Part shown: one piece after another, positions 1-64,000 of the stretch
Position numbering within the stretch: the first letter of the stretch is position 1
How the letters are laid out: every line of letters starts with the position of its first letter
Assembly: GCA_033980235.1 (NCBI GenBank)
Contig: CM067062.1
Location: forward strand, 13,039,991-13,103,990
Source of the DNA: Diadema setosum
Lineage: Eukaryota; Echinodermata; Echinoidea; Diadematoida; Diadematidae
Reading direction: 5' to 3'
DNA length: 64,000 bases
Notes under the pieces: model-generated
What the model saw: only the letters and a program-made list of their open reading frames with translations
Databases searched by the model: none
Told to the model about the DNA's origin: nothing
Translations under genes and position numbers: made by a program

Positions 1-66
1 TCACTATTTGATGCAGCTCTCAGCTACTACACTGCTGGTATTCTTGGTTTGTTTGGGTTTTTTCAG

Positions 67-122
67 AGATCTGAAATGCGAAAACATACTTCTCGACGAG
101 TCGTGGAATGTCAAGATATCAG
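67..122 (+). CDS. TSSK-like protein kinase, internal exon with catalytic loop (gene is 5'-incomplete in window)
   Basis: This exon follows a polypyrimidine/CAG acceptor and ends at a GTGAGC donor. It completes an Arg codon and reads RDLKCENILLDESWNVKIS, the HRD catalytic loop of a serine/threonine kinase with the catalytic Asp, the Lys two residues later and the metal-binding Asn. It leaves one base (G) that makes the Asp of DFG with the next exon. The wording of this loop and of the next exons is closest to the testis-specific serine kinase branch (TSSK1/2/3/6) of the CaMK group, which phosphorylates sperm-flagellum and chromatin proteins in late spermatids. That functional link is family knowledge only. 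The start codon, Gly-rich loop and VAIK lysine must lie upstream of base 1. Confidence 0.85.
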
Positions 123-453
123 GTGAGCAAAACTTGTATAATTTTCTTTTTTTAAGGGTAAATTCTCTCTTTTCCGAGGACCCCCTGCTTTTTCATCTGC
201 ATATAACTTTCAGCTTGTAAGAGAATAGCAATACTCTGGAAACTCGTCTCAAACTTATTCCACAATATTGTATAATTGAGTTTCATTAAAATGCATTCCC
301 TTAATGTTGGTTCATTTTTTGTTGTCTTTTTAATTTGATCATTATCATCTCAATAATCGGCTTTGATCAAACCAATTCTGCTTGTCACCCTCGAGATAAT
401 GACGTAGCCTGATATACATCCGATAACCACTTCACTCCTGTCCCTCTCTTATC

Positions 454-455
454 TG

Positions 456-488
<33 letters not shown>

Positions 489-489
489 A
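454..489. repeat. (CTAT)n microsatellite
   Basis: About eight uninterrupted CTAT units lie in the intron between the first two visible kinase exons. Apart from this the intron (123-550) shows nothing recognisable. Confidence 0.95.
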
Positions 490-550
490 ATTGATCTATC
501 TCTTCTCTCATATATTTTACCAATCACTGTTGCTTATCACCGGCGACCAG

Positions 551-686
551 ATTTCGGATTCGCCTGTCGCTTCCCGTCGAACCGCTGCAACATGTTGTCG
601 ACGTTCTGCGGCTCATACGCCTACGCGGCCCCCGAGATCCTGGCGGGAAGGAACTACGACGGCAAGCTTGCTGATATCTGGAGTCT
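551..686 (+). CDS. TSSK-like kinase exon: DFG and activation segment
   Basis: The phase continues from the previous exon (G + AT gives the Asp of DFG). It encodes DFGFACRF, a short activation loop, [16 protein letters not shown] and KLADIWSL. TFCGSxAYAAPE is very characteristic of TSSK kinases. The Thr before FCGS corresponds to the activation-loop Thr phosphorylated in TSSKs. AAPE is the family form of the APE motif, and DIW carries the conserved F-helix Asp. The acceptor is ACCAG and the donor GTAAGT. The preceding intron (123-550) holds only a tetranucleotide microsatellite. Confidence 0.88.
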
Positions 687-901
687 GTAAGTCATTGGCT
701 GTCCTATAAAATACTGTTCCGACACAAAATTGTAGATCAGAATACAAAAAGTGGGAGAGGACACAGGGGAAGAACCAATAGTTTTCCATCCTCCTATTTA
801 CAGTGCTGTATACATCGATCCAGGAAATTGTGAAGCTCCAACATTTTTTCTTTCTCTCTCTATCTCTCTTCACGTTTACATTGTACTTTCTACCATGTCA
901 G

Positions 902-1017
902 TGGCATCATCCTATACGCCATGGTGAATGGACGGCTGCCATACAACGACCAGAGTCTTCACACACTCTTGGATCAGACGAAAAAGAAACTCAAATTCCA
1001 GACGTGGGTCTCAAAAG
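902..1017 (+). CDS. TSSK-like kinase exon: C-lobe
   Basis: It joins in phase (CT + T gives Leu) and reads LGIILYAMVNGRLPYNDQ, then a basic helix and KFQTWVSK. DIWSLGIILYxMVxGxxPYND spans the junction and matches subdomain IX-X of TSSK-type kinases. The donor is AAAAG|GTATAA, weaker than the others. It leaves one base (G) to start the Glu of SKEC in the next exon. Confidence 0.85.
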
Positions 1018-2283
1018 GTATAAAACACATGACCCTCCTTAAATCGAGGGATATGAAATTAGTGTCAAAAGAATATGCCAGTTCAGACGACGCATGCCAA
1101 TAATTATAATATAATAATTATGAAGGGGTAAGTGATTGTATTAGATGTTTATCATAGGACAATGGCAGCTTATGTGGTAAGGGAATTTACAATCGATTCT
1201 TTTGATAAAACGGGGCCCGGGAGTTTCAATTTGATCACTGCGAATATTATGTAAGAGGGATGCTTGACCCTGTTTGTGCTTAATTTGTGTGCCAATTGCG
1301 AGAGAAAATCCTATAGTGTTGTACACACGCTGTCCATAGTCCATGGTCCAGAAAGTGTTAACCCTGTGTTTCCAATGAATGCTGATTGGCACGAAAACCA
1401 CAAAGCATTTTACACATGCACAGTCCAAAGTCCCTATCCTGACACACTGAAAGTGTTAAAAAAAGGGGGCGCTTCATACTGTTAAAGTTGTGGATTCAGC
1501 CGTAGGGTTACTGTCTAAACGATTGTATTCCTCGGTGATCGTTCCAATACATGACCCGTCTCGAACTCTGCGTACATCAAAAGTTTATGACCTAATTTGA
1601 GATAAAATTACATATTACTGCCTGTCGTGAACTGATGCGAGGTACAGACTTGTTTTCTGTATACCACTCATGCAAAACGAGAAGTTTGACGAGAGAATTT
1701 GTGTCAATGAGCCAATCAATGGTGGCGATCGTTGAATTAAACGTTCCGACCATTGTTAGGTAATGTTAGTTACAAAAAGGCAAAAAAACCCCACCAACAT
1801 CATCTTATGATGGTACCCTGGTCAGGAGTGCCTCAGTTTGCTACAAAGTTATACTGTTGTTTTGAAACAACATTCTGCCCTTGTTTTTACAGTCTCAAAT
1901 TCTCAAGAGATGCAATGACTAAAATGAAGGTCAAATCTAATGAAAGCTCATATCCTTTGATATACGTATATGTGGTACAATGTAGATCTGACAATATTCA
2001 TCACGAAACAACATTGATATGATTGTGTGCTATGCGATGATCGGAAAATGTTATAACTACTAGAATATGAAATAATGAGAGCATGGATATCGTGTTCTCC
2101 GTAAGATATTGACAATAAGAGTAGGCCCATTATTTTGTATAGTGTTCTATAATGACATTAAATTACAGCGTGTATTAATATCCGTGTCAAAGTCCCACAA
2201 GCTATCAACTACAAACACAATATTGTGGTGTCACTGATGATGATAATAATAATGATTAATATGTGCATGTATTGATTTTCCAG
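1018..2283 (+). other. Intron 3 of the TSSK-like gene
   Basis: This is bounded by GTATAA and TTTTCCAG. I see no gene, tandem repeat or inverted-repeat element in it. The short open frames lack splice context and coding character. Confidence 0.75.
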
Positions 2284-2450
2284 AGTGCGTTCACCTCATC
2301 AAGAGACTGTTACGTCACCGACCGCTCTTACGCATGCGTGTGAACGAGATCATCCAACACCCGTGGATGCGGCAGGAGCCATTATGTAACGCGTGGCATG
2401 ATAGTGCGGTGGCCATGTTCGAAAAAGACCCTACCTTTGCTAAGAAGAAG
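2284..2450 (+). CDS. TSSK-like kinase exon: end of catalytic domain
   Basis: After a TTTTCCAG acceptor the exon reads ECVHLIKRLLRHRPLLRMRV, then NEIIQHPWM. This is subdomain XI, with the conserved Arg of the R-x-x-x-x-E-I-x-x-H-P-W block that closes most CaMK-group kinase domains. About 26 more residues follow (ending FAKKK) before a perfect GTAAGT donor in phase 0. The intron before it (1018-2283) has no recognisable gene. The intron after it is about 8.5 kb and holds the composite repeat element. Confidence 0.87.
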
Positions 2451-2726
2451 GTAAGTCTTTCTTTGAGCACGGGTTCATTCTTCTCCTCTTCTTTTTGGAT
2501 TCAGGGATTCTCATCCTCCGAATTTCCAAACTAGCAGCATTATTCCCCCCCCCCCCACACACACACACACCCCGCACACACACATTATAATGTATCATGA
2601 CAAATTTCATAATATACAAACTATGGGGTAAGTAGTGTTGTGAGACATCAGCAATTCATAGCAAGTTCATATTGAATGTTCAAATATTGTTTTCAAGAAG
2701 ACGAGCGAAACACCACAATGTCATAA

Positions 2727-3872
2727 TAGACCGGGGGCCCAGAGCATTTATTCAGCTGAAAAGGGTCACACTTTTTGATGGTCTCATCATCTAAGGATGT
2801 GGCCAAGGGTCAATAAAATGAGTTGCTGGCAAGTCACATCCTGTACCGTAAGCCTAGGGACCACAAAAAGGGACCCCGAAAAATGGATTTATTCAGCCGA
2901 AGGGGGTCACGGACAAAAGTTGGTGGATATTGTTCCTTTGGGTGTACTTATCATGAAAACAGCAATGCCAGCTATTTTATCCTGTACGGGGCCCCAGACA
3001 GTAGCCCCAAAGGGCCCCAGAAATATGGTGTTATTCAGCTGAAAAGGGTCAGGGCTAATTTCTTTTGCAATGGAAGTAGTTCCCATCAGAGATATCCAAA
3101 ACACCAATGCCAGCTATTTTATCCTGTACGGGGCCCTAGACAGTAGCCCCAAAGGGCCCCACCCCCATAGGCCTACGTATAAACACACAAAAACATTGAT
3201 TTTATTCAATTAAAAAGAGTCAGGGCTAATTTCTTTTGCAATGGAAGGAGTACCAATCAGAGATATCCAAAACACCAAAGCCAGCTATTTTATCCTGCAC
3301 GGGGCCACAGACAGTAGCCCCAAAGTGCCCCACCCTAAGCCCTACGTACAAACACACACACACACACATTGACTTTATTCAGCTGATAAGAGTAACGGCT
3401 AATTTCATTTGCAATGGAAGTAGTACCCATCAGAGACATACAAAACACCAAAGCTAGTTACGGGGCCCTAGACAGTAGCCCCACAGTGCCCCCCCCCCCC
3501 CCCAACACACATACTCACACTAGTTTCATTCACCTGAAAAAGGGTCACGGCTAATTTCTTTTGCAATGGAATTAGTACCCATCAGAGAAATCCAAAATAC
3601 CAAAGCCAGTTATTTTATCCTGCGTGGGGCCCCAGACAGTAGCCCCAGACAGTAGCCCCAAATTGCCCCCTTACCCCCTCCCCCTCCCCCCCCCCCCCCC
3701 CAACACACACATTGATTTTATACAGCTGAAAAGGGTCACGGCTACTTTCTTTTGCAATCGGAAGTATACTCATCAGAGATATCCAAAGCACTAAAGCCAG
3801 TTATTTTATCCTGTACGGGGCCCCAGACAGTAGCCTCAAAGTGCCCCCTACACACACACACACACACACACA

Positions 3873-3941
<69 letters not shown>

Positions 3942-4075
3942 TTGTTTCATTCAGCCGAAAAGGGTCACGGCTAATTTCTTTTGCAATGGAAGTAGTATCC
4001 ATCGGATATCAAAATACCAAAGTCAGATATCTTATCCTGCACAGGGTCCCGTACAGTAGCTCCAAAGTGTTTTGC
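2727..4075 (+). repeat. Left arm: about eight tandem units
   Basis: Units begin near 2745, 2890, 3030, 3205, 3375, 3525, 3720 and 3945, each with a TTCAGCTGA-type start. Most end in AGTAGCCCCAAAGTGCCCC followed by a C run and then a CA run. The terminal unit is diverged (CAAGGGTCAATAAAATG and GGGACCACAAAAAGGGACC) and is shared only with the far end of the right arm. Long open frames through the array are by-products of the repeat, not genes. Confidence 0.85.
3850..3941. repeat. (CA)n(TA)n microsatellite
   Basis: This is a long CA run with one CCCACA interruption that passes into TA. It lies at the end of a satellite unit after the C-rich stretch. Confidence 0.95.
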
Positions 4076-4790
4076 TTTATTCTCTTTATTGTTTGCATCT
4101 CTTCTTCTTAAATATGCGCTCCTTCGTCTTCATTTTCGCGACATCGACAACGCGTCCTCCTCATCATCATCAGTTTTGCTGTTCTGGCAAACATTTTCCA
4201 GCGTATCGGCTACGTTCGATTTTAGAGCGGCGAGAGCGGAAGACGTGCATAATTGAGTCTGGGAAAGCGTAGGAACAGCGTAGCTAAAGCGGCCAACAGC
4301 GTTATCGAAGCAGGAATGAAGCGTCGTAGGAACAGGCCTTGATTTTATACGAGAGTAGAGAACTTAGTGAGAGCGTCGTTAAAGGGGGAAGGTCGTGCTT
4401 TGATCAAGAAAGCGGCGCAGCAGCGGGACAATGTCGTCGGTGTCTAGTTTAGACTATATTTCCCGTTCTTGTGCCGCTGTTACTACGGTCAGAAAAACCT
4501 GGAATTGTTACGCTCATCCCGCGGTATTTACACTGTCACTGCTCTCTCCCCGTTTGAGCTACGATTCAAAATAGGTCAATCTTGATGGGGAGATGAGGAA
4601 GAAATTTTGAACCAGTTCAAAATTTCTTCCCGATCTGTAAAATTGCCAGATCCAACCCCATCACCCAAACGCTGCTGCTACGATGCTCCCGGTCGCCGTA
4701 CACTTTTGCTGCTCTCTCCCGATCTGACAGATTGAATAGATCGGGATGCAGATCTTGATAGTGGAATTACATGTGGGGACACTTTAGGAA
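4076..4790. other. Unique cassette within duplication copy 1, rich in hairpins
   Basis: This non-satellite segment lies inside the element and is repeated at about 5571-6300. It contains a near-perfect palindrome at 4597-4630 (arms GGAAGAAATTTTGAA) and a CCGATCT...AGATCGG hairpin near 4718-4744. No protein frame convinces: the open frames stop after 60-70 codons and the two copies conserve no obvious start. Confidence 0.55.
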
Positions 4791-5376
4791 CACTCCGTGG
4801 GGCCCCGTACAGCTATATAACTGGTTTCGGTGTTTTTGATACCTCCTTGAGTACTACTTCCATTGCAAAAGAAATTATAGCAGTGATTCTTTTACACAGA
4901 CATTGACTTTATTCAGCTGATAAGAGTAACGGCTAATTCCATTTGCAATGGAAGTAGTACCCATCAGAGACATACAAAACACCAAATCCAGTTATTTTGT
5001 CCTGTACGGGGCCCCAGACAGTAACCCCAAAGTGCCCCCCCCCCCCCAACACACATACCCACACAATAGTTTCATTCAGCTGAAAAAGGGTCACGGCTAA
5101 TTTCTTTTGCAATGGAATTAGTACCCATCAGAGAAATCAAAAAAACCAAAGCCAGTTATTTTATCCTGCGTGGGGCCCCAGACAGTAGCCCCAAATTGTC
5201 CCCTTACCCCCTCCCCCTCCCCCCCCCCCCCAACACACACATTGATTTTATACAGCTGAAAAGGGTCACGGCTACTTTCTTTGCAATCGGAAGTAGTACT
5301 CATCAGAATATCCAAAGCACTAAAGCCAGTTATGTTATCCTGTACGGGGCCCCAGACAGTAGCCCCAAAGTGCCCC

Positions 5377-5378
<2 letters not shown>

Positions 5379-5447
<69 letters not shown>
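5379..5447. repeat. (CA)n microsatellite in duplication copy 2
   Basis: This is a pure CA run of about 33 dinucleotides. It occupies the same place in the duplicated unit as the one at 3850, but without the interruption. Confidence 0.95.
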
Positions 5448-5452
<5 letters not shown>

Positions 5453-5570
5453 TGGTTTCATTCAGCCGAAAAGAGTCACGGCTAATTTCTTTTGCAATGG
5501 AAGTAGTATCCATCGGATATCAAAATACCAAAGTCAGATAATCCTGCACGGGGTCCCGTACAGTAGCTCC

Positions 5571-6300
5571 AAACTGTTTTGCTTTATTCTCTTTATTGTG
5601 TGCATCTCTTCTTCTAATAAATATGCGCTCCTTCGTCTTCATTTTCGCGACAACGACAACGCGCCCTCCTCATCATCATCAGTTTTGCTGTTCTGGCAAA
5701 CATTTTCCAGCGTATCGGCTACGTTCGATTTTAGAGCGGCGAGAGCGGAAGACGTGCATAATTGAGTCTGGGAAAGCGTAGGAACAGCGTAGCTAAAGCG
5801 GCCAACAGCGTTATCGAAGCAGGAATGAAGCGTCGTAGGAACAGGCCTTGATTTTATACGAGAGTAGAGAACTTAGTGAGAGCGTCGTTAAAGGGGGAAG
5901 GTCGTGCTTTGATCAAGAAAGCGGTGCAGCAGCGGGACAATGTCGTCGGTGTCTAGTTTAGACTATATTTCCCGTTCTTGTGCCGCTGTTACTACGGTCA
6001 GAAAAACCTGGAATTGTTACGCTCATCCCGCGGTATTTACACTGTCACTGCTCTCTCCCCGTTTGAGCTACGATTCAAAATAGGTCAATCTTGATGGGGA
6101 GATGAGGAAGAAATTTTGAACCAGTTCAAAATTTCTTCCCGATCTGTAAAATTGCCAGATCCAACCTCATCACCCAAACGCTGCTGCTACGATGCTCCCG
6201 GTCCCCGTACACTTTTGCCGCTCTCTCCCGATCTGACAGATTGAATAGATCGGATACAGATCTTGATAGTGGAATTACATGTGGGGACACTTTAGGAACA
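5571..6300. other. Unique cassette within duplication copy 2
   Basis: This is the second copy of the hairpin-rich cassette, with its 15-bp-arm palindrome at 6106-6139. It matches copy 1 with few differences (for example CGGTGCAGC for CGGCGCAGC). Confidence 0.6.
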
Positions 6301-6400
6301 CTCCGTGGGGCCCCGTACAGCTATATAACTGGTTTCGGTGTTTTTGATACCTCCTTGAGTACTACTTTCATTGCAAAAGAAATTATAGCAATGATTCTTT

Positions 6401-8306
6401 TCACTTAGAATAAAATAATACGGGAGCACTTTCCAGCTACTGGCTGGGGGCCCCTTAACTGGATGGGTTTGTGTTTTACGTATCTCAGCTGTTAATTCCA
6501 CTGCCAAGGAAAATAGGCATACATGACTGTTTTCACCTAAAAACAATTAATTCATATGGGGTGGGAATACCTTGGGGCTATACCTGTCAAGGGCCCTGCA
6601 TCCGGGCCAATATCGCACCTCTTTTAATCGAATTCTTTAATGTTGAATTAAATTTTGCAAAAATTTCGCCTAGATGACATGGTAGTTCAATGTCATATTA
6701 ATCTCTTCATTCAAATTTATTTTGAAACATTCACATTACCTCTAACCTTATTCTAAATAACACTTTTTCAACTGAAATCCATATAAGACAAGTACCATTC
6801 CACTATCCGTTCATTCATAAATTCATAATGATATAGTCACGTGATTACATGCCGCGCTCGTTCATTCAAATTGATTTCTGGCCATCTAATTTTCACATGT
6901 TCTGCAGTCAATTAAACAGATATGTTCATGCTTGGCCTCTTTCCTTATTTTCTTTCGTCGTAGTTATTGTTTTGTAAGCATCATAGCATTTCATGTTTTC
7001 GTATTCGTTTAAGAGACTTTGACACCATTTTTTAACGTGCTTTTTGAATCCAAAGAAGTAAGAAGCCTCAAATTATCTGGCCGTTACGAGCGCTTTATTA
7101 CGAGCGGTCGGCCAGTTACAAGAAGTCAAGGTTATGATCCTCAAATGTTTTTGTTTTTTTATAATTCTTTCTATGTCTTCTAGAGATATACGTCTGTATA
7201 TATTGTGCTGTCATGACTATAAAAAATGAAGTTAAGCTGCATTACTGGTACACGTATAGGCCTATAATGACATGTATATGAAAGAGAAGGAGCGTTACCA
7301 GTCTGGTTACAGAACAACCAAATCCAGTTATACTAGATAAGAAATATGACACTTTTACTGCTTTATAACAGTAATTTATAGATGAAACGAAAACACACAT
7401 AGAAAGACATGTTAAAAAGATCTGAAACAAAGAAATAGCATGATTTGAATTTGAATGAACACGTTTGGAATTTGACTGTCTTTCGCGAAATTTAATGACT
7501 GAAATGCACTTTTCGGCAAGTCAAGGCGAATTTGAATGAACGTAGGGTACCAGCCAATTTGAATACCCATTTTACGAATTCGAACATTCTATCAAAATTA
7601 ATGAACCAACAAAAGTGCGAAATTGGCTGGGAAAACCTAACTGGCTTTGATGTTTTGGGTATCTATGATGTAAACTAAGGCCTACTTCGATTGTAAAAGA
7701 AAAACAACTATGACTCTTTTCAGCTAAATGATGTCATAATAATTTAATGTGGGGGAGGGGCACTTTATGGCTACTGTAACCTGGGCCCAGTACAAGATGA
7801 AATGACTGGTTTTCGTATGGTCATCTTGGTTGTGCACTATACAGAAGTATGCTTCCTTTGCAAATTTGATTTTATTTTTATTTGATTTATTTCTGCTTAA
7901 TTCCGTTACATCAGATATGATTATATACATGTCATTATGATAAATACAATGTGATAATGATATTAAAGTTTACACGTTCAGTTGCCTTTGCCGGAGTAAT
8001 GACCGAATATGCACTATGAAAATAATAATGTGTGAATACAAAGTATCCTATACATATTGTTATCTGATATGAAATGAAATATATCGTGCTTATTTTATGT
8101 ACGCAGTAATGGTAAGGCACATCGTACACATACATATACATGCTCATATAATATACATGATGTGCCTATCCTATACATACATATATATTCATATTCATAA
8201 TATGGACAGATAAATAAATCGATATATGTATGCACACATACATGCATCATGTACCACGTACATTTTCATATACATTTGATTATAATACAATAAAGGAATT
8301 AGAATG
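6401..8306. other. Interior of the composite element, no gene
   Basis: The segment is AT-rich. Diverged inverted fragments of the satellite unit are visible at about 6410-6600 (GCTACTGGCTGGGGGCCCC) and about 7630-7830 (CTACTGTAACCTGGGCCC). Between them I see no transposase, RNA gene or other recognisable feature. Confidence 0.6.
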
Positions 8307-9077
8307 TTATCCTGGGGAATACTGCTTAAGGAGGTGAAGTTTTACAGCCTTCTTAAATGAATACATAGTGGTCATGTTTTTAATTTCGATGGGAAGGGAA
8401 TTCCAAGTGTCAGGGCCGGAGTGTCTGATAGAATGATGCGCGAGTGCGGTTTTGGGGTTAAATAAATGTAAATTTGTGGATTGTCTAGTTGGATAAGAGT
8501 GAATCTCTGAATTTGACCGAAATATTCTGTTGAATATTGGAGGCAAGAGGTTTGACTTGAGACAAAACATAAATACAGCTTTTTGGAGAAAATTTATGTC
8601 ATTTATCTTAAGGGATTTAAGCTGGAAAAACAATGGGTCGATGTGATCTCGAGAGCGTGCTCGACTGCACACTCGAATTGCTTTTTTCTGTAGAAGAAGT
8701 ATACGGTCTGTGTTACATGTGTGGGTTGCCCAGATAATGTTGCAATACGATATATTTAATGGTAAAATTAAGGCATTATATAGGGTAAACAATACACGAG
8801 TTGATAAAAAATACTGAAGCTTAGTTAGCAGGCCAACGTTTCGGGATATAGGCAAAATGATGTGTTTTACATGATCATCCCATTTTAGGTTTTCATTTAT
8901 ATACACACCGAGAAATTTATTAGATATTTTCCTTTCAAGAGATATACCATCAATATACAATTCATATTCTGGGAGATCAGCTTTATTACATTTAAAATGA
9001 ATGAAATTAGTTTTGCTTAAATTAAGTGCCAGTATATTACTTTTAAACCATGTAGATTTCTTGAGTGTTTTGCTACT
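8307..9077 (-). mobile_element. 5'-truncated non-LTR retrotransposon (LINE) reverse-transcriptase fragment
   Basis: An open - strand frame of about 250 codons can be read from about 9077 down to the stop at 8307, with no start codon. It has the hallmarks of the C-terminal part of a LINE reverse transcriptase: W-x-x-x-N-x-L-x-L-N-x-x-K-T, then KFLGVYI...LKWDDHVKHI, a thumb-like helical region with Q-K-K-A-I-R, and the YPTRQ...WNSLP end typical of Jockey/CR1/RTE-like elements. Finger and palm motifs such as the F-A-D-D box are missing because the copy is cut at the 5' side, where satellite unit sequence resumes (about 9072-9080). It is the only transposition-related coding sequence I see in the composite element and is inactive. 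Confidence 0.85.
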
Positions 9078-9456
9078 GTAACCTATGGGACCCCGTATAC
9101 AGGAGAAGATGACTTGCTTTAGTGTTTGTGATATCTCTGTTCAGTAGGCCCTGATATTAACGTTACAAAAGAATTTGTAAGACCATTTTCAGCTGATTCA
9201 CAGTACATGTATAATGGATGGGACACTGTGGAGCTACTGTCTAGGGCTCTGTGCAGGATGAAATAACTAGCCTTGGTGTGTTGAATATCTCTGATAGGTA
9301 CTTCTTCCAGTGTAAAAGAAATTACCCGTGTTTGGGGCTATACTGTGCGGGGCCCCATACAGGATAAAATAACTGGCTTTGGTATTTTGGATATCTCTGA
9401 TGGGTACTACTTCCATTGCAAAAGAAATTAGCCGTGACCCTTTTCAGCTGAATGAA

Positions 9457-9547
<91 letters not shown>

Positions 9548-10666
9548 GGGGGGGGGTGCACTTCGGGGCTACTGTCTGGGACCCCGTACAGGATAAAATA
9601 ACTTGCTTTAGTGTTTTGGATATCTCTGATGAGTGTGCCTACTACCAATTGCAAAAGAAAGTAGAAATGACCCTTTTCAGCTGAACAAAATCAATGTGTG
9701 TGTGGGGGGGGGGAGGGAGCAATTTGGGGCTACTGACTGGAGCCCCGTGCAGGATAAAATAGCTGGCTTTGGTATTTTGGATATCTCTGATGGGTACTAC
9801 TTCCATTGCAAAAGAAATTAGCCGTGACTCTTTTCAGCTGAATGAAACTAGTGTGGGTGTGTGTGTCGGGGGGGGGGGGGGGGGGAGCTCCTTTGGGGCT
9901 ACTGTCCGGGGCCCCGTACTGGATAACATAGCTGACTTTGGTGTTTTTGATATCTCTGATGGGTACTCCTTCCATTGCAAATGAAATTAGCCGTGACTCT
10001 TCTCAGCTGCACGAATGAAATCAATGTTTGTGTGTGTTTGTACGTATGGCCTATGGGGGGTGGGGCGCTTTGGGGCTACTGTCTGGGGCCCCGTACAGGA
10101 TAAAATAGCTGGTATTGGTGTTTTGAATATCTCTGATGGGAACTACTTCAATTGCAAAAGAAATCAGCCGTGACTCTTTTCAACTGAATAAAATCAATGT
10201 TTGTGAGTGTTTGTACGTAGGCCTATGGGGGTGGGGCCCTTTGGGGCTACTGTCTAGGGCCCCGTACAGGATAAAATAGCTGGCATTGGTGTTTTGGATA
10301 TCTCTGATGGGAACTACTTCCATTGCAAAAGAAATTAGCCCTGACCCTTTTCAGCTGAATAACACCATATTTCTGGGGCCCTTTGGGGCTACTGTCTGGG
10401 GCCCCGTACAGGATAAAATAGCTGTCATTGCTGTTTTCATGATAAGTACACCCAAAGGAACAATATCCACCAACTTTTGTCCGTGACCCCCTTCGGCTGA
10501 ATAAATCCATTTTTCGGGGTCCCTTTTTGTGGTCCCTAGGCTTACGGTACAGGATGTGACTTGCCAGCAATGCATTTTATTGACCCTTGGACACATCCCT
10601 ATATGATGAGACCATTAAAAAGTGTGACCCTTTTCAGCTGAATAAATCTTCTGGGCCCCCGGTCTA
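9075..10666 (-). repeat. Right arm: reverse-complement tandem units
   Basis: The same unit runs on the opposite strand, recognisable by GGGGCTACTGTCTGGGGCC, ATAACTGGCTTTGG and TTCCATTGCAAAAGAAATTA. The order from the outer end mirrors the left arm. The innermost units (9075-9330) are the most degenerate and abut the LINE fragment. Poly-G and GT runs at 9461-9560, 9698-9716 and 9868-9887 replace the C and CA runs of the left arm. Confidence 0.85.
9461..9557. repeat. (GT)n plus poly-G
   Basis: This is a GT run of about 40 dinucleotides followed by a G run. It is the right-arm counterpart of the C/CA hinge in the left arm. Confidence 0.95.
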
Positions 10667-10945
10667 TAACTTTCCCAGAGTTTTGATCCGAATTTGTCTG
10701 AATTTCCTCCGTTGTGTTTGTAAGATTGTACTCTGTCTTTTCAGACTCACTTTGACTTGTCCGGAATTCCCCTTTAAACAGCTATCCTAGTAACTGTACA
10801 TGGTGAACGAATTTATGCAAATATGCAAATGAGTTCAGTAAAAGAAGTAACATGGACGACTAACATTGTAGGTATATACCTAAGGCGAGAGTAACCTCTT
10901 TTCTGAGGTGACGTCTTATCATCTCCTTTTTCTGTTGCCATTCAG
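10667..10945 (+). other. Remainder of intron 4
   Basis: This is unique sequence between the composite element and the acceptor of the exon at 10946. Nothing else is recognised. Confidence 0.6.
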
Positions 10946-11204
10946 TCGTTTGTCCGCTTCATGACGGTCACGGAGAGTGCGTACGGCAGGCAGCGTCAGG
11001 ATCGGCGCGCCATCATCAAGACAGCCGAAGCGCGGAGTGCCGGACTGCCGGGAACGGAGGATCCCGACTCGCTGGATCGGGATCGGGATCGGGATCAAAA
11101 TCAGGATCGAGATCAAGATAAGGATCAATCGAGATCACCGACTAAAACGCCAATACTCCTCGCAGACGGACGAATCGTCAAGAGGGAGCTGAATATTCAC
11201 AAAG
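10946..11204 (+). CDS. TSSK-like kinase tail exon with Asp/Arg/Gln repeat
   Basis: It begins in phase 0 after CCATTCAG, matching the phase-0 end of the previous exon 8.5 kb upstream. It starts SFVRFMTVTESAYGRQRQD and contains a mixed-charge stretch of DR/DQ dipeptides at about residues 46-62 of the exon, then SRSPTKTP and a basic end. It finishes at AAAG|GTGACG in phase 1. No domain is recognised; the region is probably disordered. The link to the kinase rests on phase, strand and an open frame, not on homology. This is a long C-terminal extension, because vertebrate TSSKs end soon after the kinase domain. Confidence 0.68.
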
Positions 11205-11617
11205 GTGACGCCTCATGTGAAAAAACAACAGCAACAACAACAAAGCAAATAATTAAAACTATAAACAAAAATGCATACATAATTATGGCATATTAAATGC
11301 ACACAAACAATCAGTCTAAGCCTAACTGGAGAAGATTACATCATTGAATTGTGAACAACTGCAATTCTGTCATTATCAATTAAAACTCTACTTTGTTAGT
11401 TGCCGTTGGTATTCTGAACTCGTGGTCCTGAGAGGGTTCAACATTAATTATTTGTATTTTCATCATCCTCATTCTGTTGCTGTGATTTCGTTATAGGTAG
11501 GCCTAGATCGAAAAAGACATTTTCTACAAGTACACACATTGATAGGACAAAGGTTAAGGAACTTCATGGAGACGAATTTACATCGTATTTTTCACCTTAC
11601 TCTCCTCACTCGTATAG

Positions 11618-12078
11618 ATGAAAATAGAAACGAGAGTTCGATGGGCAAGGGATACAACTACGGCCCCGACCACAACAAGTACTATGGCGCGAAGCTTGCC
11701 TCTTTCAAGAAGAAACTAGCGGCACGTGAGTGCGTCTCAACACCCCCAAACTACGCGCACAACGTGCGCACGCGCATGCGCAATCTCTACCGACGCATTC
11801 TGGCGACCAATCCGGAGGGCGAGCGCTTGTTCAGCGTGGAGAAGGAGCGAGGAAACTGTCTCGTGTCGAAGAAGTACGAACCCATCACGTCCCGCTCAGC
11901 AGCACTCGAACCCGTCGACGGCGACGGTGGCAGTTGTGGTGGTGGTGGTGTCATTTCCAACGTCGGAAGGAAAGTCAATGCTTACGTCAATATCAACGCC
12001 AATGCCAACGCTATAAAAGATGTCACGATAAGGCGGCGTCGTCACGATGAAACACCGTCTGGAACGACCTTCGACAAC
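11618..12078 (+). CDS. TSSK-like kinase tail exon, basic conserved-looking block
   Basis: The acceptor CGTATAG and start phase (G + AT gives Asp) fit the previous exon exactly. The first half (MGKGYNYGPDHNKYYGAKL, FKKKLA, then an Arg-rich helix RTRMRNLYRRIL) looks like folded or binding sequence, rich in Tyr, Lys and Arg. The second half has a run of glycines (GGSCGGGG), an Asn/Ala repeat (NINANANA) and a basic RRRR patch. The donor is AAC|GTAAGA in phase 0. I do not recognise the domain. An ATG at 11641 (MGKGYNYG) could also start a separate short product. Confidence 0.65.
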
Positions 12079-12573
12079 GTAAGAATTATACAATGATCTA
12101 ATGCCTTTGAAAAGACTCTTTAATATTGGATTACAGCCAGAGGAAAAACAATGCGCATAGTACAACATCAGAGTTTACATACTTCAGTTGATCTTTACAA
12201 AAATGTTTAAAGTACAGAAGATAATTATCATACTATGTAGAACGGATTCAGAGTTAAAAAAAAAAAAGTCCTAGCAAAATCTTTCCACTCCCTCTGCTAC
12301 ATGTGAGAGATGAAACTCAGATTTGTGTCGTAAACCCGTACGCTTGCAATAGACCAGTCCTGCTATAAGAGAGAGTACACAGGATTTGGGTAATTTGTTT
12401 TTAAAATATGCTTGCAAAATTTCAACTTGAAATACATTTCCCCTGCTCTCCGTAAATCACGTATACGAAAATAAACACATTATTAATCTGATGGTACTCA
12501 GAAGGTAAGAATGTTGATGTTAATGTTGTTTTATGTTGTCTCTTCGTCATTTTCTTTCTCAATAATGACAAAG

Positions 12574-13068
12574 ATTGCGTCACCACATGAGTACTGCGAT
12601 GACATCGAGTTCGACAGCATCATCCCCACTGGTGCCGAAGCTTCGCCGACGACGCCAACCGACAACACCGTGCTACCGATCACGGCCGTGGCCATGGCCA
12701 ACGGACTCCGCAGTAAATCAGTCGAAGAGCGAAATCGACAGCGCAAGAGCAACGTCATCAAGCACACGACGAGATTACCGACGGTGTCCAACGACCCTGC
12801 CAACCCAAACAACGACTTCTCGTTGTCGTCGTCTACCTCGCCTGGCCCCACTGGGCGTGATCTCCAGTTGGACACCAACAAGAAAGCGAAGATGTTGTCG
12901 AAGCGAGAGTGCATAACTGTATCGCCCATCAGTCCCTCCGGAAATGGGAAATCTCCGAAAGATCACCACCTGCTGGAGCAACCGCGGCAGGGAGGAGAAC
13001 TAAAGGCTCGAGATTTGGTTTCGCACTTGCAAAATCTGCCCATACTCAGGCTAGGAAAACACAGTTGA
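12574..13068 (+). CDS. TSSK-like kinase terminal coding exon
   Basis: A pyrimidine-rich tract precedes ACAAAG|ATT, and phase 0 matches the previous donor. The exon encodes a Ser/Thr/Pro-rich, probably disordered segment (165 codons with the stop). It ends LGKHS followed by TGA at 13066-13068. The acceptor is less clean than the others; a start a little upstream in the same frame is possible. With it the visible model totals 562 residues plus stop. The tail could instead belong to a separate downstream gene; a spliced transcript joining the 2450 donor to 10946 would settle it. Confidence 0.62.
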   Translation: MASPHEYCDDIEFDSIIPTGAEASPTTPTDNTVLPITAVAMANGLRSKSVEERNRQRKSNVIKHTTRLPTVSNDPANPNNDFSLSSSTSPGPTGRDLQLDTNKKAKMLSKRECITVSPISPSGNGKSPKDHHLLEQPRQGGELKARDLVSHLQNLPILRLGKHS

Positions 13069-14693
13069 GACATACTTGCACGTCTCCTTGCTTTACACTC
13101 ATGTCTAAGAGAGAAAGAGGCATCCATTAGATAGCTGCATGGATATCATAACGAAAGCAATTACAGTAACGACTCGAAAAGAGAGTTTGATGTATTTCTA
13201 TACTCTGCATATCACCGTATAGTCGATTAGTCGATAGTCGTCAGGATGAAAAATGTTTTTGCGCACCGATTTAAGAGCACTTTTTGTGGTCTTAACATGG
13301 ATTCTTATCATGAAGTGAAGGAACAGTGTCCACCTTCATGAAACTTACACCAGATAGAAAGGCATTTCCTAAAAATGACAGTTCAAGGCACACAAAGTGT
13401 GTCTAGAAGATTATTGTGTGGATAGCTCCTTTTCACACAGCAACGCCTATAACCTGCAATAGATGCAGCTCACCTGTTGCACATTACAAGTCACTTGAGA
13501 GCATATCGGTGATGCAGCCGTGACTACATTTTAGTTCAAGAAAAGCGAATGTAAACTGTCGCTATCTTCAAGAAATTGGATCTCGACATGAACTGTCTGA
13601 TTTCAATGAATGATCTACAAACGTCCTAGTTAGTCCCGACCGACGAAGCCACCTAACACACAATCACATTGCAGCAAAAATGAACAGCGCCATCTTTTGT
13701 CCAATAGTTCATCAAGCGTACTCGTTTGCTCTGTCGTCTGCTAGTGCTAGTCTACTCTTGCACTGAATAGTTTCATACTCACATACAACATTGTAGTTCA
13801 GTCGAGTGGTTAACCGTGACATTGTAAGAGTGAAAATTACACCACCATCAGTATTATCTTAAAGAAAAACATGTTTTAACGAAGTCTGGTAATTCACTGA
13901 AAACCATGCAGTAATTTTTCAAGCACGATGAAACCAAGCTGGCTGAATGACATGCACATTGTTCAAACACTGTGTGGCAAGAGTTTGCTTTACGTAGATA
14001 TCATGATCAGTTTCATAATCATGGTAGTCATTAGCTTTATTTGAAAACCAAGAACTATTCAAATTAAAGTGCAGCATGTTGTTCAAATTTGATCTCAGAG
14101 CCTTTGTAATATCTACTTTATGCTGTCCAAACTTTATGTGTATGCATTAATTGATGTCATGTTCGCTTGGTTATGGAGGAAATGCAGAAGTTTTCAACAG
14201 TTGGTTTTTATGAACTTCTAGCAAACCACAGTCATGATGCTTTGGGCAAAAAAAAAATAGAAAAGAATACACCTCAAACATTGCTATTAGTTACAATGCT
14301 CCTACACAAGATTAAATGAGGATTTGCTGGCATACCCGTTTAGACATCCTCCTCCTATGATATCAGCTACTTTTGGTGACTCATTTTTATATGTACCGTA
14401 CAACAATTTTGATTATTTGCCTTTGTTCCTTTTCACTTCATTTGGTCATGTAGAACGGGATTCAAGGAATAAACATGTGTAAGAATCATTTTGAATCATT
14501 TTCTTTTGAACTGAAATTGATTTGTAGCCCTTTCTTCCTTTACACACCTTTCAAACACTGACACAGAGATCTAGCTCAGGTTACACTTGCATTTTAAACA
14601 AAACTCGTACCAAATCCGACAAGACTTCTGTGCTGCGCTGACAAAGAAGGTTTTATGAGTTCTATAGCTTCTGGATGGTATCGCCCACGGAGG
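13069..14693 (+). other. Probable 3' UTR and downstream flank of the TSSK-like gene
   Basis: Non-coding sequence follows the TGA. The first clear AATAAA is at 14468-14473, about 1.4 kb downstream, so the 3' UTR could extend that far. No other gene-like signal is visible. Confidence 0.4.
14468..14473 (+). terminator. Candidate poly(A) signal AATAAA
   Basis: This is the first canonical hexamer after the TSSK-like stop codon, followed by GTGTAAG-type sequence. Position and motif are the only support. Confidence 0.3.
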
Positions 14694-14960
14694 TAGTATA
14701 CATGAAGAGTTTGTTTGCAAAAACCGATAAGTCCATATTTCCCAAATGGAGATATTTGCGATTAAAGGTCAAGAAAAACAAAGATAATAATAAGAAAATT
14801 GTTGCTTCTTTTGACCATAACTTTAAGAATATACCTTTATATGTAGTGATCAATATATCATTCAAAAGGTTTTATTTTGTACTTTATGACAGAGATCGTA
14901 CTTCAAAATCTTCAAAAATGGACTTATCGGTTTTTGCAAACAAACCCTTCACATGTATCA
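14694..14960. mobile_element. MITE-like inverted-repeat element (267 bp)
   Basis: Arms of about 43 bp at 14694-14736 and 14918-14960 are nearly perfect reverse complements, built around TTTGCAAAAACCGATAAGTC. The interior also folds partly (TTTTGACCATAA against AAAGGTCAAGAA). No target duplication is clear. Confidence 0.7.
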
Positions 14961-16198
14961 CACATACCTCTTTGCTTCACCTTACACTTATTGTCACAGA
15001 CATTCATCACATCAACTTTGAGCGCACAAGTCTGTTACAATGTAATACAGTAGCTGAGATCGTCTTGCATAGAAACAATGGTTCATAGAAAACAGATGGC
15101 AACCATAAGCATTATACATCTTGCAGTCCAGTTACATACCGAGTTAATTTGTCGGCAATTGACCAAGACGTAGCCTCCTCTACAAACAGTTAAGGACGGT
15201 TTGTAGAGCAAGAAGAGTCAACCATTATAAGCATGCTGCATTATGAAAACGTTTGATTTGTGGCTTCATCATGGATCACCCTTGGGAAAACAAACAAACA
15301 AACAAACAAACAAAAGAAACAAAAAAAGTCTCAAAAGGTGGTAAGCCTGATACCGTCCCAATATTGTTGTTTATAGTGTCTACAATATATTTTTAGATTA
15401 CGGAGATTGATGAAGTACTAAACATCCCCATTATGGAAGTATGGATACATGTATTATAACATTGGCTCTCTTCAGAGAGATACCCGGAAGATCCATTTTC
15501 TCCTCTTCCTCGAAGTACTCGTGCCTCGCCGTGTGTGTGGCACTCTACCCTCACCAAAGAGGTTCTCTTTGACCCTCACAGACTACGGCACGTTGTGGCA
15601 GCTGATGATGAAGGTAGCTCTTGTCCCATTCATCCTAGAATCTTCAGCGCCCTAGTACTAGTAGTACTACAACGCCTAGTAGTAGCTGCAACGTAACAAC
15701 ACGAGCAGTCGATCCCCCAGGTATATGGTGCATTGCCACACGTTCTCAGCCCTGACTACTGACAATAGCAGATAGACGTTCTCTGAAGTATATTTGAGCC
15801 AAACGGTAAGTTACATATCAGGAAGCACTCCATCATAAATTCAGAATTGTAGATTAGTATGCTTTATACAAGAATACTGGGAATTTGTGACCCAGAAAAA
15901 GTGTTTTGGACTTGATGGATCTTCTCTCTGTCGATGTTTACGATTGTCGTTCATTTCAGCCTAGTCCCATGTATGCATATAAATGTACCGGTATTACAGA
16001 CGCAGCAGTAACATTATTCATTTCCATCTGTGTGTGTGCGTGAATCTGTACGACTAGTTTAGTCTGTTTACTACAAATACAACCGTTTCATAGTATCTTT
16101 CATTTAATTTGTTTCATTCCATTACATTTTGATGAGATCTCGAGCATTTATCCTTTCAATGTAATCGTCAGATATCTTGCAGTTATCTAACTGCGACC
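14961..16198. other. Intergenic, no gene recognised
   Basis: A CAAA/AAAC run lies near 15292-15314. The stretch 15490-15640 is less AT-rich and has an open frame ending at a GTAGCT donor-like site, but no recognisable protein. Otherwise nothing is supported. Confidence 0.5.
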
Positions 16199-16223
16199 AG
16201 CCCCAACGTGCAGCGTTGGGGCT
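16199..16223. repeat. Perfect 10-bp-arm hairpin
   Basis: AGCCCCAACG and CGTTGGGGCT are separated by TGCAG. It resembles a terminator-like stem but has no gene upstream to terminate; it lies in a CpG-richer patch. Confidence 0.7.
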
Positions 16224-16454
16224 GCGCCGTTTTCGCATTCAGATCTTAATGTTGTACAAAACGGGTGCCGTTGCGGCGCTATATTTCCTTAATTTTTCAA
16301 CAAAAACTACTAGGAATACTTACATGGGTCGATTAAACCTAAATGATTCAAATCGGCGACTTTTTGATGCATTTCGTTGCTTATGATGCAGAAAATGTTG
16401 TCTTATACAAGGCGAATTGTCTTCAGCTCGCCGATGCTCACTAACGTTGCATGC

Positions 16455-16576
16455 TAGCCTTTGGCAAGGCCCTCTCGCTGTAACGGACGAGCGAACGGAC
16501 GAGCGAAGCGAGTCGCGCTACCTTACTCGGCTGGGCTCTCTACACCACGCAGCGAGAGGGCCTTGACAAAAGGCTA
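16455..16576. repeat. 122-bp inverted-repeat element
   Basis: TAGCCTTTGGCAAGGCCCTC at 16455 pairs with GAGGGCCTTGACAAAAGGCTA ending at 16576 (arms about 26 bp, one gap). The loop carries GGACGAGCGAACGGACGAGC tandem pentamers and is CpG-rich. Confidence 0.65.
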
Positions 16577-16869
16577 CTTATTACTCGCTACATGCGCAGA
16601 TGCTTACTAATGGATATACACGTTCAAAATGGTAGCACGGCTCTCCCACTAGGGCAGGCCGCTTACTCCTAAAAAATGTGGAAAATTTTGCAGTTTCCAG
16701 ATAAATTCGTGAAAAGAACCAAGGCAATGGGGTAATGTGTATTTCATTTTTTATTGTCACTGTGTTTATGATAGAAATTTACCCATGATTTACTCGTGAA
16801 GTCGCCGTATGTGGCAATAGGGAGTTGTTCGTGGTTCTCACTTTAGCGAAACTGCGAGGTAGCCGCCAG

Positions 16870-16894
16870 GACCCCGCCGCATAGCGGCGAGGTC
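16870..16894. repeat. Short GC hairpin
   Basis: GACCCCGCCGC pairs with GCGGCGAGGTC across ATA with one mismatch. It is the third stem-loop in the CpG-rich patch 16199-16900. Confidence 0.6.
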
Positions 16895-16926
16895 TCCGGG
16901 GCTAGCAGTTATCATGGTTATGGTGT

Positions 16927-17401
16927 TCAAAAGGCGCTAGAAATCCTAGTAAATTTAAATTTACGATTACTAGTGACAGTGTACTTTCGCACCTGTTTGT
17001 AAATTGATGATCTCCAAACATGCACAAACTCACCCTAGTTATTCAGTAGCCGAAAATACATCTGAGTCTTGAAAGTCAAATAGAAGTTAAGTTTTCACAC
17101 TTTTTGTGTTTACAAGTGTCGGAAAATCATTGGAAAATCTTGATTGCTGGAATTGCTGCTCTGTACACAAGCAGAATTCAGAATGAATATGTGATACGTT
17201 CAGCGCGGCGCATGCACTAAGGGTCGATTTTGGGCTGAATGTAGCGACACAGCGGCTTTTTCTATGGTGTCGTTGAAAAGCTAAAATGTGTTTTTCCCTT
17301 TTCGAGGCCGTTGGATATTTAGAGTGAGTTTGTGCATGTTTGGAGGTCAATCGATTGAAAAACAGGTATGAAAGTGCACTAGACATTCTAGTGCCATTCA
17401 A
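16927..17401. mobile_element. MITE-like element (about 475 bp)
   Basis: Imperfect terminal inverted repeats of about 100 bp: TGTACTTTCGCACCTGTTTG and CTCCAAACATGCACAAACTC on the left mirror GAGTTTGTGCATGTTTGGAG and AACAGGTATGAAAGTGCACT on the right. The left arm has an extra insertion of about 22 bp. The core (about 17100-17280) is unique and contains no frame of interest. Confidence 0.65.
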
Positions 17402-18715
17402 AATTGTTTTCAACAGAAGGGCAAAAATATCAAATGTCAGATAATTTGATAACACAACTTGGGGCCTTCAATTGTATTTATGGTCTGCTTACATTGTACA
17501 AAAAGTCTAAACTCACCATGTGCCCTCTGCTTTGCACTCTGATCAATGAGCTCTTCCTGATGGTTGGCAAACAGTTTACTCTTTGAGCTTGTCAGTGAAT
17601 GACGAGATCATGTAAAAATGGGTAGTGTAAAAACCTGTTTTCATTTTATTTACAAGTGCAGGTTATTTGTTGGTATTTGCTTGTGTTTGATGGAAAATTG
17701 TGTTAAAACTTGGGTTCTATGGCATATGATATAGACATATATAGATATAGCAAGCTGCCCATAATTTGACCGTAACACCATCCACTACACGTAGAAACCT
17801 GTGCTTTTGTGCACAGTCAAATTATGGATTGGAGGTTGAACCATGGTGCATGTTTTTTACATGCGAATAAAATTTTTACTAGCACCAACATTGTCATATG
17901 CTTATAGGGATATTGGTACCACATAAAGACAGCTGCTGTTGTGTATTGTGAATTCCTTGCTCTTTAACATTTCATATTAAAAGTGTTTTTTAAGTATCTC
18001 ACAAAAAGTTAAAAGCTGAATCCTTGCCTCATCCGATACTTTACCGTCCCTTTATATGTCTTCTCAAAGTGCTTCATGTATAATATTTTTACATTGAATC
18101 ACTGACAGTCAAGTGTGCATACAGTATTCAATTCCAGGGCAAGTAAAAGGGCCACTTCATGGTATGGCAAAAAGGCTCTTGGGCCGTACTCTTGAATGGA
18201 TGGGTCATGACGTCGGCTAAAAATGAAATAAAATAAAATTCATATCTTACCTAAATGGGCTTGGAAAAATATTGTACATTGTAGGAGCCAAAATGTGCCA
18301 CCAGTTAAAAAAGATTGAGAAGCACAGCTCTCACATGATGTGTCGGACTGGACAGAAAGCCAATTTCTTACTTTCTTTTGAAGGAATTATACGGTGTGCT
18401 AAGGGCAATTATCTCTGAAACCTGACCAGTTGATAGCCTAAAATGTTGCTTCCTGTGTTGCAAGTCAAGCACAAACCTGTTACAGTGTGATGATCTAAAT
18501 TGTACTTCAAATCTGCCTTTCGAGATGATGGATGTATGATTGCATAATACTTGTGAAACAAGATGAACAATATACACCTCTTTCTACATGTGCAGCTGTA
18601 CGTATGTACTTGTATATACCATGGGTCTTGAATACACAGTGACTCAGGAACATTAAAAAAAAAGAAGCAAGACATAGTTTGTACCATCCTTTCAGTGGTG
18701 CGCCTGACTGGTACC
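17402..18715. other. Intergenic, no gene recognised
   Basis: This is AT-rich unique sequence with short spurious frames only. No inverted repeat was seen. Confidence 0.5.
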
Positions 18716-18806
18716 TTAACCTGTTGAGGACGAGTTCCAAACTACTCAGGCAGGTGTCTATGGAAATGCATGTTGTGGCAAAATCAGCCCATCCTCAATG
18801 GGTTAA
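18716..18806. mobile_element. 91-bp short inverted-repeat element, copy 1
   Basis: It runs from TTAACCTGTTGAGGACGAG to CATCCTCAATGGGTTAA, with a core ACTCAGGCAGGTGTCTATGG. Related copies lie at 39961-40054 (inverted) and 42187-42277. Confidence 0.7.
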
Positions 18807-19402
18807 TACATTTGTAGTCCCCTCACCTCTCCGTGCCCACCTGCCTTTGTGACAATTACATCCAACAAACATTTGTCGATGTCTGTCTTGCTGTCATGCA
18901 CTGTTAACTCTGTGGGGTGAAGTGGATAGGGTGCTTCAGTTTGAATTGCATGTTCTTTGTAGCTTGTAATGTGGTCAGAAATGTTCCCATTGTGATGTGA
19001 AGTTTGACTATTTGTAGATCAAATAGATATATGATGCTTCACTAATTCGGTTCATGCTGATTGTAATTGTATTTAAATGTTACTGTACTCGATGAGTTCA
19101 CACAGAAATGAAGGAGAGATACAATGTATAACTTGAAATGTGCTGTAGAGTTAAATTTCCACAGGCAAGATGGTTGAAGGCAGTATTTACTGTAATATTT
19201 TGACTTGTATTTGACTGACCCTGATATACTACGCGTAGAGGTAATTTCATTATGGTGCTGTTATGTATCAGTTTGTGAATGCATCAGTTGTATTACTGAT
19301 TTGATATTCTTTAAAAATAGGGTCCCTGCAATAACCAAAATGATTCAACCAACTGTTAGTTTAAAAAACAAAAAACACTCCCCCCCCCCCCCCCCAATAA
19401 TG

Positions 19403-19587
19403 AACTGTAAAGCAAGATGTGGCCTGAATTTTAGGGAATTGGAGCCGATGACCTTTTTTGCAGCATGAAATTTTCATGAATTGTCATAGACATTCAATGC
19501 ATATAGTGTAGACAAGAACTTTTGCTTGGATTTTGTTATAAAAAATCTTGGCTCTCGCGAGATTCACAAAAGTAACTTTTGCAGTAA
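19403..19587. mobile_element. TACTGTAAA-family inverted-repeat element, CpG-decayed copy
   Basis: The left end is AACTGTAAAG and the right end TTTTGCAGTAA. The interior GAATTGGAGCCGATGACC...CATTCAATGCATATAGTGTA matches the copy at the window end, with CG dinucleotides changed to TG or CA. Confidence 0.7.
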
Positions 19588-19607
19588 TTCCTCTTTTCTT
19601 TTTTCTT

Positions 19608-19608
<1 letters not shown>

Positions 19609-19635
<27 letters not shown>
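19609..19635. repeat. (GT)n microsatellite
   Basis: This is a pure GT run of about 13 units, starting 22 bp beyond the preceding inverted-repeat element. Confidence 0.95.
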
Positions 19636-19639
<4 letters not shown>

Positions 19640-22600
19640 TCAGTTCTTGAAATACATCTTGTACCTTGGGACTGTTGTATTGTACAATGTACACTGGGTA
19701 TGAAGCTGGTCTCTGGGAGTTCTTGTGAAACTGAATTAAAGAGGGGTAACTGAGGAAAGTGGGACAGAAGAAGAAGAAGAAGAAGAAGAGGGGTAGGGAG
19801 AGAGTGGGAGGTATTGAAGAATGGAGAGAGGGGGGATGGGGTAAGAGGAAGTAGAGTGTTGACACATTGGCAGTTGTTTTTCTGTTCAGGTACAGTGAAA
19901 TATGCCTGTAAACATTTGGGGGTTTGGAACACGCTAAGGTCTGACCTGTAACTGTTCTGATGGAAATGGCACCATCTGAGTATTTTTTTTTTCCTTCTCG
20001 TGATCACAGATCTGCCATCCGAGTGTTTGTTTCGGTGGAACTGATGTTTATTCACAATGACGTTGATGGATTTTAGCAGTGGAAGGCATTTGGCAGCTCA
20101 CATTATTGTAGACGATTTGAGGCTGAGTGACATTGTCAATGATGTCTGAACACTAATAACATTCTTTCATAGTATTTTGTAAATGCCAGTTGTCTCTTAT
20201 GCTGTTTCAATTTTTTTTTTTTTTTAATGGCCATACCTTGAGATGACAAACTGAATGATTGCTGTGTCAGGAAATTACTTCATGGAAAGAGATGAAAAAG
20301 TGAACTACACTGTACTCACATTCTTTCTGGATACAGGGAGTAATTTTCCTGGTGTCACATCACAATTTGCTATTATATACATTTTTTTTTTTGTATGACT
20401 ACTATACAAAATTTCTTGTGCGTAGCAGGTTTTTTTACATACATTTGTACATGTAGTACTGTGCAGAACTTTGTTCAAAGTATTTTCCCATTGATCAAAA
20501 CTGCTAATCAAATTTTAGAAGTAAAATTATTCCCTGAGATAGATTCACGTTTTCCTTTGTGAAAGTGAGCTGTGTAAATGTCAAGGTTCAGAAAGAATTA
20601 TAGGAAGTTTGAAAATCCATCTTACAATATCAAAAATGTAGGCCTATTCATAAAAGATGTTTCTGTTGAACATAACACTTTGTAAACATTGATATTTCCC
20701 CTTTATTGATCTACCAGGTTGTTGTTTTCTCTTTATGTATTGAGCAGTCATGGTGGTGAATGCAGGTTTGTTTTGTCTCCGTATATTTGAATGATTTCTG
20801 CATCTGTGATACAAGTCAGGCTTACTTCCAAGGTGCTTGGCAAGAGATTGAACTCTTGAAAATGCCAACATGAACTGTAGTGCATGTTTTACATGTAATA
20901 TATTACAACAGGTCTTTACAGTCTACAGTGTAGTGGATACATGGCTGGTTTGGCTACATTTTGTGGTTTAAATGTATGTTGCACATTCCTTCTACCCTGT
21001 GTGTACATCGTAGGTTGAGGCAATACCAAACATTATTGATCACTTCCTTCTTGAGTATGTACGCTGTATCCAGCACCACAACGAGAGTGGATCAGACTAA
21101 GTAAGTGGAGGGGGGGACTATATTTAGTCTCTCCCGTTTGCCCCCACCATTGTAAATTGGTCATGATCTAATTCTTGAGCTACAATTTGAACTTGGTTCT
21201 CATGCAGGCAGACAGTCCTGTAACCCTTGCTCAGCAAAACAAAGCTAAAGTATCTTTAGTTGCTCACAACTTCACCTTTATACTTAATTTGATTGTCTTG
21301 GACTGGAAAGTCCTAATAAGCCTCAAAGAGCACCACCAATATTCATCACTCTTATGTAATGTAACATATAATTTTCTCATGATTTTATACGTACTGTATG
21401 TTCTATTTCAGGGATGTACATTGTATTACATCTTACAAATGCTCTATTAAAGCCTGTTATGATTACAACAGGGTTTTGATGAAAGGGTATAGAAAGTCTG
21501 TTAAGATTACTGACAGGGTCTTGATAAAAAGTTATCAAATACTACCTCTTCTCATAAACCATGACAACATGATAGATGTGGTGTGTTATGCCATGCGCCC
21601 TTAAGCCGACCTAGTCAAATTACACCAATGTCATGTTATGTATTTGGCCTAGATATCTTGATTGAGTTATGTACAAATCAGTCTTGATCAGCATTTTATT
21701 TCATTTCCTGTGGAATTACGGACAAGCCCCGTGGCATAGCATGACAGGCAGTGCATTTAGATTAGACTATCAATTCCTTATCAGAAAACGCAGTTACTTC
21801 ATGGCTGGATTTCCAAATGGTCAAAGGAGTGCATGACTTTTCACAATTCTTAGTGTGAACATTCAAAATTAAGGCGTTGTAATACAACACTTCTCTTCCG
21901 CTCGTAATTCAATGCCGGAGAGAGTAGAGAGAAGGGCGATTGACATTTGAGTTAAAAGACTGCTGCATAAATATACCGAGGCATGTCGTGGGCAAGAGTG
22001 GGTGTACGATGAGGTGGCAGAAACCCAAAACCCCTTTCTACTGTTGTCACTCTCACTATTCACACTGATAATAAAAACTGGTGTCATTAGAAAACTTGCA
22101 GTGCTGCGGTGACAGTAGCTAGGCAACCATGCCAAAAGTAATCCATATCGCCGGGGGAAAATTGCACAATGGAGTGCAGTTTTTCCAACTTTGCTTGAAG
22201 TTTGCCGTCACAATTTGCAGTAAAATTCCTCAATGCAAAAAACGCACATTTTTTTTTGTCAAATGCACAAATTTTGTATTTGGATAACACCCTGTTGTAA
22301 TGCAAGTTGCAGCTTTGTGATCAGGCTTTTGTTTATAACTTGGGTGAGACTGCTGAGCCAATGTCACATGTGCATTTCAGTGGCAAAAGCTCATATTTGA
22401 AGTAAAAGGCAGACTCTAAGAGATTGTAAAGTGTAAGGGGAGGAGGGAAGAAAAAAATTTTGTCCAAATAATGTCACAGAGAAATCAATAGGCCTATAGC
22501 AAAGAAATCAGTTATTGGTTGAATACTGTACTCTGTCATCCAAGCTTCATTCCCAGGTGGAAAATTTGTTTATTTCTCTTGCTTCTGCTTGATTTGTTAC

Positions 22601-23546
22601 CACATGATTCTGATATAGGTATGTTGATTGTTAAGATTATGTAATTAAAGTGTTCATTTCCTTTGAGTATAATCTTATAGTTGTACATTGATCAAATTGA
22701 TGAAAATATTTTTGTATTTTTTAAAAAGAAACATGAGAGACATTGATTCAATACTGAAAATGAATTTGAAAATGTCATTAAAAATCACTTCAAGAAGACA
22801 CTTTATATATTCTAGCTCCTATCAGAATACACTCTGCAGCGCAAACTCTCCTAATTCCATTTCTTAAAATTGAGGAATTATGTCTTTAGGAAGTTATACA
22901 AAACATACAGAAGAAGTCAAGTTCACCATGTACAACTCTGTATATTTTTGAGGACAGAATTACAGCAGTTGGTAATATGCAGGCCTAAAAGTTGAATTTA
23001 CTCATAAACGCATTCAGAACTTATACCTTTAGCATCTTCTTTTTTTTTTAATATCAAAAACAAAAAGGGTCCCTGATAAACCAGAAATCTGCCTGAGGTT
23101 TTTCCTAGAGATAAAAACATTTGGTAGTTTATGCATTCAAACTGGATTTGAAAACTGTACTGCCATTTCCAGTCTCCCTTGTAGTCTATTTATCGTGATG
23201 GAAACAGGCCCGTTTTTGACAGGAACAAGGAAACTGAAAGCTTGTTTACCAGGTCCCAAGGGGAATGATATCCATACAGATGAATGCAGTAGTAAACCAG
23301 CTCAAGAAAAAGGGGCTTGTAATTATTCCCAAATGATTGTGGGAGCAATATGAGTGCTGGGGAAGAATTTGACGTAGACCTACAACAGCAGTTTGCATGG
23401 GAGCGCCGTTGAATGTGTCACACAGTTTTAATCAGTTTGCACTCTATTCCGATTCAATATTGACAACGATCACTACTATGTCTACAATGACTTTTATGCA
23501 TGCATAGTATACACAACTTGTACTTTGAGGTATGGATATGCCAAAG

Positions 23547-24304
23547 GGCAATTCCGCGGTTAGTAACGTTACATTTGAACAAATTTAGATATTTTGTTTT
23601 TACCACTAAATGACCATTTATTCATTTCAAGTCAAAATTATGTCAAAAACATGTTCATCCTTCCCAGGTTTATGATACAGAAAAGAATGAACACAATCAA
23701 AAAAATATTAGAATTGCTATAGCAACTTAAAGGGCTGGTTAGTAACGTTACGAAAAAAGGACATGACAAAAAAATCAATGTCTTGTAACAAAAAGTGTGC
23801 AAAAATTCAAGTCACTTCAAACAAAGTGTTGCATTAATTTCAATTATTGCATCATGACAAATGTTCATGCAAATTTTTTTAGCAGTTCGACCGATAATTT
23901 TTTAGCTAGACCCCAAAAGCATGGTTAGTAATGTTACATTTGTCCGGAGTAATTCCGCAGGTCATTTCACCCTTTTGTAATTGACAAAATGTCACATGAC
24001 TTCTGGAGTATTTAAATGTATTCATCTTTTACCCTTTAGCAAAACTTTGAGGAAAAAATTTCAAAGGAACCCACTGTAATTTGCATTTAAGTGAATTTCA
24101 GCATCCCCAGTCCCACATGTACATTTTAAATGAAGGTTTTAGATCTCGCAAAATCAATAAATACGAAAAATAAAATCTACTGAATTTGAAAGACCCTAAT
24201 GATTGGTGAACATCCATGGCATTAGTTGATACCTAGATCAAAGGGTAAGATAAAGAGGCACATTTCTTTCATCCATGTCATGTCCACCTAACTGCGGAAT
24301 TGCC
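23547..24304. mobile_element. Non-autonomous DNA transposon, 758 bp, with 6-bp target duplication
   Basis: The ends GGCAATTCCGCGGTTAG and CTAACTGCGGAATTGCC are inverted repeats with one mismatch. CCAAAG occurs directly outside both (23541-23546 and 24305-24310). The interior has no coding frame but repeats GGTTAGTAACGTTAC at 23558, 23737 and (one change) 23933, plus an internal TAATTCCGCAGG. Confidence 0.82.
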
Positions 24305-24310
24305 CCAAAG

Positions 24311-24693
24311 ATGTTTGAGTGTATTCTGCTGTTTCAAACACTGAAAGAAATGGGGGTTTTTGTTTTGTTTTATTCAAAGTACATTTTATTTGTGGCAGTT
24401 CCTTCTCGGAACTAACTCTGCTGTGTGGTGTCAGTGTGTGTTACTGCATGTTATATTGCAGGCAGGCAGCCAGAAAGTCAATACTAGAAAGAGAGATTAG
24501 TTGTGCTCCCATGTGTTCCTTTGAGTCCGGAGGGTGGTAACACCGGACACCATTGTTGAGGTCTGCGGATTCTTGTCTCTTGGTCATTGACCTGTCTCGT
24601 CTCTCATGGAGTCAAGCTTTGCAGCATAACTGTTATAACATGCTGCCTTATGAGTGATGGCACGTCCAGGACTTTGTAGTATTAGTGGTCACC

Positions 24694-24727
<34 letters not shown>

Positions 24728-26005
24728 GGGATGAAAGGGAAAGATGATGTTGAGAAGGTTTGAACAGGTGAATATTTGTGGAGTTGTTTGTTTGTAATAA
24801 AGTTCAAAAAATGACTGTTTTTGTGACCCGTAATAGTACTTCTTGTTGCTATCATACAAAAACAGACCTCGAAATTGTTGACAAGAATGACCTTTAGGGG
24901 CTGAGAATGATGCATATTAGAGATAAAACGCTCAAAATCCATCAACATGTATTAATGCACTTCTTGAAAAAATTGGAATCTCAGAAGCCATGTTGGTATC
25001 ACATTTAAGCATTATCTTGTTGTTTGGGTAACGTCTCTTACAAAGACCGTGTGTTGCTTTGAGGTGATCATTTTGTATGAGCCGTACATCAAATTCAAGC
25101 TGTAACTGCACCAAGAATTATAGTCTGCTTTATGTAACAAAGGTTAATTTTTTTCTTCAATCATCAAAAACTTCGCTAACAGGAGAGACCTTTGCACAGA
25201 CAAAGCCTCTGATGCCTTGCATATGTTGTAGTCTCTGTCTAGTCAGAGGATTACAGTGTGTCTGCTCACACAGAGAATCAGATTTACATACCTATGTGCT
25301 CTATCGGGTTAACTTGAGGCTCTGATCAATATGGATTTAATGTCAAGCGTTAAATCCATGGACTAGAAGACGTGTAGAATGTGCAGTGGATTGTGGATGT
25401 AATGCTCAAGGAAGGAAGACAATTTAAACGGTTGACACGTTGATTCCTCTTGATCCTGAGGAGGGAGAGAGAGAGATATATAAAAAACCCCAAATATTGC
25501 TATTTGTCCATGTTTCACTGTTAAAGAATGAATAGAAGGATTAGAGATGAAAGGTATAAGGTAGACTGCCTGCGGCTTAAATCTCACGAGAATAGCTTTG
25601 AATGTGAAAGAGTCAACAACGCTTGAAATTAACCGAAGTGCTGTTGTTAAAGAAGGGAGTATCAACAATGCTGCAAGAATTTAGGGATGAATATGTCAGT
25701 GGTGCCTACTGTACAGGGTTTAAGCCTTTGCTAGTTAATCGTTAATTTGTTTGTTTGTTTGTTTCAATGTGAGGCCATAAGTACTGTAGTCATCGGTTAT
25801 ATACAGAGAAGCCTTTTTGCTACATAGGAAATGAATCATCTGACATGCAATTACATGCTGTAACATGAAAGCAAATAGCGTGAGTGAAAATGGAACTGGT
25901 CAGTCGAAGATCAAAGAATGTGTGAAATGAAACATCATCTACACAACCTTTCAGGTTTTAGGATGTTATTGTTGTTCTTTTGTGCTCCTCCTAGCCACAT
26001 TGCAT
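24311..26005. other. Intergenic, no gene
   Basis: It contains a TG run at 24696-24725. Short frames lack splice sites and domains. Confidence 0.5.
24696..24725. repeat. (TG)n microsatellite
   Basis: This is a pure TG run of about 15 units. Confidence 0.95.
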
Positions 26006-26434
26006 TTAAAGGTACTAGCCCACATTTGCAAACCCACGAAAATCAAAACAGCATAAAACAGGTCCAATATGACTTCAAGTACAAGTTATAACAGTAACAT
26101 ACCTCACCTGTCGCTCTTTGTCTATACCATTCGATAAAAGAGAGAAAATCATCGTTTTAAAATCAATTTTCAAACCGGGTCAACCCGACCCAAAATCGAA
26201 TTAAGAGCGCGGGCTATAGCTACATACATTGTACATGTAACACGTACGTGGACCGGAGCTAGCGAGCGTTATACGCATGCATACGGATTACGGTGCATTT
26301 TCATTTATTTTTATGAAAGTAATGGACTAATTGGAACGAAATTTTGCACAGGTGTTACTGCAATCATACCCAAACTCCATGCTAACTATGAGACCAATTG
26401 CTGCAGGTTTACAAATGTGGGCTAATACCTTTAA
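26006..26434. mobile_element. TTAA-flanked MITE (about 429 bp)
   Basis: TTAA|AGGTACTAGCCCACATTTG at the left mirrors CAAATGTGGGCTAATACCT|TTAA at the right: about 22 bp of inverted repeat with one mismatch. The interior is CpG-containing and non-coding. A TTAA target is known for piggyBac and Kolobok superfamilies; the family here is not assigned. Confidence 0.78.
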
Positions 26435-26877
26435 CACATCTAGATACCTTAGCTTCCATAAAAATCCCACAACCTCACTGCTGTCCTCCACCATCACCCC
26501 CACCCCAACCCCCCCCCCCCAAAAAAAAAAAAAACTACAAAACTAAAACTAAGAAAACAAAATTAACAGATTCTGTCATTGTGGAAGACCTGTGAAATTT
26601 GAAAATGACCGTATGCTTTGTCAGTACACTTTGTAAACCAACCCCCCTCCCCCCCATTAGGAGAAAAAAATGAATCCTGTATGCACAGGCTCTTTGAACT
26701 TTCTGCAAAAATTGATGAAAATATTTCCCAGGTATAGTTTGCAGACTCATCCTAAACACGCCCTCACAGTCACGATGTGTTGCACACAACAACAAGGAGC
26801 ATTGGTGATGTGTATGCTGTAATGTCTGATGAATCAGCTGTTAAAGATTATTTTAGGTATTTCTGCATGTATGGATA
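26435..26877. other. Intergenic spacer
   Basis: It holds C runs and A runs (26510-26535, 26640-26655) and nothing gene-like. Confidence 0.5.
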
Positions 26878-27240
26878 GAAGGTACTGTTTACCATTGGTA
26901 ACAGTGATTTTAAAAAATGTTGGAGTTATCACATTTGATGCATATGTGTAGGTCAGTTGTATGCAGTATCACAAAACATCTTACCATATAAAAAATTTGC
27001 AATAAAGCCTAAAATATAAGGAGATATCACTATTTTTCTCACTGAACCGTAACTGTAGACGGTTTAGTCTAGAAACAATTTTATTATAACTATTGTTCTC
27101 ATTTTGTATTAACAATACTTTATACTGATTAACTTTTTTGCACTGGTTGTTTCTATCCCTAACTCACATTTTAGAAAGTTACATTTTGAAGCACTCGCTT
27201 GGTTTTTGGTTCATCTGCAAATGATAAACAATGTCTTTAA
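26878..27240. mobile_element. MITE, copy 1 of a dispersed family
   Basis: The ends are AGGTACTGTTTACCATTGG and TGATAAACAATGTCTTTAA. The interior (ATAAGGAGATATCACTATTT, ATTTTATTATAACTATTG) matches the reverse complement of 29876-30248 at roughly 80% by eye. Only the right end keeps TTAA. Confidence 0.78.
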
Positions 27241-29875
27241 CCCCCAGATTCTCACATTTCTATGATCTGTTGTTTATTTTTCTCGTTCAGATATTTACCT
27301 GTACATGTTTGTTTTTTTCAAAGGGAAGATTGAAAAATGTTCTTTCACTGGAGTCCTTTGTTTTTCATTGTTTTGGTGGCAGAATGTTGAGAAGCCTCGT
27401 AATTGCTACGTTTATGATTCTTAATATTCTCAATAAATTTTGGAAGATCAAAGTTCCTTTTTTTTCTCTCAAATTGGCAATTTAATTTAAAATTTCTTCA
27501 CAGTTTAGTGCAGATTCAGTGACTGACCAGTTTCATCTCATCTTTCGTGAATATACCATACACAGTGAAAATAGTATGCAAATTTGATCGTGACAAGATG
27601 ATTCCTGCAGCTAAATTTTGCTTGATGGAGTAATGTTTAAATCATCCGACATGCTGTAGATTTTTTTTTTTCTGATATTTCTACATGAATGATTTCAGAA
27701 AATATTGACACACAGATGAATAGCAGTGGAGAGGAACTTGAAAAGGTTATGGTTGAGGTGGTGGTTTTATCATCTTGAGGAGTTATCAGGTGTTATTGTT
27801 TACATAATTTTATGTCATTTTCCATTCACACTGAATGTTTCTCAGTTGTTGTTGTTATTTTGATTTTTAAGGCACGTGTCATTCAATTGTGAATCATTAA
27901 AAAAAAAAACAAATTCAAATCAACAAGGGAGAAAAAAATGTAGGGGACTTTCAGGCTCCTGGCTGATTTTTTTTTTCCACCCACAGCTTCTCCAATCCAG
28001 TTCACTAGTTTAGTGTTATTGACAAACACAAACAACCAGTTTGTCTACTTCCAGCCACTGCTGCGTTCCTCTGAAAAGTGCAGTCAGGGTATTCAAAGAG
28101 TCTACCGTAGGTTTACAACAATAAAATAGGGTTGAAGTTTCAGATGTGGATTTGGGTGAAGTTTGGGAAACAACAGACAAAGCCCATTGCACACACGATG
28201 AATGAAACAAATTGGACCGAGCACAAGTAGACCAACAATACACACAGACGGGAAGAGACCATCCGCTTTGCTGCGATCTGTCCCTTCCCACGCTGTGTGG
28301 CCGAAAGTTTACGTCGATGTACAACTGTATGCGCGTCGATGTACAACTGTATGCGCAGGAGTATGATTGTTTTAGTCTTCACTCAAGACTGGATCACGTA
28401 TCTGCACGCTGAACACACAGGTACTCACGCAGGTGACATTTCGGCTCGGAGAGGGCAGCCAGCTTGCTGTCTGGAAGCCCTGGCTCTTTCCTGGAGAGGC
28501 TGTCACGCCATGTCAGGGTATTTGTCAGCAGAGCGGCGATAAATCAGAGCCAAGTTCATGGGAAGCCCTGAGTCACCCTCGGTGAAACTTTTCTCTTCTC
28601 CAGAGCTCTGTGTGTGTGTTTGCTTGTAACTCTAACAGAGCAAAGTTTGCTGTGTTGTTGTTCCCCAACTCGTTAGCATGGGAATTGCATTTGGCTACAG
28701 CATCGTATCTCTGTGAGCACTTGTGTGCACGTTTGTTGGAAAGGTCGGTCCAAAAATAAGAGATTGATAGACATCTTGAAATCAGAGAGTAGTTCTGAAC
28801 AACTTATCACACTTGTCACAAGTGAAGGGCGAGTTAGAAGTTCTTTCCAATCTGATTGCTGTATTTATAGTCTTGTGTGGACGCACCAGGAAAAAAAAAG
28901 GAAAAAAGGAATTATGCTATATGATGAGGACACAATAGAAGTTCCTTAGCCAAGTTTCATTTGTCGTTGAGCACACATTAATAATCATGATAATAATGTC
29001 ATTTCATGCTGCGTATATTAATATTTTCTGTTCAGAGTTTCTGACTATATTGCAAAATGTTTCCCTGAAGGAATTCAGCTTTTCTTTCATAAAAAAAAAA
29101 GAGTCACTAGTCAAAAGTGGATTTGGTACCACAAGGTATCCATGGAGGTATGTTTGATTCCTTCAGACACTTAACAATATAAAGAAAGTAATTCTGTTGT
29201 TGTTGTTTGTTTGTTTATTTATTTTTAAGAGAGAACAATAACAACAAGAAGTTATTCTTCGCACCAAGTAATGTCTTCCCCACTCAGAGGTTAAATGGGA
29301 CCACATTACAGGAAATGACAAGAAAGACATGAAGCACATTTTGCTTTGAGTAGTATTATGATCATGTGAAAGGGAAAATCACACCACATTTAGCACAAAA
29401 GGTTTTGAGCAAGCTCCAGTGGTACTGTTTCATATACTACTTACACTTCCCTACTCTGTAAGAAGCACCTAGGACTTTGCGTAGTTGACAACTCAATACA
29501 AAATGGAGTCAGTTTCTGTTAGAATAGATGTTTGTCACTGCAGTTGAATTGGTGTTTGAATTACCTCATAAAGCTACTAGTGACTCCCATTACTAGGAAA
29601 GTCTAAAGCAGCAAACTGCCAAGTGTCAATAACTGTCTGCAAAGTAAATTGGCTCTTTTTTTGTTGTAGGTGGTCTAGTGATTTCTTTGTCGCTTTCTCT
29701 TCCTTTCACGTCTGCGTGGCGTCTAATCAGACTGTACACAAAGTCAGAGACCTTTCAGATGAAGCTCGGCAGCCACCGAAGCATTGGATGCACATGGAAG
29801 AGAATTCTTTCTTTTTTCCCCCTCTAAAGAAGATTAATGGGATCATTGGCTGTAGAGTCATCTTGGGTTCATAAG
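27241..29875. other. Intergenic, no gene recognised
   Basis: This is AT-rich with homopolymer runs. The stretch 28200-28600 is somewhat GC-richer and carries a 22-bp tandem duplication, but no frame there has recognisable protein or clean splice sites. Confidence 0.5.
28313..28356. repeat. Perfect 2 x 22-bp tandem duplication
   Basis: GTCGATGTACAACTGTATGC (plus GC) occurs twice head to tail with no difference. Confidence 0.9.
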
Positions 29876-30248
29876 TTAAAGGTATTATTTACCATTTGCA
29901 GATAGAGCAAAACCCATCTTTAGTGCTTCAAAGTAGTTCTAAAATGTTAGTTATGGTTATAGAAACAACCAATGTAAATATTTTAATCAGTATAATCAGT
30001 GTTAAGTATTGTTAGATATATATGCAAAATGTGAACAATAGTTATAATAAAATTGTTTCTGGAATAAACAGTCTGCAGGTATGGTTTATTGAGAAAAATA
30101 GTGATATCTCCTTATATTTCAGGTTCTATAGCAAAATTTTTATATGGTAGGATGTTTTGTGATACAACTGACCTGCATGTATGCAATCAAATGTGATAAC
30201 TCAACCATTTTTTAAATCGCTGCTCCCAATGGTAAACAATGCCTTTAA
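29876..30248. mobile_element. MITE, copy 2 (inverted) with TTAA at both ends
   Basis: TTAA|AGGTATTATTTACCATTTG mirrors AATGGTAAACAATGCCT|TTAA. It is the same family as 26878-27240 in the opposite orientation. Confidence 0.8.
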
Positions 30249-30715
30249 GGATTGGGAGAGAGAAGGAAAGCACAACTCATGTTTGATTTGTTTTACTGTA
30301 ACAAGTTTAATAGGATGGAGTAGCAAGCATAATGAGATGAGGCAATGAATGGGAGAGAGATAGTAATGATGAGTTCATCCTACCAACAGAGGTACCAACA
30401 GTTTGGGCATCAATTTCTTTGTGTGCCAAATGAACTGCTGGGTTTATGGAGTGTTTGTGCAGTGGTGGTTGAAAATATGCAACCCTCAGCAAATCAAGAC
30501 ATCTATGTCAGCAAGCCTTCAAAGACGCCCCCACCTCTAGCAAAGAAAAACAAACAAACAAACAAATAAACATTTATTGGTTTGGGATGGGGGAGGGGAG
30601 TGGATAGAAGTCATTATGACTGCCATCCCATCCTCATTTGAGGCAGCTTTGTGTTCCTTGTTTTGGTGTCCCTCTAAATATAAACATGGATTTGATGTAG
30701 TGTGTAGTAGTAGTC

Positions 30716-30867
30716 AGGGGCGGATCTGGAAATTTGTTAAAGGGGAAGTGCCTTTAAAAAATTGAAGGGGGGGCGCACACACCCCCTTTTTTCTTTTTAT
30801 TTCTTTTGTTTTAACCAAAAATAAAGAGGGGGCACGCACCTGGTGCGCCCCCCTCTGGATCTGCCAC
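30716..30867. mobile_element. GGGGCGGATCTGG inverted-repeat element, copy 1
   Basis: AGGGGCGGATCTGGAAATTT and CCCCCCTCTGGATCTGCCACT mark the ends. The core TTTTAACCAAAAATAAAG is shared with the inverted copy at 41332-41490. Elements with such ends are widespread in animal genomes. Confidence 0.7.
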
Positions 30868-30968
30868 TAGTAGTAGTAGTCGTAGTAGTAGTAGTAGTAG
30901 TAGTAGTAGCTGGATCTGCCACTAGTAGTACATAGTAGTAGTAGTAGCAGTAGTAATAGTAGTAGTAA

Positions 30969-31018
<50 letters not shown>

Positions 31019-31041
31019 CTAGTAGTAGCAGCAGCAGTAGT
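30868..31041. repeat. (TAG)n microsatellite, interrupted
   Basis: Long TAG/GTA arrays, interrupted near 30910 by a second copy of CTGGATCTGCCACTAGTAGT. The end of the preceding element was therefore duplicated into the repeat. Confidence 0.92.
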
Positions 31042-32437
31042 ACCGACTTGGTAGTAGACGTAGAACAATATGAACAAACAATGTTTTTGGAAACCTCTCA
31101 TTGAATGACAATCATCCCCCATCCATCCTACTAGATGTGGTATGAGATGTTTTGAGATGTTAATATAAAGCTACAGAAGGACTTTTGTGGGTCTTATCTG
31201 CACTTTTGAACATCAATTCAGTGTATATGAATAGACTTATTGAACGACATATCAAAGACATTTATCAGTATTATGGCTTAAAGCACCCATTTGATGTTAT
31301 TCATTGCTTTTAATACCCTTTAGGCAATGCTGCTTTGGGTTGGTTGCTGTTTTCTTTTTTTCACTTTTTTTCACGAGATATAAAATGAAAACTTGGCCGC
31401 TATTTGAACTATCAGTAAATACTGATATGATACACTGATTACTTGATAAACCTGAGAAAGTATAACTAGTCTCAAAGTAAATGATCGCATAGCTGTAGAT
31501 TAGCCCATAAGCTGTGAGTGTAGCTGGATACTCAAAAACAGTGATACCATCTGCAGATGGATTAAAAAAAAAGAAGAAAATTGCATAGAATTGCAAAAAA
31601 TAATTTCCTGTAAGACTTCCTGGATGAATGTGGATCTGCGACCTCAGTTCACCCCTAATCATCAGAAGATGCAAAGGTGACTGACCTTTTGACTTATAGC
31701 TTCCTCACAGCGGCCGATGAAAGCTTCCAGACATTTAGCGAAGGGTATCATCGTTTTAGGTCGCATATGTCATCCAGGGGAAAAAAAAAGTAACAACAAC
31801 CATCCAAATTCGGCCTTATCTGTGATAAAACAGAGGACTGGTCCTCTAAGTTGAGAGTTTGTTTTGATGTATATTGCAGAACAAATAAAGGAATCATGAG
31901 TGTGTGAATTCTTCTAGTGTTTTTGCGGAATTATCATTCAAACAATTCACACTGTTGGATGTGTGTTCAGGCTGGCATTTTTTTCTGAATCAATAGAACA
32001 TTTCACTTGTTTTCACTTAAAAGTCTTCAGGATGGATAGTGACATTGGTAGAATCGTGCAAAAGTACAGTAGAAATAATTGAAAATATAAAATAATGATT
32101 ATACTGAGGTCCCAACTGTAACTCTGATAATGTGAGCAAAACTTATTGTGCAAATTTACCTCCACTTCTATCTGAATTTACGTGTAAATATTTTGATAGT
32201 AATCCCTTTGCTGTACATGTGTTCATACAGTCTTCATGAAAGAGCTACAGAGCTCTGTATGTGATGTTGTACACATATTTCTTGTGGTCACATAAAAAGA
32301 TAACAAACATAGAGCTACCTGTGATGATGAATCAGAAACCAGTTCATCAATCATATTGAAGCAAAGATGTTAGTCTTCATCTTAGTTTTAGTCAGGATTC
32401 CTCTTTTGTTTTTATTCAGTATACATACATGTACCGG

Positions 32438-32659
32438 TACTGTAAAAGTGGAAATTTTTGTGGAGTGGAAATTTTTGCGCATTTGGCACAACCAGAAACC
32501 AACGTGAAAACAAAAACATATGATTTTTTTTTTTTTGCACGTTATAAATATTTTCCACTGAGAAATATCTTAATTCTGTGGAATTAAAAACATGCGAAAT
32601 TCATCTCACCCAGTCCAGCACGAAAAATTACTTATGCGAAAATAACCATTTTTACAGTA
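32438..32659. mobile_element. TACTGTAAAA-family inverted-repeat element (222 bp)
   Basis: TACTGTAAAAGTGG at the left mirrors CCATTTTTACAGTA at the right. The interior is rich in AATTTTTGCGC and GCGAAA motifs. Confidence 0.72.
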
Positions 32660-33201
32660 TGCTGGTGTTGATATTGAAGATTTTTTGTATGCATGTGTTT
32701 GTGTGGAATATTGAAGTTTGCAGTGAAAATCACTTTAGGTAATCTCCAGTATGAACATGCCTGATCTGAACTAATATCCATTTGCTGGTGCTTCCGTGTT
32801 GGTATGTGTTGCTCACATCTTCAGTTCACCCTTCCCGACGTGATGTGTATGTATACTATAAGATAATCTCTAGGACTGCCGTGCAAGTGATTGATGTTGT
32901 GCGGTGTTTATTAGCCTACGTGTCTTTCCACTAATGATCTCACTGATACTAAAGCACTCTACGTGCTCAGAAAATAGATTTGATCACAGTCTAATCGTTG
33001 GTCTCTTCACTTCTGTCGCAAAGATATACTTCACTAGAGATTAATTCTTTCTCAAGAGATAAATTGTTTCTCAAGAAATGGTGAGTTTGGGATAATGCTG
33101 CAGTGATAACTGTTTCAAGTATTGTCATGGGTGGGGTGGTGGGAGACAGTTCTAAAGGAAGCAGAAGGAAGCAGTAGAAAGGAAAATTAGGGAAGAAGTT
33201 T

Positions 33202-33242
<41 letters not shown>

Positions 33243-36200
33243 TACTAGCAGTTTTAGGAATATGAAAGAAGAGAGAGAGAGCAAGAGAGGGTGCTTTTGT
33301 AAGACTTCTTTACAGAGCTGTTTAAAGACCAGAATGAGAGCCTACCATGCACCAAATAATTTATTTCCATTGCATGTATGGCGTAATATAGTGTTACCTG
33401 TGTTTTTTTTTTTAAAGAGTATATTAATAATGCAGGAGAGTAGAAATATTCCTAGAAAAAATTCACAAAGATGGAAAAATATTTGGTTTAGTTATTTTTT
33501 TTTTTGGCCTTCCAAAAACAGCAAGTAGGCCTTTCAAGACCTTTCAATTTGTACCCCCTGACTGTATATGTGATCTCAAATTCTTTAGACGTAATGTTTC
33601 ATGTCCTGTTTTCTGTAATGATTTAACTTCTCGACTTTTACTGGACTAGTCTAGGTTTCAGGCTTATGTACATAGTATTTTTCATGTCTTCTCAACACAC
33701 ATTGGAATCATTTTCTGTGAAATTGAATAACAGTAAATGTGTGTACATACCTCGTACACCTTTTTTTCTCATGTCTTTTCATGCTCTACATTCCCTGATG
33801 GAAGATAGGGCTATCCATTCAAGGAAAGTTGTCGATAGTTTGACAATTTCTGTTGAATGTACATGTATAGGTACTGGACACAAAATGTGTCGGCCTTGAG
33901 CCCAAGCTAGTAAGAGTTGCGTGTGACAGAAAGGTGTTAATAAACCAGTTATTTCCTTCCAACTGACAGTGTCGGAGCAGGTCCTAGACAAGTATCTCTC
34001 TGTGTCTGTAATACTATGCAACTTAGACAGTATCTGCCCTGCACAGTGTGATATATGGTTTATACATCGGTACTGAAAAACTGTCTCCAATTATGATGTG
34101 CCATATATTTCGCACAGCAGGACTTGTAAGCCAATGTTGCATGTAGTTTAATTCATGATTGAGAACCACAGTTGGGGAGTGAGAAATGAATGCATTATAC
34201 AACATCTTTTCAGATGAAAAGTTAGTGATTTCTGACCTTGGAAATGATATACAACACATATTTTATGTTACAGGGGGCAATGTTTTTCCAAGTTGTTAAT
34301 TTCATGAACATTGGTCAACTTACAAACTTTGTGAAATGTACTTGCATATATACAGTGAGTCATTGTTTGCAAAGTTTACATTGTTGACCAGACTGTTACA
34401 GTGTAGCTCAGTATATTGCTGTATATTAGAGATATACACTGGTTTAGTGTTTTCACTTGGAGAAATTGTAAGACTGGTTGTTTGTCAATGCCATTTTGTG
34501 CGGTTTTAGAAAGGCATCAGAAGATCAAGAGAAGTGGCATGTTGAGATAAATTTCAGATGTCTTGAAATTGATAACCTAGCCCAAATTTCAATCTAGTGG
34601 TGAGGGAAATCCACTCCTACCAAAAACAGAAAATCTGAATTAGATTTTAGCAATTGGAACAAAAGAGGGAGCTACACCAAACTGAATTCCAGTCATCAGG
34701 ATCCTAGAAATATAACCCATAAATCAAACTTTAAACAATGATAGACCACCTGTTCTAAAGCCCCAGTCACTTTTGCACGCTGATTGCTCTTTCAACAAAA
34801 AAGTAATATCAGGAAATTATTGATAACATCAGCTATATATAGATGAAGTGTTATACTGTTACAGATTCAGATTATGACAGATTTTAGCTTCACTTGCTGT
34901 CTTTGAGTTTATCAGATACAAAATGTCTATCAAAGGCAGAACTAATATATTGTCTCAGAACCAGTCCATGATTACTGCACCATAGTGTTTTCGTAGTTGG
35001 TGTGGTTCCTGACATTTTATACATGTTATGTACACAAAATTACATTCTTTGTGTTTTTAGTACCTGTATGTGTAATAATAATTGGGTCCTGTTTTCCCAT
35101 AGAAGATACTTCATATACTAGTAGGTCTACATCTTTCTGAATAGAATGAATCAATGATTGTAACTTTTTTCTCAAAAGCCACTAGCAACGCTCTAATACC
35201 TTTCCATACGACACCGTTTTGCCATGATAGTTTTGGTATTTTTATCTTCTGTGGTGGAATTGAAGGCAGCTGCTCATTCATAGTCTTCTATTCTGTCTGG
35301 TCTACAAACTGAGTGATGACCCAAAATAAAAGGTAGAGAAGAAAAAGGGGATTATTTTTTGCAAGGAATCCTAGTGGTCTGTGTAATCCCTTTCGGAGCT
35401 TACGTATGTGGGAAGAAAAAAAAAAACTGCAGTGAGAAAACCTCAGAGTGTTTTTCACTGTGGTATTCTCAAGAGTGATGTGCTCATTCTACCATTTAAT
35501 TAATCAGTGTCTGTGTGTTAAGTTCCGCCAGTGATGTGGCTCACAGCTTTTATCTGTGGAAGAATCAAAGAGATTTTTTTGTTCCTCTCAATAGATGCCA
35601 AATGCACAGTGTGTCCGCATCTGAACCCGGCACTCACACAACAGGATGCTGAGGATTATGGGGAAAATTCGGATTGCTACATTTACTTTGTATGATACCG
35701 TTACATACCAAGCACTGAATGATGCATAGAAAAGCTGGGTAAACAGTATTTCTAACTGTTTGGGACCGCTATGTGATTTTTTTCTTTCTTTCTCAAGCAT
35801 CAACATATTTTGCATGAAGCAAGAACCCTTTTTTTATTTCAAGATTTAGTGTTTCCACGGATATGGCTAGTAATGGTACATATATGCTAACTTTCAGCTA
35901 AAGTTGTGTTAAGTTTCTACTGTGAGAAATGAAATTATGGTGCATGAAGCAATTTTTCCAAGTGCTCAAGGTATGATTCAATCACTGGAAGATGACAGAG
36001 CAGCCAACATCAATATAATAGCTGAGTGATACAGTAAAATTTGCAGCACACTGACTTTATAGCTACCCTGAACCCATTACAGACCCCAGGAATAAATCAC
36101 AAATTGGGGTGGGGGTGAGGACTGCCACTACCACAGAAAACATGCAAGTTAGTCGTGTTCACTGGAAAGCGAGCATTAGACAATGCATTTTAGTTGTTTC

Positions 36201-38129
36201 TACCTTGGCAGCAATTCCGCCTGTGGCAGCCACTCCTGATTGAACTCAAAGTTGACAGCTCATGCACACCAATTCAAGAATCCGTAAGTGGTTTCCATAT
36301 GTCTGCAGAAACTGTCATTTTTTTTTTTTGCTCTGAATGTACACATATATGCATAAAAAATGTGTGAAATACTGAGCCGTGATAACATGATTTCAGTCGG
36401 GTATTAAATGGTGAGAATATTTATGAAATATTAGCCAAAAAGGTATGCCGATAGTATTGCAACCTGGGAACATATCTGTTCCGGTTGCTATGGAAGGTAT
36501 AAATGACTATTGATAATCAACAAATTGGGCCATAGCAATATCCATGATCTTCCATGCTGGAGTGAATCGCATGCAGCTTGTTGGGACTTATGATGGCTAG
36601 GGCTTGACCAATCATCACATACGGTATATTACCATTCTATGTACCTACTACTAAATGGGAAGGGCTCTAAAATAAAAAGTTGTCTGCTATTAAAGTCAAC
36701 TTTTTTTTTTACACATGTGATCTCAGAATACTCCAAAACGACTCATTATATCCTGGCAAATCATGCAGCCAGATAAGTTTCTTGGGAGACTCTTTCGATA
36801 TTTTGCAAGCAAATTTGATATTGTTAAAGGTGAATTTTGAGCCTTTCTGAGAACTATGATTTTACCTTAAAAAAAAACCCACAAAAAAAAAACACCATCC
36901 TTCTGTACCATTTCCTTTGGTCACGTGATGAACCAGGAGTGTCTTCCTGACAGAAAAAGGTGTGCTCCAGACAAGACTTTTCTCAGGATTCTCAATATTT
37001 ACCTTAACTCTGTGACTGCCATTGGCAACCTGTGTGTTCACAAGATAAAGTGCAGTTTGAGATTGGGGTTTGAAGAGGGTTAGACTGTAGTGAGGACTTT
37101 TTTTGTAAGTGATTGTTCAGTGAATAAAAAGTTTGGATATTTCCAATTTATGTGTGTAATTGAGAACTCAAAGAGAACGTTGTATTCACAATTCTGAAAG
37201 TCTGTTGATAAAGTAAAGAGAAATTAGTCACAGTCTTGTTAGACTAGAGAATTAATGCTGTCGTATAAATGAAAGTAAATTTGTGTTATAAGGCTCATTC
37301 ACAGGCAAGAGAGATCAGTTTTTGGATTGCATTTATCAAGTTTATTTCCTACATTTTAAACACATGCCCAGAAAATATTAATTGACTGGCTGCGAGAGAA
37401 GCACTTACAATTTCCAAACTGCGCATGACTGTTAAAACACTGACTGGAGCGTGACACTGGGCACCTTCACCATAGCATGACGAGTTGCATCGTGAGATTT
37501 TTATACAAGAAAATGACGTAAAGTACACATACTGTGCAAGGCAAGTTATCACAAAAGTTTCTGAAAACGATCAGATAGGCCCATTTTTTCATTGGAGTGC
37601 AAATTGGGACAGTTAAATGGTTTTTGTGTGTGTATTCACACATGAGAATAATTGGTTCTAACCCCATATTTTATTACAAATATCAATTAAAAAAGAAACA
37701 TTTAAAGTTCACATAAGAAGCCGATCGCCAAAACTGGACTTTTTTTTTTTTTTGAAAGGCTTATTAACCATACTTTCCTATCTCACATCTTTCAAACCCC
37801 TAAAAAGGTTGGTTTTTGAGGAATATGCGTTCAAATTTCGTCAAAATATCGAAGCCTTATTCCCCGTTGAGTCAAGACCCCTAGATTATGATGTCACGTA
37901 AGGGTATTCCCTCTTATGTCCACGCAAATGCAGTGCTGTCAAAGCTTTAAAATTGCGTCATATCGCTCTCTTATGATGGATTTTATGTTCTAATTTGTTT
38001 AAGAATTATTAGAAAAAAATGTTCTAGTGAACGATTTTTTGATACATCACATAATATTCAGAAAATTTAGAATTTTGAGAGGACTTTTTTAGTTTAATTT
38101 TGGTTGGAAAAATAACGTCCCGCGTAAAA
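32660..38129. other. Intergenic or intronic, no gene recognised
   Basis: This could be intron 1 of the - strand gene starting at 39307, but I found no following exon on the - strand. It contains a GT run (33206-33241) and homopolymers. Short frames such as 33779-34090 and 37349-37552 have no recognisable features. Confidence 0.45.
33206..33241. repeat. (GT)n microsatellite
   Basis: This is a pure GT run of about 18 units. Confidence 0.95.
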
Positions 38130-38299
38130 GATTAATCCGCGAGTGATGCGACTCTGTACGTGCCAGCGCGCGCGCGGTACGGTGCGGACGGTACGAGAGG
38201 GGAGCCCTCGGCCGAGGCTCCGCTGCTCAGGCGGCCACGGCCATGCACGGCGACTCGCTCTAGCTAGCTATAGGCTAGAAGCAAAACGGCAAAATGACC

Positions 38300-38407
38300 T
38301 ACTGTAAACGTCAATATTTTCGCGCGATTAATTTTTCGCGCTGAGCGGCTCGAAAACGTATTCGCGGGTTCTTAAATTCGCGCTCCGCAGCAGGTTACTT
38401 TACTGTA
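38300..38407. repeat. TACTGTAAA-family-like element, CpG-rich
   Basis: TACTGTAAACG, then ATTTTCGCGCG and TTTTTCGCGC motifs, ending CTTTACTGTAG. It looks like a shortened, CpG-intact relative of 32438-32659. Confidence 0.45.
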
Positions 38408-38972
38408 GTACACATTCACTGCTTTCATCCAAAGCCTCTGCTACATAGCTTGCTATGCCAGTGTACGACAAGCGACGTAGCGAGCGGCTCGACTGCGAGT
38501 ACAAGCACTCAAATACGTAGTACAGCTGTGACTGTAGTACCGTAGTCACGGGGGAATGTAGCATCGGTGCGGGAAGCGCGCGGTGCACACTGCATGCTAC
38601 AGTACACAGCAATCTATCGTCTCTTTGCACAGTACTAGTAGCGTAAACATGCCTGTACATTGTACTACGTAGCAGTATCATCGATGAAGCGCACACATAT
38701 TAGCATACAGCCTTTTTACAGGGACTCCTATCTGTCTAGTGTCTGTGGTCAGGGGCTGACCGTTTAGCCCTAGGGCCGCGCCGTAGGCCCGTACATTAAG
38801 ACTGTTTGATGAAAAGCTAAATCTGGACAAAAAATGAGCTGAATTGTTAGTTAGAAAATAGTCTAGTCTCTAGACTAGAGGCTTTAGGAGTTAGTAGTTT
38901 CCTCACATCGCCCGCAGTGAAAACTGCACTAACTCCGAGACGCCTGCAGCTCAAGACATGTTTCGAACTTAC

Positions 38973-39307
38973 CAATTGTTATTCAAAAGCCGTTCTGGAT
39001 CAAAATCGAGACGAGGAGCATCCCCGTCGTTTGCCATTCCATCTCCATCGAAAGGCAGCGGCTCATGACAATAGGGTTGCGGCACCCGTGGCCCTGCCGC
39101 TGCTTCCCCGGCTGGATTGACGTCGACAGCACCTTGCTCTCCCACTTCTCCATCGTCCTCTCCCCAGCTTACATCTTCCCAACTTCCATCGTCCTCGTCT
39201 GTATTCTCGTCCCCTTCTCTGCTTTTGTCGCTTCCTTCCTCTTCACTAACGTACTCCTCAAAGTCCATAAAAAGATCACTCTGATCTAACTCACTGTTCT
39301 CGGCCAT
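38973..39307 (-). CDS. First coding exon of a P2X7-cytoplasmic-domain-like protein
   Basis: The - strand frame starts MAENSELDQSDLFMDFEEY and stays open for 111 codons. It ends at a consensus AATTG|GTAAGT donor in phase 2. The product is strongly acidic (Glu/Asp/Ser-rich) and then reads PQPYCHEPLPF and RLLNNNW. In many marine invertebrates, proteins with the P2X7 intracellular ('ballast') domain have just this layout: an acidic N-terminus, a PYxxEP motif, R-L-x-N-x-x-W, and then a Cys-rich zinc-binding C-x-C-x-x-C segment in the next exon. I could not find that next exon on the - strand of the window, so the gene is either long-introned or a fragment. The assignment is from memory of family motifs. 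Confidence 0.55.
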
Positions 39308-39734
39308 TTTCGGAAGGAGTGAAAGCTCAAAATTGATCGACGCGAAATTTCGAAACGAACCGCTATGAAAAAGTTACGATGATACAAATGTGAACCGCAC
39401 GTACGTACAATGCATACGATACGAGCTGCGAGGTGATACGTCATACCGACCGACGGCCGACCGGATCTACTTTCGCACCAAAACTATGAGGAGAAAATTG
39501 TGATAATTGTGTGAAATTTGGGCTTGTTGCAGATCATAGTAATACAAAATAATTGTTTGAGAAGAAGCAGTTCATGATAATACTATTAAGTGTAGACAAA
39601 CAGTAAAGAGTTGGTGTCAAAAGTATAAATAGCAGAGATTTCAGACTTTGAAAAAAAATTGACAGAAATTCTTTCCCGATGCCAAATGCTTTTCTACAGA
39701 GCATCCGGGGCCCGTGGCTCTAACTACCCTGGCG

Positions 39735-39742
39735 TGACGTCA
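39735..39742. promoter_or_regulatory. Palindromic CRE-like site TGACGTCA
   Basis: This is a perfect 8-bp CREB/ATF consensus, 428 bp upstream of the - strand start codon. Chance occurrence is possible; context is the only support. Confidence 0.3.
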
Positions 39743-39960
39743 CAACTTTTGGAGTCCCGTACTGTGGCTGGTTTTCGAGGGGGAGGGAGGGGGATGTTTG
39801 GGACTTGCAAATAGCGGATATCTAGATGCTTGCGGGGATTTGAGCCAAACTTTTTGCATTATTGGTCAATTACCAACATATATTTCATCTACAAACGAAT
39901 TTTACGAACATTTATTCCCTTCAATATTGGTCTTTAATGTTGAGTATGTGTGAGACAGGC

Positions 39961-40054
39961 TTGGCCCGTTAAGGATGGACTGATTATGCTACAAACACGC
40001 ATTTCCCAGAGACACCTGCGTGAGTATATTCGGGACTCATCCTCAACGGGTTAA
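39961..40054. mobile_element. Short inverted-repeat element, copy 2 (reverse orientation)
   Basis: CCCGTTAAGGATGG at the left and CATCCTCAACGGGTTAA at the right. The core TCCCAGAGACACCTGCGTGA is the complement of the copy-1 core. Confidence 0.68.
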
Positions 40055-41214
40055 TGTCCTCCTCACTTAAGAAAAAAAAAAGCATTTGTTTGCTGACAGG
40101 GTGACTTGTTAGGGATTGCTTGCTAAAGCATTCACCATAGATCTTGAAACCTTGAATAAAGTTGTTTGCTCTTGGGGCAATGGGACTGTGGGCACATAAT
40201 TTAAAGAGTAAACATTCATGTTTAAGCAGTCCATGGTCACAACTTTCCATACTGTACTGTAGGGCTTTCCAGCTGCAACGTAAAGTGGTCAATACGTGTA
40301 GGTTTGTGCAATAGTACAACTGTAAATGGTTTGTGATGTGATACCGCTCATGTTTTGATGCAAAGTCCTAGAAGTAACTTACAATGTTCAGCAACAACAA
40401 AGGAGTAAAAATGTTCATGTAATAAAAACTACAGTGTTGGTGACCAGATTTCTGTTTTCTGTGGCAAGTACAAATGATTCAGTACTTCCAAATATTGTGC
40501 ATAGCAGCTGTGTGGCCATGGACGTTTATTAACTAGTGTACAGATAATATGAAGAGTTACAAATGACTGAATACATGTATGTAAGATACAGTCTTCTTTG
40601 CAGTCATCATATGGCACAGCATTTTCTCTTGCCGACAGCAAAATTATATTTTTTAATACACATTGGTAATTGCTTTGTCCATGACGCCCCCCCCCCAAAA
40701 AAAAAAAAAAAAAATGAGAGAGAAAATGTTTGGAATAAACAAAAAATGTGTATCTGCACTTTTTAAGAAAGAAGATCAGGATGTCGCAAACAAAGAAATC
40801 AAATTAAGACTTAGATGACTTTGTTTTTAGAGGACCTGCCTCCCGTGAGCTTCAATGTTTACATTTATTTATTTCACATTTTTCCTGTTTGTCTGGCTCT
40901 ACTGATAATGTGTATCCTACGTGCAACCACTGCCAAGAATAAATCTACTCCATATAACAAGGATGAGTGGCGAAGGTGGCTCATCTTTAGCCTGGGACAC
41001 TGCCGGAATCTTCCTGTTTAAAGGAGGTAGTTAAACCAGAAGAGGACTGGTTTTTCTTTACTGATCATTTCTTGTTCAAACAAAAGGAAGCAGGTTTAGC
41101 ATTCCATCTAAAGAGTTTTCCAAAGGCTTGGACAACAAAGAAACAACAAATTTGGAATGCAAATTAGATTCCAAATATCAAATGTGCTAGCTATCTTTAT
41201 CATCATAATTAAAA

Positions 41215-41215
<1 letters not shown>

Positions 41216-41255
<40 letters not shown>
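41216..41255. repeat. (TA)n microsatellite
   Basis: This is a pure TA run of about 20 units. Confidence 0.95.
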
Positions 41256-41258
<3 letters not shown>

Positions 41259-41331
41259 TTTTTTATATTTAATTAGGAAAAGGTAAATTCAACAATTTAC
41301 AGTATATATTAAAAAGTTTCACTACATTAAC

Positions 41332-41490
41332 AGTAGCAGATCCAGAGGGGGGACACTGGGCGCGCTCCCCGTCTTTATTTTTTGTTAAAACAAAATAAAC
41401 AAGAAAAAATGGGGGGGGGGGACGCGTGCGCTCTCCTTTAATTTTGTAAAGGTGCCTCCCCTTTAATATGGAATTCCTAGATTCACCACT
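41332..41490. mobile_element. GGGGCGGATCT-type element, copy 2 (inverted)
   Basis: GTAGCAGATCCAGAGGGGGG starts it and GAATTCCTAGATTCACCACT ends it. The core TTTATTTTTTGTTAAAACA is the complement of the core at 30800. Confidence 0.65.
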
Positions 41491-41495
41491 TTGCC

Positions 41496-41642
41496 CGTTG
41501 CATAAAAGTTACTATTATGGTAACTTTGCCATCCAATGGTAACTACCATGGCAACACTACTCAACAGCCAATCAGAATCAAGAATTGCATGGAAGTAACC
41601 ACTGGATGGCAAAGTTACCATAATAGTAACTTTTATGCAACG
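41496..41642. mobile_element. Near-perfect palindromic MITE (147 bp)
   Basis: Arms of about 47 bp: CGTTGCATAAAAGTTACTAT on the left is exactly mirrored by ATAGTAACTTTTATGCAACG on the right. The symmetry continues through AACTTTGCCATCCA. It forms a long cruciform with a loop of about 50 bp. Confidence 0.85.
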
Positions 41643-42186
41643 ATTAAAAACAGCTGGGGGATGAGGTTCACAAAGATTTTAAGTCAATCAAAAGCTAAAA
41701 TCAACTTGAAGTTATGGTATACTGACGCCACTGAATGAAAAAGGAAGACAACACAATTGCTTAGTAATAGAAATTACAGCTCATAGAAGCTGATGAATTT
41801 TGAGAGATGATAAAGCTGACCACTTATGAATGTCCGGCGGTCAGTCCTTCCTTGGTGTTGTGCTGGTCATGGGAACGATCTGTCAGCAGTGCCCTTGTAA
41901 GGCTGATTACCTGTCGCAGGTGGGATATGATGAATTGACAGCTAGAAGTGTTTTGTGTTGTCTGAAGGCTAGGTAGAGATTTAGGACACAACTTGCATAG
42001 TGTATGCACACATACATACACACAAACATACAGAAACAAAACATACAAACGCACACACTGCCTTCATATTGTGGATGCCATATATTTAGCTAGTCTAATT
42101 TTTCATGAATGGGGACTTTCCAACAATGTCCCGAGTAAATAATTTCGATATCATGGAATATTTGTATGGTATTACCACACACCTTG
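41643..42186. other. Intergenic spacer, no gene
   Basis: Nothing is recognised beyond a run of CATACA-type repeats near 42008-42055. Confidence 0.5.
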
Positions 42187-42277
42187 TTATACCCCGTCGA
42201 GGATGAGTCTTGAATATAAGTCCCGAGTATACTCGGGCAAGTGTCTATGGGAAATCAAACCATCCTCAACGGGTTAA
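42187..42277. mobile_element. Short inverted-repeat element, copy 3
   Basis: CCCCGTCGAGGATGAG at the left and CATCCTCAACGGGTTAA at the right, with core ACTCGGGCAAGTGTCTATGG. Confidence 0.68.
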
Positions 42278-42422
42278 TAATGTTTGTGTACTGTGTACTA
42301 GATACCAGTACATTGTATTTGTGCATGTTGCATTCATATTGGAATACTTTCGCATGTTTGAGGGGCACCGGACTCGCATGTTGTTAAATTCGCCGTCCAA
42401 CTGTGATTCACAGTTTGTAATT

Positions 42423-44750
42423 AGGTGATCCGAGTATCCTCTCGGATCACCTTCTGTATCTGTACTGAATCTTTCTTCTTTCTTTGTTTCTTTCTTTATT
42501 TCTCCTCAAAAGTTGTGCAGAGGTTAGCTCAGAAAGTGCATTGCCTCTTAATGTCAAACTTATACCATATATGTATCATGTCGCAAAGACGACAGCGCAA
42601 GTAAAATCATAGTGATCAGTCGACCGTGACGTCACTATGACGTCATTATGTGAAAACACATTTTCATGCATATCTCATTAATGGAATAGAATATTTCAAT
42701 GAAATTTACGTCACATATATTTCAAGTCATGCGAATTCTACTCATATTCTCAAAATTCATTTTTATCTCAAAACGCGCGCGTACGCGCGCGTTAAAATAT
42801 TTGTATGCTCAAATTGAGCTCAAAACTTTTTCGCACACGTTTCAGACCATTTGGAGCATTTTTTGAAAAATTGAAAAAATTGGACGGACGCGTACGCGCG
42901 CGCACATATTCGCACGCACAGCTCATATGAAATAGAAATTTTCAATTTTTTCACACGGATAGGATGTCCGAAATGTCAAGGAATATTTATACCAAGTTTC
43001 AAGTCGATCCGATTCAATATAACGTCATACGGGCCCGTCAAATTCAAAATTCCGTACGTGCGTCAATGGGGATACACAGTGCAACTATGCCAAAAAACCG
43101 CCAATTTTAAATCGGATTTTACTCGTCAGGATGGACGGTGACCCCCCATTTTCTTTACATATTCTGATAGCTGATGAGTTGTACATGTTATTTCATGGGC
43201 TGACGATGCTGACAAAATGATTAAAAGATATCAAATTTCTTAATAAAGTAAAAAAAGTAAATTTTCAAAATGACGTCATCAAATTTCAAGTTTACTCGAG
43301 CGTATCTCACTTATCCTTGGCCAATTTTCACCTAAATTTCAATATGTTGTAGCTTATGAAATGCTCTTTCATAATTGTAATTACACAAATTTGATTAGAT
43401 GACGACATCACCTCGAAAAAATGGATTGAAGGTAACCTTGTCAAATTTGACCAGTTTACGTGTAATCTCTATGGGAGTGCAATTTTTATGGAAATGAAAA
43501 TTGACATGACTATCTTTATCGACCACTAGCTCACTTATGCTTCGGTGAATTTCTCTAAGATTTTAATATGTTGTAGCTGAGACGTAGGGCTATCGTAATG
43601 TGCCATTTGTTTTTTCATACGTTGTCGGGATCACGTGAAAAAACTTGGTTGAAATTAAAGCTTATCTTCGATGTATTGTAATATTTCTTTCTTTTTACAA
43701 CTTTATGTGCAATAACTCAAGAAAAACATACCCTATCACCACCATATTTTGCACATGTTTAGTTCATGTCACGAACATTATTTCATAAAATAACAACTAC
43801 TTGATCAGACGCCATCTTGGGTATGTAAATTAGGGTCAAAGGTCATAAATGTTTTATCCTGTATCTTGGTGAATACATGTCCTATCTTTCCCATATTTTG
43901 CACACGCAAAGATCATGTTACAAGAATCATTTCACAAAATAACCACTCTTTGCTCAGATGCCATCCTGTCTGTGTAAAGTGGTGTCAAAAGGTCATATGT
44001 ACTTCTTTCTGTTTCTTCGTTATGACGTGTTATCTCTATGGGAGGGAATTTTTCTAGATGTGAAAATTGACATGATTGTCTTTATCGAGCACTAGCTCAC
44101 TTACCCTTCGGTATTCAGATTTTAATATGTTGTAACTGAGACTTTGCGCTATCGTTCCGTGCCCTTTGCTTTTTCATATGATGTCGGGATCATGTTACAA
44201 TACTTGGTTGAAATTAAAGCTTATCTTTGATGTATTGAGCTATTTCAATGTTTCTGCAACTTTCTTTGCAATAACTCAAGAAAAACAGCCCCTATCACAC
44301 CCACATTTTGCACATGTTTAGTTCATGTCACGTACATTATTTCATAAAATAACAACTACTTGATCGGACAACATCTTGGGTATGTAAATTAGGGTCAAAG
44401 GTCACAAATGTTTCATCCTGTATCTTGGTGAATACATGTCTTATCTTTCCCATATTTTGCACACGCAAAGATCATGTTACAAGAATCATTTCACAAAATA
44501 ACCACTTTTTGCTCAGATGCCATCTAGGTTGTGCAAAGTGGGGTCAAAGGTCATATGTACTTATTGCTGTGTCTTCGTTATAGTGTATACAGATTTGGTA
44601 CCAAAGATGGCAGATATGACTCCCTTTTCTAAATGAGAATCCAAACATCACACGGCCAATGTCTCTGAACACAGATGAAACCTGCATGGCCATGCCTATT
44701 GCGATCAGGACTCTGAATCATTGATTAAAAAAAAAAAAATCGGATCACCT
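42423..44750. mobile_element. 2.3-kb non-autonomous transposon-like element with 5-bp target duplication
   Basis: The left end AGGTGATCCGA is mirrored by TCGGATCACCT at the right. TAATT flanks both ends directly (42418-42422 and 44751-44755). The left end also forms a local hairpin (AGGTGATCCGAG, 6-base loop, CTCGGATCACCT, 42423-42452). The interior has no transposase frame. Its right part is a tandem duplication of about 558 bp. Confidence 0.78.
43465..44580. repeat. Internal tandem duplication, period about 558 bp
   Basis: TCTCTATGGGAG, TTGGTTGAAATTAAAGCTTA and CATATTTTGCACACGCAAAG each recur about 558 bp apart (for example near 43648 and 44206). Within each copy a shorter phrase (ATATTTTGCACA...AGGGTCAAAGGTCA) also recurs, so the element has nested repeats. 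Confidence 0.8.
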
Positions 44751-44755
44751 TAATT

Positions 44756-46540
44756 TGTCAGTGATGACAAATTACAATCTCTAGTATTACAGTAATCGCT
44801 GCAACAAAAGCCAATTAGCTTTTGCCACTTTTGCCTGTTTCCAGAGAGAAACTCTGTTGTTAATGCAAAGAAGCTATGAGAAAATGTATCATTTTTTCCT
44901 TTTATGTATTTATCTATTCATTTGTTTATTTTTTTTTTTTTTGGAGGGGTAGTCTTTTTCATTGTCATGAGTTCTGAACTTATAAAGCATTGTTCTCTAC
45001 ATATGAATTTTGATATGCAAGCTGATAGGCATAATTTGTATCATATATGAAGCAAAACTTGGGTTGTCATACATTTTAGATACATAATATTATATGTACA
45101 TGATTGTGTGTGTATATGTGTACATGATGCATGTGTAGCATTTGCACAATATGACCCTAGAGGTTGATTTCTAAACATCATGGTGGTCTGCATCCACCCT
45201 TAGTTAAAATGAGAGCCCCTCTCTGTATTGAAATCTGTATATCCACTGCAATCCTATCTCTTCCCTTCATTTCCCTCTGTATTTCCCCCGAGGTATTCTT
45301 GCCGGCTCGCATCTTTGATGAAATGTAGGACAGTTGTGATCCCTGCCACTTTCCAATTTAGAAATAATCACATTTAATAGATCAAGGACAACTTTCTCTA
45401 TACATGCACTTTTCCTCTTCCCATGGATTTAGAACGAGTGTGTCTGCCAAACCATTGTAAAAGAAAATAATGAAGTTGTAGACCTGTGTAATTTTTAGAA
45501 GAAAAAAAAAAGACATTAAAAGTACTTTTCCAAGGAAAGAAGATAATATTGGTGCGTGTAAATTGTGCTTGAGATATTGGTGCATTATCCATAGCTGCAC
45601 TACTTGTATGCCCTTGATAGTCGTTGTCATGAAATTATTGCCTTTCAGATTATTACAGTACATTTTATTACAGTCCCTCATTGAGTGAAAGAAATCGTGC
45701 CTTAGAGTATCAGGTATATAGTTCTTTCCTTCTTTTTTTCAAAGCAACATGACAGACTGTCTTTACTTACTTTTGGTAACATTGAGTAGTGTAGATTTTA
45801 AAGCAACATATTCTAAGAATATTCCCAAAATCAGAAAAGAAAAAATATGATCATTTAGAATACTCTTTGCTTTGCATTTAGCTTTTTTCTCTTTCCTTTC
45901 TTTAACATCATGATTTTAAAAGAAGAGAAAATTGGCTGAGACTGTCAGATGTATGTAATAATCTTGATCCTTTTAAAAAAAAAAATTATTTCAAACTGTA
46001 GTGTGCTATTTAAAGATGATATGTCTCGAGGACAACTTTAACACAAACTAGATTTATTCATTTTTTTTCCCCTTGAGGACAAATGCTATTGTTTGCGGAA
46101 TCAGCCACATGAAAACAAGACCACAATTACTGATGCATTGTTGCTCATAAAACCAAAAAAAAAAAAAAGTGTCAATGATGTTGCAGTACCAGGTACCTTG
46201 ATTTTTTTAATACCTTCAAATATTATAGTTTCTGTAATCAAGTTGTCACATGGCCCTTTAACTGTTGGTGTTTCATGTGATGTTGACTGTAATTTGATGT
46301 GGAAATTGATAGGAAAAATGTGGCTGTGCTCGTTTTTGGGGCGGTTTCTAACCAACATGGCATGGGCTTAAAATTATTGCAACTCCACCCCTCGACCGTC
46401 TTCCATTACAATTCGAAACGATTCTGATCATCCCGACGATTTCCTGGTGGTTAATGTTCCAGGATTAATTCATGAGGTGAAGAAAACAGTTCTATCTCTT
46501 ACCCCAGTCTGACGTGCGTCCTGTCACATTGCCTTTTCCT
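44756..46540. other. Intergenic, no gene
   Basis: This is AT-rich with homopolymer runs. The 45382-45681 - strand frame has no recognised domain or splice context. Confidence 0.5.
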
Positions 46541-47111
46541 TTAATGGTAGGGAATACCTTTTACAGAACTCCCAAAATGCAGCAAAACATTAAATATGAA
46601 CCTCAGGGGACTTGTTTAGGCCACTGCTTAGAAATTTGGAAGTCAACAGTTATCTACAATTTGAATAATGCACAAAACTCAACTACTCAGTAGTTCTGTG
46701 TGTCAGCCACACTAAAGCCTTTTTTGTTGCAGTCTTCTGTATTATTTTATCTATAAACACAAATCTAAAAGTATATGAGCTGATGTAATAACATATAGAG
46801 TGTGTGGCAAGAATGCATATAGAAATGTTTGTAAGTTTTGATGAACTTTATTCACAAAATATACATGATGGACACACATGCAGTGCATGGGTCTGCAAAG
46901 GTAGCCTAGTAATGTACTGGAATTTACGGGGAGCCCCGAAAAGAATTCAATTAAAAATCTAACGGTCAATAAAAATGTACTACAGGGTGTAAATGTTACC
47001 TTCCACTTTCAATACTTTTTGGGAGTTTCTAAAATGATACTCTCTTCAACATACCACTGTGTTTATACAACTCTTCATTTAAGGCATGCAAATGGGATTC
47101 CCTACCTTTAA
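46541..47111. mobile_element. TTAA-flanked MITE (571 bp)
   Basis: TTAA|TGGTAGGGAATACC at the left mirrors GGGATTCCCTACCT|TTAA at the right (12 of 14 positions pair). The flanks are also alike (TTTAATGG on both sides). It is non-coding. Confidence 0.65.
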
Positions 47112-49186
47112 TGGTCGTCCGTTTTCCTGTCCAAATGCTTACTGCTCTCCGCAGCTTTTTCTTTCATTTTAATAGCTATCAAGATGAGAAACCGTAGAAC
47201 CATGTAGGAGGTGGAAAGAGTCCTGTTTTGTCCAGACCATTATATCTCACGAAACATCACAACTCTTCTTGTGTTCACAAGACAAGACTGAAGATTTAAT
47301 GTAATAGTCCATCCACAGATAAGCTTCTTGTTGATGTTGTTGCAATTGTTGTTGTTCCCTCCCCTTTGAGATTTAAAACCACCATACAATTCTCACTTTT
47401 CATGATTGTAATCATGCACACTCTCCGCTTAATGAACTAGATTGGGTGCACTCATATGATAATCTTTGCTGGAGTATTATTGTCAGCTCAAATCCCATTC
47501 ATCCCCCCCCCCCCCCCCCATAGAAAGAGGAGAATAGCTATTATACAATACTCAAAAATAAGCAAGTGTAGTACATAGATAAGAATACAGTCATATGAGA
47601 GTTTTCTATCTACTCATTTTCTGTACAATCTTTGTTGTGATTCATCTTGCCATAAATCCTCTAGCAGAACAGAATAGCAACACAGCAATCATTTGCCACT
47701 GAGTGAATATTTGGGCACTGGAGAGAGAAAAAACATTTCTCAGCCTTGAGGCTAGGCTAGTCTGTAGCTGATTGAACCATGGCCTGCAGTGGAGTTTCAT
47801 TGACTGATTGCTGTCGCTCACATCATTGTCGGTTCCCGAAGCCATCAGAGCTGTCAGAAATCTGCGCTCGTCTCCCTTTCCTGTGGACCTGCTTTGGATT
47901 TTTATTGAAACGATCAAATCACCCACTTGTGTTGCTTTGCATTCCTGCGTGGGGGGAGAGATCTTGCGCTGGTTGCGTGATCGGATTTTGTGTTTGGATG
48001 ACATAGCTTTGTATGTATGATGACAACACAGTTTTCTAATGTTGTTTTTTTTTTAATGTTGGCTCACTCTCCTGTAACTTTTTTAAAATGAAAAGTTGAT
48101 TATTTGTGGTAGATGTACTTGTCTGTTGTACATAATATTCTGATTTTGCATTGTATCTTGTGTCAGGTGACATGGACACAATGTGTGACCATGAATGTTC
48201 ACAACTTTTTTCTTCTACTCTGCCTACCAGTAGATCACAAAAGGGAATAGAAGGTACAGTTTTATTTGTGGAGTTTTGTGTGTGCATGTGTCCCTGTGTT
48301 TGTTTTGTTGGCAAGATTTATGCGATGTACTCAGCCAAATTAGGCCATGTTTGCTCAGGGTTTTTTGTTGTTTTTTTTTTTGTTGTTGTCAATTCAGCTT
48401 TGGTAACCACATTCATACACACCTGAAATTACGGTTTTTTGAAAATCAGTTTCTACATTGCAATACAAAAACCATTAATTCTTGTGTGTGGACAAAAAAG
48501 GAAATAATAACTCTCGCAGTATGCAAAAACCGATAACTCGTACTCCTGCGTTTGAATGGGACTACTATCCCTTCTGTCATTCAAGATTTGAGCAACATTT
48601 TTTAGCCTATCTTTAAACTGACTTCGGAATAAAATGGCTTGATTGGTTGTTGATTACATGGTGGTTTAAACATGGAATGTACAGTATTTGTTTATTCCCT
48701 GCCAATCCCCCTGGTATGCAAATAAAAAAATGAGGAACGGTATTGGTGACATGACAACAAGGCACCAGCGGGATGGTACATTTTTGTTTATTTAGGGTTG
48801 TTTTTTTTTTCTCTCTCTCTTTCTAGTTGGAATGGTCTTAACATGGGTGTGCAAAACACACATATGAATCTCTGTGCCATGATGCGGAAGAATGCGTCTT
48901 GTCGGCAACGATGTTTAGTATAGATTGGCAAAATAATACAATGCCACATTTTCACTTTGAAACTGGGAGGAGAAAAAAATAACATCTGGAACACACTCAA
49001 GGCTGTCCTCTCATTAGGCATGTGAGATCCAACTGCTAGTCTGTCATTTATGTTATTACGATATAAGAAAATGGGTACGTGTGATACTAAGGTGATGATA
49101 CAGCTCTTGCACTTGTAGTACTGTGGGTTAAAACTATGGGCTCTTAGACAGTGGCTCCTAGATTCAAATCCTGTCTTGCATATGTA
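47112..49186. other. Intergenic, no gene supported
   Basis: The 47642-48004 - strand frame (120 codons) and the overlapping + frames have balanced composition but no recognisable domain. A poly-C run lies at 47503-47519. Confidence 0.45.
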
Positions 49187-49400
49187 TACTGTATACTGTT
49201 CGCGTGCATGTTATTTTTCGCGAATTTCGCAAGAGCCAAGATTCGCAAAAGTAAAATACACATGAAAGTTCTTGTCTATACTATACACATTGAATGTTTA
49301 ATAGAGACAATGCACAAAAATTTCATGCTGCGGATAAGACTGTCGGCTCCAATTCGCGAAAATTTCATGCCACGAAAATATTGTGTTTTACAATATATCT
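49187..49400. mobile_element. TACTGTA-family element, CpG-intact copy
   Basis: TACTGTATACTGTTCGCG starts it, and GAAAATATTGTGTTTTACAAT ends it. The interior contains TTTTTCGCGAATTTCGC, AATTCGCGAAAATTTCATGC and CATTGAATGT, reverse-complement-like phrases shared with the window-end copy. Confidence 0.6.
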
Positions 49401-51624
49401 GTGATATTAAACTTGTGTTACCCATTCTTTCCCTGTTGACCCATGCTGTAAAAGCAGAAATATTTGCATGAGTTACTTTTTGCCCCCTAGGTCTGGTAAG
49501 ATGAATTTTGCAGGATTTTCAATTCTGTGGAATCACATCACTGGTATAAAAATTTAATATAACATACAAAGATCCAAAACATTCAACAACAGGGAGAAGA
49601 TGGGAGAGTGCCAGGTCACTTGCAAAAATACACCACTGTAAAATGGATGGTATTTTGCTATACAATTCATACTCAAATTTCACATGCACAGTTTGTGTGA
49701 AGTTTGAATTGCCACCCTAAATACCATGGTATTTTGTGATGTGTTTTGTGGTGTACCTACTGGTATATTTACATTCACATTGCAAACTACCACAATATTT
49801 CACTGTCAGTGTAAATGCACCTTGTAATGTGTTGCATTAAGCAATTGAAAAAAAAGTCTTGCTTTATTTCTGTGTGTAGCACACACACTGCATGAGGCAA
49901 ATTATAGTGGAGATTTCCCCCCCCCCCCCAAAAAAAAAAAAAAAAATCAAGAGGGATATAGATCATGAAAGTTAACAATTTTTGTTTGCGTCTACACATG
50001 AGAATCAACAGTATTTGCATCGTGTATGATTAATTTTGGATATGTGTGTAGAGGACTTTTCTCTTCAATCTGTCCATGTCACCCTATTTCTACAGGGGTT
50101 TATTTCCGTCTTATACCTCAAACTTATTTTTTCGCCCAATGCACTGATGTGTCTGTCTCTGCAGGACACCGTGCAAGAATGCCAAGAAATCCTATTACTC
50201 AGCTCTGAAATCCATTCTTTTGTATTTACTACTCCCTTGAAAGAAAGCAAAGGTTATCCCCCCATGGTGAGACAAAAGAGAAGATGACAGAGAAATGGGG
50301 GGGGGGGGGGGGCAGAAATTTAATGTAATTCTATTTGGAATTATATACTGATTTTATTTCCAACACTGTCTAGACATAGCAATATGTGATTTAAACAGAG
50401 ACTTTGAGTGTTTGTTTTTGTTTTTATATTGCTTTTTTTTGCCTTCAGCATGATGAGTCTGCAGAGGTTACGTACACTCCTAGAGAATGCAGTGTAATGA
50501 TTTCATGCATTTTGTTACAAGGACCATTTTGGGGTATGCATATTGTATGATGCTAGTGAAACAGACGTTTAACATTAAGGTAATGATGGTTACTATTGGT
50601 AAAATCAAATTCAAATGCATCTGGAAGGCAGTTTTATGTAAAAGATTTCATATATACATTTTTTCCCTTTCATTTTGGATGGATTCAGGCTTATAAACTT
50701 TAAAATCAAGTCCTCTAGATTTAGTTAGTTTGTCAACTTGTTCATTTCAAAGGGAGATTGTAAAAGTTGATAATACACATATTTGCATTGTGTGCATAAA
50801 TTCCAGAGTTTGATAGTCTTGCTTCCAGTCTGTGGGGCATTGACATGTGCAGACTCTTCACTCTCGTCCATTGATAGATTGCATGCCTAAAGCCCTGTCT
50901 TAACAGGCCACAACACTCGGGGTATCCTCTGGAGAATATCATATCCCTACCCTACATGTCTGTAGGATGTGCCTCAGTGGACATCCTCAGGGTAGCCTCT
51001 AGAAGACCTTGGGGTAATTTTTTTTTTTGACCATCTAGGGTAGATGTGAGGTAACATGCAGGTAAAATCTTGGTGATAGCTACTCTCATGGTAAATCTTA
51101 CTCTGAGAAGCCAGATGATGCCAGAAGTCTTGATGTGACCTGCGTTTGCACTGTATGCTACGGGTCAAACGGGAATTCCATCACATTCTGGTTGTAAACA
51201 AGGTTGCTGATTTTATGATTTACATTTTCTTTACAACTCTTTCTGGTACTGTGGTAGTTAAGAATTGAGTTATCCTAAAGAAACAATGAAAATGTGTTTA
51301 CACAATAGATATATTTCAAAGAAGAAAACAGTGATACTGTGCTATACTAAAGGTATACTAAAGTAACATACCCAGAGGTTTTCAAGAGATGCCTGTTTAG
51401 ACAGTGCACGCATCATTCACCCTGTGCGTGATTACAATCTGTAGAACGTTACCTGGTGTTTCGTCTTTGGAGAACATCCGGAGGACATCTTGGTTAAGTC
51501 CTTTAAGACAGAGTATCAGTCAAGACATAATCTCCTCAAATCTTTCTTGTCTCTCGATGCAAAGTGTGCTGGATGAATATTTGGCATGAATAGCCTTAGC
51601 TCAAGGCTGACAATAACACACAAA
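49401..51624. other. Intergenic, no gene
   Basis: Homopolymer pairs (49918-49946 C then A; 50297-50312 G) and no supported coding exon. Confidence 0.5.
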
Positions 51625-51932
51625 TTAGGCGTTTTCACATCAGCCCGATATTTCGAAATAGCACGCTATTTTCTGACTTGGGAAATTAACCCGATCACGA
51701 AATAGTGCGCTACTTGATAATGTGAATACAAATTAGCGCACTAATTGATTGAGAACATTTCTCGAGTCCAACTCGGGAAATTTCCAAAATAGCAGGATAA
51801 TGAATGCGAACTAGCGCGCTATTTGATAATGTTCGGGCTGATGTTAATAGGAAATGAAATAGCGCGCTAATTTGCGATCGCGAAAAATATCTCGAGCTTG
51901 GATTGTTAACAGGCTGGTGTGAAAATGCCTAA
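51625..51932. mobile_element. MITE-like element (308 bp) with AATAGCGCGCTA repeats
   Basis: TTAGGCGTTTTCACATCAGC at the left mirrors GCTGGTGTGAAAATGCCTAA at the right with two mismatches. Inside, AATAGCGCGCTA-type palindromes recur four to six times in both orientations. Confidence 0.75.
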
Positions 51933-54925
51933 TAAGTCCTGACTGCACTGACAGACACATCGATTTCAAAGCCGAATTTTGTCCAGCAGAGGCTTGAAGG
52001 TAGGCTAGGCTGGGATAGTTCATGGACAAGAACATATTTTTTCCACTGGATGTCTGGTAGGAGGGTAATGTTTTCTTGCCCCATGGTAGAGAGAGAACTA
52101 AGACACACAGGGTGGATTTTACTGTAATTGGACTTGACACTGATGAATTCCATGATGTCACTCCCAGTCATGTGGTATGGAGACTCACTATAAATTACTT
52201 GTTATTTTCGTGAAAAGAGGGGGAGGGTTGTGAAATGTCTTTTAAAGTAATAGCAGACAGCAGCCTGTACAAATCACCTCTAGACAAAAATGATCTCTCA
52301 AGAACTGTGGTGCTGATAGACCAGCCTGATAGACCCGCCACAAAAAAAGAAAAGAAAAAGTGCTCTTAAAAGGAGAGCCTGTAGAATTTCCATTCATATT
52401 AAGATGAATCAGTCCCGTCATACAGCTGTAAATGGTATTTGACACTTGATATCAATGTTTGAATAACAATTCCTATGACATATCTACATCAGTGGAAATC
52501 TTTTCAGAGGAAAAAAACAAAATCAAAAACAAAAACAAAAAAAGACAGGCAATTCCACATTGAGTGTGTACGAGGCACAAACATGCAGTACGTGCATATG
52601 TGCCATGTTACCAGTATTACCTGTTGTACATGTACCTCAAGTAGAACAAACATCTGAAAGCTTGGAAGATGGTTGAATGCTCTCAGGCGAAGTGGTTGTT
52701 CTTTTTTTTCCCAAAGTTTTTAGAATATTCTTACTTACAGATTGAAAAGTCATACATTTATATTTTATAAACATTTATATTTTTCTATATTTGATCATCA
52801 TTTTCTTTTTCAATTTTCCCATTTAACAGCAGAAACAACCTTGTAATATTAGTGCAATCATTATGGCTGGCCAGGATGGTATTGGTACAGGGGTAATTTC
52901 ATCTTTTTCATAACTCTGAACCTTAGAGTGATACTCTTTGATTGAGACTTTGGGGGGAAAAAAATCTAGTTTTGTCATTGGTACAAGCATGGACCTAGGT
53001 CCATGGTACAAGCATACAATGTAGAGAAATAGAGCCTCAGTGTCCTTACTTCAATGCTGTGGAACAGAAATGGTAAAGGCTATTCTCACAACATTTCAAA
53101 TTGTGATGTTTTACGCTGCCATTCTCACTGCAACAAAGCAGATTGTAGTGTTTGTTGAAGAATGGGAGTTTTTGCCACAGTGATGCGCATGCAAAATCGG
53201 CTCAGCAAGTTTTCTTCCGGCTCCAGTGACCATGATGTCACTAACAGCCCTGGAGGCTACTGTACTCTGCACTTTTTGTGTGTGGCAGTGAAAGGCAGAT
53301 GACGACTGAAAAAATTATTATTATTTTTTTTGTGTGCTGAGCATTCTCATTGCAAAATGTCTCAGCAAACATCGCAAGAAATAATAGACAACTTGCATTC
53401 CTGTCTGAAATTTTCCCAGTTGTGTTTCAGATGGTGCTTGGTTCTTGACGTGAGGGTGAAAGTTATCTGATGTTTGTGATGTCGCTTATCCATTCACCAG
53501 CAGTGTGACTAGGGCTGCTGTTAGCTCTTCAATTTTTTTTTTTTTTTTTTGGGGGGGGGGGTGGGGGGAGGGGGAGGAGTTTATTCTCATTTTAGTTCAT
53601 ACTAATTGACCTGTGATGTAGGGAAATCTGCCATCTACTTGCTTCTGCATCATATGGTATGCCTGTAATGAGAGTTTAAATTTCCAGCAGAAATCAAACA
53701 TGCACAATTTTGGCTAAAAACACACACACACACACACACAAAAAAAAAAAAACCATTACATACTGTTGTATCTCACAGTTGTTCCCGTTGGTTAATGATC
53801 TAAAGTGATCCGACGACAAGTGCATGCATTATAACTCCAAATTTTATTATCATTCATGTGAATGCAACGAGAGACCAAAGTGGAGGTTTACTGCCTCCTA
53901 TAAAGTGTAGGGTTTTTGTTACCCTTGCCCAATTCTCCCTTGTATCTCCCCCTGGTATCTCCCTTCTCTCCCCACCCCCCCCCCCCCCCCTCTCAAAAAA
54001 AAAGAGAAAAGTTGTTCACTGTTCCATGAACTATATATACTGGCTGTAAAGACACACCTCTCCTGCTTGAAGTCAATTATGGTAATGGTAGGATTGATAC
54101 TGTGTATCCTGATGGACACAGGGTGTTTCAAGTAATTGTGCAGTCTTTGGATGGAACGGTACTTTTATTCTTTGGTGTTTTTTTATTTTTTTTCCAGCAA
54201 ATCATCCCAGTGTAGCAAAAAGCAGACACTCAGCTGGGAATACTGTCCCTGACCATTGTACGACAGTGATGTCGACCATGGATGAATGATGCTAATTACA
54301 GACCCTGTAAATGCTTTCCCTAGCATATTTACACAGTGATAATAGAGATCTTCTTCCTTTTCTCTCCCTCTCTCTCTCTCTTTCCTTTCCCATTCGCAGC
54401 CCTTTTCTGTCTTGTCACGATTCACTGGTATAAGGTTACAAAGAGTTCAGTCGGTTAAACCCTCTCACAACCACCAACCTGAAATCCTGTTGGCATTGCA
54501 ATCAAACATGATACCCACGGGACCATAAGAGTTAAGCCAACAACCATATGGTCATTCTCATAATAAGATAATAAATTGTGATATTAAAAACGACAAAACT
54601 TTGGAAAGAAAAATTACAATTTTCTAACTTTTCACAGGACTTTACAAGGGATTATGTAATGAGAAAATACATTTACTACAGTAAAATTAATGACATCACT
54701 CATAAAGCATTATAACTTCTGGATCAGTTTTTCCTATAGCATGCTACTTGTAAGTTAGCATGTGAACAGCCATATCGTACAGCTATGCTACAAAAGCATG
54801 CACTGCACCGTCCTGTGCTGTGCCTGTGCCAAATGCTCTGTATGTATCCATAATTGGTCATCTGCCATATACTACAAAGTCTGTCTTGTACACTGTCTAG
54901 TTAATTTTTGCGCGAGATATGAAAT
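51933..54925. other. Intergenic, no gene
   Basis: A CA run lies at 53718-53740, a T/G run at 53531-53575 and a C run at 53975-53990. No protein-coding exon is recognised. Confidence 0.5.
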
Positions 54926-55317
54926 TTAAAGGGATGGTATAGTATCGGTTGAGGTGAGGTTTGGGCTTTTAACTTTTTGTAAGATATGAAAAAAAAAACA
55001 TATGAAATAGTACAGAGCATACCGTTCTAAGAGAAATTCAAAGTTTATTTTATGAAAATCTGTTTTGGAATAGCTGAGACTTCCAAAAACAAAGTAAATT
55101 CAAAGTGATTGTAATAAAAGGTGGGTCCCATCTTTTGTTAGGATTGCTCTGTTTTGGATATCTCAGCCATTTCAAAACCAATTTTCATCAAATAAACATT
55201 GAATTCTTCATGGAATTACATGCTCTCTCACATTTGAAAAGAGGTTTTTCATTATCTCACCAAAAAATTTTAGAAACCCCTCTTTAGGTCTCAACCAAAA
55301 CTATACAATCCCTTTAA
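54926..55317. mobile_element. TTAA-flanked foldback MITE (392 bp) with long arms
   Basis: TTAA|AGGGATGGTATAG mirrors CTATACAATCCCT|TTAA. The symmetry continues inward for about 170 bp on each side (TTTATTTTATGAAAATCTGT against CCAATTTTCATCAAATAAAC), leaving a short loop. This makes it almost a full-length hairpin. Confidence 0.83.
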
Positions 55318-57450
55318 CCCTCCCATACCTATGACATGCCTTTAGAGTAAAAGCTGTGTCACCATAGCAACAGGTCATGTGCTACTTGCCTCACCCAAAG
55401 TGCCTCAAACTGTGAACAACACCAAAGGTAATAGAATGGCGGAGGGAATGAAATAGAATGCTCCACGACTGAGCATTATACAGATCATTAAAACCATTCA
55501 ATATAGTACAACAACATTGCAGTAGTCACATTCAATGAAGCAAAAAACAGCAACAAACACAACAGTTTTTTGGGTGGGGGTGGGGAAGAATCAATAGAAA
55601 AATGGCTCAAATATGTAGAAATATTCACAAATATGGAATTTATTGAAAATCGACACCCTGTCAAAATCCTATTTGGCTGTGAAGTATCAGGTTTCTGTCA
55701 GTCTGAAGGGACTTGTATTCAGTTGTCTGTTGGATGTTTTGGAATCAAGCATTTGAAAATTTGTAGTTTTGTTCATTACAATCATCACAAGGTGGGCTGT
55801 GGCACGTTCGCCACTGTATGGGTTGAAATTAAGGTAAATATCTGCATTTATAAGCCTTAATAGGGCTCTCATACACTGAGTTTCAGACGTGAAATTGCCA
55901 GGTAGGACCCCAGGGCAAGTGCATTTAGTGCAGAATGGGTTGATGAGTGTTGGTATTGATATTGGTGACTCCTGCCCTCGTTGGCAACGAGGTGTGTCAT
56001 TTTGTCAATAGTTTCCTGATTCAGGGGAATGATGAAGGAGATGAAAGCTGTGCGATTTCATCCTGATTTACCCATTGTAGTGGCTTTGAATGGTGTGTGT
56101 GCTTTAGAAGGCAGTTAAATCCGTGGAGTATGGAAAAATTTCAGAGTTTGGGGAGTGGCTGGGAGTATGAAGAGCTGTGTGATACTGGAATATTAGTGCT
56201 TAATGAACATCCAGCATTTTCCGAGTAAGTGTGTTAGGGCACTATGAAAGATTATTCTTTCTACTTGCCCAGATGGGTATTTTGGCAAGTGCCTAACCTT
56301 CTATCGAACGGTCTGGTACACATTCACTTTACTTGTCCAACAGTGAGTTTTAATTGGTCCAAACAAGTTGGTTTGTAACACCTGTGTGTCACATGACTGA
56401 AAAATGGAAAAAATAATAATAATATATAGAATGTGTGTGCCCACAAGGAAAATTTGCTGCAAGCATTTTAAAAAACAAAAATGGAAAAGAATATATCCCC
56501 AACCATCAGTCTCTTTGGTAGAAATATCTATCTCAGTACTCTGTCCTCTGCTCACTTTCAAAGATCCAAGCATGAGAAATATGGCAGTCACTTATTATTT
56601 TTAAGTAATGATAATTATAATAATAATGATGATGATGATGATGATGATAATAATAATAATAATGATAATAATAGTGGCTACTTGTATAGCGATGGAAGAC
56701 TTTATGCATTTTCACTGTTTAAACATGGTTCTAAAGACTCTTTTCTTTTGGGAAAATGCATAACTTTAAGAGGGAAAAAATAAGGAGAAAGGGAGAAGGA
56801 CCTGGTTGAATGAAATACCAAGTGTTCAGCCAAAATTATTTCAAACAGATATTGCAGTAGATACACAGCTTCATACTGATTGCCCCTGGTATAATGTTTG
56901 ATTTGTTCTCATTGGTTGCACCATCTGTTGTCAAAGACCCTTTCAGACTAGATGGTAAATTAATCTGTTGCGTCAATATACTGTGCAGGAAGAGGTACAT
57001 AGTTCCCTTTCCCTCCCCACCCCCCCCCCACCCCACACACACATACCTCTACGTGCAAAATACTGTTTTGTATCATGTTATGTGTGTATGTGGTGCTTGA
57101 GGTATTCATTTTACCGATGGCACAGCACACATTGTACCTACCATGTATAGTTGACCCTTGTGCATAGTGCTATAACAACAAGTGAAGCATCCATGTTTGT
57201 TGCCGAAGGGTTTTCCTGCAAACACAGGATCTTTATTTCCTTGGTGACCACAACTATCATGCCTGAAACACATCAAATCGTAATACCACTCAAAGCAGGT
57301 GGGTGCAAGGCATGTGTGGTTTGTTGACTTTGGTTATGGCTAACGTTTGTCTGCATTAGATCATCAAATGATAGCAAAGTCAGGGTTGTCGCACCATGTG
57401 CTTGATTCTCATGAAGCAGCACTCAACAATTTTACCTCATTGATTCTCAT
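55318..57450. other. Intergenic, upstream of the PKDCC-like gene
   Basis: It contains an ATG/ATA trinucleotide run (56606-56672). No upstream exon can be assigned; the promoter is not identifiable by eye. Confidence 0.5.
56606..56672. repeat. (GAT)n/(AAT)n trinucleotide run
   Basis: This is a mixed GAT and AAT array on the + strand. Confidence 0.9.
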
Positions 57451-57658
57451 ATCACAGATGACACGCCTAGGAGGGCAGGCCCCAGGGGTGAAATGAATGC
57501 CTGAGACATCATGCTCCACGCCCCACATCTCTTGGCCCGCATCTTTGACTACCAGACTAGACTGGAGGCAGCGCAGGAGGAAGACCCTCCATGGGCCACG
57601 TGAGAGGCGGCAGCGGGACGCAGAGCCTCTGCTGCCCTCGTGGACATTGTGCGCCAGC
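57451..57658 (+). other. Probable 5' UTR or upstream in-frame extension of the PKDCC-like exon
   Basis: The stretch becomes GC-rich abruptly. An acceptor-like ATATCACAG at 57451-57459 could mark a 5' exon boundary. The 54 in-frame codons from 57497 are Arg/Pro-rich and probably untranslated. Confidence 0.4.
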
Positions 57659-58438
57659 ATGAGGGCGCTGTTGAGGATCCACACATACACAGTGGCCATC
57701 TCCTTTTCCTGCTTCGTGTCGCTGTCGCTCCTCTTCTACACCTTCCGCAGCGGGGCCGGCGGGGAGGACCCATCCGATGTCAACGACGTCGGCTCATTCT
57801 TCTCCAACTACAAGAAGGTCAAGCACTTGGAGAATGTTGTGAAGACCCTCCAGAGCAAGCTTTCAGAGGCCCAGGCCTACGAGAACGAACTCCTCACAAA
57901 GATCGACGAGCTCCAGGAGCAGGTGAACTCGGAGCATGCCAGCACCATCCAGGTGCGAGGGCTGGAGGCCCAGAGTGGGTGGGCTGGGGTCGGAGAGACG
58001 GCGGGCGCTGGTGCGGCAGCTGCAAGTGGCCACCGAGCTACTCAGATCTACAGCTGTAGACACACGGACTCGATCAAGGTGGGCAAGACCATCGGTCAGG
58101 GCCACACCAAGGTTGTGCAGGAAGGGACGCTCCTGGGACGGAAGGTGGCCGTCAAGAGCACCAGCATGCAGGTCAAGAACGTCAAGGACTGCCTCCAGCA
58201 GGGCATCTACAAGAAGAAAGAGGACTGTCTCATTCTGGCCATGTACAAGGTCCTCAAGGAGGCGATGATATTACGGCAGGTGCGCCACCCAAACGTCATC
58301 AAGCTGCTCGGGCTGTGCGCCCGTAGTGAGAACGGCAGTCCCAACATTCGGGAGAGAGGAGTCACCCTGGTGGTGGAGCTTGGCTCCCCGGTCCACCTCC
58401 ATGAACTGGTGGAGATGCCCTGGCAGACAAGAGTCAAG
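57659..58438 (+). CDS. PKDCC: PKDCC/VLK-like secretory-pathway protein kinase, first coding exon
   Basis: From the ATG at 57659, 260 codons run to a CAAG|GTAAGT donor in phase 0. Residues about 11-29 are a hydrophobic signal anchor after MRALLRIH, so the product is probably a type II Golgi/secretory protein. Residues about 51-98 form a coiled-coil stem. The kinase N-lobe follows: GQGHTKVV (glycine loop, about 146-153), VAVK (Lys166), an alpha-C-like helix with KE (about 200-201), VRHPNVIKLLGLC and VVELGSPVHL. TK-x-V, VAVK and ELGSPV match the PKDCC (vertebrate lonesome kinase) group, which phosphorylates extracellular proteins on Tyr; POMK-type kinases are the nearest alternative. The frame is open upstream to an ATG at 57497, but that extension is Arg-rich and would bury the anchor. 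Residues about 105-128 are odd (see findings). Catalytic exons lie beyond the window. Confidence 0.8.
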
Positions 58439-61400
58439 GTAAGTGGTCTTCCATGTCTTGAATCACCATGGAAAGCCCTAATTATGTTTTATTTAAATTA
58501 TTGGATTTAACCCATCAATCTCTGGAAGACATGTCTCTGGTCTAGTGCTGTATCTGATAATCATACTTTCTAGTGTTCATTGTCAGTGATTCACGGGGAA
58601 TAGAAGTGTCATTTGTGTAATTAAGGAAAAAAGTTCTAGCATGCTACCCTTCCACAAACTACTGGTAAGAATTTTTAATTCAGCTTTCCACTTTAATAGT
58701 TGATGGTGATAGTTCGAAAATGATAATAGTCATTATTCTACCCTGTTTATAAAGCATACATGTACATGTACATGTATGCATGATTTACTTTGAATAGCTA
58801 CCCGTGAAGTTAAGTACAAAGTTTTGTTTATTAAGTTTGCACTAGTGTTAAGTGTAAAAAGTGTTTAAAACTGTACCTTTAAGTCTTGTAAAGAATGGTA
58901 ATCTCGTGAATTATTTTTCATACGACCCCCTTGAAGGGGGCTGGCAGCATTATGATTTCGGGTTGTTTATCCCTTCCCAGGATCATTTTTTTTTTCTTTT
59001 TCTTTTTTTGTTTAACAAAGTGGTGGTGGGTGGGGCATATTAGCCTGCCTTCCAGTATAGGACCACCTGAGAGCATTCTCAAATTTAATCTGAAACATTA
59101 ACACTCCTTTTGGATGCCTGCATGCACTCAACACCTTTAATGACCTCGGGAGTTGGTTATATTAACAAATTAGATTGTTTCAGGAGGAAATTGGGTCAGG
59201 CAATGAAGCGGAAGTGGAAATGGAGAGTCCAACTACTGTGTGTTAAAGGGAAAACAAAGGGAAAAACGGAGCAAATAAAGTTTACCATGTTGGGAGAGCC
59301 ACGAGGAAATGTCACACTATTTGTGTGCATCAAGTAACCAGCAATGACTTTCCCCCAGTAAAGAATCTACCTTTAAAGTGCAGGATTCCTGAGCAGTTTT
59401 TACCCATTAGCCTCTTCATCTACTCAAAATGTCCTCATGGTGACATTCATAAACATAAAAACAAGCCAAATTCCATCCAAAATAATGGTAGAAGAAATTC
59501 CAGGGTTTCACCTCTTACACCATTCTGATAGTTGTTCATCTTCTCTATTGCATCTTCCCTCCACTTCTTGATGCTCAAAGTGCTGCATAAAAGAAGTAAA
59601 CGAAAATGTTAACTTCATCGCCAATAATGGCAAGAGCCAATTCAGCCCAGGGCATTGTCGCCCGTTGCCATGACAGTGTAATGCAATCATTATGAGTCGC
59701 AGTTATTGCATCTTTAACCCTATGACTCTTGCCTCTCTCAGCTGTTCCGGCACATCCGTTTTGCTAGTTATCTTTTTAGGTCGTCACAGAGGTCCTGAGT
59801 AATAAATTGAAATAGTTTCATCCGTGTATGAATTCATATTGTGTTGCACCAGTCGCTGTGTGGGACTTAGATGTGGCTGCCCTTCAGTGTATGAGTCAAA
59901 CATATGATCCTAGTCAAAATTTCATTGGAGACATTGCCCCCAATATAGATAGAACAGCTTTGCATGTTACAACTTAGTCTTCAGGTACTAAAAGAGTCTA
60001 ACAGCACATTGGACCCAAATTGTTTAGTTAATAGACCCCATTATTTTGTCGTAAGTAGCCTGTAAAAGTAGGCAGGGGTTGGTATTAGTTTAGATTAAAT
60101 CTGCTAATGGCTTTGAGAGAAGGTTACCTTTTTTCTTATTCCAATGTTGTCTGTCTCATGAATGAGAACAGACCCATTTACTTATAAATGTCAGTGTGTC
60201 ACACACCCACTCATAGATACCCCGCTCCCTGTTGTCTAAATAACGGGCTTGCCATAAAAACCTGCACAGCCGCCAGTAATATGCTCCAGCTAACGTTCAG
60301 AAATGTGACAAAGCATTTGCTCCGGCTGGTGGAGTGATTTTTTTCCCCTTCATTTTTATTTTATTTATCATTTTTAAAAATCTTGAAGCCACTCACTCAG
60401 CTGCCTGTCGTGCAGAGTCAACTTTGGACCACGTCCAAGTTTGACGGTGCTGATCAAAACAGGTTGCAGTCGTGACCAACTGTTCTGCTCTCCAGGCAGC
60501 GAATCTTTCCTGCCTTTCTCCTATCCCAATAACAGCACACCTTGTCATATAAAGAACCATAAATCATATGGCTGCACAATGTCTAATTCTAGAGGATGAC
60601 ACGTTGCGTCTTGTGTTTTCAAGCCAAATGTAAAAATTATGTTTCATGTTTTCCCAACATCAAGGGAGCTTAAGATGCTATCAGCACAAGAGTTGAAACA
60701 TCTTACAACTTTACAATGTACATTGCTAGAAGGAGCTTTACTGTGGTGTGAAGTGTACATTCTTGTTATTTTTGTTTTTGCTTTTGAAAGTATTCACTAA
60801 AAAATAAGAAATTTAAAAAAAAAATGTGGAATTTGGGCAACCTTGCAGTACCAGAACTACAGAAGGGAAAGCAGTAAACTAAAGGCATAATCATCTTGCT
60901 AGGATAAATTTATCTCTGCTCCAGATGATGATGACTATATAGAAAAAGAATGCTTTACAATAGGAAATAAATTGCATTCCAAGTTGTTGCTGTAAAAATA
61001 AACTGTATCATGGATTAGAACGAAGCCAGCAGAGCAACAGGAATATACAATATATGCACATCACATTCTCCACTCTAGTATGATGCTTGAATAGTATATT
61101 AGTCCTCTCCCCTTAATATGTGCAACATAAACTTTAAATGCGTGTGAATGACAACCGATTGTTTGAGGGTGTTGATTGTGTAAGCCGTTGCCAGGACTCC
61201 AGTAAATATAGTATACCGTGATTGTCAGAAGCACTAGGTAACCAGGTCTATGCTCTCTGTTTACATTTCTATGGACACCAAAGTCATCATTCATTTCTAG
61301 AGGAAATAAATTGGTTGGAAAGATTAAGCAGAGAGTAAGTACTGAAATAACAGGATAGAGATTATGGATGACAGAGGTACAATTTTGTATATGTGCCAGG

Positions 61401-62789
61401 GGGTCCCTGATTTTGCTCGCAAGCAGTTCAACATGCAATGAAAAACTTTTGATGACATTGATCTGAACAGAATCCATTCACTGGTGTCAAAAGTAAAGAA
61501 AGTTCAGTGTTTTATTGCTAAGCTGTTACCCATAGATCTATGTGAAAATAAAACTTTTTGACTACACTACCCCAAACTTGGCATGATGGAAACTTCATTA
61601 ACATGTCCATGACCTTGAACACTGGTATAAATGAGATTATAGTAATATAAACTACTAAAAGTAGTTAATGATCCCATACTCATAAATTCTGTGACTGTGT
61701 GTGTATGCAGTGGCCTCTCATCATTTTCAAGCTGATGCAAGCCGTGTGAAATGAGAAAAATGGAAGAAAAAAATTAAAGACTCACTGTAGGGTCAGTTTC
61801 TGGGGGATGCCATTTCTCCTTGGCCCAGAGGGGGGATTTGCTGGACCTTGGTAAATACAGGTGATTGCCATGAACCCCCAAAATGCTGTTTCTGCTTTTT
61901 TAAATTTATTTATATTCTCTGATACTTAGCATCTAACTTTACAGAATGTTTGATTTCCAGTAAAGTCAGAGATTGTTTGGCTGACCAGGAGCAGGTCATG
62001 GAGCAATTTTTGCCTCGGGGGTCCACCAGAGGCACAAACATATATGCAGCAGGTACATTTGGTTGTGGGACTGGGGGGTCTCCTTTAAACCCCCAAGTAT
62101 TACTGGTAGATTTTGCTATACTTTGCAGTCACACCGGCCTTCTGTTGATTTAATACAGGAATTCTGGAGTTTGAGTGTTTTTCTACTTAACCCTCAGATC
62201 ACCACCGGCTTAAACTGCCCTGACATTGTACACAGACTGATTGCCATTGGTAATGAAAGACTTTGATGAAATTTCCACCATGTGCTTTGCTGTGGTAGCT
62301 GTTGCTGTTGACAGATCATCTTGATGAGGTATCCACAAGTCTGATATTGCAAGCAAATAAAAAATTGGGAGCTTCCTGACCTGTGTGGGAACAGTGCTAC
62401 AAGGGAGCCCCAATGTGGCCGTCTGCCGTCGCAATTTCAGGTTGAAGCGCAGAAAAGTCGCATGAAAATATCTGGAATCGCAGTCAGGCTTAAAAGTGTG
62501 TTGATTGGTGGTGTTATTTGACTCAGAAGATGGGGGTGATTGGGTACAAGTGGGTGGGGTGCTGATGAAATGAGGATGGTTGTGGATTTACTTCAGCATC
62601 ATGGAACTTTTTAACCTGGTGGCTTTTATTACCTGCTGTACTGACTGATGCAAATTAAGTCTCTTCAGAAGTCTCATTTACACACCCCCAAAATTGACAG
62701 TTTCTGAAAATTGATTTTTGCAACATGATGCGAAAATCTCTATTCTTGTATGTTGGCAGACGCACAAAAAATAGTTAACACTCGTGATA

Positions 62790-63050
62790 CGTACTGGTGC
62801 CAGTCCGACAGTCCCAGACCAGTAAAAATCAGTGTTGGGCCAATAACATTTCAGGGATTGCCAAATCTACTGGTCTGATATGACTAGTAAAAAAAAAAAA
62901 GATAATAATAATAAGAAATAAGAAATAACATTCTCAGGTCCAATAAATAAGGACCAGTAAATTTAAGGTTCAGGCCAGTAAAAAAATTGAAAAATTGGGA
63001 ATCTACTGGTCGGACATGGACAGGTCAGACCAGTAGAAAAAAAAATGGGT
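62790..63050. repeat. Degenerate CTACTGGTC/GACCAGTA repeat
   Basis: CTACTGGTCTGATATGACTA (62868) and CTACTGGTCGGACATGGACA (about 63003) alternate with AGACCAGTAAAAA, AGGACCAGTAAA and AGACCAGTAGAAA. It is a decayed array in both orientations. Confidence 0.6.
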
Positions 63051-63863
63051 TAGTTTGTAGCCCTACGTAACATGATTCAAAAATCAGTCCAGGTGATTTT
63101 GTTTGATATACAAAATGTACAAAATATGATACATTCCTTCACTGTTACTGGTAGATATTACTCATTTTTCATCTACAATGTGATCTGAAACCTTGCAAAG
63201 ATATTTGAATATGGTTGATTCAAAGGGTGTAGACCTTAATCCCTTTTCAGTCTAAGCCAGCTGAGTCCCAGTTTTCATCATAGCATGAAAGAAAGCTACA
63301 TCCTTGTTACAGAGGTGGGGGGGGGGGGTGAAGGGTGGGACCTGTGGAGAAAAATATAAGGTGGTGCCAGCCACCAGTTTTACATGTATGTAACTGGAAC
63401 ATGGGCAGCATAATTGAGATCAAGAAAGGTGACTTTCTTTTGGTGGTATAATTCTGCCGCCGCTCTGCCAAACTCCATTGGCCCAGATACAGAGCGTGGC
63501 CCCCTTCTTGGGGAAAAAAGTTCGTCCTCGAGTTTCTCCTCCAGTCAGGAATGTACGGCGTTCTGAGTTGTGCATGGCTCAGGAGAATGCTAGCCTTTCA
63601 GAATAACGAGATGAAATGCCCATCTGCATCTCAATGAAGAGATTTCGATGATTGATTCGCACATGAGGAAAGTATTGCTCCTAATACAGACTGTCTGTGC
63701 ACAAAATGAACAACCTCATGATTGAAAAAGAAAAAAAAAATCAAACAAAAAAACCAAAATGAATACAGTCCGACTTCTCCTGTCCGGCCTCTCTTTATCC
63801 AGATCTCTCTGTTATCTAGATGCAAACTCGCCATATTTTTTTTTTTTAAATCTACAGTTGTAA

Positions 63864-64000
63864 TACTGTAAAACATGATATATTCGTGGCATGAATTTTT
63901 CGCGAATTGAAGCCGACAGCCTTTTTGCGGCATGAAATTTTCGCGAACTGCCACTGGCATTCAATGCATATAGTGTACAAAAGAACTTTCGCGTGCATTT
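63864..64000. mobile_element. TACTGTAAA-family element, cut by window end
   Basis: TACTGTAAAACATGATATAT is followed by TGAATTTTTCGCGAATTGAA, ATGAAATTTTCGCGAACTGC and CATTCAATGCATATAGTGTA. It is closely similar to 19403-19587 but keeps its CpGs. Confidence 0.75.

Follow-up and report, generated by a model that had tools for sequence, protein, structure and literature searches.

The window, i.e. the whole stretch of 64,000 nt of Diadema setosum DNA that was analysed, contains a protein-kinase gene in which a foldback element accounts for most of one intron. The splice sites were read by eye from the sequence and not from a transcript. The upstream exon ends at 2450, the intron opens with GT at 2451 and closes with AG at 10945, and both boundaries are of phase 0. 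With the kinase domain (PF00069) lying upstream of the element, the location inside a kinase intron proposed by an earlier sequence-only reading was borne out; about 555 nt of the intron do not belong to the element. The features of the locus are the following.

2451..10945, + strand: phase-0 intron of the protein-kinase gene, 8495 nt, splice sites read by eye
2724..2726, no strand: left target-site duplication (TSD), TAA; a 3-bp TSD is present in 31 of 32 family copies
2727..10666, no strand: complete group A foldback element, window copy, 7940 bp
2727..2769, + strand: left terminus, about 40 bp common to groups A and B, end consensus
2727..4078, + strand: left arm (TIR), tandem units forward
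3360..4893, + strand: first copy of the tandem duplication, comprising four units, the core and a single reverse unit
4079..4775, + strand: core without recognised coding sequence, first copy; 16 of the 17 other group A copies have all or part of it
4894..6401, + strand: second copy of the tandem duplication; L133, at another locus, has the same 121-nt junction
6402..6600, - strand: diverged inner units, family sequence
6601..7632, no strand: internal family segment; 16 of the 17 other group A copies have at least 680 nt of it
7633..7865, - strand: diverged inner units, family sequence
7866..9066, - strand: LINE fragment truncated at its 5' end, covering the C-terminal RT region; private to the window copy, absent from the other 25 whole copies
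9067..9330, - strand: diverged inner units, family sequence
9315..10666, - strand: right arm (TIR), tandem units reverse
10624..10666, - strand: right terminus, inverted copy
10667..10669, no strand: right target-site duplication, TAA

Ends, arms and interior of the window copy

The ends of the element are mirror images, as had been read from the sequence: TAGACCGGGGGCCCAGA was found exactly at 2727 (+) and 10666 (-), and no further copy with up to 3 mismatches was found elsewhere in the window (0.03 expected by shuffling). The terminus 2727..2769 is the putative end recognised by a transposase. TAA adjoins both element ends, with a chance of about 0.025 for the window copy alone, and the 3-bp TSDs of the family show it to be a true TSD.

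The two arms form one end-to-end inverted repeat with 81 mismatches over 1305 aligned positions (93.8% identity); the longest inverted pair of the window whose arms both lie beyond the element measures 383 nt, with 80% identity. These long, inverted and internally repetitive terminal arms correspond to a foldback architecture. Their description as opposite-orientation tandem arrays of one unit held: 25 segments in the element (11 forward, 14 reverse) scored at least 60 against the 130-nt unit, compared with a maximum of 45 in 20 shuffles and 38 in the rest of the window. The motif TTATTCAGCTGAAAAGGGTCAC was detected with up to 5 mismatches in 10 + 10 copies in the element and in none in the remaining 55.8 kb of the window. 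The inner half of the ~40-bp terminus heads the 130-nt unit that is repeated along both arms in group A; the outermost 20 nt exhibited on their own a weak likeness to the unit, 81 of 2000 shuffles being equally good. The unit pitch varies from 142 to about 233 nt because the C-run/(AC)n spacers vary, the spacer types following nearly the same order in the left and right arms. The unit order is also mirrored, with the mirror pairing in fourth place among 720 pairings, and again fourth among 5040 when the outermost pair is included. We found also that several single units (e.g. L4, L5, R5) have their best match in a non-mirror unit, suggesting that exchange between units blurred the history of the arms. 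The tract 2823-3179 is near-identical between the arms (1 mismatch in 357 positions vs 80 in 948 elsewhere; 0 of 20000 permutations). Gene conversion after insertion at this site was considered for this tract and rejected, since arm divergence is lower there family-wide (3.0% vs 6.6% and 8.9% in 17 copies, L144 left out).

The interior contains, as proposed, a 1.5-kb duplication and a LINE fragment. The two copies of the tandem duplication, 3360-4893 and 4894-6401, differ by 28 mismatches in 1491 aligned positions. Its junction was found at 99.2% identity in L133, on a different contig and the only one of the 25 other whole copies to have it, where the TSD is TTA vs TAA at the window copy. The presence of the duplication at two loci with different TSDs indicates that the rearranged form moved. 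An assembly artefact due to heterozygosity, reported to be 2.1% (PMC11066563), was rejected because the junction recurs in L133. The segment 6601-7632 was likewise rejected as a private nested insert, given its presence in the other group A copies; its palindromy was 97 vs 98 for the best of 300 shuffles. This segment splits a unit cleanly. The minus-strand ORF 8310-9065 of the LINE fragment has 92 homologues, many of them with PF00078, and itself matched no Pfam family. Of the parts for which the element was described as composite, only the LINE is private to this copy. In other group A copies, extra DNA was rejected as the content of one cargo site since the insertion sites differ; L150 carries the longest frame of these inserts, a LINE frame of 1128 aa with PF00078 and an endonuclease.

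A dispersed family with common ends

The 14-nt end gave 189 matches in the genome (104 forward and 85 reverse), and the reversed-pattern control gave 0/0. The 100 places listed first, out of the 189, contained 32 inward-facing pairs and 36 singletons, with no misoriented neighbours within 25 kb; the 36 ends lacking a partner within this distance point to numerous copies being fragmented or changed at an end. A 3-bp TSD of varying sequence was present at 31 of the 32 paired copies, L136 being the sole exception with no TSD. The earlier proposal of a TAA (or TA) target duplication was therefore correct as to the duplication and incorrect as to a TAA or TA specificity. For 2 of the 32 joined flanks an empty site was found among the loci compared, each with a single triplet copy: that of L127 in L146 (93%) and that of L137 in L138 (78.5%). 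None of the 32 joined flanks tested gave an empty site for the window copy.

Group A consists of the window copy and 17 others (basic form ~5.35 kb) and group B of 8 copies (~5.93 kb). The two groups share no DNA at E 1e-20 yet agree at the terminus, and only this ~40-bp terminus (TAGACC...) is common to them. The arms of group A carry unit repeats and those of group B do not.

Dispersed copies with the same ends and TSD, paired ends, the two precise empty sites and the duplicated form at two loci support insertion as one unit. With a probability of about 0.94, we conclude that 2727-10666 is one copy of a multicopy, apparently non-autonomous cut-and-paste foldback DNA transposon family of Diadema setosum. 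A local inverted duplication of a tandem array already present in the intron, instead of a transposon, is consistent with arms that are collinear arrays of one unit, and until the genome had been searched the TAA by itself was weak evidence against it. The many loci that share these ends, arms and middle and are flanked by 3-bp TSDs, the existence of empty sites and the recurrence of one rearranged form at two loci render it extremely improbable, and the arms, being family sequence, do not result from an inversion in this intron.

The tandem units are of satellite-like size, and the element might be satellite DNA bounded by chance with inverted copies, the unit residing mainly in independent arrays. 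The 130-nt unit gave 251 matches in the genome. Among the 100 listed, 88 were within 10 kb of an exact end, compared with 0.39% of random positions, and no 3-kb stretch contained more than 4 exact 32-mers; no long independent array was found in assembled DNA among these 100 of the 251 matches. The other 12 listed matches, more than 10 kb from a listed exact terminus, would favour a satellite, but 9 of them constitute three inward-facing clusters, a few kb wide, as expected for copies with mutated ends:

C5 785000-792791: distant unit cluster, inward-facing
C7 13638559-13644607: distant unit cluster, inward-facing
C7 36605843-36609279: distant unit cluster, inward-facing

A satellite origin is thus very improbable, the label of satellite was overstated, and the objection that unit arrays could occur genome-wide without the termini failed on the matches listed. 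Among the checks that the sequence-only reading had put forward, the genome-wide search with terminus and unit, other copies with the same termini and empty sites came out in its favour.

The unit piece gave no matches to viral contigs and the Rfam search gave none. The 14-mer was found in 118 stretches of a prokaryotic collection, 80 of them listed, which were taken as chance matches. No description of the foldback family was found in the literature listings searched or in the papers cited here, and the family may already be filed in repeat libraries.

Coding capacity, placement and proposed mechanism

The sequence-only reading had seen no transposase in the element, and no transposase domain was found in the 11 ORFs tested of its 30 ORFs of at least 70 aa. 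Open frames longer than 250 aa occur in just two of the 26 whole copies, the window copy and L150, and all of them are LINE frames. Among 70 genome matches of a group B arm fragment, none exceeded 50% identity in an open frame of more than 211 aa, and the arm ORF gave 1 candidate in the protein database, which was not scored. An autonomous relative with a transposase was not found in the 26 whole copies or the group B arm matches. Copies of 24 kb were rejected as the autonomous parent, as 17 tested ORFs showed no transposase domain; about 9 of 10 kb of compared C5 sequence match C3 at 92-98.6%, and a SET-like exon in one 24-kb copy (E 7e-4, below cutoff) lies in a stretch absent from the other.

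A coding relic is present in the group B arms. All 8 copies match residues ~977-1170 of a C4-encoded protein (a 1255-aa part of a 1547-aa ORF was compared), in both arms in 6 of 8, with 29-46% identity and E down to 2e-14. The C4 ORF belongs to a repeated element, of which C15 carries a stretch at 99.2% identity. These matches would fit a partner encoding a DUF6589-like large protein, with group B arms as inverted relics of its 3' coding end and both groups derived by deletion and foldback formation. We regard this as rather unlikely, since the TAGACC end is absent at the C4 locus (0 matches in L167 when 3 mismatches are allowed), every site in 13 kb differs from it at 4 or more positions, the DUF6589 (PF20231) hit falls short of the cutoff (E 0.0032; 16.7 bits vs 27), no group A copy matches the C4 protein, and group B may simply have captured coding sequence.

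With respect to superfamilies, the 3-bp TSD differs from the 8-10 bp of FB/Mutator, the 7-8 bp of the P superfamily (Galileo) and the TA of Tc1/mariner. The TWA target of PIF/Harbinger does not fit either, with 9 of the 31 TSDs here being TTA or TAA. CACTA/EnSpm termini are CACTA/CACTG vs TAGACC here, and Helitrons and Helentrons have neither long TIRs nor a TSD of the 3-bp kind, both present in this family. PHIS relatives are described as making no or 1-4 bp TSDs (PMC10045372), and non-TWA PHIS lines are compatible by TSD length. Zator elements, according to the same source, make 3-bp TSDs as found here; that the family is of Zator type is nevertheless quite improbable. It is also unlikely that the family represents a foldback lineage outside Mutator, P, Tc1 and TWA-Harbinger, with a 3-bp-TSD transposase, possibly DUF6589-like, mobilising unrelated bodies that share the 40-bp end, and with selection for extra end-binding sites having made the half-end the arm repeat in group A.

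For the non-autonomous foldback family as such, a transposase made elsewhere would recognise the ~40-bp terminus, which is common to two or more foldback groups that are otherwise unrelated, and would insert the element through a 3-bp staggered cut, by which three target nucleotides are duplicated. The 130-nt units of group A, with their C-run/(AC)n spacers, would have been amplified from a subterminal segment that contains the inner half of the terminus; the array lies in mirror-image orientation to either side of a middle in which no genes were recognised. The window copy would come from a lineage already carrying the 1.5-kb internal tandem duplication shared with L133 and would have inserted at TAA in the kinase intron, the truncated LINE arriving later. 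The unit probably derived from the end, and not the end from the unit, and the arms probably arose by inverted duplication. Movement with outside help, the central claim made from the sequence, is supported by the family, mobilisation presumably taking place in trans by an enzyme not encoded in the element.

Comparison with known foldback systems

The sea-urchin TU foldbacks, which reportedly have 15-bp outer repeats and an 8-bp TSD, resemble the Diadema family in host and foldback architecture, as compared by description and not by sequence. Tc4 has a TNA duplication and is, like the Diadema family, a foldback with a 3-bp TSD; only 9 of the 31 TSDs here fit TNA. The fold-back Tc4 of C. elegans has a CTNAG target (PMC11071193), and the TU foldbacks are those of Lieberman et al. 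1983, as cited in PMC4079207. Tm1, of FB/Mutator type, shares with group A composite TIRs of variable length, nested insertions and TIR pairs about 93% identical, but foldbacks of the Tm1 type are described as having TSDs of 8-10 bp, in most cases 9 bp, and some of their copies have a Mutator-like transposase (PMC3169594). The oyster Cg_HINE non-autonomous Helentrons are, like group A, mobile with satellite-like tandem repeats, but their array is central in a Helentron, a different transposition class, and the abstract does not mention foldback arms (PMC7492417).

The Diadema family is a clean multicopy echinoderm case in which the repeats of the foldback arms start with a portion of the terminus of the element itself, and in which a repeat-rich rearranged form is able to move as one unit. 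Groups A, with repeats, and B, without, share the end only and offer a natural comparison for why foldback arms turn repetitive, which bears on how transposon ends may seed satellite-like repeats. Tetris, an apparently non-autonomous foldback of Drosophila virilis, is described as having, like group A, long TIRs with tandem repeats (~220-bp in Tetris), a variable middle and no transposase; its repeats have 37 bp in common with the outer domain of the TIR (PMC4079207), as group A units share the terminus half. By the same description, and not by sequence, Tetris differs in its TSD of 8-10 bp vs 3 bp here and in the long satellite arrays formed by its repeats, none of which was seen for group A among the listed matches (PMC4079207). 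Galileo, for which a P-type transposase is known whereas none was found for the Diadema family, has similarly long, internally repetitive TIRs and copies with altered repeat number (PMC3688188, PMC3573991). Its tandem repeats were shown to carry extra transposase-binding sites (PMC3688188, PMC3573991), and by analogy the repeated end motifs of group A may play the same role.

Architecture of the window element

The sequence-only reading had described a composite foldback of 7.9 kb, and this structure proved to be real, with inverted ends, collinear arms, opposite tandem units, duplication and LINE fragment all present:

2724-2726 and 10667-10669: target-site duplication (TSD), TAA
2727-10666: element, 7940 bp
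2727-4078 and 9315-10666: arms, inverted relative to each other
3850-3930, 5379-5447 and 9461-9544: long (AC)n/(GT)n arrays in unit spacers

The element ends were exact 17-nt inverted copies, unique within the window, and the arms aligned end to end with 93.8% identity over 1305 positions. The tandem units ran in opposite orientation in the two arms; 25 unit segments were counted within the element, and the remainder of the 64-kb window never rose above shuffle level. In each unit a conserved body of about 130 nt was joined to a spacer made up of C-runs and (AC)n, and spacer length determined the pitch. The arms mirrored each other in unit order more closely than expected by chance, the mirror pairing ranking 4th of 720, and spacer types followed nearly the same succession in both; the best match of an individual unit was frequently a non-mirror unit. 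The interior contained the 1.5-kb tandem duplication (98.1% identity) and the LINE fragment. Long C/G-run or CA/GT tracts numbered 29 across the window, and 13 of these fell inside the element.

With splice sites read by eye, the element made up 7940 of the 8495 nt of a phase-0 protein-kinase intron. The best solved-structure matches of one kinase exon were SNF1-related and MARK kinases, with TSSK6 lower in the list. Elsewhere in the window, positions 57497-58510 belonged to a gene for a PKDCC-like extracellular kinase; across 93% of the ORF at 57.5 kb, identity to a Diadema setosum protein was 100%. An inverted repeat pair of about 370 nt (26879-27241 and 29875-30245, 80% identity, 2.6 kb apart) is perhaps another element with inverted terminal arms.

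A multicopy family with 3-bp target-site duplications

The 14-nt end had 189 exact copies in the genome against 0 for the reversed control. Among the first 100 places listed, 64 formed 32 convergent pairs separated by 4.5-24.5 kb, 36 had no partner, and no neighbouring ends up to 25 kb apart were in non-convergent orientation. All 32 pairs were examined, 26 as whole copies (window included) and 6 by ends alone. A perfect 3-bp direct repeat lay exactly at the boundary in 31 of them, L136 being the sole exception; these TSDs were AT-rich and of many different sequences. Fusing the two flanks of each of the 32 copies, element left out, and comparing them with the examined loci gave uninterrupted relatives for two, each with a single triplet. 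Given the paired ends, the TSDs and these two empty sites, the family members are transposons that have a TAGACC...GGTCTA boundary and duplicate 3 bp of target, and the proposed insertion as one unit is supported. In architecture the element is of a familiar kind, and its membership of a multicopy family that is real and inserts precisely is firmly established.

Two elements of about 24 kb also had TAGACC ends (loci L164 and L165 inside the copy on contig C3, L166 inside that on contig C5). Of the 10 kb compared, about 9 kb were common to both, at 92-98.6%, and they contained tandem arrays with a step of about 81 nt; a SET-like exon was present in one of them only.

A 32-nt piece of the unit gave 251 exact genome matches against 0 for the control. 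Of the 100 listed, 88 were no more than 10 kb from an exact terminus that was also listed, compared with 0.39% of random positions, at most 4 occurred per 3-kb stretch, and 9 of the remaining 12 fell in three inward-facing clusters. Among the matches listed, the unit hardly occurs outside elements. Calling it a satellite overstates the case; long independent arrays were not seen among these 100 of 251 matches.

Two groups and the history of the window copy

Each of the 26 whole copies was compared with every other, which gave group A (the window copy and 17 others, L144 only in part) and group B (8 copies, mutual identity 95.4-99.6%; in one of them, L145, arms of 1.9 kb at 95.7%). These whole copies had no DNA common to both groups at E 1e-20 and the A unit was absent from B copies; the end consensuses agreed over about the first 40 bp, and 42 of the 189 exact ends were B-type. 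Since the unit starts with the inner half of this shared end, and TTATTCAGCTGAAAAGGGTCAC is repeated 20 times in the window element at up to 5 mismatches (0 in the window outside it), the evidence points to the terminus as the putative source of the A unit.

The basic form of group A measured about 5.35 kb (L128-L130 and L142, 5323-5389 bp). For the 1.5-kb duplication, the 121-nt junction recurred in L133, on a different contig with a different TSD, and was absent from 24 further whole copies; thus the duplicated form itself moved. The window LINE was missing from all 25 other whole copies, so it most likely arrived later than the rest of the element. Two candidate events were rejected: a nested insert at 6601-7632, because the segment is family sequence, at least 680 nt of it being present in 16 of the 17 remaining A copies, and a change private to the window copy as the cause of reduced divergence in one segment of the arms, a family-wide trait.

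Coding relics and relation to known systems

The sequence-only reading saw no transposase, and no transposase domain was found in the 11 ORFs tested, of 30 of at least 70 aa in the window element. Frames above 250 aa in the 26 whole copies were only LINE frames (window and L150, a group A copy); the insert at L150:2274-5660 had an uninterrupted 1128-aa frame with reverse transcriptase and endonuclease domains. All eight B copies, six of them in both arms, contained pieces matching residues ~977-1170 of the L167 frame, which belongs to a 1547-aa ORF on contig C4; group A copies had none. The L145 arms contained inverted coding relics related to the C-terminal region of this ORF, at ~1216-1605 (minus) and 4323-4712 (plus) of the element (locus coordinates, +150). 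The ORF showed a weak DUF6589 match, below cutoff, and sits in a repeated element (L167/L168/L169, C4:6620500-6633500; L170, contig C15) whose C4 and C15 copies were 99.2% identical over 3.45 kb, the C15 frame being 968 aa. Imperfect inverted stretches flank this element (score 127 versus at most 89 in 100 shuffles); no TAGACC end was found near the ORF on C4. Among 70 genome matches of a 96-aa relic piece, none had above 50% identity in an open frame longer than 211 aa, and no autonomous partner was found among the whole copies and relic matches examined.

At 3 bp, the TSD is too short for FB/Mutator (8-10 bp) and does not agree in length with Galileo-type elements; nor do the TSD sequences fit TA-target elements, and no more than 9 of 31 match TWA or TNA targets. 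Zator likewise produces 3-bp TSDs (PMC10045372), and on that shared length assignment of the family to Zator is conceivable, though improbable.

The relation of end to arm repeat in this family is instructive. By analogy with Galileo (PMC3688188), the A units may provide extra transposase-binding sites in the arm repeats. The nearest analogue is otherwise Tetris of Drosophila virilis, whose TIR repeats also form long arrays (PMC4079207), whereas here the unit matches listed stay with the elements.
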